Assembly: GCA_023662825.1 (NCBI GenBank)
Contig: JAMPIH010000003.1
Location: 62,001 to 126,000 of the forward strand
Length of the DNA: 64,000 nucleotides
Direction of reading: 5' to 3'
Origin: Bacteroides sp.
GTDB taxonomy: Bacteria; Bacteroidota; Bacteroidia; Bacteroidales; P3
Shown: positions 1-64,000 of the stretch, piece by piece
Layout of the letters: the number at the start of each line of letters is the position of its first letter
How positions within the stretch are numbered: position 1 is the stretch's first letter
Program-made: the position numbers and the translations under genes
The notes under the pieces: generated by a model
Told to the model about the DNA's origin: nothing
What the model saw: the letters and a program-made list of their open reading frames with translations, nothing else
The model's database searches: none

Positions 1-1
1 A

Positions 2-1789
2 TCCCGCTTTGTAAGCGAACTTAGCCAGAACAGGAACGTTCTGCTTGAAGAATATACCGGGATACACTGCGGCAACTGCCCCGACGGGCATAAAATGGCC
101 ACGGAAATCGTCAAGAAACATCCTCAACATGTCTTTCTGATGAACATCCATGGAACGGGGCTTGCAGCTCCTGCAGAAAACGATGTGGATTTGCGCACTT
201 CCTACGGAAACAACCTGATTGAACAGGCTGGTGTCAAAAGCATTCCTACCGGTTCACTCAACCGCCATATCTTTCCTTCTGAAACGACATCGGCACTGAA
301 CCGGGACTCGTGGGATGAATATGTGGAGGAACTCTTGGCTATGCCCGCCTACGTCAATATTGCCGCCAAAGCCGTCCTTGATTGGGAAACCCGCGAGATT
401 TCCATAACCGTGCAATTATATTACACCGGCACTCCTCCAGCAAAAAACTTTATCCATGTGGCCGTTCTACAAGACAGTATTGTCGGATACCAGAACGGCT
501 CCCACATGAATCCTGCACAGATAACACCCGACAATAAATACCGGCACATGCATGTCTTCCGCGATTTCCTTACTGGACAATGGGGCGAAGAAGTAAATGT
601 TCAAGGAACCGGCCAGATGATTGAAAGAACCTTTACAAAGACCCTGCCTGGTAAAATCGGCAACGTAAACCTCAATTTGTTCGACCTGCAATTCATCGCC
701 TTTGTTTCCGAAAACAAAGAAGAAATCATAAACGTTTGCCCAGTCGCAATACAAGACGTGAACCGACCCGCCCGCATTGCCTACCTTTCCGACATACGAC
801 AACTTTCTCTCAACACTTGCGATAAAGACGTAAAGTTCGCCATCCGGGTCAACAACCATTACCTCTCCTCCGAACCTATTTCCAACATGGTTCTAGAATG
901 CATCAGCGTGACAGAAACAACACAACACACTTTTTCGTTCGATCATCCCATACAAGCAGGAGACTCCGTTAACATAGAAACGAATGAAGTGAAACTCGGC
1001 AAAGCCAACCGAAACGAAACGGTCTATTGGTCCATTGTATCGATCAACGGGAGCAGTTTCGTCAACCGCTATCAAAAAAGGATTCCTGGAAAAGCCTTCA
1101 AACATTATGGTGTTACAGAAACCCCCGATATCTCACTTGTAGTTCAACAAGACCGTTTCGGTTCGGATATTTCGTGGGTTTTGAAATCCGAACAAGGCGA
1201 CACCGTGGCAAATGGCGGCCCTTATAAGGATCTGCCCTCACGAGGAGTCGAAGCCCATACTTACGAACTGACCATTTCGGAAGGATGCCATACCTTCACC
1301 ATCTACGACAGGCAACACGACGGCATAAACAATGGCTCAGGCGAAGGATGTGTCCGCTTTTCGAAAGCCGATGACCGAATATTTGCCCAACATGATGGAA
1401 AATACAGCGACAGTGCCACCATTATGATTTGTCTCGGAGAAGCCGAACCGGATGACCCCAACCTTCCCGACCGCCCCGAGCTGCCCGAAGACCCCGCCGA
1501 CACGATTCCCGACAATCCCAATCCTACGGACACCCTGGCGGTAGAACGCACGGATGCCGGCACGCTCCATATCTACCCGAACCCCTGCCGGAACACGGTG
1601 CATATAACCGGTTTGGAAAACTGCGGAAAGATACTCCACATACGGATTCTGTCGGTTAATGGAATCGAAGTGTTCCGCGTAAAGGGGAACTCCGCCGAAA
1701 TCGATGTGGAAAGGCTGCCTTCCGGCCTGTATATATTGGAAGTATGCACTCCAAGACGTGTTTACCGCACCAAGTTGCAACGCCGGTAA
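2..1789 (+). CDS. Omp28-related T9SS-secreted protein, 5' end outside window
   Basis: The reading frame is open from base 2, so the gene begins upstream; 595 codons are visible. The first in-frame ATG at 95 is internal, because the codons before it (…VLLEEYTGIHCGNCPDGHK) match the paralogue at 28169-29980 (…VLVEEFTGLHCPNCPSGHK). The N-terminal part looks thioredoxin-like with a CGNC motif, as in Omp28-related outer membrane proteins. A proline/aspartate-rich linker (about 1450-1540) leads to a C-terminal T9SS type A sorting domain: IYPNPCRNTVHITG, then LPSGLYILEV, ending in basic residues. The sorting domain implies export through the T9SS and surface attachment or release. Whether the CxxC is redox-active is unknown. 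A strong hairpin follows the stop codon. Confidence 0.85.
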   Translation, partial: SRFVSELSQNRNVLLEEYTGIHCGNCPDGHKMATEIVKKHPQHVFLMNIHGTGLAAPAENDVDLRTSYGNNLIEQAGVKSIPTGSLNRHIFPSETTSALNRDSWDEYVEELLAMPAYVNIAAKAVLDWETREISITVQLYYTGTPPAKNFIHVAVLQDSIVGYQNGSHMNPAQITPDNKYRHMHVFRDFLTGQWGEEVNVQGTGQMIERTFTKTLPGKIGNVNLNLFDLQFIAFVSENKEEIINVCPVAIQDVNRPARIAYLSDIRQLSLNTCDKDVKFAIRVNNHYLSSEPISNMVLECISVTETTQHTFSFDHPIQAGDSVNIETNEVKLGKANRNETVYWSIVSINGSSFVNRYQKRIPGKAFKHYGVTETPDISLVVQQDRFGSDISWVLKSEQGDTVANGGPYKDLPSRGVEAHTYELTISEGCHTFTIYDRQHDGINNGSGEGCVRFSKADDRIFAQHDGKYSDSATIMICLGEAEPDDPNLPDRPELPEDPADTIPDNPNPTDTLAVERTDAGTLHIYPNPCRNTVHITGLENCGKILHIRILSVNGIEVFRVKGNSAEIDVERLPSGLYILEVCTPRRVYRTKLQRR

Positions 1790-1821
1790 ACCGAGGCCCC
1801 GCCCTCCCCTGCCCTACATGC

Positions 1822-1857
1822 AAACGCCCCGAAAGTTATCGGACTTTCGGGGCGTTT
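1822..1857. terminator. Bidirectional hairpin terminator
   Basis: A perfect 15-bp inverted repeat (1822-1836 and 1843-1857) with a 6-base loop. The arms begin AAA and end TTT. It lies between the converging Omp28-like gene (+) and the NifU-like gene (-), so it can end transcription from both sides. Confidence 0.8.
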
Positions 1858-1882
1858 GGCGTATCGGGAGATGTTAAAAACG

Positions 1883-2140
1883 CTACAAGAAGAAAGGTTC
1901 TATGCCCGTAACTTCGGGCAGGATGGTGCGCAAGGCCACCTCCACGCTCTGTTTTATGGTGGCGTGGGCGCGCGGACAGTTGCCGCAGGTGGTTTTCAAT
2001 CCCACCTTGGCCTTGCCGTCTTCGGTTATCTCGTAGAACTTTACCTCGGCGGCGCATTCATCGAACAGCGAGGGGGCGATCTTTTCTTTCACCACCCTTT
2101 CCACCTTCTCTTCCATCTGTTTGATTTCCTGTCTCTCCAT
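1883..2140 (-). CDS. Small NifU C-terminal-domain-like protein
   Basis: An 85-residue protein resembling the NifU/Nfu C-terminal domain, which binds or delivers Fe-S clusters. The visible signature is a CxxC (C52-G-N-C55) followed by PRAHATIKQSVE and PEVTGIEPFFL, matching the usual C-x-x-C-P…T-(L/I)-K…PEV pattern. The N-terminal helix is charged and there is no second domain, so it is a stand-alone Nfu-type carrier. It lies 15 bases downstream of the YeiH-family gene and is probably co-transcribed with it. The family assignment is good; the specific client is unknown. Confidence 0.75.
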   Translation of the reverse strand: MERQEIKQMEEKVERVVKEKIAPSLFDECAAEVKFYEITEDGKAKVGLKTTCGNCPRAHATIKQSVEVALRTILPEVTGIEPFFL

Positions 2141-2155
2141 ATCTCATTATTAAAA

Positions 2156-3202
2156 TTAAAGGAGCGGTGCCAGATAGCGAACCAGCGCATATCCGCCCGC
2201 GAACAGCCAAATATACAGCAAAAATGCCAACAGGAATGGACGGGGGCCGGCCTTCCTGAACTTGTCGAAACTCGTTTCGGTTCCCAGGGCGGTCATGGCC
2301 ATCGTTAAAAGGAAGGTATCGAACGAATTGATATAATCGATGCAAACTTTGGGCAAGAGGTTCAACGAGTTGAAGCATATCACCAGCAGGAAGACAAAGG
2401 CGAACCAAGGAATGGCAATCTTGCGTTTACCCCCGGTCTCAGGCAGTTTGGAAGCTTCCGTATCTTTTTCGGGGCGGACGGTAAAGGCCAGCACCAACAG
2501 CACGGGCACCAGCATCATGACCCGTATCATCTTGACGATGGTGGCCGTATCCTGTATTTCCCCGCCCATCGCGTTACCCGCGCCCACCGCGTGCGCCACC
2601 TCATGCAGGGTCGCCCCCGTGTAGAGCCCCATCTGCTGCGGATCCAGGCCGAGCCAGCCGTTCCTATACAGAAAGGGATAAAGGAACATGGAGACCGTGC
2701 CGAAAATAACCACCGTGGAAACCGCCACCGCCGTTTTATAAGGCTTTGGCCTAATCGTGGCGTCCGCCCCCAGGACCGCAGCCGCCCCGCAGATGGAACT
2801 GCCCACCGAGGTCAGCAGAGCCGTGTCCCTGTCCATCTTGAGCAGCCTGCCGAAAGCCAACCCCAACAGGATGGTTCCGGCCACGATGGCGGCATCCACC
2901 GCCAGGGCGCTCCAACCCACCTCCACGATGTCGCCCAAGGTAAGCCTGAAACCGTAGAGGATAATGCCCAGACGCAGCAACTGCTTGGCGCTGAACTGAA
3001 TCCCCGGCACCCAGGTTTCGGGCAGGCGGTTGCGCAGGCTGTTGGCGTACAGCATACCCAGCAGGATACCTATGATGAGGGGGCTGAACGACAGTTTCTG
3101 TATAAACGGGAATTGGGCGATGTAAAAAGCCGCGCACGAAAACAATGCGATAAGGAGTATGCCGTGGAGCATATTGCCTTTCGACTCGCTGAGCTTCACC
3201 AT
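2156..3202 (-). CDS. YeiH/UPF0324-family membrane transporter
   Basis: A 348-residue polytopic membrane protein with about ten hydrophobic segments. It matches the YeiH/UPF0324 family (Cons_hypoth698), often annotated as putative sulfate exporter. Recognisable family stretches are FSPLIIGILLGMLYAN, LLRLGIILYGFRLTL, SSICGAAAVLGADA and TGATLHEVAHAVGAG. Length is normal for the family. The transported substrate is not established for this clade. It heads a two-gene unit with the NifU-like gene; a perfect TAnnTTTG box lies about 40 bases upstream. Confidence 0.85.
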   Translation of the reverse strand: MVKLSESKGNMLHGILLIALFSCAAFYIAQFPFIQKLSFSPLIIGILLGMLYANSLRNRLPETWVPGIQFSAKQLLRLGIILYGFRLTLGDIVEVGWSALAVDAAIVAGTILLGLAFGRLLKMDRDTALLTSVGSSICGAAAVLGADATIRPKPYKTAVAVSTVVIFGTVSMFLYPFLYRNGWLGLDPQQMGLYTGATLHEVAHAVGAGNAMGGEIQDTATIVKMIRVMMLVPVLLVLAFTVRPEKDTEASKLPETGGKRKIAIPWFAFVFLLVICFNSLNLLPKVCIDYINSFDTFLLTMAMTALGTETSFDKFRKAGPRPFLLAFLLYIWLFAGGYALVRYLAPLL

Positions 3203-3241
3203 AGTTCTGATAATTTAGTAGTTAACGGATATTCCGCTCGG

Positions 3242-3249
3242 CAAAATTA
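3242..3249 (-). promoter_or_regulatory. Bacteroides-type -7 box for the YeiH/NifU unit
   Basis: On the minus strand this reads TAATTTTG, a perfect TAnnTTTG. It lies 39 bases before the YeiH start and downstream of the tRNA terminator. No clear -33 TTG is seen. Confidence 0.5.
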
Positions 3250-3262
3250 CCGAATTATCCAT

Positions 3263-3294
3263 AAAAAAACCGGCCGTTCAGAACGAACGACCGG
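3263..3294 (-). terminator. Intrinsic terminator of tRNA-Arg
   Basis: On the minus strand a 10-bp stem (3270-3279 with 3285-3294, one G·U pair) with a 5-base loop is followed by seven T residues (A tract at 3263-3269). It lies just downstream of the tRNA gene. Confidence 0.8.
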
Positions 3295-3320
3295 CAACCA
3301 AAAACTAAAACTATGAAATG

Positions 3321-3394
3321 TGACACCGGTGGGATTCAAACCCGCAACCTTCTGATCCGTAGTCAGATGCTCTATTCAGTTGAGCTACGGTGCC
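3321..3394 (-). tRNA. tRNA-Arg (anticodon ACG)
   Basis: The reverse complement is a 74-base cloverleaf. The acceptor arms GGCACCG and CGGTGTC pair (one G·U). The D arm contains AGCTCAACTGAATAGAGC. The anticodon stem TCTGA/TCAGA encloses loop CTACGGA, giving anticodon ACG. The T arm contains GGTTTGAATCCC-like bases (GGGTTTGAATCCC). The 3' CCA is not encoded. Confidence 0.93.
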
Positions 3395-3410
3395 TCGTTT
3401 TTCGTGGGGG

Positions 3411-3418
3411 CAAAGATA
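3411..3418 (-). promoter_or_regulatory. Promoter of tRNA-Arg
   Basis: The minus strand reads TATCTTTG, a perfect TAnnTTTG box, 16 bases before the tRNA. A TTG at 3438-3440 sits 19 bases further upstream, matching the Bacteroides -33/-7 arrangement. Confidence 0.7.
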
Positions 3419-3697
3419 CAACTTTTTTCATTCCAAACAAGGGGTATCCGAAATTTTAACATTTATTAACTATTTTTCAACCGCCTTAACATTTACAATT
3501 CCTACAAAATCAACCCATTCAGCCGAACTCATTAAGTTTTGTTAAGAAACCCGAAGCCCAATACCTTTTCCGTAATGGAAAATTTACCTAATTTTGGGGC
3601 TTGCTGTTGCAGTTGCGACCCTGATGTGCTATGCCACAGCAAAAATGAACACGGTCAAATAACGAATTTTTTAAATACACAATCCAAATCAGCTCTT
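3419..3697 (+). other. Leader and intergenic region before the SusC gene
   Basis: About 280 bases without a supported gene between the tRNA promoter and the susC-like start codon. The region is AT-rich. The frame is open upstream of the SusC start (from 3539), but the 53 extra residues are Cys-rich, lack signal-peptide character and precede a good signal peptide, so they are taken as untranslated leader. Confidence 0.6.
3589..3596 (+). promoter_or_regulatory. Candidate -7 box for the SusC/SusD pair
   Basis: TAATTTTG, a perfect TAnnTTTG match, about 100 bases upstream of the start at 3698. No convincing -33 TTG lies at the right distance. Confidence 0.35.
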
Positions 3698-6600
3698 ATG
3701 AAAAAACTAGTGCTCTTTGTGGTGTCCCTTTTCCTTTTGGGAGCGGCCAACGTGGCCTTGGGGCAGCGCACCGTAACAGGGAAGGTCACCAGCGCGGAAG
3801 ACCCCATGGGCGTGCCTATGGTAGCTGTTCAAGTGGATGGTACCACCATCGGTACTTCCACCGACCTTAACGGGGTTTACACATTGAACAACGTTCCGGC
3901 CAATGCCAAGAACCTCAAGTTCTCGGCCATGGGTATGAAAGACAAGGTGGTGCCCATTACCGGCGGCGTGGTCAATGTAGTTATGGAATCGCAGGCCATC
4001 GCCTTGCAGGAAGTCCAGATTTCCGGTAGCGGCTACGGTGTCCGCAAGAAAGTGGACAATGTCGGTTCGGCCGTGGCCGTAGGCGAAGAAGTGGTAAAGC
4101 GCCAGACCGAGTCGAACGTTATCAACTCCTTGCAGGGTAGCGTTCCCGGCATGCAGGTAAGTACCGCTTCCGGCCAGCCCGGTTCGTCCACCACGGTGCG
4201 TATCCGCGGTAAGAGTTCTTTGAGTTCCGGCAACGACCCCTTGTACGTAATCGACGGGGTGCCTATCGTAACCGGTGCCATGGGTATGAGCGACTATTCG
4301 GGCGGTGAAGGTACCGACCCCTTGGCTGCCCTGAACCCTGAAGATATCGAAAGCATCCAGTTGTTGAAAGACGCCAGCGCCACCTCCATCTACGGTTCGC
4401 GCGCCTCCAACGGGGTTATCGTCGTAACCACCAAAAAAGGTCAGGAAGGCAAGGTCAACTTCTCGCTGAACGCGAAAATCGGGGTCGCCACGCCTCCTAT
4501 GGTTAAGCGTCGTTTCCAGAAAGTGGATCTGGATGATTTCAAGATATTCCTGTTTGAAAGCCGCTTGAACACATTTCAATCTCGTCTGACCCAGTTGAGA
4601 TACGAAAATAACCCCGATCTGATTTGGGATTATTATAATAACCGTGGCTGGGGTCTTAACTTCACTCCTACCGGAAATCCCGCAAACACGAATTGGTGGG
4701 ATGAAGTAACCCGCAACGGCATTATCCAAGACTACTCCATCTCGGCCTCCGGTGGTACCAAAACGGTTAACTACTATGCTTCTGTAGGTTACTTTCAGAA
4801 CAAGGGTATCGTTATCGGCTCCGACTATACCCGTTACAACGCCCGTTTGAACTTGGACATCAATCCCACCAAATGGTTGAGTTTCGGTGTCAACTTGAGC
4901 GGTGCCTATGCCGAAATCAATACCATTCCTACTGAATTGGCTTACGCGGCTCCTATCTGGGGTGCATCCATGATGCGTCCCTCCGACCCGGTAAAGAATG
5001 AAGATGGCACATGGAATACCACCACCAATCCTTTTGCCTCCGGATATAACCCTGTGGCCTTGCGTAAAGACAAATACCACGACGAAGCTTTCCAGCAGCA
5101 GTACAAGGCCATGTTCAGCCCCTACCTGCGTGTCAAGCTCTACAAAAACCTGTACGTTCAGTCCAAGATCGGTATCGACTACGTTGACTTGCGCGAAAAG
5201 AACGTTTGGTCTAAGGTAGTGAACCCGCAAGGTGAAAGTTTGGGTGGCTTGATGCAGGTGGATGAACAGAGCATCGCTTACATGAACATCGCCAACACCA
5301 TCAACTGGATGCCCTCCATCAAGAAGAACAACTTCAACATCCTGGTCGGTCAGGAAGCACAGCGTTTTAACCAATACGAAGGATTTATCGCCGGTAACGA
5401 CTACGTGGTTCCCGACCTGATGGAAATCTCCAATGCCGGTGAAACCAGCGGCTCCACTATGCGTGCCGATGCTACATTGGCCTCTTACTTCGCCAACGTT
5501 GAATATGACTACGACAACCGTTACTATGTATCGGCCAGCGTCCGTCGCGACGGTTCTTCCCGTTTCGGCGAAGACAACCGCTGGGGTACGTTCTACTCGG
5601 TAGGTGCCAAATACCGTATCACGGGCGAGAAATTCATGGCCACGACCCAGAACTGGCTGAACAACCTCTCTGTCCGTGTAAGCTACGGTACCTCCGGTAA
5701 CCAGAACGTAGGTTATTATCAGGCACGCGGTGTATATGCCACCTCGCGTTACGGCGGTATCACCGGTTTCGCTCCCTCGCAGTTGGCCAACGGTGACCTG
5801 CAGTGGGAATCGAGAAACAAGTTCGACGTAGGTTTGGAGTTCACGATTTTCAACGCCTTGACCGTCGAATTGGACTACTATAACGACGTTACGAAAGACA
5901 TGATCTTCAGCCGTCCCTTGTCGTACGGTACCGGTTTCGGTTCCATCGCCTACAACGTGGGTAAGATGCGTAACCAAGGGGTTGAATTGCAGTTGAGCGC
6001 CATGCTTATCAACCGCAAGAACTTCAAGTGGACCTTAGGCTTCAACCTGACCACCAACGACAACAAGATCTTGAAATTGCCCGGCGGCAACGATATACGC
6101 AACGGTACCATCGGTCTGCTGCGCGAAGGCCGTTCCTCCGCCCAGTTGTACATGCGCGAATGGGCCGGCGCTGATCCTGCAACCGGTCGTCCGCGTTGGT
6201 ACGGTGCCGACGGTCAATATGTATTTAACTACGGTGAAGCGGCTTATCGTTTTGTGGGTACGAGTGACCCCAAAGTATATGGCGGTGTTCAGACCCGTTT
6301 TGATTTCTATAATGTAGATATCAGCCTCCAGTTTAACTACAATGCCGGCAACTACATTCTTTCGAATGACTTATCATACTTAGAAAACGAAGGCTCGCGC
6401 AGTGGAAACGTTACCACCTACTATATAATGGATAACCGGTGGCAACGCCCTGGCGATCGGACCGATGTTCCTCAGTTGATGGATGGTGGCAACAAGAACT
6501 CGCGTAATATCAGTACTTTCTGCCGCACAGATGGATCCTATTTCCGTATCAAATCAATTGTTGTCGGATACACGCTTTCCAAGAAAAACTGTGAAAAGAT

Positions 6601-6763
6601 TTTCTTGAAAAGCCTGCGTTTCTACGCCAGCATTGACAACTTGTTCACCGCTTGCAGCAAGAACTTCCGTGGTTACGACCCCGAATCCGGTTTGAGCGCG
6701 ATTCAGACCTCGAACTATCCGGTACCCGTAAACTACACCTTTGGTATCAATGTGGGTTTTTAA
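3698..6763 (+). CDS. SusC/RagA-family TonB-dependent outer-membrane transporter
   Basis: A 1021-residue protein. A signal peptide (about residues 1-23, ending ANVALGQ) is followed by a carboxypeptidase-regulatory-like β-sandwich (about 24-105). Next comes the TonB plug with SusC-type signatures VRIRGKSSL and DPLYVIDGVPI, then a 22-strand-type barrel ending in an aromatic residue (…NYTFGINVGF). It forms the outer-membrane pore that takes up oligomeric nutrients with TonB energy. The start at 3698 is chosen because it opens the signal peptide. The SusD partner follows 36 bases later. No glycoside hydrolase, sulfatase or regulator is adjacent, so the substrate cannot be inferred; peptide import, as by RagAB, is possible given the many proteases nearby. 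Confidence 0.95.
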   Translation: MKKLVLFVVSLFLLGAANVALGQRTVTGKVTSAEDPMGVPMVAVQVDGTTIGTSTDLNGVYTLNNVPANAKNLKFSAMGMKDKVVPITGGVVNVVMESQAIALQEVQISGSGYGVRKKVDNVGSAVAVGEEVVKRQTESNVINSLQGSVPGMQVSTASGQPGSSTTVRIRGKSSLSSGNDPLYVIDGVPIVTGAMGMSDYSGGEGTDPLAALNPEDIESIQLLKDASATSIYGSRASNGVIVVTTKKGQEGKVNFSLNAKIGVATPPMVKRRFQKVDLDDFKIFLFESRLNTFQSRLTQLRYENNPDLIWDYYNNRGWGLNFTPTGNPANTNWWDEVTRNGIIQDYSISASGGTKTVNYYASVGYFQNKGIVIGSDYTRYNARLNLDINPTKWLSFGVNLSGAYAEINTIPTELAYAAPIWGASMMRPSDPVKNEDGTWNTTTNPFASGYNPVALRKDKYHDEAFQQQYKAMFSPYLRVKLYKNLYVQSKIGIDYVDLREKNVWSKVVNPQGESLGGLMQVDEQSIAYMNIANTINWMPSIKKNNFNILVGQEAQRFNQYEGFIAGNDYVVPDLMEISNAGETSGSTMRADATLASYFANVEYDYDNRYYVSASVRRDGSSRFGEDNRWGTFYSVGAKYRITGEKFMATTQNWLNNLSVRVSYGTSGNQNVGYYQARGVYATSRYGGITGFAPSQLANGDLQWESRNKFDVGLEFTIFNALTVELDYYNDVTKDMIFSRPLSYGTGFGSIAYNVGKMRNQGVELQLSAMLINRKNFKWTLGFNLTTNDNKILKLPGGNDIRNGTIGLLREGRSSAQLYMREWAGADPATGRPRWYGADGQYVFNYGEAAYRFVGTSDPKVYGGVQTRFDFYNVDISLQFNYNAGNYILSNDLSYLENEGSRSGNVTTYYIMDNRWQRPGDRTDVPQLMDGGNKNSRNISTFCRTDGSYFRIKSIVVGYTLSKKNCEKIFLKSLRFYASIDNLFTACSKNFRGYDPESGLSAIQTSNYPVPVNYTFGINVGF

Positions 6764-6799
6764 CAGCAAGCATAGCTAACATTTAAACACAAAAGGATT

Positions 6800-8455
6800 A
6801 TGAAAAAGATTAAAGATATAGCTTTGTTGGTTGCCGTGGTTCCAGCCATGTTGCTGTCCTCATGCTCAAAAGAGTACCTGGACAGAACGCCAACCACCGC
6901 ATTGGACACCAATTTAGTACTCAACAATACCGACCTGATTCCCTCCACGGTAGTAGGAACGATGCGCATGATGTATTCTTCCAGCTTCGGCGGAAAATAC
7001 GCTACCGTCATGGGAGACATCATGACTGATATGGTTACTTCCGTTCGCGGTAGCAACGGTTCTTTCAAGGAAATGGAAGAATGGAATATCAACCAATCGA
7101 CACCCGATGTGGAAACCCTCTACGGAGCCAGTTTCCAGATTGCCGCATCTGCTGCCCGTACTATCCAGGCGGCCAAAAGAAAGTTGGCCTCCGACAGCAC
7201 GAAGATGACCACCTCGCAAATAAATAACTTAAAAAGTGCCATCGCGGCTTCTTTAACGATTAAAGTTTATTGCGAATATTTCCTGACACAGTTTTTCTGC
7301 GTGGATGTCAATGTGGGTACAGGCAAGTATGCGTTCGACAACAACTTTACGATGCCTAATAAAGAGCATCCGGATAGACCTGCTGTTGGAATTATGCTTT
7401 TGAAAGACAGACCACTGGAAATCGATGAAAATGCCAATATTTCTTCGTTGAAAGAAACCTATGAGTTTATGGAATGGGAGCTCACAGAAGCAATCCGTTA
7501 TTTTAAAGAATCTGGCAATAATTTCTTTACTTTATCCGGAACCCGTTTCTATCCTACCTTATGCGCTGCGTATATGGTTCAGGCTCGTGTATTCTTGGCT
7601 CAGCACAAACACCGGGAAGCTCATGAGGCTGCAGATAACGCGTTGAGCACGCTCCCCTCGGGCGCAAGTTCAACGCTGATTTCCGATCCGGAAAAAATGC
7701 TGGACGCTTATGGAGAAAACCTATCGAGCGAAGATATTTGGTCTTTGAACTATACTACGCAGGATAACCTTTCCGCCAATTCACTCCAAAACCTGTTTAG
7801 CAGTTATGGCTTCAATCCCAGTAAAAAAGCTTGCGACCTGTTTAAAAAAACCGATATCCGCAAGGGTCTGCATTACTACGAAAAGCCTCCTCAAAAGACA
7901 TACTGCCTGAAGTATCCCAACGAAAACGGTGTTTTCAATGTGCCCATCTTCCGTGTTCCTGAGATTTACATGATTCAAGCCGAGGCTCGCGCGTACGACA
8001 AATCGCTGGGTGACCCCAAAGAGTCGTTGCTTATGGTTCTTGGAGCCCGCGACACCGCTATCGGTGGCGATATGGCCAAGTTGGAAGCTAATTATCAGGT
8101 CGATGATGAGCATATCATGCAGACGATTTTAGATGAAAATGCCCGTGAATTCTTGTGTGAAGGCCACCGATGGTTCGATTTGCGCCGCAACGGTGTCCGT
8201 TTGACCCGTGAAGGAACCAGTGAAAATAAATTATTCCCGACACACTTTACCGGCTATCCTCTATCCTCGTTCGCTTTGCCCATTCCTTACGGAGAAACCT
8301 CCACCGAACAATGGAAAAAAGGCAAGGGTGATGACGGCAAGGATCAATCCGGAAACTGGCAGAATAACGCCTGGGATGAAAAACAAGGTGATACCTACAG
8401 TCCCACCGCAACGATTCCTGTTGAGGGTGGTAACTACGATAGTTACGCCCACTAA
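6800..8455 (+). CDS. SusD/RagB-family surface lipoprotein
   Basis: A 551-residue lipoprotein with signal peptide and lipobox (MLLSSC, Cys at about residue 23), followed by the SusD-typical start KEYLDRTPTTALD. The C-terminal half carries the family motif REFLCEGHRWFDLRRNG. SusD proteins are α-helical TPR-based lids that close the SusC barrel and bind the substrate at the cell surface. The gene is 36 bases downstream of the SusC gene and is followed by a strong terminator, so the pair forms a two-gene unit. The ligand is unknown. Confidence 0.93.
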   Translation: MKKIKDIALLVAVVPAMLLSSCSKEYLDRTPTTALDTNLVLNNTDLIPSTVVGTMRMMYSSSFGGKYATVMGDIMTDMVTSVRGSNGSFKEMEEWNINQSTPDVETLYGASFQIAASAARTIQAAKRKLASDSTKMTTSQINNLKSAIAASLTIKVYCEYFLTQFFCVDVNVGTGKYAFDNNFTMPNKEHPDRPAVGIMLLKDRPLEIDENANISSLKETYEFMEWELTEAIRYFKESGNNFFTLSGTRFYPTLCAAYMVQARVFLAQHKHREAHEAADNALSTLPSGASSTLISDPEKMLDAYGENLSSEDIWSLNYTTQDNLSANSLQNLFSSYGFNPSKKACDLFKKTDIRKGLHYYEKPPQKTYCLKYPNENGVFNVPIFRVPEIYMIQAEARAYDKSLGDPKESLLMVLGARDTAIGGDMAKLEANYQVDDEHIMQTILDENAREFLCEGHRWFDLRRNGVRLTREGTSENKLFPTHFTGYPLSSFALPIPYGETSTEQWKKGKGDDGKDQSGNWQNNAWDEKQGDTYSPTATIPVEGGNYDSYAH

Positions 8456-8472
8456 GTTTTCCTTCAGTTGAA

Positions 8473-8505
8473 AAGCGCGTGGATTCAAATCCACGCGCTT
8501 TTTTT
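8473..8505 (+). terminator. Intrinsic terminator after SusD
   Basis: A perfect 12-bp stem (8473-8484 with 8489-8500), 4-base loop TCAA, and a run of seven T residues at its 3' side. Confidence 0.85.
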
Positions 8506-8506
8506 G

Positions 8507-8514
8507 TATCTTCG
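8507..8514 (+). promoter_or_regulatory. Candidate -7 box for the CapD-like gene
   Basis: TATCTTCG, one mismatch to TAnnTTTG, 22 bases before the ATG and immediately after the SusD terminator. Confidence 0.35.
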
Positions 8515-8536
8515 CAACCCTTTGTTTGGATAGAGT

Positions 8537-10456
8537 ATGCCGCGCCTGTTTGGAAACAGTCTGTCTAAAAGAATCGCCGGAATCCCCTATATGAACCGGT
8601 GGTTCGTGCTTACGTTCGATCTGCTGGTATCGTGCTTCTGCACGGTGGGTTCCTATATTGCCATCTGCTCGCTGTTCGCCCAGCCGGTGCTTAGGGAGAC
8701 CTCCCTGCTGGTGGGCTGCTTCAGCCTATTGTCGGGCGCCATCGGCTTCCTGCTGTTCAAGACTTACAAGAACATCATACGCCACTCGTCTTTTCAATCC
8801 ATCTGGCGTATCGCCGCAGCCGTGATCACCAAAATGGTGTTCGTTATGGCCGCCTACCTCATTACCCGGACCTTTCCCGCCACAAGCCAGTTGCTCGCCG
8901 CCTTGCTGCTGGATGCCCTGCTTTCGTTCTGCATTCTGGTGTCGGCCCGCCTGGTGGTGGTGCTGTTCTACACCTACACGCTCAACGGATTTACCAAATC
9001 GCAGCAGAAAGTGCTGCTCTACAGCGCCAACCCGAACGACATAACGCTCAGCAACCTATTGAACCTCAACACACAGTCTAACTACACAATCGGCGGTTTC
9101 CTGAGTTTCGATTCCAAGAAGGCCACCTACTCGATCGGAACGCTTCCCATCTTCGTGGTGGAAAAGAACTCCACGCTGCGTAAGATCGTCGATAAGGAAG
9201 AAATTCAGGGTATCCTGTTCATGAGCCAGAAAGACATCCTGAAGGAGCGCAACCGCCTTATTCCCTATTGCCTTTCCAAGAAACTGAAGATGTTTACGAT
9301 TCCGCCCATCGGCAAATGGCAGCACCATGCCCCGCAACTGCGCAGTCTGGATATCTCCGACCTGTTGGGACGGGACGAAATCAACATCAACACCACCAAA
9401 ATCGAACAGGATTTCAAGGACAAGGCCGTATTGGTTACCGGTGCGGCCGGCTCTATCGGCAGCGAGCTCTGCCGGCAGATCGCCACGTTCCGGATCCAGA
9501 AACTGGTGCTGTTGGACAACTGTGAGACTGGACTGCACAACCTGCGCCTGGAACTGGAAGAAAAGTTCCCGAACCTGCAGTTGGGGGTCGTTATCGGCGA
9601 CGTGCGTTCCAACGATCGTCTTAAATTCGTTTTCGAGAAGCATCATCCGCAAATCGTTTTTCATGCCGCGGCCTACAAGCACGTGCCGCTTATGGAGGAA
9701 AACCCCAACGAAGCCTTTATGGTGAACTCCATCGGCACACGCAACATCGCCCATATGTCGCTGCATTACGGCGTGGAAAAATTCCTGATGGTCTCGACCG
9801 ACAAGGCGGTGAACCCCACCAATGTAATGGGTGCATCGAAACGCTTGGCGGAAATCTATGTGCAGAGCCTGAACCAGGCGGTAAAGAACGGCCTTCTGCC
9901 AGGCAATACCCGCTATATCACGACCCGCTTCGGCAATGTATTGGGAAGTCAGGGTTCGGTGATCCCGCTCTTTAAATCGCAGATAGAGAAAGGCGGGCCG
10001 GTAACGGTGACCCATCCCGAAATAACGCGCTACTTCATGACTATCAAGGAGGCCTGCCTGCTGATGCTGGAAGCCTCGGTGATCGGAAACGGCGGGGATA
10101 TACTGGTGTTCGATATGGGAACGCCCGTAAAGATTGCCGATCTGGCCAAGAAGATGATACTGCTGTCGGGGCACGAGGAAAGCGATGTCAAGATAGAATA
10201 CACCGGATTGCGTCCGGGCGAGAAACTTTACGAGGAGGTGCTCAGTTCGGAGGAATCGACCCACCCCACCTCGCACGAGAAGATACGTATCGCCGAAGCC
10301 GAGAGCTACGGGTTCAACGAGTTACAGCCGCTTTACGACCGTCTGGAGGAAGCCACCCGCGCCTGCCGGAGCGAGGAAACGGTTCAGATCGCCAAAGAAA
10401 TCGTGCCGGAGTATATCAGCAACAACTCCGAATTCTCGAAATTCGACCGTAAATAA
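8537..10456 (+). CDS. CapD/WbpM-type UDP-sugar 4,6-dehydratase, membrane-anchored
   Basis: A 639-residue polysaccharide-biosynthesis protein of the CapD/WbpM/PglF family. Four hydrophobic segments lie in about residues 12-155, then a PglD/CoA-binding-like linker domain, then an extended-SDR domain. The NAD-binding glycine motif GAAGSIGSEL is near residue 301. STDKAVNPTN and VMGASKRLAE are near 417-432; the usual SDR Tyr is replaced by Met (M-x-x-x-K), which is characteristic of these UDP-GlcNAc C6 dehydratases. The product feeds surface polysaccharide or glycoprotein glycan synthesis at the inner face of the membrane. It is a single-gene unit between the SusD terminator and the convergent DUF2130 gene. 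Confidence 0.92.
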   Translation: MPRLFGNSLSKRIAGIPYMNRWFVLTFDLLVSCFCTVGSYIAICSLFAQPVLRETSLLVGCFSLLSGAIGFLLFKTYKNIIRHSSFQSIWRIAAAVITKMVFVMAAYLITRTFPATSQLLAALLLDALLSFCILVSARLVVVLFYTYTLNGFTKSQQKVLLYSANPNDITLSNLLNLNTQSNYTIGGFLSFDSKKATYSIGTLPIFVVEKNSTLRKIVDKEEIQGILFMSQKDILKERNRLIPYCLSKKLKMFTIPPIGKWQHHAPQLRSLDISDLLGRDEININTTKIEQDFKDKAVLVTGAAGSIGSELCRQIATFRIQKLVLLDNCETGLHNLRLELEEKFPNLQLGVVIGDVRSNDRLKFVFEKHHPQIVFHAAAYKHVPLMEENPNEAFMVNSIGTRNIAHMSLHYGVEKFLMVSTDKAVNPTNVMGASKRLAEIYVQSLNQAVKNGLLPGNTRYITTRFGNVLGSQGSVIPLFKSQIEKGGPVTVTHPEITRYFMTIKEACLLMLEASVIGNGGDILVFDMGTPVKIADLAKKMILLSGHEESDVKIEYTGLRPGEKLYEEVLSSEESTHPTSHEKIRIAEAESYGFNELQPLYDRLEEATRACRSEETVQIAKEIVPEYISNNSEFSKFDRK

Positions 10457-10488
10457 GCCTTTCCCCGGCCTTTTTATCCTGAATACAG

Positions 10489-11826
10489 TTAATTGTCTTC
10501 CGGAACGTCTTGTGCGGACGAGAGCCGCGCCTCGTCGAATTTAGCCTTCATCGTGGGATTGTTCCGCGTAAGTTTCTTGATACTGAGGTCTTCCACCTTG
10601 TCGTTGGCCAGCCGCAGGTTGTTTTCGGAACCTATCAGCGCGTCCTTTATCTTCTGCAGGTGGTCGATCGACTTGTCGATTTCCTCGATGGCCTTGGCGA
10701 ATTTGTCGGAAGCCAGGCGGTAGTTGCGCCCGAACTTGTCTTTGAACTCGGCCAGCTGGTTCTCGAAATTGGTGACGTCCACACTCTGCTGCCTGGCCAG
10801 GGCCAACTGCCGTTTGTATTCGATGCTCTTCCTGGAGGCCTGGGTCAACAGGGAGATGATGGGCATGAAGAACTGGGGCCTCACCACATACATCTTGGGG
10901 TAGCGGTACGACACGTCCACGATGCCTTCGTTGTAGAGCTCGCTTTCGGGTTCGAGCAAGGACACCAGCACCGCGTACTCGCAGCCTTTTTCGTTGCGGT
11001 CTTTGTCTAATTTGGCGAAGAAGTCTTCGTTCTTGTGCTTGGTGGCGGTCCCGTCCATCTCGTTCTTCATCTCGAACATAATGGAAACGTATTCCACGCC
11101 GTCGGCGAAATCCTTGAAGATGAAGTCGCCCTTGCTGCCGCCCCGCGCATCGTTGTCTTTCTCGAAATAGGCGTCGGGATACATGGAGGTGCGCACCCGG
11201 TTGAACTCGGTGCTGCAGTGCACTTCGAGGCTCTCCCCGATCATCTTGGTGGAGAGCTTGGCCTTCATGTCCTTGTAGAAATCCACCAGTTCCTGCTTTT
11301 CCTTAATCTGCAGTTCGTAACGTTGCTTTAACTCGTTCTCGCGCAGTTTGGCGGCATCCACCGCTGTCTTTACCTTGTTCTCGAGCTCGGCGATGCGGGC
11401 CTCCCTTTCGTGCAGGGCGTCTTTGGCCTTGTTGCGCTCCTCCATCAGCGCCAGGTCGCGCCTGCTGTCGTTCTGGCTGATGGCACCCTTGAGTTCCGCT
11501 ATTTCCCTATCCTTTTGAGAAAGCACCACATCCATCTGCAGGCGGGTGTTCTCGGCCACTTCCTGCAGCTGCCTGTTGAGGCTCTCGATCTGGCTTTCCC
11601 TTTGAGTCAGCAAAACCTTGTTCTCGCCCAGGCGCTGTATGTAGAGTTGCTTGAGCTTTTCTTCGGCCGCGCTCTGTTCGGCCTGCTGCTGTTTCTTAAG
11701 CTCTTGGGTTCGGCGCTCCACCTCAGCCTGGAACTCGGCGTTCTTCACCTGATTCATGATAAGGGCGTAGTCGGCCTCGTCCACGCTGAACACACTGCCG
11801 CATTTGGGGCATTTCAACTCTTTCAT
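10489..11826 (-). CDS. DUF2130 coiled-coil protein
   Basis: A 445-residue soluble protein starting with a zinc-ribbon-like [10 protein letters not shown] long charged coiled coil (about 30-190) follows, with heptad-rich stretches such as [18 protein letters not shown]. The C-terminal domain contains [12 protein letters not shown] and [11 protein letters not shown]. This architecture matches the DUF2130 family, whose C-terminal domain is thought to be related to restriction-endonuclease-like folds. The biochemical role is not established. It is probably transcribed on its own, since a hairpin and a promoter box separate it from the MFS gene upstream. Confidence 0.8.
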
Positions 11827-11838
11827 ACAAGATACGGT

Positions 11839-11869
11839 TAAAAAAAAGGGGCGTGCGAAAACACGCCCC
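11839..11869 (-). terminator. Intrinsic terminator of the DUF2723/MFS operon
   Basis: On the minus strand an 8-bp GC-rich stem (11848-11855 with 11862-11869), 6-base loop, then a T tract (A's at 11840-11847). It lies 20 bases after the MFS stop. Confidence 0.8.
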
Positions 11870-11877
11870 CAAAGATA
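11870..11877 (-). promoter_or_regulatory. -7 box abutting the terminator hairpin
   Basis: The minus strand reads TATCTTTG, a perfect TAnnTTTG. It lies between the MFS stop and the hairpin; initiation about 7 bases downstream would fall in the first hairpin arm and could drive the DUF2130 gene. Confidence 0.45.
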
Positions 11878-11889
11878 AGTTCAAAAATC

Positions 11890-13308
11890 TTATTTCTTGA
11901 TATTGGGCAGTTCCAGACCGTAGCCCTTCACCACGTCTTCGCGCTTGAGCCAGATGCCCAGCAGGAAGGCGATCACCCCGAAAGAGGCGAAGATAATCAT
12001 GGGCATCGTGTAGTCATAGGCGGGAAGCGCGTCGCCGGCGGCCATGGCTTCCTCGCGGGCTTCGGCCACGCCGGGATTGCTGGCGTTGAGCACGTTGCCG
12101 ATAATCTTGGGCACGAAGCAGAGGCCGATGTTCTGAATCCAGAAGATAAGCGCATAGGCACTGCCCAGAATCTTGCCGTCGATCACCTTGGGCACGCTGG
12201 GCCAGAGGGCGGCGGGCACGAGGCTGAACGAAACGCCCAGAATCACCGTAATCAGCAAGGCCAGAAACTTAGACGGGAACATGGGCAGGATGAAAGCGTA
12301 GGAAAGGTGGCAGGCAATCATGATGAGGGCGCCGTACATAAGCATCGAGGCGCCTTTACCCTTGTAGTCGATAAACGAACCCAAGACCGGGGTGAGGATC
12401 ATGGCCAGGATGGGGAACCAGCGGAAAATGTTGGCGGCTTCCACCGAGGGAATGCTCAGCGTGGATTCGAGGAAGTTGGTGGCGTAGCGCTGGAATGGGA
12501 AGATGGCCGAGTAATACAGCACACACAGCAGGGCGATGAGCCAGAACATCTTGCTGCCGAAAATGTACTTGATGTCACTGAACTTGAACTGGTCTTCGTC
12601 GGAAGCGGCTTCGGCATCGGCGCCCAACTGACGGTCGAGCTTGCGGTCCATAAAGGTGAACACGATAAAGTTGATGAGGCCGATAAGCAGCAGCGCGGTG
12701 CAGAAGGCCAGGGGCGCCACCACCGAGCCGTCGAATTTGGCGGCCAGGAACGGAGAGAGCGAGAGCACGGCGAACACACCCAAGCGGGCGATGGCCATTT
12801 CCAAGCCCATGGCCAAGGCCATTTCCTTGCCGGCGAACCATTTGGCGATGGCGCGCGAAACGGTGATTCCCGCCATCTCGCAACCGCAGCCGAATATCAT
12901 AAAGCCTAAGCAAGCCAGCTTCGCATTACCGGGAAGCGCCGTCCAGAACGAGTTGAGCCAGCCGCAGAAAGCGGTGCCCTGAAAGGTATCGCTAACGGCC
13001 ACGTACTTGATGACCGCGCCGGCCACCATCAGGGAGGCGGACAAGGTTCCGGTAAAGCGGATGCCGCATTTATCGAGGATGATGCCCGCCAGGATAAGGA
13101 ACCCGCACACGTTGAGGATATACTCGGAGGCGGCGTAGGTGCCGAACACGTCGGGCGTCCAGTTGCGGCTCGATTCGATAAGCGTCTGCAGGGGCGACAT
13201 GACATCGACGAACATGTAGGCAAAGAACATCATCAGAGCGATGAGCACCAAGGCAGTCCAACGGGCGGCTTTGGAATCACGTAAAGTGAGTTGGATTTTT
13301 TCGACCAT
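11890..13308 (-). CDS. MFS transporter
   Basis: A 472-residue major-facilitator protein with about twelve membrane segments. The MFS loop-2 region reads LDKCGIRFTG, and the central cytoplasmic loop is acidic (about residues 225-245). The layout resembles Bacteroidetes carriers distantly similar to the MFSD1/NarK groups, with a proline/asparagine-bearing QNIGLCFVPKIIGN helix. The substrate cannot be deduced. It is the last gene of a leftward unit with the small membrane protein (20-base gap) and two DUF2723 genes, and is followed by a strong terminator. Confidence 0.85.
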   Translation of the reverse strand: MVEKIQLTLRDSKAARWTALVLIALMMFFAYMFVDVMSPLQTLIESSRNWTPDVFGTYAASEYILNVCGFLILAGIILDKCGIRFTGTLSASLMVAGAVIKYVAVSDTFQGTAFCGWLNSFWTALPGNAKLACLGFMIFGCGCEMAGITVSRAIAKWFAGKEMALAMGLEMAIARLGVFAVLSLSPFLAAKFDGSVVAPLAFCTALLLIGLINFIVFTFMDRKLDRQLGADAEAASDEDQFKFSDIKYIFGSKMFWLIALLCVLYYSAIFPFQRYATNFLESTLSIPSVEAANIFRWFPILAMILTPVLGSFIDYKGKGASMLMYGALIMIACHLSYAFILPMFPSKFLALLITVILGVSFSLVPAALWPSVPKVIDGKILGSAYALIFWIQNIGLCFVPKIIGNVLNASNPGVAEAREEAMAAGDALPAYDYTMPMIIFASFGVIAFLLGIWLKREDVVKGYGLELPNIKK

Positions 13309-13328
13309 GAGGTAAGGTTTTTTATGGA

Positions 13329-13808
13329 TTAGTTATTCATGTGCTTGAGGTTGGAGGCGTAGCCCGCCACGAACAGCCCCGTCCAGAGGATGGCGCCGTA
13401 AGGTATGCCCGTGCCGGGAACGGCAAGCATGCTTACCAGTATCAACAGGCATTGGGCGATGGTGTAGGTATGGAATCCCACGCGCCGCAGCCGCCACATC
13501 AAGAGCGCTCCGGCAAAGGAGGCGGCGTAGAGCAGTCCGTTCAGCAGGAAATACCAGCGCGGCAGGGAGAACATCAGTTCCACCGAACTCTTTACGTTCG
13601 GCGCCATCGCGAAATAGGCGTCGTAGGTATCGGTCTCGAACACCAGGCTGCGGAAAGTCTCGAAACTCATTCCCATCGAGATATAAGACAGGAACGAGAA
13701 ACCGCTGCCGATAAAGGTGAGGATGCAAAGGAAGCTTAGAAGCGTAGTCCTCCGGAATCCGGGCTTCCGTTCTTCCTGTCCGAAGGTTTCAAAGTTTTCA
13801 GAGTCCAT
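13329..13808 (-). CDS. Small membrane protein, unknown function
   Basis: A 159-residue protein with a charged N-terminal tail (about 1-22) and four hydrophobic segments (near 24-46, 84-104, 113-130, 133-152). I do not recognise a family. Its start overlaps the end of the upstream DUF2723 gene by 11 bases, so translation is probably coupled. The MFS gene follows after 20 bases. Confidence 0.75.
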   Translation of the reverse strand: MDSENFETFGQEERKPGFRRTTLLSFLCILTFIGSGFSFLSYISMGMSFETFRSLVFETDTYDAYFAMAPNVKSSVELMFSLPRWYFLLNGLLYAASFAGALLMWRLRRVGFHTYTIAQCLLILVSMLAVPGTGIPYGAILWTGLFVAGYASNLKHMNN

Positions 13809-16800
13809 AAGCGTTTAATGTTTGTTCGGATCGGGCAATGAAGTCCGACACCGTCTTGTCTAACGAAGTGAAGGGTTTTATGCGGCGGTTCATCTCGTGC
13901 AGCACGCCCAGGCAGTCGCCCTGTTCGTAGCGCACGCTGCGCGAGAAACGCGCGGGGAAACGCGCCATGTATTGCAGGCGCTCGGTATAGATCTGCAGCA
14001 TCTTTTCGGCCAAAGCCAAGCCTTTTTCGTAGGCTCCGGCACGGAAATATTCTTCCAGCAGATAAATCATGATGCCTTCGAACGGAACCTTCTCGTCGGG
14101 GAAGAGTTCCAGGCACCTGTCCACCGCGCGCACCGCCGAATCGCGCTTGCCCTCGAAATTCAGGGCGCGCGCCAGCATGGAATACTGGTAGCGGATGGTG
14201 TTGGCGTAGCCCGCGCTTTCAGGATCCACCGCCGTTTTGGGATCCTGCAGGTTGCCCCAGCGGAACTTGTTCACGAACAGGTCGTAGGTCTTGTCTGTTT
14301 CCATGCCGTTGGCACCCACATAGGCACGGTTGGCGTTGCGGTAGGGAACCAGACGATATACATTGCCCTGCACGGAGGCCAGTTCATTGACCGGGAAAAC
14401 GCCCGACTGCGCCCCGGTGCTGAGCACGTGGATGGGCCGGTCGAACTTGTTGGTGGCGAACATATCGAGGAAGGCCAGGTCGGCGCGGTAGATGACCGAG
14501 GAACCGGGCTTTACCATGTAGTTGATCTCGGCGGGAACGCGCTGCGCCTGCTCGGGCGTGACAAGCCCCTTGGCCAGCATATCCTGTACGTCGAGGCTTA
14601 CCTTGGCCTTGCGGGTGGGGAAAAACGACACCAGCGAACCGTCGCGGCTGCGTTGCTTGGTGGCGGGATTGTCGCTGCCCACCACGCGCAACAGGTCGGA
14701 AAGCTCGATATTCCCTCCCAAGTCCATATCGCCCATATACACGTAGTCGTTCACGCCCTGACCGTAGCCCTCGTAAGGTATGGTGAACTTGAGCGGGGCG
14801 GCCTCGTACATGGCGCGGAAAAGCGGCTGGATATGCCAGAAACTGTTGGCCAGCGCGCTGTTCACGATACGCACGTCGGTGCGTATGCCTTCCATCTCCT
14901 GACAGTACCAGAGCGGGAAGGTGTCGTTGTCGCCGTTGGCGATCAGGATTCCGTTCGGCTCGCAGGACTCGAGGGTATTCCTGGCGAAATCGTAGGCGGC
15001 CGTGCGGTGCGAGCGGTTGTGGTCGTCCCAGCCCTGCTGCGCCATAAGTCCCGGCACGAACACCAGCGAGAGCGCCCCCACCCCTGCCAACGCGACATTG
15101 CGGTTCAGCTTTCGGCTCAGCCAGTCGGTAAGCGCCATCACGCCCAGGCCGATCCACACGGCATAGGCGTAGAACGAACCGGCGTAGGCGTAATCCCTCT
15201 CGCGGGGTTCGGTACTGGGTTGGTTCAGGTACAGGATAATGGCCAGACCGGTCATGAAGAACAGCAGAAACACTACGAACGCGCCCTGCCTATGCTTCCT
15301 GCAGTGATAGATCAGGCCGCACATCCCCAGCAGGAACGGCAGCATGAAAAAAGTGTTCCTGCCCTGATTGTTCTTGAGGTAGCCGGGCAGGTCGTCCTGC
15401 GGGCCGAGACGCCATTCATCCAAGAATTTGATGCCGCTGATCCAGTTGCCGTGCAGTACGTCGCGGCTGCCGTCGCGGTTGTAGCCCAGCCCCTGTATGT
15501 TGTTCTGACGTCCGGAAAAATTCCACATGAAGTAGCGGAAATACATCCAGCCGAAATGGTAGCGCACCAGAAAGCGCATGTTCTCCAAGGCCGTGGGCTT
15601 GGCCGTGCCTTCCTTGGCATCGGTTCCGCTCCAGAAACGGTAGTACTCCACATGGGGCCTTCCGCCCCCGCTCTCGCTCGAATACATACGCGGGAAAAGG
15701 CCGCAGTGCGCCTTGTCATAGACGTATTCGATACCGTGCCCCACCACCTTGTACCTGCCCGTTTCCTCATCCTTTACATATTGGGCGGAGGTTTCCCTTA
15801 CATCCACCGCCTGGGCATTGAAATACTGCCCGTAAAAGAGCGGACGGCTGCCGTATTGCTCACGGTTCAGGTAGGCAAGGAGACTCAATGCGTCTTTGGG
15901 CTCGTTCTCGTTGATGGGCACCTGCGCGTTGGAACGGATCACGAGCGTAAAGAAGGTGGAATATCCGATCAGCATGAAGCACAGCCCCAGCAGGCAGGTG
16001 TGCAGCACCACGCGGTTCTTCCGGTAGGCGTAGCTCAAGCCCCACACCAGGACGGCCACCAGCAGCACGAAATAGATGACCGTGCCCGAATTGAACGGCA
16101 GGCCGATGGAGTTGACGAAAAAGATCTCGAAATAACCGGCCAGCTTTACCGTCCAGGGCACGATACCCCAGAGGATGGCCGCCAGCAGGAAGAGCGAGAT
16201 AAAGGCCGAAAGCCAGAAGCCCTTCCGGGTATGGGGATATTTCTTGTAGTAGATGGTGAACACCATGGCGGGAATCACCAGCAGGTTCAGCAGGTGCACC
16301 CCGATGGCCAGCCCCACCAGGAAGGCGATGAAGATGAGCCAGCGCAGGTTGTGCGGTTCATCGGCCACGGTTTCCCACTTGAGGATCGCCCAGAAGGTGA
16401 TGGCGGTAAAGAAAGACGACATGGCATACACCTCGCCCTCGGCCGAGGAAAACCAGAACGAATCGCTGAAAGTGTAGGCCAACGCGCCTATCGCCCCGCA
16501 GACGTAAATGAGTGTCTGGTGGAACACACCCAATTCTTCCTTATCCTTGCGCGCAACGCAAAGGAGTTTCTTGGCCAGCATCGTGATGGTCCAGAACAGA
16601 AAGAGGATCGTGAAGCTGCTGCACAGGGCCGACATCACGTTGACGGCGAAGGCGGCGTATTGATGATTGCCGAACGTGAAGATCTGCGCCAGACAACCCA
16701 AGATCTGAAAGGTGGGCGCTCCGGGCGGGTGGCCTACCATCAATTTGCCCGAGGTGCTGATATATTCACCGCAATCCCACCAGCTTACGGTGCGCTCGGC

Positions 16801-16878
16801 GGCGGCCACGAACACCACCGTGGCGATCGCCCACACGAACCAGCCGATGATGTTGTTCCATTTGGCGTAATCCTTCAT
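13798..16878 (-). CDS. DUF2723 (GT117-type) polytopic membrane protein, copy 2
   Basis: A 1026-residue protein: about ten N-terminal membrane segments, a large extracytoplasmic part and a helical repeat C-terminus. The first loop holds WWDCGEYISTSGKLMVGHPPG, the acidic hallmark of the family and similar in position to the catalytic acid of GT-C glycosyltransferases. Other family stretches are FSDSFWFSSAEGEVYAMSSF, NQPSTEPRERDYAYAGSFYA and NGDNDTFPLWYCQEMEGI. DUF2723 is placed in glycosyltransferase family 117; the acceptor here is unknown. The start at 16878 (MKDYAKWNN) is chosen because it aligns with its paralogue. It begins 1 base after the upstream paralogue ends. Confidence 0.88.
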   Translation of the reverse strand: MKDYAKWNNIIGWFVWAIATVVFVAAAERTVSWWDCGEYISTSGKLMVGHPPGAPTFQILGCLAQIFTFGNHQYAAFAVNVMSALCSSFTILFLFWTITMLAKKLLCVARKDKEELGVFHQTLIYVCGAIGALAYTFSDSFWFSSAEGEVYAMSSFFTAITFWAILKWETVADEPHNLRWLIFIAFLVGLAIGVHLLNLLVIPAMVFTIYYKKYPHTRKGFWLSAFISLFLLAAILWGIVPWTVKLAGYFEIFFVNSIGLPFNSGTVIYFVLLVAVLVWGLSYAYRKNRVVLHTCLLGLCFMLIGYSTFFTLVIRSNAQVPINENEPKDALSLLAYLNREQYGSRPLFYGQYFNAQAVDVRETSAQYVKDEETGRYKVVGHGIEYVYDKAHCGLFPRMYSSESGGGRPHVEYYRFWSGTDAKEGTAKPTALENMRFLVRYHFGWMYFRYFMWNFSGRQNNIQGLGYNRDGSRDVLHGNWISGIKFLDEWRLGPQDDLPGYLKNNQGRNTFFMLPFLLGMCGLIYHCRKHRQGAFVVFLLFFMTGLAIILYLNQPSTEPRERDYAYAGSFYAYAVWIGLGVMALTDWLSRKLNRNVALAGVGALSLVFVPGLMAQQGWDDHNRSHRTAAYDFARNTLESCEPNGILIANGDNDTFPLWYCQEMEGIRTDVRIVNSALANSFWHIQPLFRAMYEAAPLKFTIPYEGYGQGVNDYVYMGDMDLGGNIELSDLLRVVGSDNPATKQRSRDGSLVSFFPTRKAKVSLDVQDMLAKGLVTPEQAQRVPAEINYMVKPGSSVIYRADLAFLDMFATNKFDRPIHVLSTGAQSGVFPVNELASVQGNVYRLVPYRNANRAYVGANGMETDKTYDLFVNKFRWGNLQDPKTAVDPESAGYANTIRYQYSMLARALNFEGKRDSAVRAVDRCLELFPDEKVPFEGIMIYLLEEYFRAGAYEKGLALAEKMLQIYTERLQYMARFPARFSRSVRYEQGDCLGVLHEMNRRIKPFTSLDKTVSDFIARSEQTLNAYGL

Positions 16879-16879
16879 C

Positions 16880-19800
16880 TTAGTTGGCTTGGATGTTGTA
16901 AACCTTGAACACTTCCTCCACCTGATCGCCCACGTTCCCGATACCGTAAGCATCGGCCAGGTATTTGACCGAACCCAGCACATCGATGGATTCCTGCACT
17001 TCGGACTGCAGGCTACGGCGGTATTTGGCGGGGAAGTTCAGGTAGTAGCGCAGGTTATGCCCGTAGGTGTCGGCCACGCGTTGCAGGATGTCCAGAGCCT
17101 TTTCCTTCTCGCCGCACAAGGCATAGGCCTGCGCATAGATCAGGATGTTGCGGTTATAGGCGAACACCTCGTCGGGAAAGAAGAACAAGCCCTTGTCCAA
17201 GGCCTTTACCGCCGAGTCGGTCTTGCGTTCGGCAATCAGCGCCATGGCCAGCGTGGCGTACTGGTGGCGCGCCTGTTCGGTCCACGAACGGGTTTCCGGA
17301 TCCAGTTTCGACTTGCCGGTGTTTATCTCGCCCCAGTCGAACTGGTTCACGAGCAGGTCGTAGGTCTTGCCGGTGTTCATGCCGTTGGTGCGCGAATCCA
17401 GAGCCGTGCGGTTGTCGTTGCGGAAAGGCACGAAACGGTATATCATGCCTTCCATCTGCGACTGCGCCAGGGCGGGCAGGTAATCCTGATGCCCGTAGGG
17501 GCTTACGAAGCAGATGGGACGGTCTTCGAGGTTGTTGGCGATAATGTCGAGCATCACCAATTGCGACTTGTTGATATTCCGTCCGTTCAGTTTCCACGAA
17601 AGCTGTTCGGGCATACGGTTTATCTCTTCTTCGGTAAAGGCAGCGCCCCGGCGCATCCTGTCCTTGTCGATGGTCATCTTTACCGAAGACGAGGGCAGGT
17701 AGGAAATCCTCTCGCCCGACTGATCCATCAGCTTGGTGGAGGGATTGTCGGAATTCACGAAGCCCAGCAGCTGCTGCAGCTCGACGGCCTGCGGAATCTT
17801 GTTCTCGATATACACGCCCTCGTTCTTGCCGCCGCCGTAGTTCTTGGCGTCGAGCGTAAACCTGAACGGGCCGGATTCATATACCTTGCGGTAGAGCGGC
17901 TGGATAAGCCACGAACTGTTGGCCAGGATGCTGTTTACCAGACGCACGTCGGGTCGTATGCCTTCCACATGCTGGCAGTACCACATGGGATAGGTGTCGT
18001 TGTCGCCGTCGGACACCAGCACCGCGTTGGGCGGACAGGAAAGCATCATGTTGCGGCCGAAGTCGCGGGCGGAGGTACGGTGCGAGCGGTCGTGGTCGTC
18101 CCAGCCCTGCTGCCCCATGAGCACGGGAACGGCAAAGAGGCAGACCACGCCGATGGCGGCATAGGCCGCGCCCTGCAATAGCTTGCCCTTGTCGGCCAGA
18201 AAACGCCTGCAGGCTTGGCCGATGCCCGCCACGCCCAGGCCAATCCAGATGGCGAAGGCATAGAAGGAGCCCACCACGGCGTAATCACGCTCGCGGGGTT
18301 CGGTACTGGGCTGGTTCAGGTACAGGATAATGGCCAGACCGGTCATAAAGAACAGCAGGAACACCACGAAGGTGTCTTTGGGTGCGTAGCGGTACTGGAA
18401 ATACAGCCCGATCAAGCCCAGCAGCAAAGGCAGGAAGAAGAAGGTGTTGCGGGCGGGATTCTCGGCCAGGTGGCGCGGAAGGTCGTCCTGGGGGCCGAGC
18501 CGCATCTCGTCGATGAACTTGATGCCGCTGATCCAGTTTCCGTGCAGCACATCCACCGAGCCGTCGGGATTGAAGCCGCGCCCCATGATGTCGTTCTGAC
18601 GTCCCACGAAGTTCCACATAAAGTAACGGCCGTACATCCAGCCCATCTGGTACTTCCACAGAAAGCGTAGGTTCTGCCCCAAGGTAGGACGCTTGTCGCC
18701 GCTGTGTCCGCTCCATATCTTGTTGTAGGTGACGCAGGGCCGGCCGCCGCTTTCCATATTGGAGTGGATGCGGGGCAACAGGCCGCAGTGTTCGGCATCG
18801 TAGGTGAGTTTCTGGGACGAATAGCCCGCCTGTTCGTAGCGGCCGGTGCTGTCGTCGCGCACGTACTGTGGATTGGCCGATTCGACCGCGGTGAGTCTGG
18901 CGTTGTAAAACTGGCCATAGACCAGGGGAACCGAGCCGTATTGGTCGCGGTTCAGATAGGAAAGCAGGCTGATGGCCGTCTTTACCTCGCCCTGGTTGAG
19001 GGGCACGTTGGCGTTGGCGCGGATTACCAGGATAAGGAAGGTGGAATAGCCGATAAGCAGGAAACACAGGCACAGGAAAGCCGTATGCAATACCACCCGC
19101 TGCTTTTTGTAAGCATACCAAAGCCCATAGACCAGGCCCGCGATAAGCAGCACGAAAAAGAATATTGTGCCGAAGTTAAAGGGAAGATGCAGGGTGTTTA
19201 CGAAGAAAAGCTCGAAATAGCCGGCCAGTTTCACCGTCCAGGGAATGATGACCCAAAGGGTGAGGCCCAGCAGTACGAACGAGAGCAGCAGCGAGATCCA
19301 GAAACGTTTCCTGGTGGGCTTGAACTTCTTGTAGTACACCACGAACACGATGGCGGGAATCACCAGCAGGTTCAACAGGTGAACCCCGATGGCCAGGCCT
19401 ATCATAAAGGCGATAAGCACCAGCCAACGCAGGTTGTGTGGCTGGTCGGCCACGGCTTCCCACTTGAGGATCGCCCAGAAGGTGACGGCGGTAAAGAACG
19501 AAGACATGGCATAGACTTCGCCTTCCACGGCGCTGAACCAGAACGAATCGCTGAAAGTGTAGGCCAAGGCGCCCACGATGCCGGCGGCGAAAATAAGGAT
19601 GCGTTGCGGCAGGTCGGGCTGCCAGGCGGAATATTCCGGCGCGCCGGCGCTTTTTTCCATACGGCGGCTGCCCTGTTTTTTCACGGAAAACGAGAAGGAA
19701 TACACTAATTTGCGGCCCAGCATAGTGATGGACCAGAACAGGAAAAGAATCGTGAAACTGCTGCAGAGCGCCGACATCACGTTGACCATGAAGCCTATCC

Positions 19801-20020
19801 TGGCGGGGTCGCCGAAAGCCAACAGGCCGAACAGACAGCCTATGAGCTGAAAGGTGGGCGCTCCGGGAGGGTGCCCCACCATAAGTTTGCTGGCGGTGGA
19901 GATATATTCCCCGCAGTCCCACCAACTGCCTGCCCTTTCGGCGGTTCCCACAAAAACGGCTGTGGCCACCGCCCACACCAACCATCCGATCAGGTTGTTC
20001 CAAAACTTGTACGTACGCAT
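16880..20020 (-). CDS. DUF2723 (GT117-type) polytopic membrane protein, copy 1
   Basis: A 1046-residue paralogue of the next gene, with the same WWDCGEYI…KLMVGHPPGAPTFQ opening, FSDSFWFSAVEGEVYAMSSF, NQPSTEPRERDYAVVGSFYA and SDGDNDTYPMWYCQHVEGI. The N-terminal half is polytopic; the end is helical and TPR-like (ALDKGLFFFPDE…ALCGEKEKALDILQRVADT). The start at 20020 (MRTYKFWNN) is chosen over the longer open frame because it aligns with the paralogue and follows a perfect -7 box. It is the first gene of the four-gene leftward operon. The role is probably sugar transfer from a lipid carrier at the outer face of the inner membrane (family-based inference). Confidence 0.88.
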   Translation of the reverse strand: MRTYKFWNNLIGWLVWAVATAVFVGTAERAGSWWDCGEYISTASKLMVGHPPGAPTFQLIGCLFGLLAFGDPARIGFMVNVMSALCSSFTILFLFWSITMLGRKLVYSFSFSVKKQGSRRMEKSAGAPEYSAWQPDLPQRILIFAAGIVGALAYTFSDSFWFSAVEGEVYAMSSFFTAVTFWAILKWEAVADQPHNLRWLVLIAFMIGLAIGVHLLNLLVIPAIVFVVYYKKFKPTRKRFWISLLLSFVLLGLTLWVIIPWTVKLAGYFELFFVNTLHLPFNFGTIFFFVLLIAGLVYGLWYAYKKQRVVLHTAFLCLCFLLIGYSTFLILVIRANANVPLNQGEVKTAISLLSYLNRDQYGSVPLVYGQFYNARLTAVESANPQYVRDDSTGRYEQAGYSSQKLTYDAEHCGLLPRIHSNMESGGRPCVTYNKIWSGHSGDKRPTLGQNLRFLWKYQMGWMYGRYFMWNFVGRQNDIMGRGFNPDGSVDVLHGNWISGIKFIDEMRLGPQDDLPRHLAENPARNTFFFLPLLLGLIGLYFQYRYAPKDTFVVFLLFFMTGLAIILYLNQPSTEPRERDYAVVGSFYAFAIWIGLGVAGIGQACRRFLADKGKLLQGAAYAAIGVVCLFAVPVLMGQQGWDDHDRSHRTSARDFGRNMMLSCPPNAVLVSDGDNDTYPMWYCQHVEGIRPDVRLVNSILANSSWLIQPLYRKVYESGPFRFTLDAKNYGGGKNEGVYIENKIPQAVELQQLLGFVNSDNPSTKLMDQSGERISYLPSSSVKMTIDKDRMRRGAAFTEEEINRMPEQLSWKLNGRNINKSQLVMLDIIANNLEDRPICFVSPYGHQDYLPALAQSQMEGMIYRFVPFRNDNRTALDSRTNGMNTGKTYDLLVNQFDWGEINTGKSKLDPETRSWTEQARHQYATLAMALIAERKTDSAVKALDKGLFFFPDEVFAYNRNILIYAQAYALCGEKEKALDILQRVADTYGHNLRYYLNFPAKYRRSLQSEVQESIDVLGSVKYLADAYGIGNVGDQVEEVFKVYNIQAN

Positions 20021-20046
20021 ATCTCGCGGCAATTTTCGAAAAGGAG

Positions 20047-20054
20047 CAAAGTTA
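20047..20054 (-). promoter_or_regulatory. -7 box for the DUF2723 operon
   Basis: The minus strand reads TAACTTTG, a perfect TAnnTTTG, 26 bases upstream of the start at 20020. Confidence 0.55.
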
Positions 20055-20067
20055 ACCATTTTCTTCT

Positions 20068-20075
20068 TATATTCG
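20068..20075 (+). promoter_or_regulatory. Candidate -7 box for sufS
   Basis: TATATTCG, one mismatch to TAnnTTTG, 53 bases before the SufS ATG and about 14 bases from the divergent box on the other strand. Confidence 0.3.
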
Positions 20076-20128
20076 CAGCCGCTCAATCGGCGCACCCGAA
20101 CGGGAAGCCCGGTTCAGACCCTAAAGAA

Positions 20129-21343
20129 ATGGACGTACCAAGCATACGGAAAGAATTTCCCTTGTTGGAGCAGAAAATCAACGGCAGCCCGCTGGTTTAC
20201 CTGGACAACGCCGCCACCACGCAGAAACCGCGCGTGGTAACGGATGCCCTGCTGCACTATTACCACACCCTCAACAGCAATATCCACCGGGGTGTCCATC
20301 ACCTGAGCCAAAAAGCCACCGACGCCTTCGAGGAAAGCCGCGAATGCGTGCGCCGTTTCATGAACGCCGCCCGTCACGAGGAAATCATCTTCACCAAGGG
20401 AACCACCGAGGCCATCAACCTGGTGGCGAACGGATTTGCACGCGCCTTGCTGAAAGAAGGCGACCGGGTGCTGGTAACGGTGGCCGACCACCACTCCGAT
20501 TTCGTGCCCTGGCAGCAGGCCTGCCTGCAGAACGGGGCGGTATTCGACATCATGCCGGTGCAGGAAGACGGCACCTTGGATTTGAACCTCTTCGAACAGA
20601 AACTGGCCTTGAAACCCAAACTCGTGGCCTTTCCGCATATCTCGAACGTGCTCGGTCTGGAAAATCCGGTTAAACGGATGTGCGCGATGGCGCACGCCCA
20701 GGGTACGGCCGTGCTCGTGGACGGGGCGCAGGGTATCGCGCATTGTCCGGTGGATGTAATTGACTTGGACTGCGATTTTTACTGCTGGTCGGCGCACAAG
20801 ATGTACGGTTCCACCGGCATCGGCGTGCTGTACGGCAAGACTGAATGGCTGGAAAAGCTGCCGCCCTACCAGTTCGGCGGGGAAATGATCGAGGAAGTGG
20901 ATTTCCAACAGACCTCCTTCGCCGCCCTGCCCTTTAAGTTCGAGGCCGGAACGCCTCCCATCGCCGAAGCCATCACGCTTAAGAACGCGATAGAGTTCGT
21001 GCAGGGAATAGGTTTCGATGCCTTACGCAAACACGAAACCAGACTGACCCGCCTGGCCATCGACGGCCTGCACCATATCGAGGGCGTACGGATCTACGGC
21101 AAGGACGAAGGCCACTCGGGCGTGGTTTCGTTCAACATAGACGGGGCGTACCACTACGATGCCGGCGTTATCCTCGACCAGTTGGGCGTTGCCGTGAGAA
21201 CCGGCCACCACTGCGCCCAGCCGCTGATGAAGCACTTGGGCATCCCGGGCTGCATCCGCGCCAGCTTCGCCGTATACAACACCGAAGAAGAAGTGGAGAA
21301 ACTGCTCTCCGGCGTAAGGAAAGCCGCCGAGATGCTCATCTGA
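20129..21343 (+). CDS. sufS: SufS-type cysteine desulfurase
   Basis: A 404-residue PLP-dependent group II cysteine desulfurase that removes sulfur from L-cysteine for Fe-S assembly. Signatures: YLDNAATTQKP at the N-terminus; PLP lysine in CWSAHKMYG (K224); catalytic Cys in RTGHHCAQPLM (C362); HISNVLGLENPVK; and FEAGTPPIAEA. The start at 20129 opens the canonical MDV-IRKEFPLL N-terminus; the longer open frame overlaps the divergent operon and is not used. The expected partners sufB, sufC, sufD and sufE are absent on both sides, so the gene stands alone here. The T9SS protease gene follows after 35 bases on the same strand. Confidence 0.93.
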   Translation: MDVPSIRKEFPLLEQKINGSPLVYLDNAATTQKPRVVTDALLHYYHTLNSNIHRGVHHLSQKATDAFEESRECVRRFMNAARHEEIIFTKGTTEAINLVANGFARALLKEGDRVLVTVADHHSDFVPWQQACLQNGAVFDIMPVQEDGTLDLNLFEQKLALKPKLVAFPHISNVLGLENPVKRMCAMAHAQGTAVLVDGAQGIAHCPVDVIDLDCDFYCWSAHKMYGSTGIGVLYGKTEWLEKLPPYQFGGEMIEEVDFQQTSFAALPFKFEAGTPPIAEAITLKNAIEFVQGIGFDALRKHETRLTRLAIDGLHHIEGVRIYGKDEGHSGVVSFNIDGAYHYDAGVILDQLGVAVRTGHHCAQPLMKHLGIPGCIRASFAVYNTEEEVEKLLSGVRKAAEMLI

Positions 21344-21378
21344 TAATTGATTGTAAAACATTTAACACGCATAGACCC

Positions 21379-23562
21379 ATGAATTTTTTAAAAAGAATCG
21401 TAATCTCGGCTTTGGGATTCAGTCTCCTTTCGACCCTTTCCTTTTCTCAGGATTACATGGACAATGCACTGTACGTAAAGTTTAAGGAAACTTCCTCCGT
21501 AAGTGCCAAGAAGTTTCAACGGGACGTTGTACCCATTGAATACCTGCAACTGAAAATGTCGAACAAAAAGATGGTCAATAACGGCTTTCACCGCGAAGCT
21601 CGTTCCATGAGCCTGTTCGACAACGCTTTTCTGGACCGTACGTTTCAAATTCAGTTCGACAGCACGGTAAACATTAACAAAATTATCCGTCTGCTGGAAA
21701 GCGACCCGAATGTGGAATTGGTGGAACGTGTACCCGTTTTCAAACTCTTTTCCGTGGATCCCGCAAAAAGTGAAGCCCCCAATGACCCTTATTGGTCGCC
21801 TGTTGACGGAAAAGAAATGCTTTGGTATCTGAAAATGATCAATGCCGAAGGTGCATGGGCTTTGCAACAAGGGGATTCCAATATCAAAGTTGCTGTGGTG
21901 GACGGTGCCGTTTGGGGAGAGCACCCCGACTTGGAAATTCCCCTCAAGTATCAACATGATGCTACCGGAGAATCAAGGGACGGAAGTTCCGCCCCGACAT
22001 ACAAAGGAAACCAAAACGACATCTGCTCCACACTCTATGCTCCTGAAGGCAGTCCTGATGACCCTTGTCCTGTTTACTCATGGTCGCATGGAACACATTG
22101 CGCAGGAATAGTGGGGGCTAAAAATAACAATGGTGTCGGCATTTCTTCTTTGGCATCAGGCGTCACCTTACTGGGGATAAAAGCTACGAAAGTCTACGCG
22201 CCCGGAAGTGTGTCGGCCGGATATGAAGGAATCCGATGGGCTGCTCAAAATGGAGCCAAGGTAATTAGTTGTTCGTGGGGGGGGAGTACAGGCGGTAGCG
22301 ATGTGGGCAATGCCCTTTTAAGAACCTGTTACAATACAGGAATAACTATTGTTGCGGCTGCCGGTAACGATGCCAGCCAAGATAAGGGCGAACCCGCCAG
22401 TTCAATGTATGTAATTACCGTAGGCTCCGTAGATGAGAACAGACAAAAATCATCGTTTTCCAATTATGGAAACTGGGTTGACATTTTGGCTCCCGGAGGA
22501 TCGGCCTCAAGACAAAACGGCAATGTCGGAATCGTCAGCACCACTTACTGTCAATCTCAAAGCCTACGCTTATACAAAAACATCAGTGAATTCAATGACA
22601 AATATTACGACGAAATGTCGGGTACGTCTATGGCCACGCCTTTGGTTTCCTCTTTATGCGCATTGATGCTCTCGAAAGACTCGACCCTTACGCCGGGACA
22701 AATCAGATATATACTGCAAAACACCTCCAAATCCAATGCAGCCACGAATGCCGTGTTCACTCCCTTGGCCGGTATCATCGATGCCGAAGCCGCCATAAAG
22801 GCTGTTTCGGAAACCGTATTTGATGCTCCCGTTGAAAATCTGACCGTGGCTTCGACTGTAGCCGACACCATTTGGTTAAAGTGGGATGCTCCCAGCAATC
22901 CGACCCACCGGATTTTAGGTTACGACGTATTTTGCAACGGTGTTCTTATCGACTCCTGCACTCCCGAAACATCCACCAAATACTATTCCACGCCTGGAGG
23001 ACAAAATGTTTATCTGGTAGGTGTCGTATATGAAGACAATGTTGTGTCAATACGCAGGGAAGTCCGGAGGATCGGTCCCGAAATGTTTAAGATCAACGTT
23101 ATGGCAAGTCCCCATGTGGGCGGAACCGTAACCGGTGACGGCACTTATGCGGAAGGATCCATAGTTACCCTTTCAGCAATTCCCAATGATGGATATGTGT
23201 TTTTGGAATGGGGCCGTCTAGGGTCAGATGAAGTCTTTGGGACACGACCCACCATCACACGCCGTGTTAAAGAGCAAGTCACCTATGTGGCCAGGTTCAA
23301 AAAAGGCGTGGACAACGAACAGGAAAGCGAACAGACGTTCAGCCTTACACCCAACCCTGCCCGCGACAACGTCAAGATCGGCAGCCCCGCCCTTATCGAA
23401 CGCATTACGGTGGTTGACCTGCAGGGCCGCACGCTCAGGCAGATCGACAAGGTGAACGCCATGGAATACACGCTCGATGTACAGAGCCTCGAAAACGGCA
23501 CCTACATCGTGATGTTGAAGACCCAGAACGGAACCTTGCAGCAGAAATTCGTCAAGCTTTAA
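21379..23562 (+). CDS. Subtilisin-like (S8) protease with T9SS sorting domain
   Basis: A 727-residue secreted protease. Signal peptide about 1-24 (ending STLSFSQ). An N-terminal propeptide-like region (about 25-130) precedes the S8 catalytic domain. The triad is Asp175 (VAVVDGAVWG), His237 (SHGTHCAGIVG) and Ser417 (GTSMATPLVS); the oxyanion region AAAGNDASQ is near 330. A FN3-like module (about 480-565) and one InlB-type Gly-rich β-repeat (about 575-645, containing TYVARFKKG) follow. A T9SS type A sorting domain closes the protein: LTPNPARDNVKIG…LENGTYIVMLKTQNG, ending KFVKL. It is expected at the cell surface or secreted. Its 3' end overlaps the convergent DnaQ-type gene by 11 bases. Confidence 0.93.
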   Translation: MNFLKRIVISALGFSLLSTLSFSQDYMDNALYVKFKETSSVSAKKFQRDVVPIEYLQLKMSNKKMVNNGFHREARSMSLFDNAFLDRTFQIQFDSTVNINKIIRLLESDPNVELVERVPVFKLFSVDPAKSEAPNDPYWSPVDGKEMLWYLKMINAEGAWALQQGDSNIKVAVVDGAVWGEHPDLEIPLKYQHDATGESRDGSSAPTYKGNQNDICSTLYAPEGSPDDPCPVYSWSHGTHCAGIVGAKNNNGVGISSLASGVTLLGIKATKVYAPGSVSAGYEGIRWAAQNGAKVISCSWGGSTGGSDVGNALLRTCYNTGITIVAAAGNDASQDKGEPASSMYVITVGSVDENRQKSSFSNYGNWVDILAPGGSASRQNGNVGIVSTTYCQSQSLRLYKNISEFNDKYYDEMSGTSMATPLVSSLCALMLSKDSTLTPGQIRYILQNTSKSNAATNAVFTPLAGIIDAEAAIKAVSETVFDAPVENLTVASTVADTIWLKWDAPSNPTHRILGYDVFCNGVLIDSCTPETSTKYYSTPGGQNVYLVGVVYEDNVVSIRREVRRIGPEMFKINVMASPHVGGTVTGDGTYAEGSIVTLSAIPNDGYVFLEWGRLGSDEVFGTRPTITRRVKEQVTYVARFKKGVDNEQESEQTFSLTPNPARDNVKIGSPALIERITVVDLQGRTLRQIDKVNAMEYTLDVQSLENGTYIVMLKTQNGTLQQKFVKL

Positions 23563-24373
23563 TAGACCGGAGCCTTATTTCGGTGAGTACCTTTTTGGTA
23601 TAGAGGGGGAAGTCGGCCTTTTGAACCCAATCGTAATACGAAGGTTCATCACGGAAGACTTCCTCCACTTTTTTTCCCTTGTGCTTGCCGAAGCCGAACA
23701 CTTCCTTTCCGTCTTTGTCGTATTGGATGAAGCCCGCCAGATCGGCGCTCCTGTGCTGCGTGGAGAAGTCGGCCAAGGCCGCCACGTTGTTCTGCACGGG
23801 ACAGGAAGTCGAGCCGTTCTTATCGGTAAATTCCACATGCTCGTAGCGCTGCACCTGCGCCTTGAGCACCTCGAAGGTGGCGCGAGTATCGGCGATGGCC
23901 GCGTGGGCGTCTGTTAAATCGCGGTTCAGGTAATGCCTTACGGCCGCCGAGAGCGTGCGCGGTTCCATCTTGTGGTAGATGTTCTGCACGTCGATGCAGC
24001 GGCGGTTCTTCATGTCGAAATCAACCCCTACCCGCAAGAATTCCTCCACCAACACGGGAATGTCGAACTTATTGGAATTGAAGCCCGCCAGGTCGCTGTT
24101 GCCGATAAACTGCGCGAGTCTGGGTGCCAGGGCCTTGAAGGTGGGTTCCAGCGCCACATCGGCATCGTAGATATGGTGTACGGCCGAGGATTCGGGCGGA
24201 ATGGGCATCTCGGGATTCACGCGCTGCACCAGTTCTTCGGTATGGCCGTCGGGAAAGACCTTGATGATGCCAATTTCTATGATGCGGTCGAGCCCGATAT
24301 GCAGGCCGGTGGTTTCCAAATCGAACACGCACAGGGGTTTGTTAAGGTTCAGTTTAAATTCGGTGGTTTCCAT
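23552..24373 (-). CDS. DnaQ-type 3'-5' exonuclease with C-terminal DUF3820-like domain
   Basis: A 273-residue DEDD exonuclease. ExoI motif FDLETTG (D18, E20), ExoII near FNSNKFDIP, and ExoIII HAAIADTRAT define the RNase T/DnaQ fold, which acts on 3' ends of DNA or RNA. The C-terminal 60 residues (VFGFGKHKGKKVEEV…YYDWVQKADFP) match the small DUF3820/QSregVF_b domain often fused to such nucleases. It is too short and lacks polymerase partners to be called the Pol III ε subunit with certainty. It lies 16 bases after the dihydrouridine synthase gene and is likely co-transcribed. Confidence 0.88.
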   Translation of the reverse strand: METTEFKLNLNKPLCVFDLETTGLHIGLDRIIEIGIIKVFPDGHTEELVQRVNPEMPIPPESSAVHHIYDADVALEPTFKALAPRLAQFIGNSDLAGFNSNKFDIPVLVEEFLRVGVDFDMKNRRCIDVQNIYHKMEPRTLSAAVRHYLNRDLTDAHAAIADTRATFEVLKAQVQRYEHVEFTDKNGSTSCPVQNNVAALADFSTQHRSADLAGFIQYDKDGKEVFGFGKHKGKKVEEVFRDEPSYYDWVQKADFPLYTKKVLTEIRLRSIKA

Positions 24374-24389
24374 GATTGCTTATCTCCTT

Positions 24390-25349
24390 TTAAAAATCTT
24401 TATCGAACAGTTTCTTGCAGGCCTGCCTGTACTGCGCCAGGCTTTCGGTGCGTTTTACGGTTTCGAAGCCTTCCTGCGGCACGAATGCACCCGAAAAACG
24501 GCTCCAGAACATCTTTTGCCGTTGCAGCACCGTGCTTTCGGGATAATCCGACTCCGTGTAATGGCGCAACAGGGCGGCCACGAAACCGGCGAACAGACTT
24601 CGCTGGCTTTCTTCGGAAAACCTTTCCCCGCACAGACGGCAGGGCAAGAACGGGTCGGCGATCACGCCACGCCCTATCATGACGCGGTTTATGCCGGGAA
24701 AGCACCGCGCAAAGGCTTCCGCACTTGCCACACTGTCGATGTCGCCGCTGTGCACCAAGGGATGTCTGCAAAGGGCGCGGGCTTCCTCCAAGGCATCCCA
24801 ATCCACCTGACCGCCGTACAGTTGCGTGCCGATACGCGGATGCACCGCCACATAGCGCAGGGGGTAACGGTTCAAAACCTCCATTACCGGATATAGTTCC
24901 TCTTTCTTGGAATAGCCCAGGCGGATCTTTACCGAAATGCCCAGGCTGGTGGAAGCGAGAGCCTTTTCCAAAAAGGCGTCTATCATCTGCGGATACGGCA
25001 GCAGGCCGCTGCCGCGCCTTTTATGCGCGACCCGTTTCATGGGGCATCCCAAGTTCCAGTTTACCGAAATATAGCCCATATCCTCCAGGGCCTTGGCCAT
25101 GGGCGGAAAGAACTCCGTTTCGTTGCCCAGAATCTGCGGCTCGATTTCCATGCGGTTGTGCTGCGGCCACAGATCCGCCAGGTGCGAGGGCTTTACGGCC
25201 TCGCCGCGCACCAAGGTCACGAAAGGACTTACCGCCCGGTGCATGCGCGAATAAGCGCCGAACACTTCCATCCATGCGTTGCGGTAGCAACGGTCGGTAA
25301 TCCCGTCCATGGGCGCCAAAATCCATGTGATGTGCGAAAGCGGATCCAT
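24390..25349 (-). CDS. tRNA-dihydrouridine synthase
   Basis: A 319-residue FMN-dependent Dus-family TIM barrel. Signatures: LAPMDGITDRCYR at the N-terminus, the catalytic-cysteine motif NWNLGCPMKRVAHKRRGSG (C102), HPRIGTQLYGG, HSGDIDS and RVMIGRGVIADP for FMN/phosphate binding. The family reduces specific uridines in the tRNA D-loop. Which position is modified cannot be told from sequence; the sequence is closer to the DusC-like branch than to DusB by eye. The gene is first in a two-gene unit with the DnaQ-type exonuclease and divergent from dnaK. Confidence 0.9.
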   Translation of the reverse strand: MDPLSHITWILAPMDGITDRCYRNAWMEVFGAYSRMHRAVSPFVTLVRGEAVKPSHLADLWPQHNRMEIEPQILGNETEFFPPMAKALEDMGYISVNWNLGCPMKRVAHKRRGSGLLPYPQMIDAFLEKALASTSLGISVKIRLGYSKKEELYPVMEVLNRYPLRYVAVHPRIGTQLYGGQVDWDALEEARALCRHPLVHSGDIDSVASAEAFARCFPGINRVMIGRGVIADPFLPCRLCGERFSEESQRSLFAGFVAALLRHYTESDYPESTVLQRQKMFWSRFSGAFVPQEGFETVKRTESLAQYRQACKKLFDKDF

Positions 25350-25466
25350 TGGGCGAAATTACACTATCCGCCGCAATTTACGGCATTCTTTTTGTCATAT
25401 TTTGCCGTTCTGTCGTAGCGGATGCGGCCAAAACCTGCCATATTGACACGCCAAACCGAATGGCAC

Positions 25467-25474
25467 GCACTTTG
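25467..25474 (+). promoter_or_regulatory. dnaK: Possible -7 region of dnaK
   Basis: GCACTTTG retains only the TTTG half of TAnnTTTG, but a TTG at 25444-25446 lies 20 bases upstream, the correct spacing. No CIRCE repeat was seen in the 187-base gap. Confidence 0.25.
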
Positions 25475-25536
25475 CCGTAACAGGCATCGCGCTTTTGAAA
25501 AACAAAAGCCGTCTAACACAGAAAAAATTTAGAATC

Positions 25537-27474
25537 ATGGGAAAGATAATCGGTATCGACCTGGGAACGACCAACTCCTGCGTAGCTGTTATGGAAGGCA
25601 GCGAAGCCGTTGTTATACCCAACAGCGAAGGTCATAGGACAACTCCTTCCATCGTTGCCTTTGTAGATAACGGCGAACGCAAGGTGGGCGACCCCGCCAA
25701 GCGCCAGGCCGTTACCAATCCGCAGGGCACCGTTTACTCCATCAAGCGTTTTATGGGCGAAACCTTCGACCAGGTGAGCAACGAAGTGGGCCGCGTGCCC
25801 TATAAGGTGGAAAAAGGCGACAACAACACGCCGCGCGTAAAGATCGGCGACCGCGCCTACACGCCTCAGGAAATCTCGGCCATCGTGCTTCAGAAAATGA
25901 AGAAGACCGCCGAAGACTACCTCGGCACCACGGTTACCGAAGCGGTGATCACCGTGCCCGCCTACTTCAGCGACTCGCAACGTCAGGCCACCAAGGAAGC
26001 CGGTGAAATCGCCGGTTTGACCGTAAAGCGTATCATCAACGAACCTACGGCCGCGGCCTTGGCCTACGGTCTGGACAAATCGCAAAGCGACAAGAAAATC
26101 GCCGTGTTCGACCTCGGCGGCGGTACCTTCGATATCTCGGTGCTGGAACTGGGCGACGGCGTGTTCGAAGTTAAATCGACCAACGGGGACACCCACCTTG
26201 GCGGGGACGACTTCGACCAACGCATCATCGAATGGCTGGCCGATGAATTCCAGAAGGAAGAAAACACCGACCTGCGCAAAGACCCGATGGCGCTGCAACG
26301 TCTGAAAGAAGCCGCCGAAAAGGCCAAGATCGAACTTTCGAGCTCCACCACGGCCGAAATCAACCTGCCGTACATCACGGCCATCGACGGCACGCCCAAG
26401 CACCTGGTGAAACAGCTTACCCGCGCCAAGTTCGAACAGATCTGCGACGACCTGATCCAGCGCACCATCGAGCCTTGCAAGAAGGCGATGGCGGATGCCG
26501 GCCTGCAGCCCTCGCAAATCGACGAGGTGATTCTCGTGGGCGGTTCCACCCGTATCCCCAAGGTACAGGAAATGGTGCAGAACTACTTCGGCAAGGTGCC
26601 TTCCAAGGGCGTGAACCCCGACGAAGTGGTGGCCATGGGCGCCGCGATTCAGGGCGGTGTGCTCACGGGCGAAGTGAAAGACGTGCTGCTGCTCGACGTA
26701 ACCCCGCTTTCGCTGGGTATCGAAACCCTGGGCGGCGTGTTCACCAAATTGATTGAGTCGAACACCACGATTCCCACCCGCAAGAGCGAAGTGTTCAGCA
26801 CGGCCGCCGACAACCAGCCTTCGGTGGAAATCCATATCCTGCAAGGGGAACGCCCCATGGCGAACCAGAACAAGAGCATCGGCCGCTTCCACTTGGACGG
26901 CATTCCGGCTGCTCCGCGCGGTGTGCCCCAAATCGAGGTTACGTTCGATATCGACGCCAACGGTATCCTCAACGTTTCGGCCAAAGACAAGGGCACGGGC
27001 AAGATGCAGCAGATCCGCATCGAGGCTTCTTCGGGATTGAGCGAAGACGAAATCAAGAAGATGAAGGCCGAGGCGGAAGCCAACCGCGATGCCGACATGA
27101 AGGCCAAGGAACAGGCCGACAAGGTGAACGGCGCGGATGCCATGGTGTTCCAGACCGAAAAGCAGCTTAAGGAATACGGCGACAAGATTCCTGCCGAAAA
27201 ACGCTCGGCCATCGAAGCGGCCTTGAAAGACACCAAAGCCGCCCTCGAAAGCAAGGATCTGGCGCAGATCGACGCGGCCACGGCCAAGTTGAACGAAGCC
27301 TGGCAGGCTGCCTCGCAAGAGATGTACCAAGCCCAGCAACAGGCCGCCGGCGCACAAGGTGCGCAAGGTGCCGCGGGCTTCGACCCGAACGCCGGTGCCA
27401 ACCCCGGTGCGGGTGCGCAGGACGCTCCCAACAACGGCGGTGTAACCGACGTTCCTTTCGAGGAAGTGAAGTAA
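25537..27474 (+). CDS. dnaK: Chaperone protein DnaK (Hsp70)
   Basis: A 645-residue Hsp70, full length. The ATPase domain has [13 protein letters not shown] at the start, [13 protein letters not shown] (phosphate 2) and [11 protein letters not shown] (adenosine). The linker [19 protein letters not shown] leads to the substrate-binding domain and helical lid. The tail is Gln/Ala/Gly-rich and ends in the acidic DVPFEEVK, as usual. The start at 25537 opens the canonical [10 protein letters not shown]; the upstream 14 codons are leader. Neither dnaJ nor grpE is adjacent. A strong terminator follows. Confidence 0.98.
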
Positions 27475-27504
27475 TTGAAAAACTGATTTAGCGATTGTGT
27501 GGAG

Positions 27505-27534
27505 CTGGGCGGCGTATGCCGCCCAGTTTTTTTT
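27505..27534 (+). terminator. Intrinsic terminator of dnaK
   Basis: A perfect 9-bp stem (27505-27513 with 27518-27526), 4-base loop, followed by eight T residues. Confidence 0.9.
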
Positions 27535-27553
27535 GTTTACAATTATTTTGCTA

Positions 27554-27561
27554 TATCTTTG
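27554..27561 (+). promoter_or_regulatory. Promoter of the toxin-antitoxin pair
   Basis: TATCTTTG is a perfect TAnnTTTG. The TTTG at 27532-27535, inside the T tract of the dnaK terminator, is 18 bases upstream and can serve as -33. The ATG follows 20 bases after the box, so the leader is very short. Confidence 0.7.
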
Positions 27562-27580
27562 CAAACAAACCGATATCACA

Positions 27581-27838
27581 ATGGAAGCAACCGTGCAAAA
27601 GAAAGCGACCATGTTCCGGCTCGATGCGGATTTAATCGTCCGTTTAAAGGAATTGGCCAAACAGGAACACCGCAGCCTGAATAATTTTGTGGAATGCGTT
27701 CTTCTCGATGCGGCATATAACGAGCCTAACGAAGTTACCAAAGCGGCTCTTGAAGAAGCACGAAGCGGGAAGTTGCGTAATACGACACCCGTTGATACGT
27801 CTTCTATCGAGGCAATGTTCAAATCGGCCGGATTATGA
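27581..27838 (+). CDS. RHH-type antitoxin of the YafQ pair
   Basis: An 85-residue protein. The N-terminal 45 residues (TMFRLDADLIVRLKELAKQE, then SLNNFVECVL) fit a ribbon-helix-helix DNA-binding domain; the disordered tail is the probable toxin-wrapping segment. It begins at 27581, just after a perfect promoter box; the longer frame overlaps the dnaK terminator and is not used. Its stop overlaps the toxin start (ATGA, 27835-27838). It should neutralise the toxin and repress the pair. Confidence 0.88.
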   Translation: MEATVQKKATMFRLDADLIVRLKELAKQEHRSLNNFVECVLLDAAYNEPNEVTKAALEEARSGKLRNTTPVDTSSIEAMFKSAGL

Positions 27839-28122
27839 AAACCTTAGTCCAGTCAACTCAGTACAAAAAGGACTTAAAACGGATACGCAACAATAACAGG
27901 AAAGCGGCTGCCCTTCTTTCAATTCTTCAACTATTGGAAAACGAGGAGCCGATTCCCGAAGTCTATAAACCCCATATGCTTACCGGCGATTATACCGGTT
28001 GTATGGAATGCCACATTGAAAGCGATTTTCTGCTGATCTGGGTCGACCCCGACACAGACGAAATCGATTTGTTGCGCCTTGGATCACATTCCGAATTGTT
28101 TGGAAAAGGCGCTAAAAAGTAG
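27835..28122 (+). CDS. YafQ-family mRNA interferase toxin
   Basis: A 95-residue RelE-superfamily toxin. Residues matching the YafQ active site are H47, H60, D64, H85 and F89, in PHMLTGDYTGCMECHIESD and RLGSHSELFG; H47/H60/D64 keep the same spacing as H50/H63/D67 of E. coli YafQ. It is expected to cut mRNA in the ribosomal A site. Overlap by 4 bases with the antitoxin indicates translational coupling. All key residues seem intact, so the toxin is probably active. Confidence 0.9.
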   Translation: MKTLVQSTQYKKDLKRIRNNNRKAAALLSILQLLENEEPIPEVYKPHMLTGDYTGCMECHIESDFLLIWVDPDTDEIDLLRLGSHSELFGKGAKK

Positions 28123-28145
28123 AGGCGGGCCTGCAGCCCGCCTCT
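28121..28145. terminator. Hairpin between convergent genes
   Basis: A 10-bp perfect stem (28121-28130 with 28136-28145) that overlaps the toxin stop codon. On the minus strand it is followed by ACTTTTT, so it probably ends the Omp28-like transcript; on the plus strand the T run is poor. Confidence 0.5.
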
Positions 28146-28168
28146 ATACGTTCAAATCAAAATACCTT

Positions 28169-29980
28169 TTACCTCACCGCTATCTTTACCGTGCCGCTGC
28201 CTTCTTCGGTAAATAGCCATAGCAGGTAGATGCCGGAAGGGAGGCCGGATAAGGACAATTGCAAGGTGTTGGTGCCGGCAGTGCCGGAGCATGAACGCAT
28301 GGGCATCCGCTCCCTGCCGTCCAGGGAGCGGATGCCGTACTGCAGGTTGCCGGCGCAGGCAAGCGTAAAACTCAGTTCCACCTTGTCGCATGCCGGATTG
28401 GGATAGGCCCGCAGGTTTTCGATATGGGCGAATTTCCGCACCGATACCGGGCTGTAACGAAACATCCAGACAAGGCTGTCGGAATAGGTTCCGTCGCTGG
28501 CCGCCACCCGGTTCCCTCCTTTATCGAGCATTTCCAGATGGCCTTCCCCGCTTATGTTGTTGATGCCGTCCTTAGCCATATCGCGAAGCACGAACATATT
28601 GCAGCCATGCGGCAGCGTAAGCTTGTGCACGTGTTTTTCGGTACCCGCGGCGTTCAGGTCGGCATAGGCGTCCACCTGATCGATAACCGTGCCGTCCTGC
28701 GCCGTAAAAGCCCACGAAATCTCCGTACCCCAGCGGTCCTGCCATAGATTGAGCGTTACCTCCGGCTCGTTCACCACATAGAAATCCTTGCGCGCGGTAA
28801 CGGATACCGCCTCCTGCAACAGCTTCAAGGGCGTGCCGTTTACCGCCTTTACCTGCACCTGCACGGTTTCGTCCACCCCGCCCGCATCGAGCTGCACGGA
28901 CGGCACCTCAACGCGCACCGTGGAGGAGGCCGAAAAATCCGTAAGATTCACCGTATGTTCCTGTTCGCACCCCTGGGCGGTGCGGAACAGAAAGCTTACG
29001 TTCTCCACCTTGGCCGATTCGGGATTACGGTTCACCAGATCGAAACAAAAACGCAGCCCGTTGTCGCAGGTATTTTCCTGCACGGTTTCAAAATTTTTCA
29101 TCTCGAACACGTATTCCGGCCCGTTGGAAAAGACGGGCTCCACGCGACAGGCGTTCAACACTTCCTTTTCGCTCTCGGTAACGAAGGCCACCACCTGCAG
29201 CTGCAGGAAATCCACCGCTGTCTGGTTATAGGCCTCGGGCAATTCCTTGGTATAGGTTCTGGTTACCAGACTGCCTTCGGCGGTGGTTTCAATCCTGTCG
29301 CCGGCAATATCGGTAAGCAGATCGCGCAACACATGGCGATGCAGATAGGAACCGTCGGCCAGCACCTGCGCGGGATTGGCCGATGAATTATCCTGCTGCC
29401 CCTTGATATTGTCCTGCACCAGCATTACATGAAGGTAGTTTTCGCCTTGCGAAGAAGAGGCCGTGTAATAGAGCTGCACCGTAACCTTGAGTTCACGCCT
29501 ATTCCAGTCGAGCTCGGCCTGGGCAGCGATATTCACGGCAGCCACGGCACGGTCGTTTTCCTCCCACAGCAGGTCTTCCACATAAGCCAGCCACTTACCT
29601 CGGTTGGAGGTGGTGAGCCCGGTTTCACCCGGAAACACATGTCGGCTTATTTCCGCACTGGGAATACCCGAAACACCGGCCCGGGAAGCCAAGGCCTCGC
29701 CGTAGGCCGAACGCAAGTCGGTCTCGCCCGGACGGGGCGTAGCCAGGCTACCGGCATGGATGTTCACAAAAAAGCAGTCCTCGGGATAGAGTTCCTCTAT
29801 CTCGCCCGCCGTTTTGTGGCCGGAAGGACAGTTGGGGCAGTGCAGCCCCGTGAATTCCTCCACGAGCACCTTGCGGTATTGCGGTGTCTGTTCCACAAAG
29901 GTTTCCTGCGCCTTAAGCGGACATCCAACGGCAAGCAAAACAGTGAGTGCCGATACCCGTATCCATTGTACAGTTTTCAT
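28169..29980 (-). CDS. Omp28-related T9SS-secreted protein
   Basis: A 603-residue paralogue of the partial gene at the window start. Signal peptide about 1-24 (ending GCPLKA). A thioredoxin-like region carries CPNC (VEEFTGLHCPNCPSGHK), followed by NIHAGSLATPRPGETDLRS. A middle β-rich region and a T9SS sorting domain (AYPNPACDKVELSF…LPSGIYLLWLFTEEG) complete it. The Omp28-related family is Bacteroidetes-specific and surface-associated; no enzymatic role is established. A terminator separates it from the 2172-residue gene upstream, so it is probably its own transcription unit. Confidence 0.88.
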   Translation of the reverse strand: MKTVQWIRVSALTVLLAVGCPLKAQETFVEQTPQYRKVLVEEFTGLHCPNCPSGHKTAGEIEELYPEDCFFVNIHAGSLATPRPGETDLRSAYGEALASRAGVSGIPSAEISRHVFPGETGLTTSNRGKWLAYVEDLLWEENDRAVAAVNIAAQAELDWNRRELKVTVQLYYTASSSQGENYLHVMLVQDNIKGQQDNSSANPAQVLADGSYLHRHVLRDLLTDIAGDRIETTAEGSLVTRTYTKELPEAYNQTAVDFLQLQVVAFVTESEKEVLNACRVEPVFSNGPEYVFEMKNFETVQENTCDNGLRFCFDLVNRNPESAKVENVSFLFRTAQGCEQEHTVNLTDFSASSTVRVEVPSVQLDAGGVDETVQVQVKAVNGTPLKLLQEAVSVTARKDFYVVNEPEVTLNLWQDRWGTEISWAFTAQDGTVIDQVDAYADLNAAGTEKHVHKLTLPHGCNMFVLRDMAKDGINNISGEGHLEMLDKGGNRVAASDGTYSDSLVWMFRYSPVSVRKFAHIENLRAYPNPACDKVELSFTLACAGNLQYGIRSLDGRERMPMRSCSGTAGTNTLQLSLSGLPSGIYLLWLFTEEGSGTVKIAVR

Positions 29981-30001
29981 TTTTCCGTTTTTTGAAAGAC
30001 T

Positions 30002-30035
30002 AAAAAAGGGGCGGTGCGGAAAACCGCACCACCCC
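30002..30035 (-). terminator. Intrinsic terminator of the adhesin/protease operon
   Basis: On the minus strand a 12-bp stem (30008-30019 with 30024-30035, one G·U), 4-base loop and six T residues. It starts 15 bases after the stop of the 2172-residue protein. Confidence 0.8.
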
Positions 30036-30049
30036 GCGAAAGAACAAGA

Positions 30050-33000
30050 CTATCTTACGATAAGCAGACGGCCTGCGGCCTTGCGCGTGCCATCGGTAAG
30101 CAGCACGGTATAGACACCGGCGGGCAGGTTCAGGTCGAACCCACAGAGGCCTTCCGCCTTATCGGCCTGCCATACGAGCGAACCATCGAGCGCGTAAACG
30201 CTTACCTTGCCACCATAGGGCAGGTTCATCGAGAAGATGCCGTTGTTCGGGTTCGGCGTTATCGAAAGCGATTCCAAACCGGCTTCTTCCAGGCCCTCGT
30301 TGGCCACGCCCTTGCCCAAACGGTCGGAGAATGCGTATTCGGATTCACCGGTGGCATAGATCGCCTTGACCGCATACATATACCAGGCATCGGGCAGGTT
30401 CACATGGCTGTCGGTAAGATTTCTGTCGGAAGTGTTTTCCTTAAGCAGCGTCCAACGGTCGGGCACGGTCATATCCGATTCGCGCAGACGATATACACTG
30501 TATGCCTTTACGAAATCCTCACCGGAAGCATCCGCCTTGGACGCGTTCTCCACGCCGGCTTCAAGCGCATCGGTGCAATAGGCCTGAATCATCCAGTTGT
30601 AGTCCAAGTCGGGGCTAAGGTCGGTGATATGCGCCCAGCTTCCATCCACACTGATCATATTGCCCCGGCCACGCACCGCCGGACCACGGTCGATACCGCA
30701 GCCCCAACCCTGGGTAAGGCTTGCCGTATAACCCACCATCACGGTCTTGCTGCCGTCGATGTAATACGGCTTGGTCAGCACCACTTCGTTCCATTCGTTG
30801 TATTTGATGGACGAAGCCGGAACGGTCTGGTTCAACACCGAGATGCCGTCTTCGCCTTCCCAAACCTGCACGCGGAACGAACCTTGCGTAGGATTGTTCG
30901 GCTGGGAGGCCGGATAGAACTTGATCTTGTAGATGTAAGTACCCACAACGTTGTTTTCCCTTAGGTCGGCCGGCGTGTATTTATGCGCGCAGGAAGCGTT
31001 GAAGCCCGTGTTCGCCTGACCGATGCCGGTAAAGAACTCGTCGGTGCTCCAGGTAATGTAGTGCGGATAAGCCCCGGAGGCCATCGGCGAATACCAATCC
31101 ACACGCACGTTGTCGTCACCGCGCTTAAAGGCGCGAACGATAGGCGCATCGAGACTTTCCTTGAGTTCGTTGCCGTCTAAGGTCGTCTTGGCGTCGGAAA
31201 CGGTAACGGCCTTGGTGAAAGTCTGGAAGTGTGGCTTCTCGATGCGCAAGGTATAGGAGCCTTTCAGTACGGCGGGAATATCCACCGATCCGTTGGCGCC
31301 GATCACTTCTGTATAGTCTTTACCCTGAGCCTGCGCGGAAAGGCTTACCACGGCGCCTTCGGCCGAGGAACCGTTGTTCGTGGTGGCCTTTACCGTAACC
31401 ACCGCCACCTTGCCCTTGGGCAACAGTTCGGAGAGAACGGTATCGGAGGTATTGCCGGTGGTGGAACGGGAGAACACGGCAAAACGGTAATCTCCGTCGG
31501 CTATATCTTTCCAATCCTTATCCACATAGGCCAAATCCTTGAAATTCTCGCCGCTCAATCTGATCCATGCGGCAGGTTTGGCAAGATTATCCTCGGTAAA
31601 GCGATAGAGTTCGTAGGTGTAGTCCAGTTCTTCTTCCGCCTTGGACAGGGTCTTCGCCGTTCCTCTCGAATTGGCGGCCACAGCCTTGATCATCCAGTTG
31701 AAATCGTACATACTTGCCGAAAAACCGCAGAAAGAACTCCAGGCGTTGTTATAGAACAACAGGTCGCCGCCAGGAACCACAGGCCCTTCATCGGCGCCGA
31801 TAGGATAATTGCCCGCCGCCATATAGGCCGTGTAACCGATGATGTAGCTTTGGTTCGCGTTGATCAGCACCGGTTCGTCCAGAACCACGGTGTTCCATTG
31901 GTTGAGCACGATGCCGGAACCGTCCACCCGTTGGGCATAGGCTTCTTTCTCCTCACCTATGTTGTCGCTCTTCCATACATTTACGGTAAAGTCGGCGTTG
32001 GCGGAAGGATAGAACGAAATGGAATTGATGTAGTATCCGTCCACTCCGGCTTCTTCCAGTTGGGCAGGCGTGAAGCGTTGCCCCACGATCATATCGCCGC
32101 CGGCATTAACCCCATAGCCGGAAGTGTACTCGCCTATGCTCTTGGTAAGTTCCACTTCCTTGAGGCGGCGCGGTTTCTGCCAGCTCACATCCACATAGTC
32201 CACCCAGTCGGTGGCCTTGAAATCGAGCGGCGGACGCACGTCCTCGATCAGCGTAACCAAATCTAAGTTGCAGTTATCGGCGTTCAGGACAACATCCTTC
32301 TGCGTGTAGGTGTTGTAGAATTCCTTGCGGACGGTAAGGTCGTAGGTTCCGAAGTGAACGTTCTCGATACGCGCCATGTCGTCGCTGCCCACCGTGGCGG
32401 TATAGACGTTATTGATGCCCTTGAGCTGCACTTCCGCGCCCCTGGCCGACTCCGTGGTGTTGGTAAGCACCTTTACCTTTACGGTAATGTACTTGCCCTT
32501 GTCCACGGCGCGGCTGAAGGTGTAGTCGGAATAGGCACCGTCGCTTAAACTGCGCACGGCGTAACGCCAGAGCGTATCCTTCAGGGTAGGCCAGGCGGCA
32601 TCACGCACCTGCATCTCGCTAACGGGTGCAGGCGTGATCTTTGTCCACTGGTCTTGATCCTGTTCCAGCCCGTTCAACAAGCGGTACACTTCGTACCGGT
32701 AACCGGCCACGGCCTTGCTTTCCTCAGGCGCATAAGCCTTGGCCGCCCTGCGTTTTTCCCTGCTCAGGATTTCTACGGTGTAGCTTGCCGGCGCCTTGCC
32801 CCGCTGTTCATCGACAGAGGCGGGCACAGGCACGGAAGGCTGTTGTTCCGAACCGTATTCGGCCAGGAAATTCCCGTTACCGGAAATTACGGGGCGAACC
32901 GAATAGAGTTCCATCGTGTCGGTAGGCATGCTGTTGGGGTTGGCCGAGCAATAGGTATGGATCAGCCAGTTGTAGTTCGTGCCGGCGGACACCTGACGCA

Positions 33001-36000
33001 CGCTTACCCAAGTATGGCCGCCGTTTTCGGAAAACAGGTCTCCGTTGGTTACGGCAGGCCCGCGGTCGAAGCCCACCGGATTGGAACCGGAACTTTGCTG
33101 AACCTTAAGCGCCACAATATAGTTCTTGGAGGGATCGATCGCCACGGGCCGCGACAGGCTGTGCTCACACCAGGCTTCGTATTGTTCCACCTTCACTTCT
33201 TCTTCGAACACCAAGGCTTCAACCCCTTCGTCTCCGGCAAAGACGCATACGTAGAACTTGGCGATGGCATTGGGATAGAACCTAACCTTGGTGATGGCCG
33301 ATGAAACTGTGATACCGTTCGATTCGAAAGTCTGGGGCGTGTAACGGTGCCCCACCATATAGGCATGGTCGGAAGCCCCGCCGAAACCACCGTAAATCTC
33401 GCCTTTGTCGAGCTGAAGCCAGGCCACCGGAACGGGGTCGGTCCATTCCACAAGCGCGTAATCGGTCTTGTCGTAGGCGCTTACTGACGAAGGCATGTTC
33501 ACCATTTTCGAAAGCACGATGGTATCGGCCTTAAAGTCGGCGGCAGCTACGGCAAAGGGTTCAGCATAGTCGGAGTAACCCGAAGCGGTAATCTTGGCCG
33601 TGTACGACAGGTTTCCATATACGTTTTCGAGAATGTAGACACCGTTTTCATCGGTGGTAACCGTGTAGCTGCTGGGGCCGGCCAATGTAAGGGTGGCCAA
33701 GGGCAGGCCCTTATGCGGATCGTCGCTGCCCACGATAACGCCGCTCACCTTTACTTCGGGGCGGTTCTGCATCGTGATATCCAGCGTGGCGGTCTGTTTG
33801 TCTGCAATCGCGGCGGCACGTTCCACATCTTCGTAACCCACCATGGCAAACCTTACATTACGGCTGCCGGCAGGCAGGTAAGGAAACATGTAGGCACCGT
33901 CGTTTCCTGTACGCTTTACAAGATTGATGCCGTCAACGCTTACCTGCGCGTTCGCCAAGGCCTTGCCGTCTTTATCGGACACCTTGCCCTGCAAGGCTCC
34001 CATATCGTCGATATCGAAATAGAACGTGGTGTTGGGGCGCAGGCTGAAGAACTTGCCGAACAAGTTATCCAGATTATCCATGTGCATCAAGAGATTATTA
34101 CCGTAGGAAGAACGGTGCACGGCGTTCCAATTGGTTTCCGTACACGCAAAGTTCATACCGTTGGCCAGATAGCTGAAAGTGTTAAGACCTTCGAATCCTA
34201 CCACCAGGTTACCGCCCTTGTAGTCGAAAGCCCATTGGAACGGCAGATACCATTCGTAATTGCCCGGCTCGATATCCATCACGGTATCCAACACACAGGT
34301 AAGTTCGTCGGGGCCGAACCAACCCGCGCTCATATCGTAACGGTCGGTCTCGCCCACCCAGACGCGGAAATGCTGGTCTTTTATCGGCTTGCCGTCCTCC
34401 GGCGTCACCATCACCTGATAGGAAAGCCCGTAAAGTTTACCCATTACGCCTTCCATCAGGCTGTTTGGATATACGGTCTGACCCAGACCCTGGTCGTAGG
34501 TGTACCAGGGCACGGAATACGACCTTACGTCGCCGGTTCCCACCAGAACGGCCTTGAAGCCGTCGCCCTGTACCCTAAGTTTGATTTCGGTACTGATATT
34601 GTTTCCGGGAACCGCGTCTTCATCCCATACCACTTCGGCACGGAGCGCGGTAACGTTCGTGTTCTGAGGTGTCCATGAAAGGCTGATATCGGATGTCCTG
34701 CCTGCCGAAAGCGGTCGGGTCTGCTCGGCGGACTCAGCCAAGACATTGCCCGTTTGATCCAACAGACGTACCTTATAGTTGCGGGCGGCGGAGGTTCCCT
34801 TGTTTTCTATGGTAAACGTATAGGCATTCGCCTCGCCTGCCTTGGGCGCGTTCGATCCTTTAAGGCTGACTGCCGCCAGATCCTTTTCCGCGATCTCTTC
34901 CACCCATACATCGTCTATCCAAATGTAGGCGTCATCTTGAAAATAGTAGAAGCCAAGACAGAAACTGCCGCTTTCGGATGCCGTGAATTCCTTGCTGCGG
35001 TCTTCGAAACCGCCGCTGCCATACACGGACACATTTTCGATAAGCGTGGTCATCGCTGCGGGATTGGCGGTCTTTCCCAAGGAGACACGCAAATGGACTT
35101 CATTAAACGTAGTGCCTTTGAGCGAATAACGCAGACGGTAATTCTTTCCCTTTTCGAATTTCATGAGCGGCGAGAACAGCCAGTCGTCGGCCGGCGGCTG
35201 CGGGAATTCCCAGCCTACCCTCGCCAACAACCAGTTGTATTTTGCAGCACCAGGCAACAGATTGCCACGGGAAGGATCCAGATCCCAGGTGGCCTTGTCC
35301 TTCTTTACGTCCAATATTGTCCAAAGGCTTCTAAAGGCTTCTTCATCCTCAAAATCTTCGTGGAAAGGCAGTGCGGCGGAAGTTCCCGCCTTGACGCCTT
35401 GCGACAGGGCCGGTTCTCCAGTGCCTTTCGCGTTTTGGGCGGTTACCTCGTAATAGTAATAATCGAGATCGGTAACGGCATCAGTACAGGTCTTGTTCGA
35501 AGAGGAAGAAATCACCACCTTGAAATCCGGCTTGCGGATCACCGTGTAGGTAAGGTTGCCCTTGTTGTACCAACCGCCCTCCTGGCCGAATTCGCCCGGT
35601 TCATCCCAACTTACGGTAAGGTTGCTGCCGCTAAGCGCCGTGCGCACATTGCGAGGGGCGGAAGGAAGATCTTCGCCCACAAAGGTGGTTATCGTTTGGG
35701 GATAACTCCTGCCGCCTGCGTTTACCGCATACACGTGATAGGTAACCTTGCCCGCCTGGGGATTCGGGTCGACCCAGGTAACCTCGGCGCCGGGAGCCAA
35801 CGAAAGGGTGTAGGCCTGCGCCGTGCTGCCGTAGTTCTTGTAGATTTCGATGGCGGTAAGGTTGCCGCTCAATGCACTTCCATCCTGCATCTGCGTAGGA
35901 TTCTTCCATTTGAGCGACATGCCCGTGCCATTGTTGCCCGGCACCTGCACCAGATCCGACACAGGCTGCGGTGCGGCGTTCATCAGTTCCTGCGTAAGGG

Positions 36001-36568
36001 CGATATTGTCCACATACAATCCGCCTCTTTCACAGGCTGGGGAAACCGCCCGCACGCCTATGCAGTATTTGCCGTCAGCAGGCACGGTAAACACCACCGA
36101 TTTTTGATGTCCGTTCTGAAGATTATACACATGGATGCTGTCCAGACGCTTGGTCATGCCTTCCACCGTGCGGTCTGTACCCAACCACATTTCCACATCG
36201 CCTTCGTCCAGACCGTTGTTGGCGAAATACGAAAGCCGGTAAGAACGGTCGGCCTTCAGGTCGAAAAGCGGGGAAACGGCATAATCGTCGGCTTTCTGTG
36301 TACTTCTGCTATAACCCAGATCGTACCCATAACCGGGTGTCATCCCGCTGATAATCACCCTCCAGGTAACCCCGTCTTTGTTGGCGTCTATAAGCAGCCA
36401 ATCTTGCGAGGGTTCCTCCCTGGCTCCTCCGAAGTCTTCGTAAAACACCGTATCGGTTTTTACGGCAGGCAGTTTCTGCATTCCCTCTTGCGGAGAAGCG
36501 AACGCCGCCCGGCACGCGAATATGCCCGCCAACACGAGCATAATCATAAATTTTGCCAATTTTTTCAT
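30050..36568 (-). CDS. 2172-residue multimodular T9SS adhesin-like protein
   Basis: Signal peptide about 1-25 (ending AAFA). Two cleaved-adhesin/choice-of-anchor-J domains (about 38-195 and 400-560; FYEDFGG…, FHEDFEDEEAF…) flank two FN3 domains (about 200-395). A CARDB-like domain (about 565-670) and carboxypeptidase-regulatory-like β-sandwiches (about 880-1035) follow. Three copies of a FN3 domain split by a ~150-residue insert then occur (inserts near 1045-1205, 1465-1625, 1820-1990), separated by further regulatory-like β-sandwiches. The end is a T9SS sorting domain (SITPNPNNGIFSMNL…LPAGVYTVLLTDG). It is a surface adhesin by architecture; the ligand is unknown. It is last of three tightly spaced genes (6 bases after the protease gene). 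Confidence 0.85.
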   Translation of the reverse strand: MKKLAKFMIMLVLAGIFACRAAFASPQEGMQKLPAVKTDTVFYEDFGGAREEPSQDWLLIDANKDGVTWRVIISGMTPGYGYDLGYSRSTQKADDYAVSPLFDLKADRSYRLSYFANNGLDEGDVEMWLGTDRTVEGMTKRLDSIHVYNLQNGHQKSVVFTVPADGKYCIGVRAVSPACERGGLYVDNIALTQELMNAAPQPVSDLVQVPGNNGTGMSLKWKNPTQMQDGSALSGNLTAIEIYKNYGSTAQAYTLSLAPGAEVTWVDPNPQAGKVTYHVYAVNAGGRSYPQTITTFVGEDLPSAPRNVRTALSGSNLTVSWDEPGEFGQEGGWYNKGNLTYTVIRKPDFKVVISSSSNKTCTDAVTDLDYYYYEVTAQNAKGTGEPALSQGVKAGTSAALPFHEDFEDEEAFRSLWTILDVKKDKATWDLDPSRGNLLPGAAKYNWLLARVGWEFPQPPADDWLFSPLMKFEKGKNYRLRYSLKGTTFNEVHLRVSLGKTANPAAMTTLIENVSVYGSGGFEDRSKEFTASESGSFCLGFYYFQDDAYIWIDDVWVEEIAEKDLAAVSLKGSNAPKAGEANAYTFTIENKGTSAARNYKVRLLDQTGNVLAESAEQTRPLSAGRTSDISLSWTPQNTNVTALRAEVVWDEDAVPGNNISTEIKLRVQGDGFKAVLVGTGDVRSYSVPWYTYDQGLGQTVYPNSLMEGVMGKLYGLSYQVMVTPEDGKPIKDQHFRVWVGETDRYDMSAGWFGPDELTCVLDTVMDIEPGNYEWYLPFQWAFDYKGGNLVVGFEGLNTFSYLANGMNFACTETNWNAVHRSSYGNNLLMHMDNLDNLFGKFFSLRPNTTFYFDIDDMGALQGKVSDKDGKALANAQVSVDGINLVKRTGNDGAYMFPYLPAGSRNVRFAMVGYEDVERAAAIADKQTATLDITMQNRPEVKVSGVIVGSDDPHKGLPLATLTLAGPSSYTVTTDENGVYILENVYGNLSYTAKITASGYSDYAEPFAVAAADFKADTIVLSKMVNMPSSVSAYDKTDYALVEWTDPVPVAWLQLDKGEIYGGFGGASDHAYMVGHRYTPQTFESNGITVSSAITKVRFYPNAIAKFYVCVFAGDEGVEALVFEEEVKVEQYEAWCEHSLSRPVAIDPSKNYIVALKVQQSSGSNPVGFDRGPAVTNGDLFSENGGHTWVSVRQVSAGTNYNWLIHTYCSANPNSMPTDTMELYSVRPVISGNGNFLAEYGSEQQPSVPVPASVDEQRGKAPASYTVEILSREKRRAAKAYAPEESKAVAGYRYEVYRLLNGLEQDQDQWTKITPAPVSEMQVRDAAWPTLKDTLWRYAVRSLSDGAYSDYTFSRAVDKGKYITVKVKVLTNTTESARGAEVQLKGINNVYTATVGSDDMARIENVHFGTYDLTVRKEFYNTYTQKDVVLNADNCNLDLVTLIEDVRPPLDFKATDWVDYVDVSWQKPRRLKEVELTKSIGEYTSGYGVNAGGDMIVGQRFTPAQLEEAGVDGYYINSISFYPSANADFTVNVWKSDNIGEEKEAYAQRVDGSGIVLNQWNTVVLDEPVLINANQSYIIGYTAYMAAGNYPIGADEGPVVPGGDLLFYNNAWSSFCGFSASMYDFNWMIKAVAANSRGTAKTLSKAEEELDYTYELYRFTEDNLAKPAAWIRLSGENFKDLAYVDKDWKDIADGDYRFAVFSRSTTGNTSDTVLSELLPKGKVAVVTVKATTNNGSSAEGAVVSLSAQAQGKDYTEVIGANGSVDIPAVLKGSYTLRIEKPHFQTFTKAVTVSDAKTTLDGNELKESLDAPIVRAFKRGDDNVRVDWYSPMASGAYPHYITWSTDEFFTGIGQANTGFNASCAHKYTPADLRENNVVGTYIYKIKFYPASQPNNPTQGSFRVQVWEGEDGISVLNQTVPASSIKYNEWNEVVLTKPYYIDGSKTVMVGYTASLTQGWGCGIDRGPAVRGRGNMISVDGSWAHITDLSPDLDYNWMIQAYCTDALEAGVENASKADASGEDFVKAYSVYRLRESDMTVPDRWTLLKENTSDRNLTDSHVNLPDAWYMYAVKAIYATGESEYAFSDRLGKGVANEGLEEAGLESLSITPNPNNGIFSMNLPYGGKVSVYALDGSLVWQADKAEGLCGFDLNLPAGVYTVLLTDGTRKAAGRLLIVR

Positions 36569-36574
36569 CAGTCC

Positions 36575-39352
36575 TTATTTTTTGATTACTTTCTTAGTTT
36601 CTTGATAATTCCTGCCTTGCAGCAGAACGATATAGGTTCCTGCCGGCAGTTCCTTCAGGCTGACGGTCTGCCCCGAAACGGGATTTTCCCGTTGAAGCAC
36701 CACCCTGCCCAAAAGGTCGCAGACGCTTAGACGCTGCGCCGGTTCACCTGCTATCTCGATATACAGCATATCCTCCACGGGATTGTTGCAACGGAAACGG
36801 CCTTGAACCTCCGTGTCGGTTTCGTTCGCCACATTGCTTTCGGCCACGCGCACGTTATCCACCGTTACGCCGTAGCCGAAATGCGCCACGCCCTCGAAGG
36901 CCACGAAATATTCGGCACTCGGCTCGGGCAAGGCGATCAAGGTGTCGCGCCAGCGGTCTATGTTTCCTTGAAACGCCGCCAGAAGTCGCCAATCGGCCGT
37001 AGCCGAGTTCTTGGTATATACGTTCAGGTTATCCTGGTCGGTAACCCAGACCGGCTGGGCGTAACTGAACGAGAGCGCCGGATTCTTCAGCCTGCTCAAA
37101 TCCAGTTGGGGCGAGATGAGTTTGGTGGAGAAACCGTCGTAACTTTCGGCACGGAACATGGCGTTATACGAACCTTGGGCGGCGGCAGTCACCGGCGCTT
37201 CGGGATTTCCCACTCCGCTCAGAAACTGCCAGTCCACACTGTCCTTTACATATTCCTGTGTCCAGCAGGAAGGAATCTGTTCGCCCTCGAAACCTTCGCT
37301 CCAGGGAAATTCCTCCACTACATCGCACACCACATAAAGGCTGCGTTCAAAGTATTCGTCGCAGAGATAGGGCTCGGAAACACGCACGGTAAAGCGGAAA
37401 AGGCCGAATTCCTGCGGCGTTCCAGCCAACAGCCCGTTGGTGTCAAGACTTATGCCCTGCGGCAGGCTGCCTGCCACCACCTCGTAGGTATAGGCGGCAT
37501 CGGTGCCTGAGGCCTGCAATTGCAGGCTATAGGGACTTTCCGCATAGGCATGGGGCAGGAGTTCCGGTTCCAGAGAAAGCTGCACGCAGGAGTTTCCCGT
37601 TACCTGCACGCGCATGGTGTCGCAGCCGTCGGAGGTAAGGTAAACCAAGGCCGAATCGCGGCGTATGCCCTTGGGATTGTAGCGCACATATACCAAGCCG
37701 CTGCCGTCGCGCCGGCTTTCCACGTCAAAATCGCCACCGTTGACGGAAACCTCGAAAGGTTCGACCGTCCAGACCTTTACCGGAGCGGTAAGGTTGGCGG
37801 TCTTTATGGCGAAAGTATCGGCAGCCGAAGGCCGGTTGTAGTCTTCGGTGCGGAACACTTCAAGCGCCTTGCGGCTCAGGTCGATGCGCGGCGCGTTGGG
37901 GTCGATGTAAATCGCGTCCAATGTCTGCGCGCCCGTGTTGAGCGGATCCAGCCAATACCCTATCTGCGTAACGGAATCGGCGGTGGTGTCGGTACGGTAT
38001 TGGTTCCAATGATACCAGAACCTACCGTAAAACCCCACACCCGTGGTGTCGTTGCAAGAGGTGTTGCCGCCCGTAAGCGTGGCGATAAGCCGGTGTTCGG
38101 CATTGAAAATGCCCGATCCCGAAGAACCGCCCTCGGTTACCGAACGTCCGTGCTCAGTACGCATGTATTTTACCTCGAAATGGGCATTTTCGGCACCTTC
38201 GCTCTGATACATGGGCCATTTCGAAGCCTTCAGGTGACCCAGATGCGAGATTTTCTTGATGTCGCCCGCCGGATGGTGGATGCCTATCGCCGTGGAATCG
38301 GCGGGAATCAGGTCGCGCCTGTCCCAACCTGCATACAGCACGTTCCATTCTTCGGGAATACGCTGCGTAAGCTCGAGCAGCAGCCCGTCCGATCCGCCCT
38401 TCTGGGGAGTGGATGCGCGATACACGCAGCCCACCGCCGTCCTGGCGTTCAAAGGTTCGGCATCCTCGCAACCGGGCGCCTCGTAATGGAAAGTGAACTG
38501 CCATTTGGAGAAATCGATGGTTTCAGGATCCCCTCCCGAAAGGCAGTGCTGCGCGCTGATGATGAACGGACGGAGGTTCTGCGCCGTATTGTTCACCAGG
38601 GTTCCGGTACACAGATACCAACTCCAATCCACATACATCAGCATCTGGGCCACCGACTTCTTGGTCTCCTGCCAGTCGTTGCCCTCGCTGCAGTTGATGT
38701 TGATCGTGCACCATTCCGACTCACCGAACTTGGCACCGCCGACCTGCACGCCCTGGCGATGACGCACGCTCACCTGATTGAAACAATAGCCCAGGCCGTC
38801 TATCTGCAGGCGCAGTCGCTGCAGAAGCTGCGGAATATCCGCCTCGGTGGAGCCTTGAGGCGCCACGTATTCCAGCACCACGGCATCGCCCGGCAGCATT
38901 TCGGTACTGAACGGACCGCCCTGCGGGTGAGTGCGCTCTGTATATGCCCCCAACACCCGCGTGCGGCGCGGGGTGTATAGGTAAAGGCTGCTGCCCTGCG
39001 GCAACAGAAAATCGCCATAAGAAACGATAATGGCCAAGGCGCCCGGCAACTGCATGTGCAGCCGCCATACCAAGGTTCCGTCGGGTAACGATTCCCATTG
39101 CCCGGCGTTCTGCGGACTGTAGTTTACCGGCACGTTCACCGCCACTTTGGGCGCCATGCCGAGCGTGGAAGCGATCTTTTCCTCTTCCATCATCGCCTGT
39201 ACGTCCAGATTGTGTTCCACCACCTGCACTTCCGGCGCGGATTTCGCCTCCCCGAAAGCGAAGGAGGGAGGCGTTCCCCCGAACGACACCTGTGCCGCCA
39301 GGGGAAACGCCGCCAATCCGAACAAAAGGCTTGCAAGGATTTTCCTTATCAT
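36575..39352 (-). CDS. Trypsin-like (S1) protease with adhesin and T9SS domains
   Basis: A 925-residue secreted protease resembling bacterial lysyl endopeptidases. Signal peptide about 1-20 (FPLAAQ). A ~190-residue N-terminal region containing GDAVVLEYVAPQG precedes the S1 domain. The triad is His269 (ISAQHCLSGG), Asp near 321 (GGSDGLLLEL) and Ser near 410 (TEGGSSGSGIF), with paired cysteines as in Lysobacter-type enzymes. Putative-Ig-type β domains follow (about 590-700), then a cleaved-adhesin domain (SEGFEGEQIPSCW…, about 705-855) and a T9SS sorting domain (NNPVEDMLYIEI…LPAGTYIVLLQG). Protease and adhesin in one chain recall gingipains, but the protease families differ. Specificity for lysine is inferred only. 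Confidence 0.88.
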   Translation of the reverse strand: MIRKILASLLFGLAAFPLAAQVSFGGTPPSFAFGEAKSAPEVQVVEHNLDVQAMMEEEKIASTLGMAPKVAVNVPVNYSPQNAGQWESLPDGTLVWRLHMQLPGALAIIVSYGDFLLPQGSSLYLYTPRRTRVLGAYTERTHPQGGPFSTEMLPGDAVVLEYVAPQGSTEADIPQLLQRLRLQIDGLGYCFNQVSVRHRQGVQVGGAKFGESEWCTININCSEGNDWQETKKSVAQMLMYVDWSWYLCTGTLVNNTAQNLRPFIISAQHCLSGGDPETIDFSKWQFTFHYEAPGCEDAEPLNARTAVGCVYRASTPQKGGSDGLLLELTQRIPEEWNVLYAGWDRRDLIPADSTAIGIHHPAGDIKKISHLGHLKASKWPMYQSEGAENAHFEVKYMRTEHGRSVTEGGSSGSGIFNAEHRLIATLTGGNTSCNDTTGVGFYGRFWYHWNQYRTDTTADSVTQIGYWLDPLNTGAQTLDAIYIDPNAPRIDLSRKALEVFRTEDYNRPSAADTFAIKTANLTAPVKVWTVEPFEVSVNGGDFDVESRRDGSGLVYVRYNPKGIRRDSALVYLTSDGCDTMRVQVTGNSCVQLSLEPELLPHAYAESPYSLQLQASGTDAAYTYEVVAGSLPQGISLDTNGLLAGTPQEFGLFRFTVRVSEPYLCDEYFERSLYVVCDVVEEFPWSEGFEGEQIPSCWTQEYVKDSVDWQFLSGVGNPEAPVTAAAQGSYNAMFRAESYDGFSTKLISPQLDLSRLKNPALSFSYAQPVWVTDQDNLNVYTKNSATADWRLLAAFQGNIDRWRDTLIALPEPSAEYFVAFEGVAHFGYGVTVDNVRVAESNVANETDTEVQGRFRCNNPVEDMLYIEIAGEPAQRLSVCDLLGRVVLQRENPVSGQTVSLKELPAGTYIVLLQGRNYQETKKVIKK

Positions 39353-39361
39353 GATTCCTGT

Positions 39362-42300
39362 TTATTTACGGGTCTTTACCACACGCTGCATCAAACGCTT
39401 GCCGTCGGCGGTCTCCACCAAGACGATATACAGGCCGTCGTTCAGATTCAGGTTCAGCACCACCTGCCTGCTGCCGCCCGCCTGTTTCCTGGCCACCGTG
39501 CGACCTTGCATATCCACCATCTGCACATACTTGACGGGCAGGGAGGATTCGATGCGCAGTTCGTTCGTAAACGGATTGGGCGCCACATGCAGCACCTGCA
39601 CTTCAACGCCTTCGTTGGCCACATCCGTTTTCTTGAAGGTGGCCGCCAGGGTATGGGTGGCGGAGACTTCCCTGAAGGTGTAGCTGCGTACCGCGCCCAC
39701 CGAGGCGCCGTCCACCTTCACGTCTTCGATCTCGTAGCCTTCGCTGGCGGTAACGGCCACCTGCAGGCTGTCGCCCTGTCTTACGTTAACGGTGCCGGAG
39801 GGATTTACCGAACCGCCTTCGCCCGCGCTAAGCGTAACGGCGAACGTTATGGCCTCGAAACGGGCTTCGAGCGAGATGTTCCCAGTACATTCGAAACGGT
39901 AGGGATTTTCGGTGCTCAAGGCCGCATTGTCCTTATACCAGCCCGTAAAGCGGTAGCCGGTGTTGGCCGTGGCGGTCAATTCCACGTCTTCGCCCGCCAT
40001 ATAGCCGCCCATGCCCTGCACGGTGCCGGCGCCTTCGGGTGCAATCGAAACATTTACCATATAACCCTGAGGTTCATACACATACACGCTATCCAAGAGC
40101 AAGCGGTACTGGTCGGTGCAGTCGAAATGGCGGAAGGCGATATGCACCACTTCGTTGCGGTAGCCGTTCAGTTCCAGGGTAATGTGCTTCAATTCGTTGT
40201 TTTCCAAGGTTTCGGTATGGATGGGCGTAAAGAACAAGCTGTCGGTATTGGAATTGGTGGAAACCAACACCTGGAACTTTTCGGCGAAAGCGCCCGCATC
40301 GGCGGCCTGCACGTAAAACGAAAGGTATGCCTTGGAATAATTGAGCAGCAGACCGGGCGTCACCAGCCAGTTGTCGGGATTCACCGCTCCTTTTTCATCG
40401 TCCAAGGATGCCGAATTGGCGCAGGCCTTGCCGAAGGGCGCGGTAATGTATTCGCCCGTGGTGTCGCGGAACCAGGATTGAGCCACATCGGCGGAATAGC
40501 TAAAGTTATTCCAGTCCTTGTTCCAGTTTTCTTCTTCGAAACCGGCCACGAAAGGCAGCGTATAGGCTTTCTTTACCCTTACGCGCTTGGTGGCACGGTT
40601 GTTGAGCGCATTGCCGTCGCCGGTGGCTTCCGCTTCCACATAGATTTCCATGGATTCTTTATACGCGGCGGTCAAGGCTTCGGTTACGGTAATCAGGGTG
40701 TCTTTGCCGGGAGCCAGGGAGCCATTCCAAGCTATCGATCCGAGTTCGGTGTTATCCGCACCATACTTAATGGTAGCGGCGGTAAGGGCTTCGGTGCCGC
40801 TGTTGGTCAGCACGGCGCGCAAGGCCGTTTTAAGTGTCTGGGCGCCGAAAAGAGTGTCGGAGAGCTGGATGGCGGAAATTTCGGCATCCTTGTCGATTAA
40901 CGGACGAATGGAAAGGTTGTCGAAACGCATATAGGCATAGGATGTACTATTGTATTCGTTAACATGCGCCACGGAACGCATTATAAAGAATCCTTGGGCA
41001 AGATCCTTGAGATCCACCGTAAAGCGCACACGGCTCCAGCCCTCTGCTTCCACCTGCGGATACCCCGTGGTGAGACGGCTCACACTGTCAATAAACACCA
41101 CGTCTTCCCAAACAGGATTGGTGCCGAAAGCCAATTCCACGCGATCGGGACGGGTTGGATTGTCTGTCGCACGGTAAATATCCAAGCTTACTTCGTATGT
41201 GTCGTAGCGCAAATCCAACAAGGGAGAGACAAAGTATTCCGGTTTTGCTGCGCCAAAGGAATAATGCAGATAGTTTTCGCCCGAAGCGGGTTCTACCGGA
41301 TTATAACTCGGCTTGGCCTGCCATGGATTGGAGTATGCTGAATAAATGCTTGTCCAATAAGGATGTTCCGTATTTTCGAATCCTTCGGCAAATCGCCACA
41401 GACCGGGTTCGTAGATATGGGCGGCAAATTCGAAGGTGTTGTCGAAAACGGAAGCATCTTCGGGCAGCTCCACCTTAAACGCCAGATTGGAAACGGCTTC
41501 TCCGAAAGTGCAGGAGAAGGAAACGGTATCATAGGCTCCTACCGACACATTTTTACTTGGAGCCGTCGCCACCTGTTCTCCTCCTGCATAGAGGGTCAAG
41601 GTTTTGGATTGCGCCTGCGTGCCGTCATTATACACCACGGCCTTTATCACTGCTTGTTCGCCAGCCACTGCAAAACCATCTACCCAAGCGTTTACCAATG
41701 CAAACTGGTCGGCACGGTCGGCCAGCATGGGGCCATATATTTCGTCCACATTCATAGTGTTTCTCAGCGAGACGAGGGCCACATAGCGATTACCGAAAAA
41801 GCTATCGTTTTGGTCTGTAAATAAAAACTTCTGCAAGGTATAACCGCCCTTAAGTATGGTCGCCTTGGCCAAGGTATCCCAGTCCTTGGCATTTGTAGAA
41901 GTAAGAACGGCGTATTCGGATCCATTATCCCAAGTTGTCGAGGCATAAAAGCACAAGGAATCGGTGGCCGTCAGGTGCAAAAGAGGTGTAATCAACTTAC
42001 AGCCAACTTGGGAAGAAGCATGTGCACTCCCTCTATAACAAGATGTGTTGCCAGCATAATTCAAGACAGACCAGCCATAGCTTCCCAATGAAGTTTTTTC
42101 ACAACCCCAATATTTCGGAGGAAAGGTGCTGGAACTTACCTCCTCAAAGCCTTCAATGAAATATCCGACCGGATACGCCTGCAAGGAAAGCCCGATGACA
42201 TTATTGATATTGTTTTCATCTTCGGGGACACGAACCTCAAAAGCGTAAAGGCCGGCGGCAGGTATCGTATAATTAAATTCAAGCGTGTCGGACAACACTC

Positions 42301-43924
42301 CTGACGCCAAGGCCGCAATCGTTTCAGAAAGTTCTTCCTTACCATTGGCATACAAGGAAACTTTCAGATTGTCAATATTTCCCGTACCATGATTTTCCAC
42401 CCGCGCGCGTACCGTAACCTGTTCTCCGGCGTACCAATACCGCAAAGGATTATCCATTTGCGCCATCACGACACGGGCATCCTTGCTAAAGGAACTCAAG
42501 GCTATATTGCCTCCCACTTCATCCAGATAGACATAGACCCCTAAGCCATAACTATCCACCATAGCGAAAGCCACAAAAATATCCTTGTCTTTGTACTTGG
42601 AAAGGTCAAGACTATACTCTTTCCAGCTTTCCGTCATGGCATTCTCGCCACGTATGCCCCACACAGCAATCGTATCGGTAAAATCCGACATTCCCGATGT
42701 GGCCTGTGACACCAAAACATATATCTCCATGGCATCGACAGGCTTGTTTCCAATCCAGCTCAACCCAGACAATTTGGCGAAGAAAGAAAGGGCATCACCG
42801 TCTTGAACGCGCAATTGCGGGGTAATCAACGCCCGCACAGCCGCCTGGCCATTGACAAGCGAGTTTACGCCGTTCCAAGCCACACACCCCTTGGAAGATG
42901 TAGCACCATCCGAAGTATTCCACCATCCAGATGTTCCATATTGATCCGCGGTGGTGTAGATTTCCCAGTCTTTCGGAGGACGCACCTTGCCCGCATGAAA
43001 GTCCTCTACCAAGGTATTGACCGGATGTACTTCCACTTGCAATAAGACATTGTCATTAATCGTATTGTCATCGGCGGGGACATCCACTTTCAATTCATAT
43101 TCACCGACTTCGGCAAACGTATAAGAAAATTGCAGCGTATCGACAGCGCCTGCGGCTATCATTTTTTTCGCAATAATCGGACTTGCCCCCTCAGCGCCAT
43201 CAATGTTCACCGTCAATGTGCCGGTTACTTCAGATTCTGCCTTACCCCGGTTCTCCGCCAACACATTTATCGTTCTCCTATCTCCTGCAAAAACAACATA
43301 ATCAGGGCTCAAGAAAATCGATTTCAAATTGATATCGTTATCGAAACGCGCCAAGGGAATACCGGCCACCTCATCCAGGTATATCTGGGCAAGGTCGTTT
43401 TTCTGCAAACGGAACGCCAGAAAGATTGCCTTTCCATTATAGGCGCTTAAATCCACCGTCTGTTTTTGCCAAACGGCAGTAAACCCGCTGCCTTTGCTTT
43501 CGTTCCTGATTTCCAAGAGATCGGTTTTGAAATCGGTCAAATCCGGCGTGCTTTCGGAAAGCAGCACATTAAATACGGTTTGATCCATCGTATCCTTACC
43601 CGCCTTAATATAGAAGGTAAGCTCGTGATTGTCTGCCGTCGGTATCAACTGGGGCGTGATAAGCCAAGTGTCATTGTTTTCATTGTTCGAGACACTTGCG
43701 GAGCCTGCAGTTTCTGCGGCTCCCTGATAGGCCTTACTCCAAGAAGAAACTCCATGATTTACCGTACTCCATTCTGCCGGGGGCATTTGATAGGCTTCAA
43801 ACGACCCGAGCGAATCGATCATCTCTCCCTTGGAAAGATTCTCCGCCCTTGCCGTAAAGACAAAGGAGAAGAAAAACAAGGCCAGGAACAGACCTGCCCC
43901 GTGGAAAAACGCTTTTGCTTTCAT
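39362..43924 (-). CDS. 1520-residue repeat T9SS adhesin-like protein
   Basis: Signal peptide about 1-27 (FVFTARA). About five units of 250-280 residues each combine a cleaved-adhesin/choice-of-anchor-J domain with a CARDB-like β domain. Unit openings can be seen as SLGSFEAYQMPPAEW, LVEDFHAGKVRPPKDW, FIEGFEEVSSSTFPPKYW, FAEGFENTEHPYWTS and FVAGFEEENWNKDW. Two Gly-rich InlB-type repeats (about 1300-1450) precede the T9SS sorting domain (VAPNPFTNELRIE…LNDGLYIVLVET). The protein is probably a surface adhesin. It is the first gene of a three-gene operon with the protease (9-base gap) and the larger adhesin. No TAnnTTTG box was found just upstream. Confidence 0.85.
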   Translation of the reverse strand: MKAKAFFHGAGLFLALFFFSFVFTARAENLSKGEMIDSLGSFEAYQMPPAEWSTVNHGVSSWSKAYQGAAETAGSASVSNNENNDTWLITPQLIPTADNHELTFYIKAGKDTMDQTVFNVLLSESTPDLTDFKTDLLEIRNESKGSGFTAVWQKQTVDLSAYNGKAIFLAFRLQKNDLAQIYLDEVAGIPLARFDNDINLKSIFLSPDYVVFAGDRRTINVLAENRGKAESEVTGTLTVNIDGAEGASPIIAKKMIAAGAVDTLQFSYTFAEVGEYELKVDVPADDNTINDNVLLQVEVHPVNTLVEDFHAGKVRPPKDWEIYTTADQYGTSGWWNTSDGATSSKGCVAWNGVNSLVNGQAAVRALITPQLRVQDGDALSFFAKLSGLSWIGNKPVDAMEIYVLVSQATSGMSDFTDTIAVWGIRGENAMTESWKEYSLDLSKYKDKDIFVAFAMVDSYGLGVYVYLDEVGGNIALSSFSKDARVVMAQMDNPLRYWYAGEQVTVRARVENHGTGNIDNLKVSLYANGKEELSETIAALASGVLSDTLEFNYTIPAAGLYAFEVRVPEDENNINNVIGLSLQAYPVGYFIEGFEEVSSSTFPPKYWGCEKTSLGSYGWSVLNYAGNTSCYRGSAHASSQVGCKLITPLLHLTATDSLCFYASTTWDNGSEYAVLTSTNAKDWDTLAKATILKGGYTLQKFLFTDQNDSFFGNRYVALVSLRNTMNVDEIYGPMLADRADQFALVNAWVDGFAVAGEQAVIKAVVYNDGTQAQSKTLTLYAGGEQVATAPSKNVSVGAYDTVSFSCTFGEAVSNLAFKVELPEDASVFDNTFEFAAHIYEPGLWRFAEGFENTEHPYWTSIYSAYSNPWQAKPSYNPVEPASGENYLHYSFGAAKPEYFVSPLLDLRYDTYEVSLDIYRATDNPTRPDRVELAFGTNPVWEDVVFIDSVSRLTTGYPQVEAEGWSRVRFTVDLKDLAQGFFIMRSVAHVNEYNSTSYAYMRFDNLSIRPLIDKDAEISAIQLSDTLFGAQTLKTALRAVLTNSGTEALTAATIKYGADNTELGSIAWNGSLAPGKDTLITVTEALTAAYKESMEIYVEAEATGDGNALNNRATKRVRVKKAYTLPFVAGFEEENWNKDWNNFSYSADVAQSWFRDTTGEYITAPFGKACANSASLDDEKGAVNPDNWLVTPGLLLNYSKAYLSFYVQAADAGAFAEKFQVLVSTNSNTDSLFFTPIHTETLENNELKHITLELNGYRNEVVHIAFRHFDCTDQYRLLLDSVYVYEPQGYMVNVSIAPEGAGTVQGMGGYMAGEDVELTATANTGYRFTGWYKDNAALSTENPYRFECTGNISLEARFEAITFAVTLSAGEGGSVNPSGTVNVRQGDSLQVAVTASEGYEIEDVKVDGASVGAVRSYTFREVSATHTLAATFKKTDVANEGVEVQVLHVAPNPFTNELRIESSLPVKYVQMVDMQGRTVARKQAGGSRQVVLNLNLNDGLYIVLVETADGKRLMQRVVKTRK

Positions 43925-44254
43925 CTTTTAGTTGTTTTGGTTTGTAATTTTTGTTTTTTGCCCACATCCGAAACAAGATAAACAACTCATTGCCAATACT
44001 TTTACTTTCAAAAAACAGGCTTTTGAGTGGCTTTCCCGTTTCTCGGCAGTCGTGAAATTATAAAAAACGACCACATCCAAGCAAAAACAGACGATAGAAA
44101 AATGGTAGATATATTGAGTAAACAATTGACTAAAATATATCATTAATAATTTATTTACAATTGTTTATGAAAAATTTACCGATGGATTTTAAAATATACG
44201 CCATTGGCTTTCAGGGAAAACTTTATCTTTGCCGTGTTTTCTATCAAAACGACA
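43925..44254. other. Divergent intergenic region of 330 bases
   Basis: AT-rich DNA between the 1520-residue adhesin gene (-) and the TPR/LuxR regulator (+). It holds the promoter of the regulator. It is the only long non-coding stretch beside the adhesin operon and so is the likely control region for it, though no -7 box for the minus strand was seen. No small gene is supported. Confidence 0.6.
44224..44231 (+). promoter_or_regulatory. -7 box of the TPR/LuxR regulator gene
   Basis: TATCTTTG, a perfect TAnnTTTG, 23 bases before the ATG at 44255. A TTG at 44204-44206 is 17 bases upstream, slightly short. The box lies inside the longer open frame and so supports the later start. Confidence 0.6.
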
Positions 44255-46000
44255 ATGAGAAAGGCAAGTAGATTAATAAGTGTATGTTTTTTACTGAACA
44301 TATTGACAATCTTGTTTTTAAATGCAAAAAACAACACTTATTGCTGGGAAATCCTGCACAAGGAGTTCGATTCCGTGGCCGCCACGCTCGAAGATCTGGA
44401 ACCTGAGGCGCAAAATGTTGTATTACAACTTAACAAACTGGAAAACATAGCTAAAACGCAGAAAGATCCACTTCTGTATGCCCGCTACCGCTATTGGAAC
44501 GCCTACTTTAACGGAAATCGTTGGAACACTACGCAAAACAAAGAATCAAAAAGACGATATATAGAAGAAACTCTGATAAATATCGATAAACTAAGGTACG
44601 ATTATGACTACGCCCGCCTGGTGTATCTAAGCTTAGACATCAAGGGCGAACCCAACGGCAATTACCTGGAGCAGTACCGACAACTCAACGAAATCTTGCA
44701 TATCTTTATCAAATACAGGGATTTAAAAAGCGAGGCCGGTTGCTACCAGCTTCTGGGCATCTTGTTTTCGGAACTGCGGGAATACGGCAAGGCACTGGAA
44801 TACCTTGAGAAGTCGGATGCCAAATTCCGCGAGCTGGAGATGCACAAGTCACTGGTTTCCAACCAAGGAAACAAGGCCATCGTATATTACTACATGGGAC
44901 ATGTAGATACGGCCAAGGAAACCTTGCGCAACCTGCTCAACAACAACCTCAGCTGGAAAGACACCAATCTGGTGATTTCGGTCTATAACAACCTGTCGTT
45001 GATGACCGACAGCCTCGAGGAACAGATATACTGCCAAAATACATCCATCGCCGTGGTCAAAAGTTATTCCGGCTGGAAGCGAAACTATTACGACGCATTG
45101 ATATTCAACAATCTGGCACTCCGTTATTCCCAAACCGAAAATGGACTGGATTCCGCCATACTGCTTTATGGCAAAGCTATAAAATGCGCCCGGATCGAGA
45201 ACTCGCACCGTATCCTGCTCCACGCCCTTTCCAATATCTCCGATTGCTACGCTCAAAAGGGCGATTTCGTTAACGCTTACCGCTATATGACCCAGTTCCG
45301 GGAACTGCAGGACTCGGTAATGGGTTCAGGCAAGATTGCAGAAATAAACCGTCAGGAGGCGAGCAAGGCCATCGACGAATACCAGCAACGCATCAAGCTG
45401 CAAAACCAGAAAATCGCCTTGCAAAAGAAGCTAAGCACCTTTACACTCTTGGTCTTTATCCTGATTGCCTGCGTGTTGGCGGTAATCCTATTTTACCTGT
45501 GGCAGAAAAAGCGCTTGGACGGCATTGCCCTTAAGAACAAGGAACTGAAAAACAGGCAACTGCAACAGGAAATAGATCATAAGAATCGGGAACTGAGTTC
45601 CAATATGCTTATACTGAGCGAGAAAAAGCGTTTTTTGCAGCAAGTGCTGGTGCAACTGGAAAAATTCCGGGAAAAAAATTCCCTCAGCAGCTCCTGTGAA
45701 CTGGCCTTGCGCAAGATGATTACCGAGCATATCCGAAGCGAAGACGAATGGGAGTCTTTCAAGATACACTTCGAGAGCGTTCATCCAGACTTCTTCGGCA
45801 AGCTCAAGGCCCAATATCCCGAACTGACCCCGAACGACCTCAAGCTCTGCGCCTACATCAAGATAGGATTATCCATCAAGCAAATAGCCCAAATGACGGC
45901 CGTCCTGCCCGCCACCGTAAAAACCAACCGCTACCTGCTGCGCAAGAAATTCCACCTAAGCGAAGAACAATCGCTCGACTCGTTTATATTTAACGTGTAG
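44255..46000 (+). CDS. Membrane-anchored TPR regulator with LuxR-type HTH
   Basis: A 581-residue protein. An N-terminal hydrophobic segment (about 7-25, signal or anchor) is followed by a TPR-like helical sensor region (about 50-370; repeats such as EYGKALEYLEKSDAKFRE). A membrane segment lies near 390-415 (FTLLVFILIACVLAVILFYLW), then a coiled coil (about 415-480) and a C-terminal helix-turn-helix (LTPNDLKLCAYIKIGLSIKQIAQMTA…LRKKFHL). The architecture is typical of Bacteroidetes one-component membrane regulators whose HTH lies in the cytoplasm. It is divergent from the T9SS adhesin/protease operon, so control of that operon is plausible but unproven. The start at 44255 follows a perfect promoter box. 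Confidence 0.85.
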   Translation: MRKASRLISVCFLLNILTILFLNAKNNTYCWEILHKEFDSVAATLEDLEPEAQNVVLQLNKLENIAKTQKDPLLYARYRYWNAYFNGNRWNTTQNKESKRRYIEETLINIDKLRYDYDYARLVYLSLDIKGEPNGNYLEQYRQLNEILHIFIKYRDLKSEAGCYQLLGILFSELREYGKALEYLEKSDAKFRELEMHKSLVSNQGNKAIVYYYMGHVDTAKETLRNLLNNNLSWKDTNLVISVYNNLSLMTDSLEEQIYCQNTSIAVVKSYSGWKRNYYDALIFNNLALRYSQTENGLDSAILLYGKAIKCARIENSHRILLHALSNISDCYAQKGDFVNAYRYMTQFRELQDSVMGSGKIAEINRQEASKAIDEYQQRIKLQNQKIALQKKLSTFTLLVFILIACVLAVILFYLWQKKRLDGIALKNKELKNRQLQQEIDHKNRELSSNMLILSEKKRFLQQVLVQLEKFREKNSLSSSCELALRKMITEHIRSEDEWESFKIHFESVHPDFFGKLKAQYPELTPNDLKLCAYIKIGLSIKQIAQMTAVLPATVKTNRYLLRKKFHLSEEQSLDSFIFNV

Positions 46001-46029
46001 CCTTAAATATCTCCTTCAGCAAAAGGCAG

Positions 46030-46115
46030 AATCGGCTCAAAAATCCATTCATAAGAATAAAAATCGGCTCAATTTGAGCCGATTCTACGATAAAAAGTCG
46101 TAATTTTGAGCCGAT
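46030..46115. promoter_or_regulatory. Nested four-site operator before the fic gene
   Basis: Four copies of an 11-base site, AATCGGCTCAA or its complement: 46030-46040 (forward), 46062-46072 (forward), 46074-46084 (reverse, perfect), 46106-46115 (reverse, 10 of 11). The inner pair forms a perfect palindrome with a 1-base centre. The outer sites lie 32 bases on either side, giving a symmetric nested arrangement of about three helical turns. The last site overlaps the -7 box, which suits repression. Confidence 0.75.
46101..46108 (+). promoter_or_regulatory. -7 box of fic inside operator site 4
   Basis: TAATTTTG, a perfect TAnnTTTG, 20 bases before the ATG at 46129. Its last three bases belong to the reverse operator site at 46106-46115. 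A TTTG at 46073-46076 lies 24 bases upstream, longer than the usual spacing. Confidence 0.6.
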
Positions 46116-46128
46116 AAACGAAGGTGTC

Positions 46129-47163
46129 ATGACGCGAGAAATGGAAATTCTTCAATTCCTGCACTACAACCCACTCGCTTCCCGAGTTGAGATCGGCAAT
46201 GCCATAGCGAAGGATTCAAGCCCGGCAACATTGAAAAGGTTGATTGCCGGAGCCGTCAACGAGGGATTTATTGAAGTGGTGGGGAGTGGTCCGGCCACCC
46301 GCTACCGTCTTACACCGCAGGCTTATGTAACAATGGACCTGAACCTTGACACTTATTTCGACAGGGACATTGACGAGCGACAGATACAGGCGTCTTTCAA
46401 CTTCGGGTTGATAAATGAAATTCTTCCGAAAGTAAAACTTTTTACACCCGATGAGCTTGCCAAACTCAACGAAGCGCAGAAGTTGTTCCGGGAACATCTT
46501 GCCGATATGTCGGAAGTGGAATACCGGAAGGAAATGGAACGCCTCGGAATCGACCTTTCATGGAAGTCCTCGCAGATAGAAGGCAACACCTACTCGCTGC
46601 TTGAAACCGAACGACTGCTGAGAGAGAAACAGACCGCAAGCGGCAAGACTAAAGAAGATGCCTTGATGCTGTTGAATCATAAGGACGCTCTCGATTTTAT
46701 CCTCGATAAACCCGATTACCTGAAGGATTTATCTGTCGCCCGGATAGAAGAAATTCATTCGTTGCTTACAAAAGATCTGGGCGTCGGTCGTGGCATACGC
46801 CGCCGACGTGTAGGCATTACCGGTACCAACTACACACCCCTCGACAACGAGTTCCAGATTCGAGAGGCCATCGAAGATTCCGTCAGACTCATCAACGGCA
46901 AAGAAAACGTATTCGAAAAGGCGTTGCTTGTCCTCGTCCTGCTCAGTTATATCCAGGCGTTTACCGACGGCAACAAACGCACTGCCAGAATTGTCAGCAA
47001 CGGCATACTGATTGCCCACGGATATTGCCCCATCTCATTCCGCACCGTCGATTCCGTCGATTACAAGAAAGCCATGCTGATGTTCTACGAACAGAGCAAC
47101 ATCACGGCATTCAAGAAGATCTTCATCGAACAATTCCTCTTCGCCGTTAAAACTTATTTCTAA
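46129..47163 (+). CDS. Fic-family protein with N-terminal winged helix, altered catalytic motif
   Basis: A 344-residue protein. Residues 1-65 form a winged-helix-like DNA-binding domain (IGNAIAKDSSPATLKRLIAG, then a wing ending TRYRLTPQAY). The Fic domain has an inhibitory-helix motif of class II type, S147-S-Q-I-E151-G (SxxxEG). The Fic active-site loop reads QAFTDGNKRTAR, where HPFx(D/E)GNGRxxR is usual: the catalytic His is Gln276, Pro is Ala, and GNGR is GNKR. Canonical AMP transfer is therefore doubtful. The gene follows a nested palindromic operator, which the winged helix probably binds. The protein may act mainly as a regulator, or use altered chemistry. Neighbours are unrelated, suggesting recent acquisition. 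Confidence 0.85.
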   Translation: MTREMEILQFLHYNPLASRVEIGNAIAKDSSPATLKRLIAGAVNEGFIEVVGSGPATRYRLTPQAYVTMDLNLDTYFDRDIDERQIQASFNFGLINEILPKVKLFTPDELAKLNEAQKLFREHLADMSEVEYRKEMERLGIDLSWKSSQIEGNTYSLLETERLLREKQTASGKTKEDALMLLNHKDALDFILDKPDYLKDLSVARIEEIHSLLTKDLGVGRGIRRRRVGITGTNYTPLDNEFQIREAIEDSVRLINGKENVFEKALLVLVLLSYIQAFTDGNKRTARIVSNGILIAHGYCPISFRTVDSVDYKKAMLMFYEQSNITAFKKIFIEQFLFAVKTYF

Positions 47164-47212
47164 TTTGCCGGGCGTAGATTCCCTCCAATTCGTGCCGACT
47201 AAAGCCCAATCA
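47164..47212. other. Junction with an echo of the EFR1 gene 3' end
   Basis: Bases 47168-47195 match 58432-58459, the 3' end of the EFR1 ferredoxin gene, with about three mismatches in 28 bases. On the minus strand it reads HELEGIYAR against HELEEIYAR in EFR1. No longer open frame exists, so this is at most a gene scar. Confidence 0.4.
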
Positions 47213-48763
47213 TCACAACCGGATAATCTTGGCGGACTTGTCGGCATAGTCGGGCATGCTTTCCCCCACCCCGGCGCCTATGTAGGTGGGGTCGCAGCAA
47301 AAGTACTTTCCGTCATTGAGTTCAAAATAGGAACCCGACACCTCATCGTTAAAGCGAATGGCCGTGGAAAGGTGGTCGTCGTATTCCACCAGCACCGATT
47401 CAAGCCCCAAGAGGTCGGCGGAGAGGATGGAAAGCAAGATGGCACGATCCTCGCAATCGTTATAGGGGTAAAAGAAGGTTTCATCGCCAAAAAGCGGCCT
47501 TTCATAACCGAATTGCTCGCCGTCGGTCTTGTATTGAAAGCCGTGTTGAATAAAATCCAAAAGGAAATTCACCGCCTCCACCTCACCCTTTCCGTTGATT
47601 TCCCTGCGCAAGAGCGGATAGAGGGCGCGCTTGACCTCCCGGCTGAGCGAAGCATGCACATAGTAATTCCACAGGTTGGTCCGGGGCAAGGAATTATAAT
47701 AGCGAATCAGGTTCCTGTTGGGCTTTACCTTGGCCGAAAACGTTCGCCCGTCCTTGTCTTGAATCTTTATCTCGCGGTACGGGGCACCCTCGTAAGCCAA
47801 GGCCGGAACCGAGGAAAGCTTCGACGAAAACAACCTGGTTCCCTCTTTGGGCATATCCACCACATAACACTGCGAGTTCTCGTTATCCTTCAGTATATAA
47901 TGCCGCAGACCGTCGATGGTGACGAAACTATAGCCGTAAACGGTTTCCTGAACCCCCACCATAAGCGACAGCCGATTGCCCATACGGCACATCTTTACCC
48001 GATAGCCGTCGTACACCAGCATCATAAACGTAAACAGGGTGGATTTGTTGTCACTGCCGTAATAGGCATCCCCCATCGCGCTCAACAAGCCCACATAGCC
48101 CCAATCGCCCAAACGCATGGCTTTCTTGAGTGCCTTACAGTCATCCGAAAGCGCCTTTACATCGGCCATCGACAACTTTTTCCACGCATCCGCACAGCAA
48201 TTCTCATCCACCCCGTTCAGCGTAAAGGCAAAATCCCTTCCCATGTGAACCCTACAGGGAGAGCCGAGATAGGTGAACTGAAAGGCCGAAGGGTGTCCGC
48301 TTTCCACCATCAAGGTGGCGGGAGCCGGTTCGGGTTCCGGCAAAGGTTCGGAATCATCTTCCAGAAAATCCTCCAAGTCGGAGAAATAATCATCGGGAAT
48401 ATCTTCATCCAGATTACCTCCCGCCCTGCGGTTCAAGGCCGACACGGTTCCCATCACTTCGGCCACCGGCATCAGCCGGTTTTCCGTGGCCACGCCCGAA
48501 GGCCTTACCGGCTGTTGACGTGGTTCGGGACGCAGGCGCATGCTCATCTTGGCACTTACCATAAATTCTTCCCACTGCCTGCGCATGCTTTCCTCATAGG
48601 CCCTGAACATTTCCTGCTGCTGTTGCCTGTAGGTGTCGAACGCCTGTGTCTGTTGATTGCGGTAGGCCTCAAACTGCCGTTGATAGTCTGCACGGATATC
48701 CTGTGCAAAGGCCGCACGGCAAAAGAAGCCCACCATAACGCCCGCCAAAAATATCTTTTTCAT
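47213..48763 (-). CDS. Secreted transglutaminase-like protein with coiled-coil N-terminus
   Basis: A 516-residue protein starting at 48763 (MKKIFLAGVMVGFF; signal peptide ending AAFAQ). A Gln/Glu/Arg-rich coiled-coil segment (about 25-75), an acidic-proline linker (LPEPEPAPA) and a middle domain follow. The C-terminus looks like a papain-like transglutaminase core: Cys437 (YNDCEDRA), His464 (YDDHLSTAI) and Asp491 (CCDPTYIG) are spaced as in that superfamily. The reaction could be cross-linking or proteolysis of envelope peptides; this is inferred. It is the last gene of the leftward nine-gene unit, 14 bases after the AsmA-like gene. Confidence 0.75.
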   Translation of the reverse strand: MKKIFLAGVMVGFFCRAAFAQDIRADYQRQFEAYRNQQTQAFDTYRQQQQEMFRAYEESMRRQWEEFMVSAKMSMRLRPEPRQQPVRPSGVATENRLMPVAEVMGTVSALNRRAGGNLDEDIPDDYFSDLEDFLEDDSEPLPEPEPAPATLMVESGHPSAFQFTYLGSPCRVHMGRDFAFTLNGVDENCCADAWKKLSMADVKALSDDCKALKKAMRLGDWGYVGLLSAMGDAYYGSDNKSTLFTFMMLVYDGYRVKMCRMGNRLSLMVGVQETVYGYSFVTIDGLRHYILKDNENSQCYVVDMPKEGTRLFSSKLSSVPALAYEGAPYREIKIQDKDGRTFSAKVKPNRNLIRYYNSLPRTNLWNYYVHASLSREVKRALYPLLRREINGKGEVEAVNFLLDFIQHGFQYKTDGEQFGYERPLFGDETFFYPYNDCEDRAILLSILSADLLGLESVLVEYDDHLSTAIRFNDEVSGSYFELNDGKYFCCDPTYIGAGVGESMPDYADKSAKIIRL

Positions 48764-48777
48764 AATCGGTCTGTATT

Positions 48778-51700
48778 TTATCGTATGGTATCCATTAAAC
48801 AATCTTTCTCCGCCTCATTCAGGCTGTCTATCGTAATCTCCACCTTGGGAAAGCTGACCGCAGGCAGACGGCGGCGCTCGCGGTTCATCCACCCCTCGAA
48901 CTGCAGCATAATCTGTCTACCCAAGGCCAAGCGTGCCTCGTCTATCCGCCTTACAAAGGCGGGCGTGGCCGCATCCTTATACAGCGGATGCCCGAATTTC
49001 GGCCAAGGCAGTTTGGAATCGTTGAAGTTGCCGTGCATCGTGATGCCGCCCCTCGTCAAGCCCTTCAGCACCGGGGCATCGAGCAGGGAAACATGATAGC
49101 GGTAGTTCATCTCCATATCCTGCCATCCGCCCACGGCCGCCTTGTATCTGTCGATTTCCAGCACAAAGGGATAGACCGTCATCTTGCCGTCCTGCACCGC
49201 AATCACCGCCGAAACACTGTCGATCAGATTGCGCTTCCTGTTCTTGAACATCAGCATTTTGGCCATGCGGGCAAAGGCCTCGCCGTCGAGCAACACCAAC
49301 GAATCGCCGTGCAGGTGCAAGGCCGCCGTAAGCGAGGGGAGCCGGATATTTACATTCGAATCCAACTGCGCCGAAGCGGTGGCCTGCAGATCCACCCGGC
49401 CTTCGAACGAACGCAGCATGGGCAGCGTGGTGTCCAAGGCCGAAAAGCCACGCAGCAACGAATCCACACGAATGCCGTTGAGCGATATATCGGCACCTAT
49501 GTCGGCCTGTTGACGGCTTCGGCCGGCATACACCAAATTCATCGACATATCGGCACCCCAGGCCTGCATAGAGAATTCCCGCAGGTTAACGGCCTTGTTG
49601 CGAACCTGGATCGTGCCGTGTATGCTGTCGAAAGCCGTACGGTCGTAATACACTTTCTGCGCATCGACCGCCAGACGCAGATCCAGGTTACCGGGCACCC
49701 TTAAAAGAGCTGATTTTTGCAGGCTGTCCGCCTGATAGGCAACGCCCATATCCTCATTCCCCCGCATATCGACCAGACAGGCACCCGCCTTTTCTTCGAG
49801 TTGCGCCGTATCGACCGGCCGGTTCAAGATATTGAGCAACTGATTGCAGTCTATCATGCGCGACTCCACACGCAGATCGGCCTTGATGAAACCCTGCCGG
49901 TGAATGATGGCCGGAACATCCCATACCTTTCCCCTTACGGCCAGACGCGATTCTCCCAAACGGAAACGCGCCTGGTCGATTTCCAGATCCCTGCCATCCA
50001 ACGTTCCACCGAAACGTTGGATCTGAAGCGGTTCCGACAGTTGCGGCAGCGTAACCGCCACCCGCTGCAGATTGGCCTCGACCACAGGCCACCACGAAGA
50101 AGGGGCAAGACGGGTTAAACGGGTCCTGAGGGTCGCCCGCAGGATACGGGTCCTACAATCCGCCCTCCGCACAAATAACGAATCGGTTTTAAAATCTATG
50201 GTTACAAGCGGGTCGCGGGCATTCTCCCGGGCAGGCACCACCTTTCCCTTAAGCACGGACGCCACACTGAAAACCTGCAGGCTATCACCGATGGCGGCAA
50301 ACAGACGGCCATATCTGAGCGCACAGGCCATAGGAACAATGGCATTTTCGTTTCGTCCGGCCATCGTTTGACTTATCGCCTTCACCTCCAACGAATCCAC
50401 CCTGACGTTGACGCCCGGCAGTTTACCGTGCAGTTTATTCAGCAAAACCACCCCGCCCAGATATTTACCGCCCTTAAAACGGCACTGTGCATCCGTATTC
50501 CAATAGACGCCCGAAAGCGTATCGTTAAAAAAGACCTCCTCCATATCGAACCTGCCGCGCGCCTGAGCCTTTCCGTAGTTTGCGTTCCGGATATACGAGA
50601 GGCTAAACCGCCCGTCCATATCGGCCACCATCACGCCCCCCATCGCCAAGCCGCCCCGCAGCGGAAAGATTTCGGGAAGCACGGCCAGATCCACATCGGC
50701 GCTAAGCTTAAAAGCCACCGACGGGTCGGCAAACAGTTCGTCTACCCTGCACTCCGCAATCACCTCCATATCTTTTGCCACTGCGCCCAATTCCTCGATA
50801 TCCACGTAGGAAAGCATCTTTTTACCGGGCGCAAGGTGGGCGTTAAGCCGGACACGAAGCGTATCGACGGGATACGGCATGCCCGAATAGTGCAGATGGC
50901 CGTTCTCGAGGCTCAAGCGCAAATCGGCCTCCGGCATTTCTCCGCCCCCGTAGCAACCGTATATACGTCCGTGCATGTCTATCTGCCCGTCGGCCTGCAC
51001 GCCCTGCACTTTCAGGTATTTCTGCGGCAGCATGTCCAGCACTTCCTGCAGGGAAGCCGTCTGCAAGTCCACCTTCAGGTCCATTCCTATCCCGCCCGCC
51101 GTGTCCATTTCGAAACCGCCCTGCACCCCGACTTCCAACCGCTTTGCCTGCAAACGGGACTCCCATAAAGTACCTTTCCGCTCCCTGTAGTTGTAAGATG
51201 CCTGAACGCTTCCCTTCAGCGGAATGCCCTTTACCATTTTCTGACCGACCTGCGTAAAGTCGATGTCCGCAATCTCGAAGTTGACCGATGCCCGTAAGTC
51301 CGCGGTGTCGCCCGCCCCCTCGCCCGCCAAGGCCAGTTTCCTTATCCGCGCTTCGGTTCCAGTGCATTGATCCCGAAAATGCACGTTTACATGGTCGATT
51401 CTAAACCGATTCACCTCTATGTCGGGAAGTTGCAGCGCGGAAACGTTGCTGGAAAATGTATCTTGCGTGGGGAAAATATGATAGTTGGAAACCCCGTCCG
51501 CACGGGTAAAGAGACGGCAATCCGCACTGTCCAGTTCTATGGCAAAAAATGAGAGTTTTTTATGGCGGACATAGGTTTTGAAGTTGAGCCCGACCCAACA
51601 GCGATGAAAGGCGAAAAGCGTGTCTTCGGGTGCGGAGGCCGTATCGCGGAAGGAGTGCGAAACCACTGAGCCGTCTTTCAACGCAAGCCCCATATGGGGA

Positions 51701-51909
51701 AAAGAGGAGAAAAAGGTAAGATCGACTTCGCGAACCTGCACCTCGGCACAGAGGCTTTGCGTGGCAATCCGGTTAACCAGCGGCGTAAGACGTTTAGGAG
51801 AAAGAACCACGGCAACCGCAATCCCCACAACCAACAAAACCACCGCCAGCAAACCGCCCAGGCTTATCAAGGCGATTCTTGCGATTCGGGCTGCGGGGGA
51901 TTGGGTCAT
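48778..51909 (-). CDS. AsmA-like envelope protein
   Basis: A 1043-residue protein with one N-terminal membrane anchor (about 9-38, IALISLGGLLAVVLLVVGIA). A long β-rich periplasmic region follows, carrying the AsmA signature at the start (FFSSFPHMGLALKDGSV) and the C-terminal stretch VSLLDAPVLKGLTRGGITMHG. AsmA-like proteins form periplasmic bridges for lipid movement or affect outer-membrane assembly. The start at 51909 is chosen because it opens the membrane anchor 10 bases after the upstream stop; an in-frame start at 51954 is possible. It belongs to the leftward unit that begins near 57850. Confidence 0.8.
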   Translation of the reverse strand: MTQSPAARIARIALISLGGLLAVVLLVVGIAVAVVLSPKRLTPLVNRIATQSLCAEVQVREVDLTFFSSFPHMGLALKDGSVVSHSFRDTASAPEDTLFAFHRCWVGLNFKTYVRHKKLSFFAIELDSADCRLFTRADGVSNYHIFPTQDTFSSNVSALQLPDIEVNRFRIDHVNVHFRDQCTGTEARIRKLALAGEGAGDTADLRASVNFEIADIDFTQVGQKMVKGIPLKGSVQASYNYRERKGTLWESRLQAKRLEVGVQGGFEMDTAGGIGMDLKVDLQTASLQEVLDMLPQKYLKVQGVQADGQIDMHGRIYGCYGGGEMPEADLRLSLENGHLHYSGMPYPVDTLRVRLNAHLAPGKKMLSYVDIEELGAVAKDMEVIAECRVDELFADPSVAFKLSADVDLAVLPEIFPLRGGLAMGGVMVADMDGRFSLSYIRNANYGKAQARGRFDMEEVFFNDTLSGVYWNTDAQCRFKGGKYLGGVVLLNKLHGKLPGVNVRVDSLEVKAISQTMAGRNENAIVPMACALRYGRLFAAIGDSLQVFSVASVLKGKVVPARENARDPLVTIDFKTDSLFVRRADCRTRILRATLRTRLTRLAPSSWWPVVEANLQRVAVTLPQLSEPLQIQRFGGTLDGRDLEIDQARFRLGESRLAVRGKVWDVPAIIHRQGFIKADLRVESRMIDCNQLLNILNRPVDTAQLEEKAGACLVDMRGNEDMGVAYQADSLQKSALLRVPGNLDLRLAVDAQKVYYDRTAFDSIHGTIQVRNKAVNLREFSMQAWGADMSMNLVYAGRSRQQADIGADISLNGIRVDSLLRGFSALDTTLPMLRSFEGRVDLQATASAQLDSNVNIRLPSLTAALHLHGDSLVLLDGEAFARMAKMLMFKNRKRNLIDSVSAVIAVQDGKMTVYPFVLEIDRYKAAVGGWQDMEMNYRYHVSLLDAPVLKGLTRGGITMHGNFNDSKLPWPKFGHPLYKDAATPAFVRRIDEARLALGRQIMLQFEGWMNRERRRLPAVSFPKVEITIDSLNEAEKDCLMDTIR

Positions 51910-51919
51910 TTTGCGTCTT

Positions 51920-52750
51920 TCATTTTGGGGGCGAAGATCTTCGTTGAAATACATATCCTGGCATAAAAGAACCAACCACTCCTCTATTTGCTGCCCAAAT
52001 TATTGAAAAATTTACAAATTCCTTTCCATCAAAGAGCAAGCCAGAAATATTGTAATTATAGTAAAATCCCCAATCAGTCGGAACAGTAGTTGTATATACG
52101 TACAAATCCGTATATATAGGCAGCGGAAGAACTTTCTGACTTTGAGTATATGCATCTATAATTTTTTCGACTTCATCTCTATGAGCGTAGTCAATGTTTT
52201 CGTTTATCACCAGCAATTGATCTGCCGTATGAATAGGACTACTATAATAGTTTTCAAGACGAATCTTTGTACCCGAAATGTTTCCAAACAAATCCTTCAC
52301 CAAGGCTTTGCAACTTATGTCCATTTCCGTTGGAACTATCCCGGCAATCGTTGCCGCTGTAAAGGTTTCGAAGGTCTCCACGTCAACCAACGAGGCCGAC
52401 AAGGTTATATTCTTCGCGTCATAGTAGGCCACTTCCATCCGCAACACGTATGCGGCACCCGTGGCCGCCCCTAACCTCTTTACGGATTCATCGCTCGCCA
52501 GGCCAGAGCGCTGAAATTCATGCTCGCTCATGATATCCCTAAAGTCTCTCGTAAAGGCCGAATAGCCAGGCATCGCGCTAATGGCGGCCGACAATCTACC
52601 CCTCAACAATAGCTTGACCCCCGAAGCAACCTTGTTGTTGTCCATATCTATCGGCTCCGTAATCGCCACCTTCTTGATGTTTTCCTGGGCAAATGCCTTA
52701 ACAGAGAAAACGAAAAATAGAGACAGGACTAAACGAATAATAGCTTTCAT
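51920..52750 (-). CDS. CsgG/FlgO-like paralogue A
   Basis: A 276-residue secreted protein; signal peptide about 1-22 (ending VKAFAQ). Residues 24-160 form the shared domain of the paralogue family: KKVAITEPID, GVKLLLRGRLSAAI, EHEFQRSGLAS, TGAAYVLRMEVA and LVDVETFE. The C-terminal 110 residues are distinct, aromatic-rich and end in RRSSPPK. The shared domain resembles the CsgG/LpoB/FlgO α/β fold of outer-membrane-associated periplasmic proteins; this fold call is by pattern only. It is 11 bases after paralogue B and 10 before the AsmA-like start. Confidence 0.7.
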   Translation of the reverse strand: MKAIIRLVLSLFFVFSVKAFAQENIKKVAITEPIDMDNNKVASGVKLLLRGRLSAAISAMPGYSAFTRDFRDIMSEHEFQRSGLASDESVKRLGAATGAAYVLRMEVAYYDAKNITLSASLVDVETFETFTAATIAGIVPTEMDISCKALVKDLFGNISGTKIRLENYYSSPIHTADQLLVINENIDYAHRDEVEKIIDAYTQSQKVLPLPIYTDLYVYTTTVPTDWGFYYNYNISGLLFDGKEFVNFSIIWAANRGVVGSFMPGYVFQRRSSPPK

Positions 52751-52761
52751 ATCTATTTATT

Positions 52762-53727
52762 TTACTGTGTTTGAATGACGCAATAGCGAGAAATGCTCCA
52801 AAACTTTTCCTTATCCAAAATCACTATACGGGTATTGTTAGAATTGCTTAAATCCCACTTATAACTGCCCGCCGGATGAGGAGTCTTGAGGTACATATTC
52901 TTCGAATTACGATGTTTTGTCTCAAATACATCAAAATACCTATAGTCCGCTTTTGTGTACCTTGACCGTGGTAAATTTCTCCAGTTTTCTAATCCATCCT
53001 TGGTTCCAAAGAGAAAATATACTTCATATAATGATTCATTCAACATTCTCTCCATCACGGCATACGCATCTTTCAGCGCACTCAATTCCTGCTGCAAACT
53101 TTCAATTCTGGCTTCATCTTCTGCCAATGATTTTTTGAGCCTTGCAATGTCGTTGTTCCTTTGGTTTACAATCTCTACCAAACGTTCGTTTTCCACCCTG
53201 AAATACGATATAGTGTTCTCATATTCAGCAACAATAGGGCTACCGGCATTCTCTAATAACTTTTGTGCCAAACTATTACATGCTTTGGCCATTTCAGAAG
53301 CCTCAATCCCTGCAGTCACCCCATCTGTTTTCACAATCCCCGCCGTTACTACATCGAGAATATCCGCAGTCAATATCACATTCCGGGCATCATATTTGGC
53401 TACTTCTATTTTCAATACATAAGACACCCCGGTCATTTTACCTATCTGCTTGATTTCGGCATCCTGCACCATACCCGTTCTCTGAAACTGTTGTTCTTTA
53501 ATAATGCCCGCAATATCCCTTGTGTACGCCTCAAATCCCGGGGTATTGGTAATGGCCTTTGCCAGACTTGTTCTCAGCAAGAGTTTTACGCCTTCGTTAA
53601 TCTCGCCTTTCCTGTCTATCGGCTCCAGAATCGCCACTTTCTTAACGTTCTCCTGTGCATAGGCAGGAATATGGCACGCCGTTGCCGCGATTAACAATAA
53701 TAGAATACAGATGTATTGCCGTTTCAT
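52762..53727 (-). CDS. CsgG/FlgO-like paralogue B with coiled coil
   Basis: A 321-residue protein. The signal peptide ends AYAQ; an earlier Cys (ATAC) could make it a lipoprotein. The shared domain (about 28-165) carries KKVAILEPIDRKGE, LLRTSLAKAITNTPG, QQFQRTGMVQ and MTGVSYVLKIEVAKYD. A coiled coil follows (about 180-240, IVNQRNNDIARLKKSLAEDE), then a ~75-residue C-terminal domain of unknown type. Base composition looks clearly richer in A+T than the flanking housekeeping genes, suggesting different evolutionary pressure or transfer. The gene is 25 bases after paralogue C. Confidence 0.7.
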   Translation of the reverse strand: MKRQYICILLLLIAATACHIPAYAQENVKKVAILEPIDRKGEINEGVKLLLRTSLAKAITNTPGFEAYTRDIAGIIKEQQFQRTGMVQDAEIKQIGKMTGVSYVLKIEVAKYDARNVILTADILDVVTAGIVKTDGVTAGIEASEMAKACNSLAQKLLENAGSPIVAEYENTISYFRVENERLVEIVNQRNNDIARLKKSLAEDEARIESLQQELSALKDAYAVMERMLNESLYEVYFLFGTKDGLENWRNLPRSRYTKADYRYFDVFETKHRNSKNMYLKTPHPAGSYKWDLSNSNNTRIVILDKEKFWSISRYCVIQTQ

Positions 53728-53752
53728 TGTGTTCTTCTAATAATATGAGGCT

Positions 53753-55036
53753 CTATGGAATCATAACCACGCGGAAGCCAACATTATTATACCTGCCGTC
53801 TGACGTACCGTTGCTACGATACGACACCCGACAGGACTGCGCACTGCCGCACCAACTACCACCACGACTCACGCGTTCAGAGCCCGACGTAGACCCTGTA
53901 GGATTGACTAGTTGGAAACATTCATAACTGTCCGTATACCAATCCATGCACCATTCTTCTACATTCCCGCTCATATCATAAAGCCCTAGGCCGTTGGGGC
54001 GTTTACTCCCCACCACATGTGTACTGCGATTGCCGTTCCCGTCATACCACGCCACCGCATCTATTGAAAGGCCACCGCTATACTTAGTGCCATCATTCCG
54101 GTTACCGCCACGCGCCGCGTATTCCCACTGCGCCTCGGTGGGCAGGGTGTATTTCCTGCCCGTCTGCCGACTCAGTTCCTCGCAGAAAGCCATAGCTTCA
54201 TCCCAATTCACGTCATACATCGGATAGTCGCCCCCAACACCGGCCAATCTATAATTCCCCTCTTTATCCCGCTGCTGTTCCACCGAGGTTCCCATCACCT
54301 TCTGCCACTGCGCCTGCGTTACCTCCATCATCCCGATGTAATAACCCGTTAGCATCACAGAGCAGGTATTCTTTTCGTCATCATCGCAATCGCCTCCTTG
54401 CTCATCTGTACAGCCCATGATAAACGAGCCGCCTTCCACCCACACCATTTTCATGTTCAGACCCCAGGAGTTCTCCACGTAGTCTTGACCGTCAGTTAAA
54501 GGCATCCTACTTGCAGACGACGATATATTTCCGCTTGTTGAAGTTCCGGAAACATTAAATAACTTTTTGGCCAATTCTCGGCAACCTTCCGCCATCTGTT
54601 CGGGATTCGATGTGCAAAGTTGGTCGCTGGAATGTTCCACATATGCCGTTTCTACCGACATCAGTTTGGCCAAAATATAGATATTATTTCCCGATTGAGC
54701 GACTTCGGACACTAAAACATAGGCAACACCCTTTATCTCCCCCATTTTTTGTTTCTGTTCATCGGACACATGCCCTGTCCGTTGAAATGCTTGTTCTTCA
54801 AAAATGGCGTCGATATCGGTGCGGTCGTAAGCCTCGAATCCTGATATACTGGTAACTGCATTGGTAAGCTTTCCCTTCACCATAACCTTTAAGAGGTAGT
54901 TCACATTTCCCTGCCGATCTATCGGCATCAACACCGCCACCTTCTTTATGTTGTTTTGCGCCTGCCCGAAGCCTAATGTAAAAAGGGTATTGCCTGCGAG
55001 AAAGAAAAAGGTCAGCAGGCGTGCAATCTTTCTCAT
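53753..55036 (-). CDS. CsgG/FlgO-like paralogue C fused to FGE/SUMF1 lectin-like domain
   Basis: A 427-residue protein. Signal peptide about 1-26 (TLGFGQAQ), shared domain about 28-165 (KKVAVLMPIDRQGN, EEQAFQRTGHVS, KGVAYVLVSEVAQ), and a linker. A formylglycine-generating-enzyme-type domain fills about 200-427: WVEGGSFIMGC, MMEVTQAQWQKVMG, LPTEAQWEYAARGG, MSGNVEEWCMDWY and RVSRGGSW. FGE folds are C-type-lectin-like and serve as enzyme or binding scaffold. One Cys aligns with the catalytic Cys341 of true FGE, but the partner Cys is displaced by one, so formylglycine formation is unlikely. The last ~35 codons show DGR-like variability and are listed separately. It lies 2 bases after paralogue D. 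Confidence 0.82.
   Translation of the reverse strand: MRKIARLLTFFFLAGNTLFTLGFGQAQNNIKKVAVLMPIDRQGNVNYLLKVMVKGKLTNAVTSISGFEAYDRTDIDAIFEEQAFQRTGHVSDEQKQKMGEIKGVAYVLVSEVAQSGNNIYILAKLMSVETAYVEHSSDQLCTSNPEQMAEGCRELAKKLFNVSGTSTSGNISSSASRMPLTDGQDYVENSWGLNMKMVWVEGGSFIMGCTDEQGGDCDDDEKNTCSVMLTGYYIGMMEVTQAQWQKVMGTSVEQQRDKEGNYRLAGVGGDYPMYDVNWDEAMAFCEELSRQTGRKYTLPTEAQWEYAARGGNRNDGTKYSGGLSIDAVAWYDGNGNRSTHVVGSKRPNGLGLYDMSGNVEEWCMDWYTDSYECFQLVNPTGSTSGSERVSRGGSWCGSAQSCRVSYRSNGTSDGRYNNVGFRVVMIP
53771..53863 (-). other. Candidate diversity-generating variable region (VR)
   Basis: From GGSW to GFR of paralogue C. The slots that are Asn in the usual pattern NNNAQN…NN…DNRNNNNGFR here encode C-G-S, S, S-N-G, G and Y-N-N-V. 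All these codons end in C or T (TGC, GGC, AGT, TCC, AGC, AAC, GGT, GGC, TAT, AAT, AAT, GTT). This is what adenine-specific mutagenesis of AAC/AAT codons yields. Other codons in the stretch are conserved family residues. No template repeat or reverse transcriptase was seen in the window. Confidence 0.45.
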
Positions 55037-55038
55037 TT

Positions 55039-55629
55039 CTATAGGGTTTTCATTTCAACCACCGTATCTCGCTTTACCTGAGATTGCACTTGGAGTTCAA
55101 CCTTCACCGGGGTCTCCGCTGCGGCAGATTCCGTAGCGGGTTTCTCTGCCGGTTCCTGCTGCTTTTTCAAGTTTTCCAAGAGTTGTTTGGCATTTTCCTC
55201 GCAGGTCCGCATCAAATCGCTTGCCTGACGAACCTTAACGATACTTTCGGCACTCACGGCGGGGGTTTCACCCTGCACGTCCAACATTCTGGAAGAAATC
55301 ACCAACTCGCCCATGGCTTCCGTAAGTTCGGCCACCACCACGTAGTCCACTCCGAACCCACGCCCTATTTCCCTAAGCCGCGATTCGTTTACCGGAGCAT
55401 TCACCTTATAATCATGGTCCTTGGCCAATTCAGCAATAAAGGAAACGGTTTTTTCCGTGGCCGAAAACTCCGGATTGGCGGATATGCCCGACACGATTTT
55501 CTGACCGGCTATCTTCTTGTTGCCCGCATTGACTTCACCCGTTACATACACGGCCACTTTCTTAGGCGCTTGTGCCATGACCACACCCGCACACAAAAGC
55601 CACAGCAGGAATAAACTTATCTTTTTCAT
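55039..55629 (-). CDS. CsgG/FlgO-like paralogue D, diverged
   Basis: A 196-residue protein; signal peptide about 1-19 (GVVMAQ). The shared fold is visible but diverged: KKVAVYVTGEVNAG, SGISANPEFSATEK, REIGRGFGVDYVVVAELTE, SSRMLDVQG. The FQR(S/T)G motif found in A, B, C and E is absent. A Glu/Ala/Pro-rich tail (about 155-196) looks disordered. It sits 2 bases upstream of paralogue C and 18 bases after E. The role is unknown; the gene is retained in the same tightly packed unit. Confidence 0.7.
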   Translation of the reverse strand: MKKISLFLLWLLCAGVVMAQAPKKVAVYVTGEVNAGNKKIAGQKIVSGISANPEFSATEKTVSFIAELAKDHDYKVNAPVNESRLREIGRGFGVDYVVVAELTEAMGELVISSRMLDVQGETPAVSAESIVKVRQASDLMRTCEENAKQLLENLKKQQEPAEKPATESAAAETPVKVELQVQSQVKRDTVVEMKTL

Positions 55630-55647
55630 TGATTCCTCACGTTTTTT

Positions 55648-56148
55648 TTACAGGTTATACAAAAGTTTCCGAGCCACGCTTTTACAGGAACCCGCATAAT
55701 CTGCCGCATCGTTCTTGGCGTTCAGGGTTCCCGAATTGGCAATCCTTCCCGTTTCCACATCAATAATCTGAGAGATATACGATATGTTGTAGTCGTCCAG
55801 CTTAACCATTTCCAAAATAACAACATACTGGGCTCCCGTCATCTTGCCGTATTCCTTCACCTGGTCTGGATCAACCATACCGGAGCGTTGAAAATCATGC
55901 TCAAGCGCAACCGATGAAACATCTTCGCGGGTAAAGCCTTCGTAGCCCGGCGTCCGGGTAATTTCGTCGGTAAGAAAGCCCCGAACCATACGCTTCACAC
56001 CCCTTGGGAACTCGTTATCTACGTCGATAATTCCCAGAACGGCCACCTGTATCTTTTCCGAAGGCGCGTAGTATTCCTGGGCCACGCTCCCTGCGTGCAG
56101 GCACAAAAAGCCCACAAACGCCATCAAGAACAATGCTCGTCTTTTCAT
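55648..56148 (-). CDS. CsgG/FlgO-like paralogue E, minimal form
   Basis: A 166-residue protein consisting almost only of a signal peptide (about 1-23, GSVAQ) and the shared domain: VAVLGIIDVDNE, VRGFLTDEITRTPGYEGFTREDV, HDFQRSGMVDPDQ, MTGAQYVVILEMVKLDDYNI and IIDVETGR. It defines the minimal unit of the family, with no C-terminal extension. It is 6 bases after the LPP20-like/helical gene F and 18 before D. Confidence 0.72.
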   Translation of the reverse strand: MKRRALFLMAFVGFLCLHAGSVAQEYYAPSEKIQVAVLGIIDVDNEFPRGVKRMVRGFLTDEITRTPGYEGFTREDVSSVALEHDFQRSGMVDPDQVKEYGKMTGAQYVVILEMVKLDDYNISYISQIIDVETGRIANSGTLNAKNDAADYAGSCKSVARKLLYNL

Positions 56149-56154
56149 TCCACG

Positions 56155-57198
56155 CTATTCTTTAAGGGTTGTCGATATCACCTGTCCCGCCTTCTTGCTG
56201 ATGTCCTTATAGGCGGTTCTGCCGGCCTCGGTATAGTTGTGGGTGTGCCCCCCCTTTACCGACACTTGGTCTTCGTAGATGCGTTGCGCACGGCCCTGCA
56301 CCTGCTTGTCGATGGTAAGCAAGGCATCCACATAGGCAAAGTAGGAAACCACGTTGCCCGTGGGCACCATATTGTATTCGCGGGCAGAACACTCCATGCC
56401 GATAACCCAATCGGCCTCTTCCGGATTTTCGGTAAACGTGCATCCCTCTTTGGCCAAAACCCCTTTCAATTCGTTTTTCAAGGTAAAGTAAGGCGAACCA
56501 AAAAGGTCGGCGGTGGCGGTGAGGTAGATTTTGGTTCCGTATTTCATATCGGCCACCATGTTCTTCAACTTGTTTTCGCGGCTGGCGCAGCGGTTGGACA
56601 GATCGGCCTGTTCTTCCTGCGTCATACCGAAAAAATTAAGCCAAAAGAAGAGTTCCGGAAGTTCCTCGAACAAAGGCAGCGCCGCATTGGCTTCTTCGGC
56701 CGCCTTCGACTTAAATCCCTTGTTTACATAATCGGAGCAGATTTCAACCGCTTTTTGCGCCTGATTGATGATTTGCTCCACCTTGTTGCCGTAGTAGCGT
56801 TTGGCATCAGCCTTGTTGATATAGGCAATCGCCCAACCTTCCTTGGTGGCGGGGTTGTACTTGGTCTTAAAATCGACAAGTTCAAGGTTCACGTCGGTGG
56901 AAAAGGTAGAGGTGGAACGATAGTAAATGTTCGTACGCCCGTTCTCCGCGCTTTTGTCCATCGAAGAACGGGTGCTTACCTGTACCTGCACTTTCTCGGC
57001 CAACTTACTTTGGGCGATACGCAACAGGTAATCCTTAAAAGCCGTTTCGGTGCCGTTATAATCCCGCAGATTATCATTTTGGATGTCGTAGATATACCCA
57101 CTGTAGGTATATTGAACCCATTCGGGCGGGCAGTTTTGCGACTGTGCAAAACCCACCCACCCCGCTAAAAGCAGTACAAGGGTTATTAGTTTTTTCAT
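56155..57198 (-). CDS. LPP20-like envelope protein with extra domains
   Basis: A 347-residue protein starting at 57198 (MKKLITLVLLLAGWVGFAQ, signal peptide). The first part (about 50-150; LLRIAQSKLAEKVQVQVSTRSS… and KEGWAIAYINKADAKRYY) resembles the LPP20/FlgP-type domain. A helical segment (about 150-215) follows, then a β-rich C-terminal domain that contains EADWVIGMECSAREYN and QVQGRAQRIYEDQVSVKGG, as in lipoproteins of LPP20/LpoB type. There is no lipobox. It is 7 bases after the first gene of the unit. Confidence 0.65.
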   Translation of the reverse strand: MKKLITLVLLLAGWVGFAQSQNCPPEWVQYTYSGYIYDIQNDNLRDYNGTETAFKDYLLRIAQSKLAEKVQVQVSTRSSMDKSAENGRTNIYYRSTSTFSTDVNLELVDFKTKYNPATKEGWAIAYINKADAKRYYGNKVEQIINQAQKAVEICSDYVNKGFKSKAAEEANAALPLFEELPELFFWLNFFGMTQEEQADLSNRCASRENKLKNMVADMKYGTKIYLTATADLFGSPYFTLKNELKGVLAKEGCTFTENPEEADWVIGMECSAREYNMVPTGNVVSYFAYVDALLTIDKQVQGRAQRIYEDQVSVKGGHTHNYTEAGRTAYKDISKKAGQVISTTLKE

Positions 57199-57205
57199 GT
57201 TGGTT

Positions 57206-57850
57206 TTATTCGCCTTTGGCGGCATTGATAATCGAAGCGTTGGTTTCTTCGAAGGCTTTCAAATCTTCACCCGTAAGTGTGGTTGGTTTCTGTCCAGCCG
57301 TATTGAGCATCTTTTTATAGAGGTCGCCCCGTATGCCCACCTTGGCCCGTACGTTATACATGCCTGTTTTCTTGTCGTATTCAACTAAAGCGTTTCCCAA
57401 AGGTTCACACCCGTTCTGTACACTCATGCTCACTTGATTCCAATACGACTTGAGGGCCTGCTGCACCTGACCGTTATTAGCCATTGCCCCACGTTCGCTC
57501 TCGGTTTGCACCATATTGAGAATGGAACGCGACACTTCGGCACGGGCTTCGGAAAGAGCCATCTCAATGGCCATACTCTTGTTGTCGGCCTTGGCCGTAC
57601 CGGCAAACCACTTGTAGGCAACCTTAACCAACTTGGTACCTTCTTCGTTAAGGGATTCCACCATTTCGAAACCGGTAAGGGCGTTTTCTTCAACCGCCAC
57701 TCTGCTCCCCTCCAAGGACTTTACTTTACCACGATTCATTTCTTTTTTTACAGCCCTTTTCTGCGCCATAACGGGATTGATTGTCGAAAACGAAAGCACC
57801 AAAAGGCCGCAAAGAGCCAAAGAAAAGATCTTTTTCATTGTCTTGAACAT
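57206..57850 (-). CDS. LPP20-like secreted protein, first gene of the envelope unit
   Basis: A 214-residue protein with signal peptide (ending NPVMAQ). The LPP20/FlgP-like core lies at about 80-190: SMAIEMALSEARAEVSRSIL, then MYNVRAKVGIRGDLYKKML. The start at 57850 (MFKTMKK) is used; 57838 (MKKIFSLALC) is equally possible. It begins about 60 bases after a perfect -7 box and heads the leftward unit. FlgP and FlgO are partners in the Vibrio outer-membrane flagellar ring, but no flagellar gene is present here, so the pairing may serve another envelope assembly. Confidence 0.7.
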   Translation of the reverse strand: MFKTMKKIFSLALCGLLVLSFSTINPVMAQKRAVKKEMNRGKVKSLEGSRVAVEENALTGFEMVESLNEEGTKLVKVAYKWFAGTAKADNKSMAIEMALSEARAEVSRSILNMVQTESERGAMANNGQVQQALKSYWNQVSMSVQNGCEPLGNALVEYDKKTGMYNVRAKVGIRGDLYKKMLNTAGQKPTTLTGEDLKAFEETNASIINAAKGE

Positions 57851-57912
57851 TTATCGTTTATGTAATTTATTTTGCGAGGATGGCCTCTCAAAGCCCTCCT
57901 ATCCGCAGTTTG

Positions 57913-57920
57913 CAAAGTTA
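57913..57920 (-). promoter_or_regulatory. -7 box of the LPP20/CsgG-like unit
   Basis: The minus strand reads TAACTTTG, a perfect TAnnTTTG, 62 bases before the start at 57850. It lies about 40 bases from the divergent box of the XRE regulator. Confidence 0.55.
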
Positions 57921-57957
57921 GCGCAGGTCGATAGCCCGTTATGTACACAACTTTTGT

Positions 57958-57965
57958 TACATTTG
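57958..57965 (+). promoter_or_regulatory. -7 box of the XRE regulator
   Basis: TACATTTG, a perfect TAnnTTTG, 38 bases before the ATG at 58004. No clear -33 TTG. Confidence 0.5.
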
Positions 57966-58003
57966 TCCATATTTTTATGGGTATCTACCCGAATATTTAC
58001 AAG

Positions 58004-58396
58004 ATGGAAGACTTGAAAAAGACGATTGGGCACAGACTCCAGATGCTCCGCCTGGAACGCAACCTCACGCAGGAACAGATGGGGGAAAAGCTCAATCTGT
58101 CAACCAGCGCGTATTGCAAAATCGAGTACGGGGAAACGGATCTTACGCTTACCCGCCTGAACAAGATTGCCGAAGTGCTGAATATGTCGGAAATGGATTT
58201 GTTCAGCCGTATCGAGGGACAGGCCTGCATTAACGAGCCTCACGACTGCGACTGCGTGTGGATAGCCAAAGACAGCAGTACCGTAACCGTAGAAAGCGCC
58301 AAAGACCTGCGCGAATTAGTGCGCACCCAGACTCTCTTGCTTGAAAGTCTCTCCAAAAGGCTCGACGCCATCGAAAAAAAGATCTCTAAAAAATAA
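58004..58396 (+). CDS. XRE-family transcriptional regulator
   Basis: A 130-residue protein starting at 58004. Residues 6-62 form a Cro/CI-type helix-turn-helix (LRLERNLTQEQMGEKLNLSTSAYCKIEYGETDLTLTRLNKIAE, split here as a continuous HTH_3). A short C-terminal coiled coil (about 100-128, LRELVRTQTLLLESLSKRLD) may dimerise it. The longer frame from 57941 overlaps the promoter and is not used. It is divergent from the LPP20/CsgG-like unit with 153 bases between starts, so it is a candidate regulator of that unit and of itself. Confidence 0.88.
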   Translation: MEDLKKTIGHRLQMLRLERNLTQEQMGEKLNLSTSAYCKIEYGETDLTLTRLNKIAEVLNMSEMDLFSRIEGQACINEPHDCDCVWIAKDSSTVTVESAKDLRELVRTQTLLLESLSKRLDAIEKKISKK

Positions 58397-58404
58397 ACAT
58401 CCCC

Positions 58405-59229
58405 CTACACAAACCAACAAGGCTCTCCCCTCCGGGCGTAGATCTCTTCCAATTCGTGCTGGTGGTAGAGATAGCCCTCGTCGTTGTAGTAGCGGGCGTT
58501 TTCGGGGCATTTCTTGATGCAGGCGCCGCATTTGATGCAGATTCCCGTGTATTCGCGCACATTCTCACGGCTTATCGAACCCATGGGGCAGACATCGGCG
58601 CAGATTTTGCAACCGGTACAACGGTCGTTCACCAAAGATTTCACCTTCAAGATATTGATGGCCACCCCGTGGCGGTCTCTCGGCTGGTAATAGCCCCTGT
58701 ACGGAAAGGGCGTCCCCTCCACAAAAACGGGAGCCTCCGGCAAGGCGTTTTCCCCAAAACCGGCTATCTTTTTTGCCACTGCAACGGCAAATTCCTCCAC
58801 CCTTAACAAATCTTGCCTATCGGGACGGTTCGCACCCAGAACGCGCGAAAAGGCGTGTTCGCCCACGAATGCCCCCGCCCCCACCGTGCGTATGCCGGCG
58901 CTTTCCATCAGGTCGCGCAACTCTATCAGCGCATCGTCGTAGTTACGGTTGCCGAACATCACCACCGGAACACCCACCGCCCCCACACCCTGCATGGCCT
59001 GCAGATATTTCAACAGAACGTTGGGCACGCGCCCGGCATACACCGGCGTTCCCATCACCACGATGTCGCCTTTTTCGAAAACGAGCGGTTGAACACGCGC
59101 AGAAGGCAAGGTAAAATCCACCTGCGTACAAGGCAGCTTCAGTTCCGCCGCGATTTTTGCGGCTATGGTGCAAACCACCTTCTTCGTAGTGCCGGTGGCA
59201 CTGAAATAAACGGCTTTAACAGCTTTCAT
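58405..59229 (-). CDS. EFR1-type flavodoxin-ferredoxin fusion protein
   Basis: A 274-residue protein of the EFR1 ferrodoxin family. The flavodoxin-like FMN domain (1 to about 150) opens with YFSATGTTKKVV and contains VVMGTPVYAGRVPN. Two [4Fe-4S] ferredoxin motifs follow: CTGCKICADVCP (about 204-215) and CIKCGACIKKCP (about 231-242). It should carry electrons between a flavin and iron-sulfur partner; the specific reaction is not known. Its start overlaps the end of tilS by 14 bases, so translation is probably coupled. It is the last gene in the nusA-infB-tilS run. Confidence 0.9.
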   Translation of the reverse strand: MKAVKAVYFSATGTTKKVVCTIAAKIAAELKLPCTQVDFTLPSARVQPLVFEKGDIVVMGTPVYAGRVPNVLLKYLQAMQGVGAVGVPVVMFGNRNYDDALIELRDLMESAGIRTVGAGAFVGEHAFSRVLGANRPDRQDLLRVEEFAVAVAKKIAGFGENALPEAPVFVEGTPFPYRGYYQPRDRHGVAINILKVKSLVNDRCTGCKICADVCPMGSISRENVREYTGICIKCGACIKKCPENARYYNDEGYLYHQHELEEIYARRGEPCWFV

Positions 59230-60580
59230 CTTCCAAGAGTCTTATCATCCAGGCAGTCTTTGCGCCCGCCTGCGAAAAATCCACCTTATAACGGTTATCG
59301 ATACGGTAGCCCGCCACCCAGACGATGTCCTGCCCCGAACAGAGCAGCCACACCTTTTCCTTTCGGCTGTTGCCCAAACGCAGGTCCTTAAAGAAATCGC
59401 TCAGCTTGCGGAATCCCTTCATGCCCAACGGACAGAACCTGTCGCCCACCCGCCAATGCCTCCATTCAAGCGGAAAACACAGTTTATCGAAATCCAGATA
59501 CGCCACCCTAGAATCAGTATCCATTTCATCCTTGCCGCCAAGCACCACCTTCCGGGCTTCGTGCCGCGGCTCGGCCAGCTGCAGGGAATCGCCCTGCCCC
59601 ACCCAGCGCCAGCCTCCCGGCTCGCGCAAGAGGAAGCCGCTGCCGTCGGCGTTGTAGAATTTCCTGCCGGGAATACCGTTCTTGCGGTTCTCCGCAATCT
59701 GGTCTATCTGCCGGCGGTTAAAGGCGTGGGAACGCAGATAGAGTTCCCAGAACAGGTCCTGGTGCGGATCGGTCTGCGACAATCCTTCCAGGGCGATAAA
59801 TTCCGTGTCTTTTGCCTCTCCGCGCCCCGCCTCCACCACTTGCGCCCGAAGCCTGCCGAACCAGTCATCCACCAGGGCATCGGCCAGACGCAGGGTCTGC
59901 ATGCTCTGGTTCAGCTTTACCGCAAAACCCGCGCAACAGGCTTCGGCGGCGGGCAAGAGCGTGTGCCGCACCTTGTTACGCATACAGAACGGCTGCGCGT
60001 TGGTGCTGTCTTCCACAAAATCGAGCCTGTTCAGACGCGCATATTCCACAATTTCGGAACGCAGGGCGAACAGGAGCGGCCTCCGGAAACGTCCGTCCGG
60101 GCTTTGCGGCAGCATGCCCTTCAGCCCCTTTACGCCGCTGCCCCTAAAAAGATTGATGAAGAAGGTCTCGGCATTGTCGTTGGCATGGTGCGCCAACAGA
60201 CAGGCGTCGAACGCCCGCGCCGTCTCTCCCTGCAACAAGTCTTCAAAAAAGGCGTAGCGGAGCTCCCGCGCGGCCATCTCCACCGATATCTTATGTTGCC
60301 GGGCATGGCTTTCGGTCTCGAATTCCGCAAAGAACAAAGGGATTCCGGCTTCTTCCGCCAAGGTGCGCACAAAGGCTTCGTCGCGCATCGATTCCTCGCC
60401 CCGCAAATGGAAATTGCAGTGGGCGATGCCTAATTCCAAGCCTTCGTGTCCGGCCGCGTAACGCCGCACAAGATGCAGCAGCACCACCGAATCCACGCCG
60501 CCGCTAACGGCAAGGAGCAGCCTCTTGCACCCGGCAAAAAGCTGCTCCTTTTCCACATATTCTACAAAACGTGTGTACAT
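59216..60580 (-). CDS. tilS: tRNA(Ile)-lysidine synthase TilS
   Basis: A 454-residue ATP-pyrophosphatase that converts C34 of the minor tRNA-Ile (CAU) to lysidine so that it reads AUA. The PP-loop motif SGGVDS lies at residues 26-31 and a typical LGIAHCNFHLRG follows near 58. LLAHHANDNAETFFINLFRGSG holds the family's H-x-x-D-x-x-E-T signature, and the C-terminal domain includes KLSDFFKDLRLGNSRKEKVWLL. Length is normal. It begins 7 bases after infB ends and overlaps the EFR1 gene. Confidence 0.95.
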   Translation of the reverse strand: MYTRFVEYVEKEQLFAGCKRLLLAVSGGVDSVVLLHLVRRYAAGHEGLELGIAHCNFHLRGEESMRDEAFVRTLAEEAGIPLFFAEFETESHARQHKISVEMAARELRYAFFEDLLQGETARAFDACLLAHHANDNAETFFINLFRGSGVKGLKGMLPQSPDGRFRRPLLFALRSEIVEYARLNRLDFVEDSTNAQPFCMRNKVRHTLLPAAEACCAGFAVKLNQSMQTLRLADALVDDWFGRLRAQVVEAGRGEAKDTEFIALEGLSQTDPHQDLFWELYLRSHAFNRRQIDQIAENRKNGIPGRKFYNADGSGFLLREPGGWRWVGQGDSLQLAEPRHEARKVVLGGKDEMDTDSRVAYLDFDKLCFPLEWRHWRVGDRFCPLGMKGFRKLSDFFKDLRLGNSRKEKVWLLCSGQDIVWVAGYRIDNRYKVDFSQAGAKTAWMIRLLEDESC

Positions 60581-60587
60581 GGCACCA

Positions 60588-63500
60588 CTACAGGGTACGC
60601 TTGATTTCCACCTGTTCGTAGCCTTCGATAATGTCGCCCACCTTGATGTCGTTGAAGTTCTTGATGTTCAGACCGCAGTCCTGCCCCACCAAGACTTCCT
60701 TCACATCGTCCTTGAAGCGGCGCAGCGAACCCAGTTCGCCGGTATAGACCACAATACCGTCGCGGATAATGCGGATCTTGGTGTTGCGTCCCAGACGTCC
60801 GTCCAGCACGATACATCCGGCAATCGAGCCCACCTTGCTGATCTTGAACACCTCGCGGATCTCGAGGTTGGCCACGATCCTTTCCTGGATAACGGGCGAA
60901 AGCATGCCTTCGATGGCGTCCTTCAACTCGTTGATGGCATCGTAGATGATGGAGTAGAGGCGGATATCGATCTTCTCGTTCTCGGCCAGCTTGCGGGCGG
61001 CCACCGAAGGACGCACCTGGAAGCCCACGATAATGGCTTCGGAGGCTGCGGCCAGCATGATGTCGCTCTCGGTGATCTGACCCACCGACTTGTGGATAAC
61101 GTTCACCTGAACCTCGGGCGTGGAAAGCTTGAGCAATGAGTCGGACAAGGCCTCCACCGAACCATCCACGTCGGCCTTTACGATAATGTTGAGTTCCTTG
61201 AAGTTTCCGATGGCGATGCGGCGGCCGATATCGTCGAGGGTGATGTGCTTCTGGGCGCGCATACCCTGTTCGCGCTGCAGCTGCAGGCGCTTTCCGGCAA
61301 TTTCCTTGGCTTCCTTCTCGTCGGTCATCACGTTGAACACGTCGCCCGGCTGGGGTGCACCGTTCAAGCCCAGCAGCAAGAGGGGCTGCGAGGGCCCGGC
61401 CTCCTTCATAGGCTGGTTACGCTCGTTGTACATGGCCTTTACACGGCCGAAAGTAGGACCGGCCAGAATAAAGTCGCCCACACGCACGGTTCCGTCCTGC
61501 ACCAGGATCTTGGCCACGTAACCGCGGCCCTTGTCCAGCGACGATTCAATCACCGTACCCTTTCCGCGCCTTTCGGGATGTGCCTTGAGGTCGAGCATCT
61601 CGGCTTCCAGCAATACCTTTTCGAGCAGGGATTCCACACCCAGCCCGCTCTTGGCCGAAATATCCTGGCTCTGGTACTTGCCGCCCCAGTCTTCCACCAG
61701 CAGGTTCATTTCCGCCAGTTCCGACTTGATCCTTTCCGGGTCGGCGGCGGGCTTATCCACCTTGTTGATGGCAAAGATGATGGGAACGCCCGCGGCCTGG
61801 GCATGGTTGATGGCTTCCACCGTCTGCGGCATCACCCGGTCATCGGCGGCCACCACGATGATGGCTATATCGGTCATCTTGGCGCCACGGGCACGCATGG
61901 CCGTAAAGGCTTCGTGACCGGGCGTATCCAGGAACGTGATCTTGCGGCCGTCTTCCAGTTCCACTTCGTAGGCCCCGATGTGCTGGGTGATACCCCCGGC
62001 TTCACCGGCAATAACGTTGGTCTTGCGGATATAGTCGAGCAAGGAGGTCTTACCGTGGTCAACGTGACCCATCACGGTAACGATGGGCGTACGGCCCACT
62101 TCCTCTCCCGCTTCTTCTTCCTCTTCCTTGTTTTCCAGTTCGTGGATCACCTCGGCGTCCACAAATTCCACCTTGAAGCCGTATTCTTCGGCCAGGAGCG
62201 AGATGGGTTCGGCGCTCAGACGCTGGTTGATGGAAACGAACAGACCCAGCGACATACAGGTACCGATAATCTGCGTCACGGGAACGTTCATCATCGACGA
62301 AAGCTCGTTCACGGTAACGAATTCGGTTACCTTCAGCACCTGTCTTTCCTGCATTTCCTGCGCCATCTCGGCCTCCATGTGCTGGCGCACCATCTGGCGT
62401 TTCTCACGGTTATGCTTGGAGGTCTTCGACTTGCCCATCGGCGAAAGGCGGGCAAGGGTTTCCTTCATCTGCTTTTCGATTTCCTGGTCGTCCATTACCG
62501 GAGGTGCAGGCGGGACATTGCGCTTGCCGTTGTTACCACGGGGACCTTTTGGGGGACGGTTTCCTCCCGGCTGCGGGAAACGTCTGTTCAAGCCTTCAAG
62601 ACCGCCGCTACCTCCCTGCTGGGGAGCGCCGCCGGCATTGGGCGCGTCTTTCTTGATACGCTTGCGGCGTTTTTCCAGTGCGCCGGGATTTTCCTTGGAG
62701 GAAGCCACCGGTTTGGGCTTGCGCTCGAACTGCGACAGATCCACCTTCTGACCCGTAATCTTGGGGCCGTCGATCTTTACGTATTCGGTCTTGATGAAGT
62801 TGTCTTCCTTCGGCTGAACCGCTTCCGGCTTGGGTTCGGGAACCGGCTCGGGTTCCACGATCTGCGGGCGTTCTATCTTGTCCGGCTTCACGGCCTTGCC
62901 CTTGCGCGCCAGATCCAGTTCCTTGGCGTCCATCACCGACAGGATCTTGGGACCCGCCACACGGCTCGGCTCGAACAGTTTCTCAAGTTTCTCCTTGGGG
63001 CTCTCGGGCTTCTTTTCTTCGGCCACGGCCACTTCTTCCCGCTTGGGAGCGGGTTCGGGTTCCGGCTCTGGTTCCGGCTTCAATTCAGGCTCGGGTTCAG
63101 GCTGGGGTTCCGGTTCGGATTCCGCCACCGGTTCGGGCATGGTTTCCGCCTGCGGCGTCTTTTCGGGTTCAGGCTGTTCTTCCTGAACCTTTTCCGCCTG
63201 TCCGGGCTCTTCTTCCGCCTTTTTCTGCTTGGAAGCGGCAGGTTTGGCCTTCTTTTCTTCCACCACGGGAACTTCTTCCGCCGGTTCACTTACCGAAACT
63301 TCCGGCTCGGCTTCCGCTTCCTTGGTCTCCTTGGCTTTCTTGCTTGTTTTCTTTACCGGTGCGGCCGATATTTCGGAGGTCTTTATAAACAAGTCTCCCT
63401 CCAAGGAATCGGCGGCTTCTTCCACCGTTTCCTTGGGCGATTCCTTCGCCTCTACCGTAACCTTCTTGGGAATGGCTTCCAACTGCACACCCTGTGCCTT

Positions 63501-63689
63501 TTCGGAAATCACCTTGTCCGATTGAAATTCTTTCAAGACAAGCATGTACTGTTCGCCCGACAGTCTGGTATTGGGACTGGCTTCCACTTCGTGACCCTTC
63601 TTTCCCAAGAACTCGACAATCGTGCCTACCGAAACATTCACTTCTTTGGCGGCTTTGGAGAGCCTTACCGGTTTTGTTTCTTCTGCCAT
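60588..63689 (-). CDS. infB: Translation initiation factor IF-2
   Basis: A 1033-residue IF-2, full length. N-terminal domain about 1-65 ([25 protein letters not shown]). A long low-complexity linker (about 100-430) is rich in Glu, Pro and Lys, with a strongly repetitive Pro-Glu segment near 185-220. The G domain begins about 535 with G1 [10 protein letters not shown]2 [14 protein letters not shown]3 DTPGHEAF and G4 NKVDKP. The beta-barrel and initiator-tRNA-binding C-terminal domain follow. It positions fMet-tRNA on the 30S subunit. It lies downstream of nusA, as in the classical rimP-nusA-infB operon. Confidence 0.98.
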
Positions 63690-63743
63690 TAATCTTATGC
63701 TTCTGGTTTGTGTATTCTGCTATCGTAAAATTTGCTCGCCGGA

Positions 63744-64000
63744 TTAGTTGTCGAACTCGGCCTGGAGAATGCGCCGTATCTCGGCGATGGTTTCTTCTTC
63801 CAGATCGGTGCGGTGCGCCAGTTCCTCGGGATCCATCGCCAGCACGTCCTTGGCCGTGTCGCAGCCGATGTTGCTCAGCTGGTCGAGAATCCACTGGTCG
63901 ATTTCATCGCTGAATTCCTGCAGATCGACGTCTTCCTCGTCGGTGCCGGTGCTTTCGCGATATACGTCGATGTCGTAGCCCGAGATGCGGCCCGCCAGCT
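63744..64000 (-). CDS. nusA: Transcription elongation factor NusA, C-terminal end (5' part outside window)
   Basis: The last ~85 codons of nusA. The visible end reads RISGYDIDVYRE, an acidic stretch, then a helix-hairpin-helix-like DQLSNIGCDTAKDVLAMDPEELAHRTDLEEETIAEIRRILQAEF, split around the KDVLAMD turn, ending DN and a stop. This matches Bacteroidetes NusA C-termini. NusA modulates pausing, termination and antitermination. The stop is 54 bases before the infB start, and this linkage supports the call. Confidence 0.88.
   Translation of the reverse strand, partial: LAGRISGYDIDVYRESTGTDEEDVDLQEFSDEIDQWILDQLSNIGCDTAKDVLAMDPEELAHRTDLEEETIAEIRRILQAEFDN

Follow-up and report, generated by a model that had tools for sequence, protein, structure and literature searches.

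A gene set encoding two LPP20-type proteins (LPP1 and LPP2) and one or more CsgG-superfamily proteins is conserved across Bacteroidales and is new as far as open-licence papers show. The gene combination was found undescribed in that literature, in line with an earlier sequence-only reading that knew of no described system with this content; a description published behind a subscription may have escaped the search. The set was recognized in a 64,000-nucleotide stretch of a Bacteroides sp. contig (hereafter, the window), and we hold with about even confidence that the locus encodes an outer membrane (OM)-anchored periplasmic scaffold, probably ring-forming, that carries exchangeable C-terminal tails. 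More tentatively, a non-flagellar OM ring of mixed CsgG-fold proteins may act throughout Bacteroidales as an undescribed modular binding platform, combined with LPP20 discs and finished by a transglutaminase-like protein. The sequence-only reading was partly supported, being right on the protein families and wrong on the limits of the unit and on a fixed five-part cage.

Layout and limits of the locus

Positions 47213–57850 of the window hold nine genes, all on the minus strand and spaced by 2–25 bases once likely starts are applied, as originally placed together with an outward-facing XRE gene. LPP1 (57206..57850) encodes a 214-residue LPP20-type (SHS2-like) secreted protein without a lipobox, and LPP2 (56155..57198) encodes an LPP20-type N-domain followed by a helical middle and an LptE/GNA1162-like C-domain. 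The LPP2 ORF is open from 57225, and a start at the conserved Met10 (57198) removes the overlap with LPP1. Five genes for CsgG-superfamily proteins come next: A (55648..56148), B (55039..55629), C (53753..55036), D (52762..53727), and E (51920..52750). An AsmA/DUF748-like gene (48778..51909, likely start 51909) and TG (47213..48763, likely start 48763), which encodes a secreted transglutaminase-like protein, complete the stretch. The XRE/HTH_3 regulator gene (57941..58396, plus strand, likely start 58004; Pfam HTH_3 4e-12) diverges from LPP1. On the minus strand, 63 bases ahead of LPP1, TAACTTTG (57913..57920) fits the Bacteroidota −7 promoter consensus TAnnTTTG, with no further match on this strand from 48754 to 57912. 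Its placement is consistent with a single predicted transcript from LPP1 through TG, although weakly, because the consensus is no more frequent than in shuffles.

The nine genes had been regarded as one unit headed by the XRE gene, a description that comparison with other genomes contradicts. A genome of the same genus (HAN049) has, in window order, a large ORF matching the window's 60588–63689 gene, TilS, flavodoxin, AsmA, and TG, without the XRE gene and without the seven genes LPP1 to E; a search of this genome returned no CsgG-family member. The AsmA-TG pair without the module is seen in L049/L214. Since AsmA-TG occurs without the seven upstream genes, which have lower GC (0.42–0.51 vs 0.53–0.56 for AsmA and TG), the nine-gene stretch is composite. 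By the HAN049 order and the GC contrast, the seven-gene module was gained or lost en bloc beside a resident AsmA-TG pair. AsmA adjoins TG in close relatives only, being restricted to the genus, and was rejected as a conserved part. HTH genes lie close to 5 of 89 module heads elsewhere, as judged with a seed-limited HTH profile from four seeds, and inclusion of the XRE gene was likewise not supported. A gene for a Fic-domain protein (46129–47163), convergent with TG in the window, is missing at the matching HAN049 position. Elsewhere in the window, the region 21379–43924 holds genes for several large proteins that are T9SS substrates (Por_Secre_tail) and in which CARDB, Cleaved_Adhesin, Omp28, and subtilase domains occur.

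The AsmA-like and transglutaminase-like identities were upheld by weak Pfam matches, namely DUF748 (7.5e-6) and AsmA (5e-4) for the former and Transglut_core (0.0097) for relatives of the latter. Judging from its sequence, TG keeps a transglutaminase-like Cys-His-Asp triad (C450, H477, and D504, invariant in six relatives) and is a predicted enzyme. TG relatives are widespread: genome contigs, among them those of Bacteroides fragilis and Alistipes, gave 477 candidate stretches, of which the best 80 were read. At 78 loci, LPP20-type genes were found upstream of TG, with 55 hits at positions −1 to −8 and three at +1 to +8. Throughout Bacteroidales, many operons that begin with an LPP20-type gene close with the TG-like gene, and in many of these the middle genes encode CarboxypepD_reg/BACON, DUF5683, PEGA, or caspase-type secreted proteins rather than CsgG-like ones. 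The caspase-type (Peptidase_C14) proteins were observed near such operons at seven loci (L074 4664–5566 and relatives).

LPP20-type and CsgG-superfamily proteins

Window LPP1 and LPP2 by themselves fall below the threshold of Pfam LPP20 (PF02169). Their relatives, in whose alignments the two proteins have their place, match it (4.9e-6 for the LPP2 family and 0.0028 for the LPP1 family), and hhalign aligned the LPP1 family with the LPP2 N-domain (92%, 7e-7), bearing out the initial call of two LPP20-like proteins. The AlphaFold2 model of LPP2 has a pLDDT of 84.5 and a pTM of 0.58, a value that makes the domain placement uncertain. Foldseek matched this model to Cj1090c (9e-7) and HP1454 (1.3e-5), and also to LptE, TraT, and CsgG. 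HP1454 shares one operon with Helicobacter pylori Lpp20 and is an interactor of FlgP (PMC11756786). The LPP2 N-domain is built as strand-helix-strand-strand, with a low-confidence stretch of 25 residues (92–117) that separates the helix from the second strand. In FlgP and FlgT, an insert at this point of the SHS2 fold goes with ring formation (PMC12222027); the LPP2 stretch occupies the same position, where the model gives no clear hairpin shape. A sequence relationship of the LPP2 C-domain to A was considered and dropped, as hhalign found none. Lipobox-like signals are present in 40 of 86 LPP1 relatives, 2 of 47 LPP2 relatives, and 1 of 61 CsgG-like proteins. Because LPP1 relatives are often lipoproteins and the other two groups almost never are, these signals suggest that LPP1 is a membrane anchor and that LPP2 and the CsgG-like proteins are periplasmic.

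A CsgG-like profile HMM seeded from other genomes only, with window sequences left out, matched D (1e-47), C (6e-46), E (1e-38), A (1e-38), and, most weakly, B (3e-28), while shuffled copies scored E ≥ 1. The proposal of five tandem paralogues with one common N-domain is thereby confirmed, B included. The four motifs attributed to all five (VAVxxPID, FQR(S/T)G, TGxxYVxxxEV, and DVET) are present in A, C, D, and E; none occurs in strict form in B. A tree of 61 domains groups these same four proteins within a single supported clade (21 rows) and places B in a separate deep lineage, although the exact places of A and B are unsure because of long branches. Mixed oligomers drawn from the two deep lineages may form.

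The AlphaFold2 model of A (pLDDT 87) displays the PelC/FlgT/LpoB/TolB-N/CsgG fold. Foldseek placed PelC (2.7e-7) and FlgT (3w1e, 4.5e-7) nearest, followed by GNA1162 (7e-7), TolB (9e-6), LpoB (4e-5), and CsgG (1.3e-4), and the model also matches an LPHT ring chain by fold (8z5n). The membrane hairpins of CsgG were not found in this model, whose 140-residue domain has short strands only. By profile match and by the α/β core seen in the fold model of A, the five proteins belong to the CsgG superfamily.

Recurrence of the module and exchange of tails

Of the 121 genomes that represent the GTDB family in the sample, 16 contain relatives of A; with 105 lacking a match, the module is not essential. 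At all 15 informative loci in the family, the CsgG-like genes are adjoined by LPP2-type and usually LPP1-type genes; the module order is reversed at one locus (L044), and another is interrupted by a contig end (L033). An LPP2-based search of other families gave a CsgG-like neighbor at 9 of 12 full-length matches, the remaining three (L140–L142) having none, and a longer LPP2 relative of about 500 residues mostly occurs without CsgG-like genes nearby. In the phylum sample, only distant partial matches were obtained outside the order. Co-occurrence of LPP20-type and CsgG-like genes in Bacteroidales, for which the sequence-only reading had recommended a search, was thus established.

The window's own genome (G000) holds a second locus (L045, contig C19, 3232–5515) with a lipoprotein LPP1, LPP2, and a short-tailed CsgG-like gene; this lipidated LPP1 might substitute for window LPP1, which lacks a lipobox. 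A third related locus (L215, contig C3, 2265–11749) combines LPP20-type genes with a second TG and with genes for several small lipoproteins that are secreted, and two short HTH genes lie close to its head. In a bacterium labeled UBP6 (UBA1196), TG, CsgG-like, 564-residue LPP20-like, and CsgG-like genes stand in a row (L068, 8307–15643).

The five window paralogues differ in their C-terminal parts, as first noted. A has no tail; B ends in about 38 low-complexity residues; C carries an FGE-sulfatase (C-lectin-type) tail (Pfam 1.2e-46); D continues into a coiled coil and a C-terminus matching the NCBIfam Cbp1 collagen-binding family (5e-15, below the model's own cut-off); and the 116-residue aromatic-rich tail of E is 17% F/W/Y and matched no known relatives. 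Across loci, the common domain bears FGE tails in 19 proteins and MORN tails in six (the MORN cluster was scanned in part), as well as Lcl_C, LamG_3, TonB_C, DUF5683-like, barrel-like, Cbp1-like, or no tails, with the DUF5683-like and barrel-like labels assigned by eye from sequence. These tail classes are mutually unrelated. Because so many types share one domain, the N-domain is the constant part and the tail the variable part. With one to seven CsgG-like copies per locus and tails exchanged between genomes, the envisaged fixed hetero-oligomeric cage with five specialized faces is not supported, and the tree and copy numbers rule out a fixed set of five orthologous subunits.

Action of a diversity-generating retroelement on the FGE tail of C was ruled out, since no reverse transcriptase (PF00078) match exists in the genome; elsewhere in the genome, the C-terminus of C is resembled only in part, by stretches of other FGE-type genes. 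C is unlikely to be a catalytic formylglycine-generating enzyme. Its last motif is RGGSWCGSAQSC, with a cysteine spacing that we take to be unlike the catalytic pair of that enzyme. At locus L043 (8991–10078), an FGE-tailed CsgG-like gene appears split over two overlapping frames, perhaps by a frameshift or an assembly error.

A candidate periplasmic scaffold and its alternatives

In the proposed scaffold, a ring or disc would be formed or capped by LPP2 and by LPP1, which in most of the family is the one component with a lipid anchor; FlgP and FlgT play such a part in the motors of flagella. Proteins of the CsgG/PelC fold would assemble on this LPP20-type ring through their shared N-domain, leaving the C-terminal modules (FGE, LamG, Lcl_C, MORN, coiled coil with a Cbp1-like end, or none) to bind sugars, lipids, or partner proteins, and trimming, crosslinking, or maturation of the assembly may fall to the secreted TG-like protein. 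The one to seven subunits per genome would arise by tandem duplication with swapping of tails, so that subunit composition can differ between strains. The analysis shows the domains, the predicted folds of A and LPP2, the conserved operon, the exchange of tails, a model of A free of hairpins, and a genome free of FlgI; we infer ring formation, anchoring, ligand binding, and TG activity. The scaffold is favored because A is nearer to PelC (a dodecameric ring), FlgT (H ring), and GNA1162 than to CsgG and has strands too short for membrane hairpins, and because LPP2 matches HP1454 and has its helix-to-strand-2 stretch where FlgP and FlgT carry an insert. The conserved neighborhood, the unrelated tails on one domain, the LPP20 genes upstream of TG, the lipobox skew toward LPP1, and the absence of FlgI point the same way. 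Against it count the missing lipobox of window LPP1, the many family genomes without A, the weak Pfam match of TG, and the fact that the closest solved relative by sequence, LpoB (0.0034), is familiar as a regulator rather than a ring former.

Several characterized systems resemble the locus in part. The Vibrio H ring (FlgO, FlgP, and FlgT) also combines a CsgG-superfamily protein with LPP20/SHS2-type proteins, but the locus has no flagellum, possesses tandem paralogues with exchangeable tails and a TG-like gene, and encodes proteins mostly unlipidated apart from LPP1 relatives. The occurrence of these H-ring-like families without flagella, pointed out earlier, is corroborated by the absence of FlgI from the window organism's genome (97.9% complete). 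PelC, of which twelve copies form a periplasmic ring on PelB within an exopolysaccharide exporter (PMC12141448), is the best fold match of A, equal in size and devoid of membrane strands; it differs as a lipoprotein encoded in a polysaccharide operon with PelB, and neither PelB nor Pel synthesis genes were recognized in the neighborhoods examined. The H. pylori Lpp20 (HP1456)/HP1454 operon likewise pairs a small LPP20-type protein with a secreted one that has several domains, the first of them LPP20-like, but no CsgG-fold array or TG-like gene is reported for it (PMC11756786). A role in anti-phage defense was considered and gave no convincing match.

The main rival, which stays among the principal alternatives to a ring scaffold although we judge it unlikely, is that the CsgG-fold proteins are lone LpoB- or TolB-like periplasmic regulators whose tails sense or dock on envelope machines. 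LpoB is not only the best PDB match by sequence but also the Pfam family matched by 23 of 42 family members (CsgG, 21; FlgO, three, weakly), and LpoB, the TolB N-domain, and GNA1162 share the fold of A. However, these are single-copy lipoproteins or periplasmic regulators without tail diversity, the ring formers PelC and FlgT match the fold better, LpoB is a lipoprotein whereas the CsgG-like proteins here are not, and LPP20-type genes, relatives of disc formers, nearly always adjoin.

We give a similarly low probability to a surface-displayed adhesin array, in which outward-facing tails would attach to matrix and to glycans of host or food origin and would be exchanged under niche or immune pressure. 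The recurrence of lectin-like folds (FGE, LamG, and Lcl_C) and a Cbp1-like end as tails agrees with it, as does the variation in copy number and tails between related genomes; Cbp1 of B. fragilis binds collagen (PMC3949742). Yet none of A–E has a T9SS sorting tail, a lipobox is almost always missing from the CsgG-like proteins, a reverse transcriptase for diversification is lacking, and GldK/PorK, a T9SS ring protein of the periplasm, has an FGE-type fold too. The window organism's genome encodes a true GldK. A CsgG-like channel exporting amyloid or polymer is very improbable: the Pfam match (CsgG, 8.8e-7 for A; 0.0037 for C), the core fold, and the place of PelC in a polysaccharide exporter speak for it, but CsgG proper has two membrane-spanning β-hairpins per subunit, a lipid anchor, and curli genes, which the locus lacks, and no curli-like substrate or recurrent β-barrel partner was recognized in the neighborhoods. 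A curli-like pore was rejected on the hairpin-free model of A.

Most of what is known of ring-forming LPP20 and CsgG/PelC-type proteins concerns their accessory roles in flagella, curli, and the export of polysaccharides. Their joint occurrence in a conserved operon of a flagellum-free genome, with free exchange of tails, suggests an envelope structure not described before. Its carriers are gut and rumen Bacteroidales, dominant among animal-associated bacteria, and the link between LPP20-headed operons and a TG-like protein of B. fragilis and hundreds of genomes offers a handle on function.
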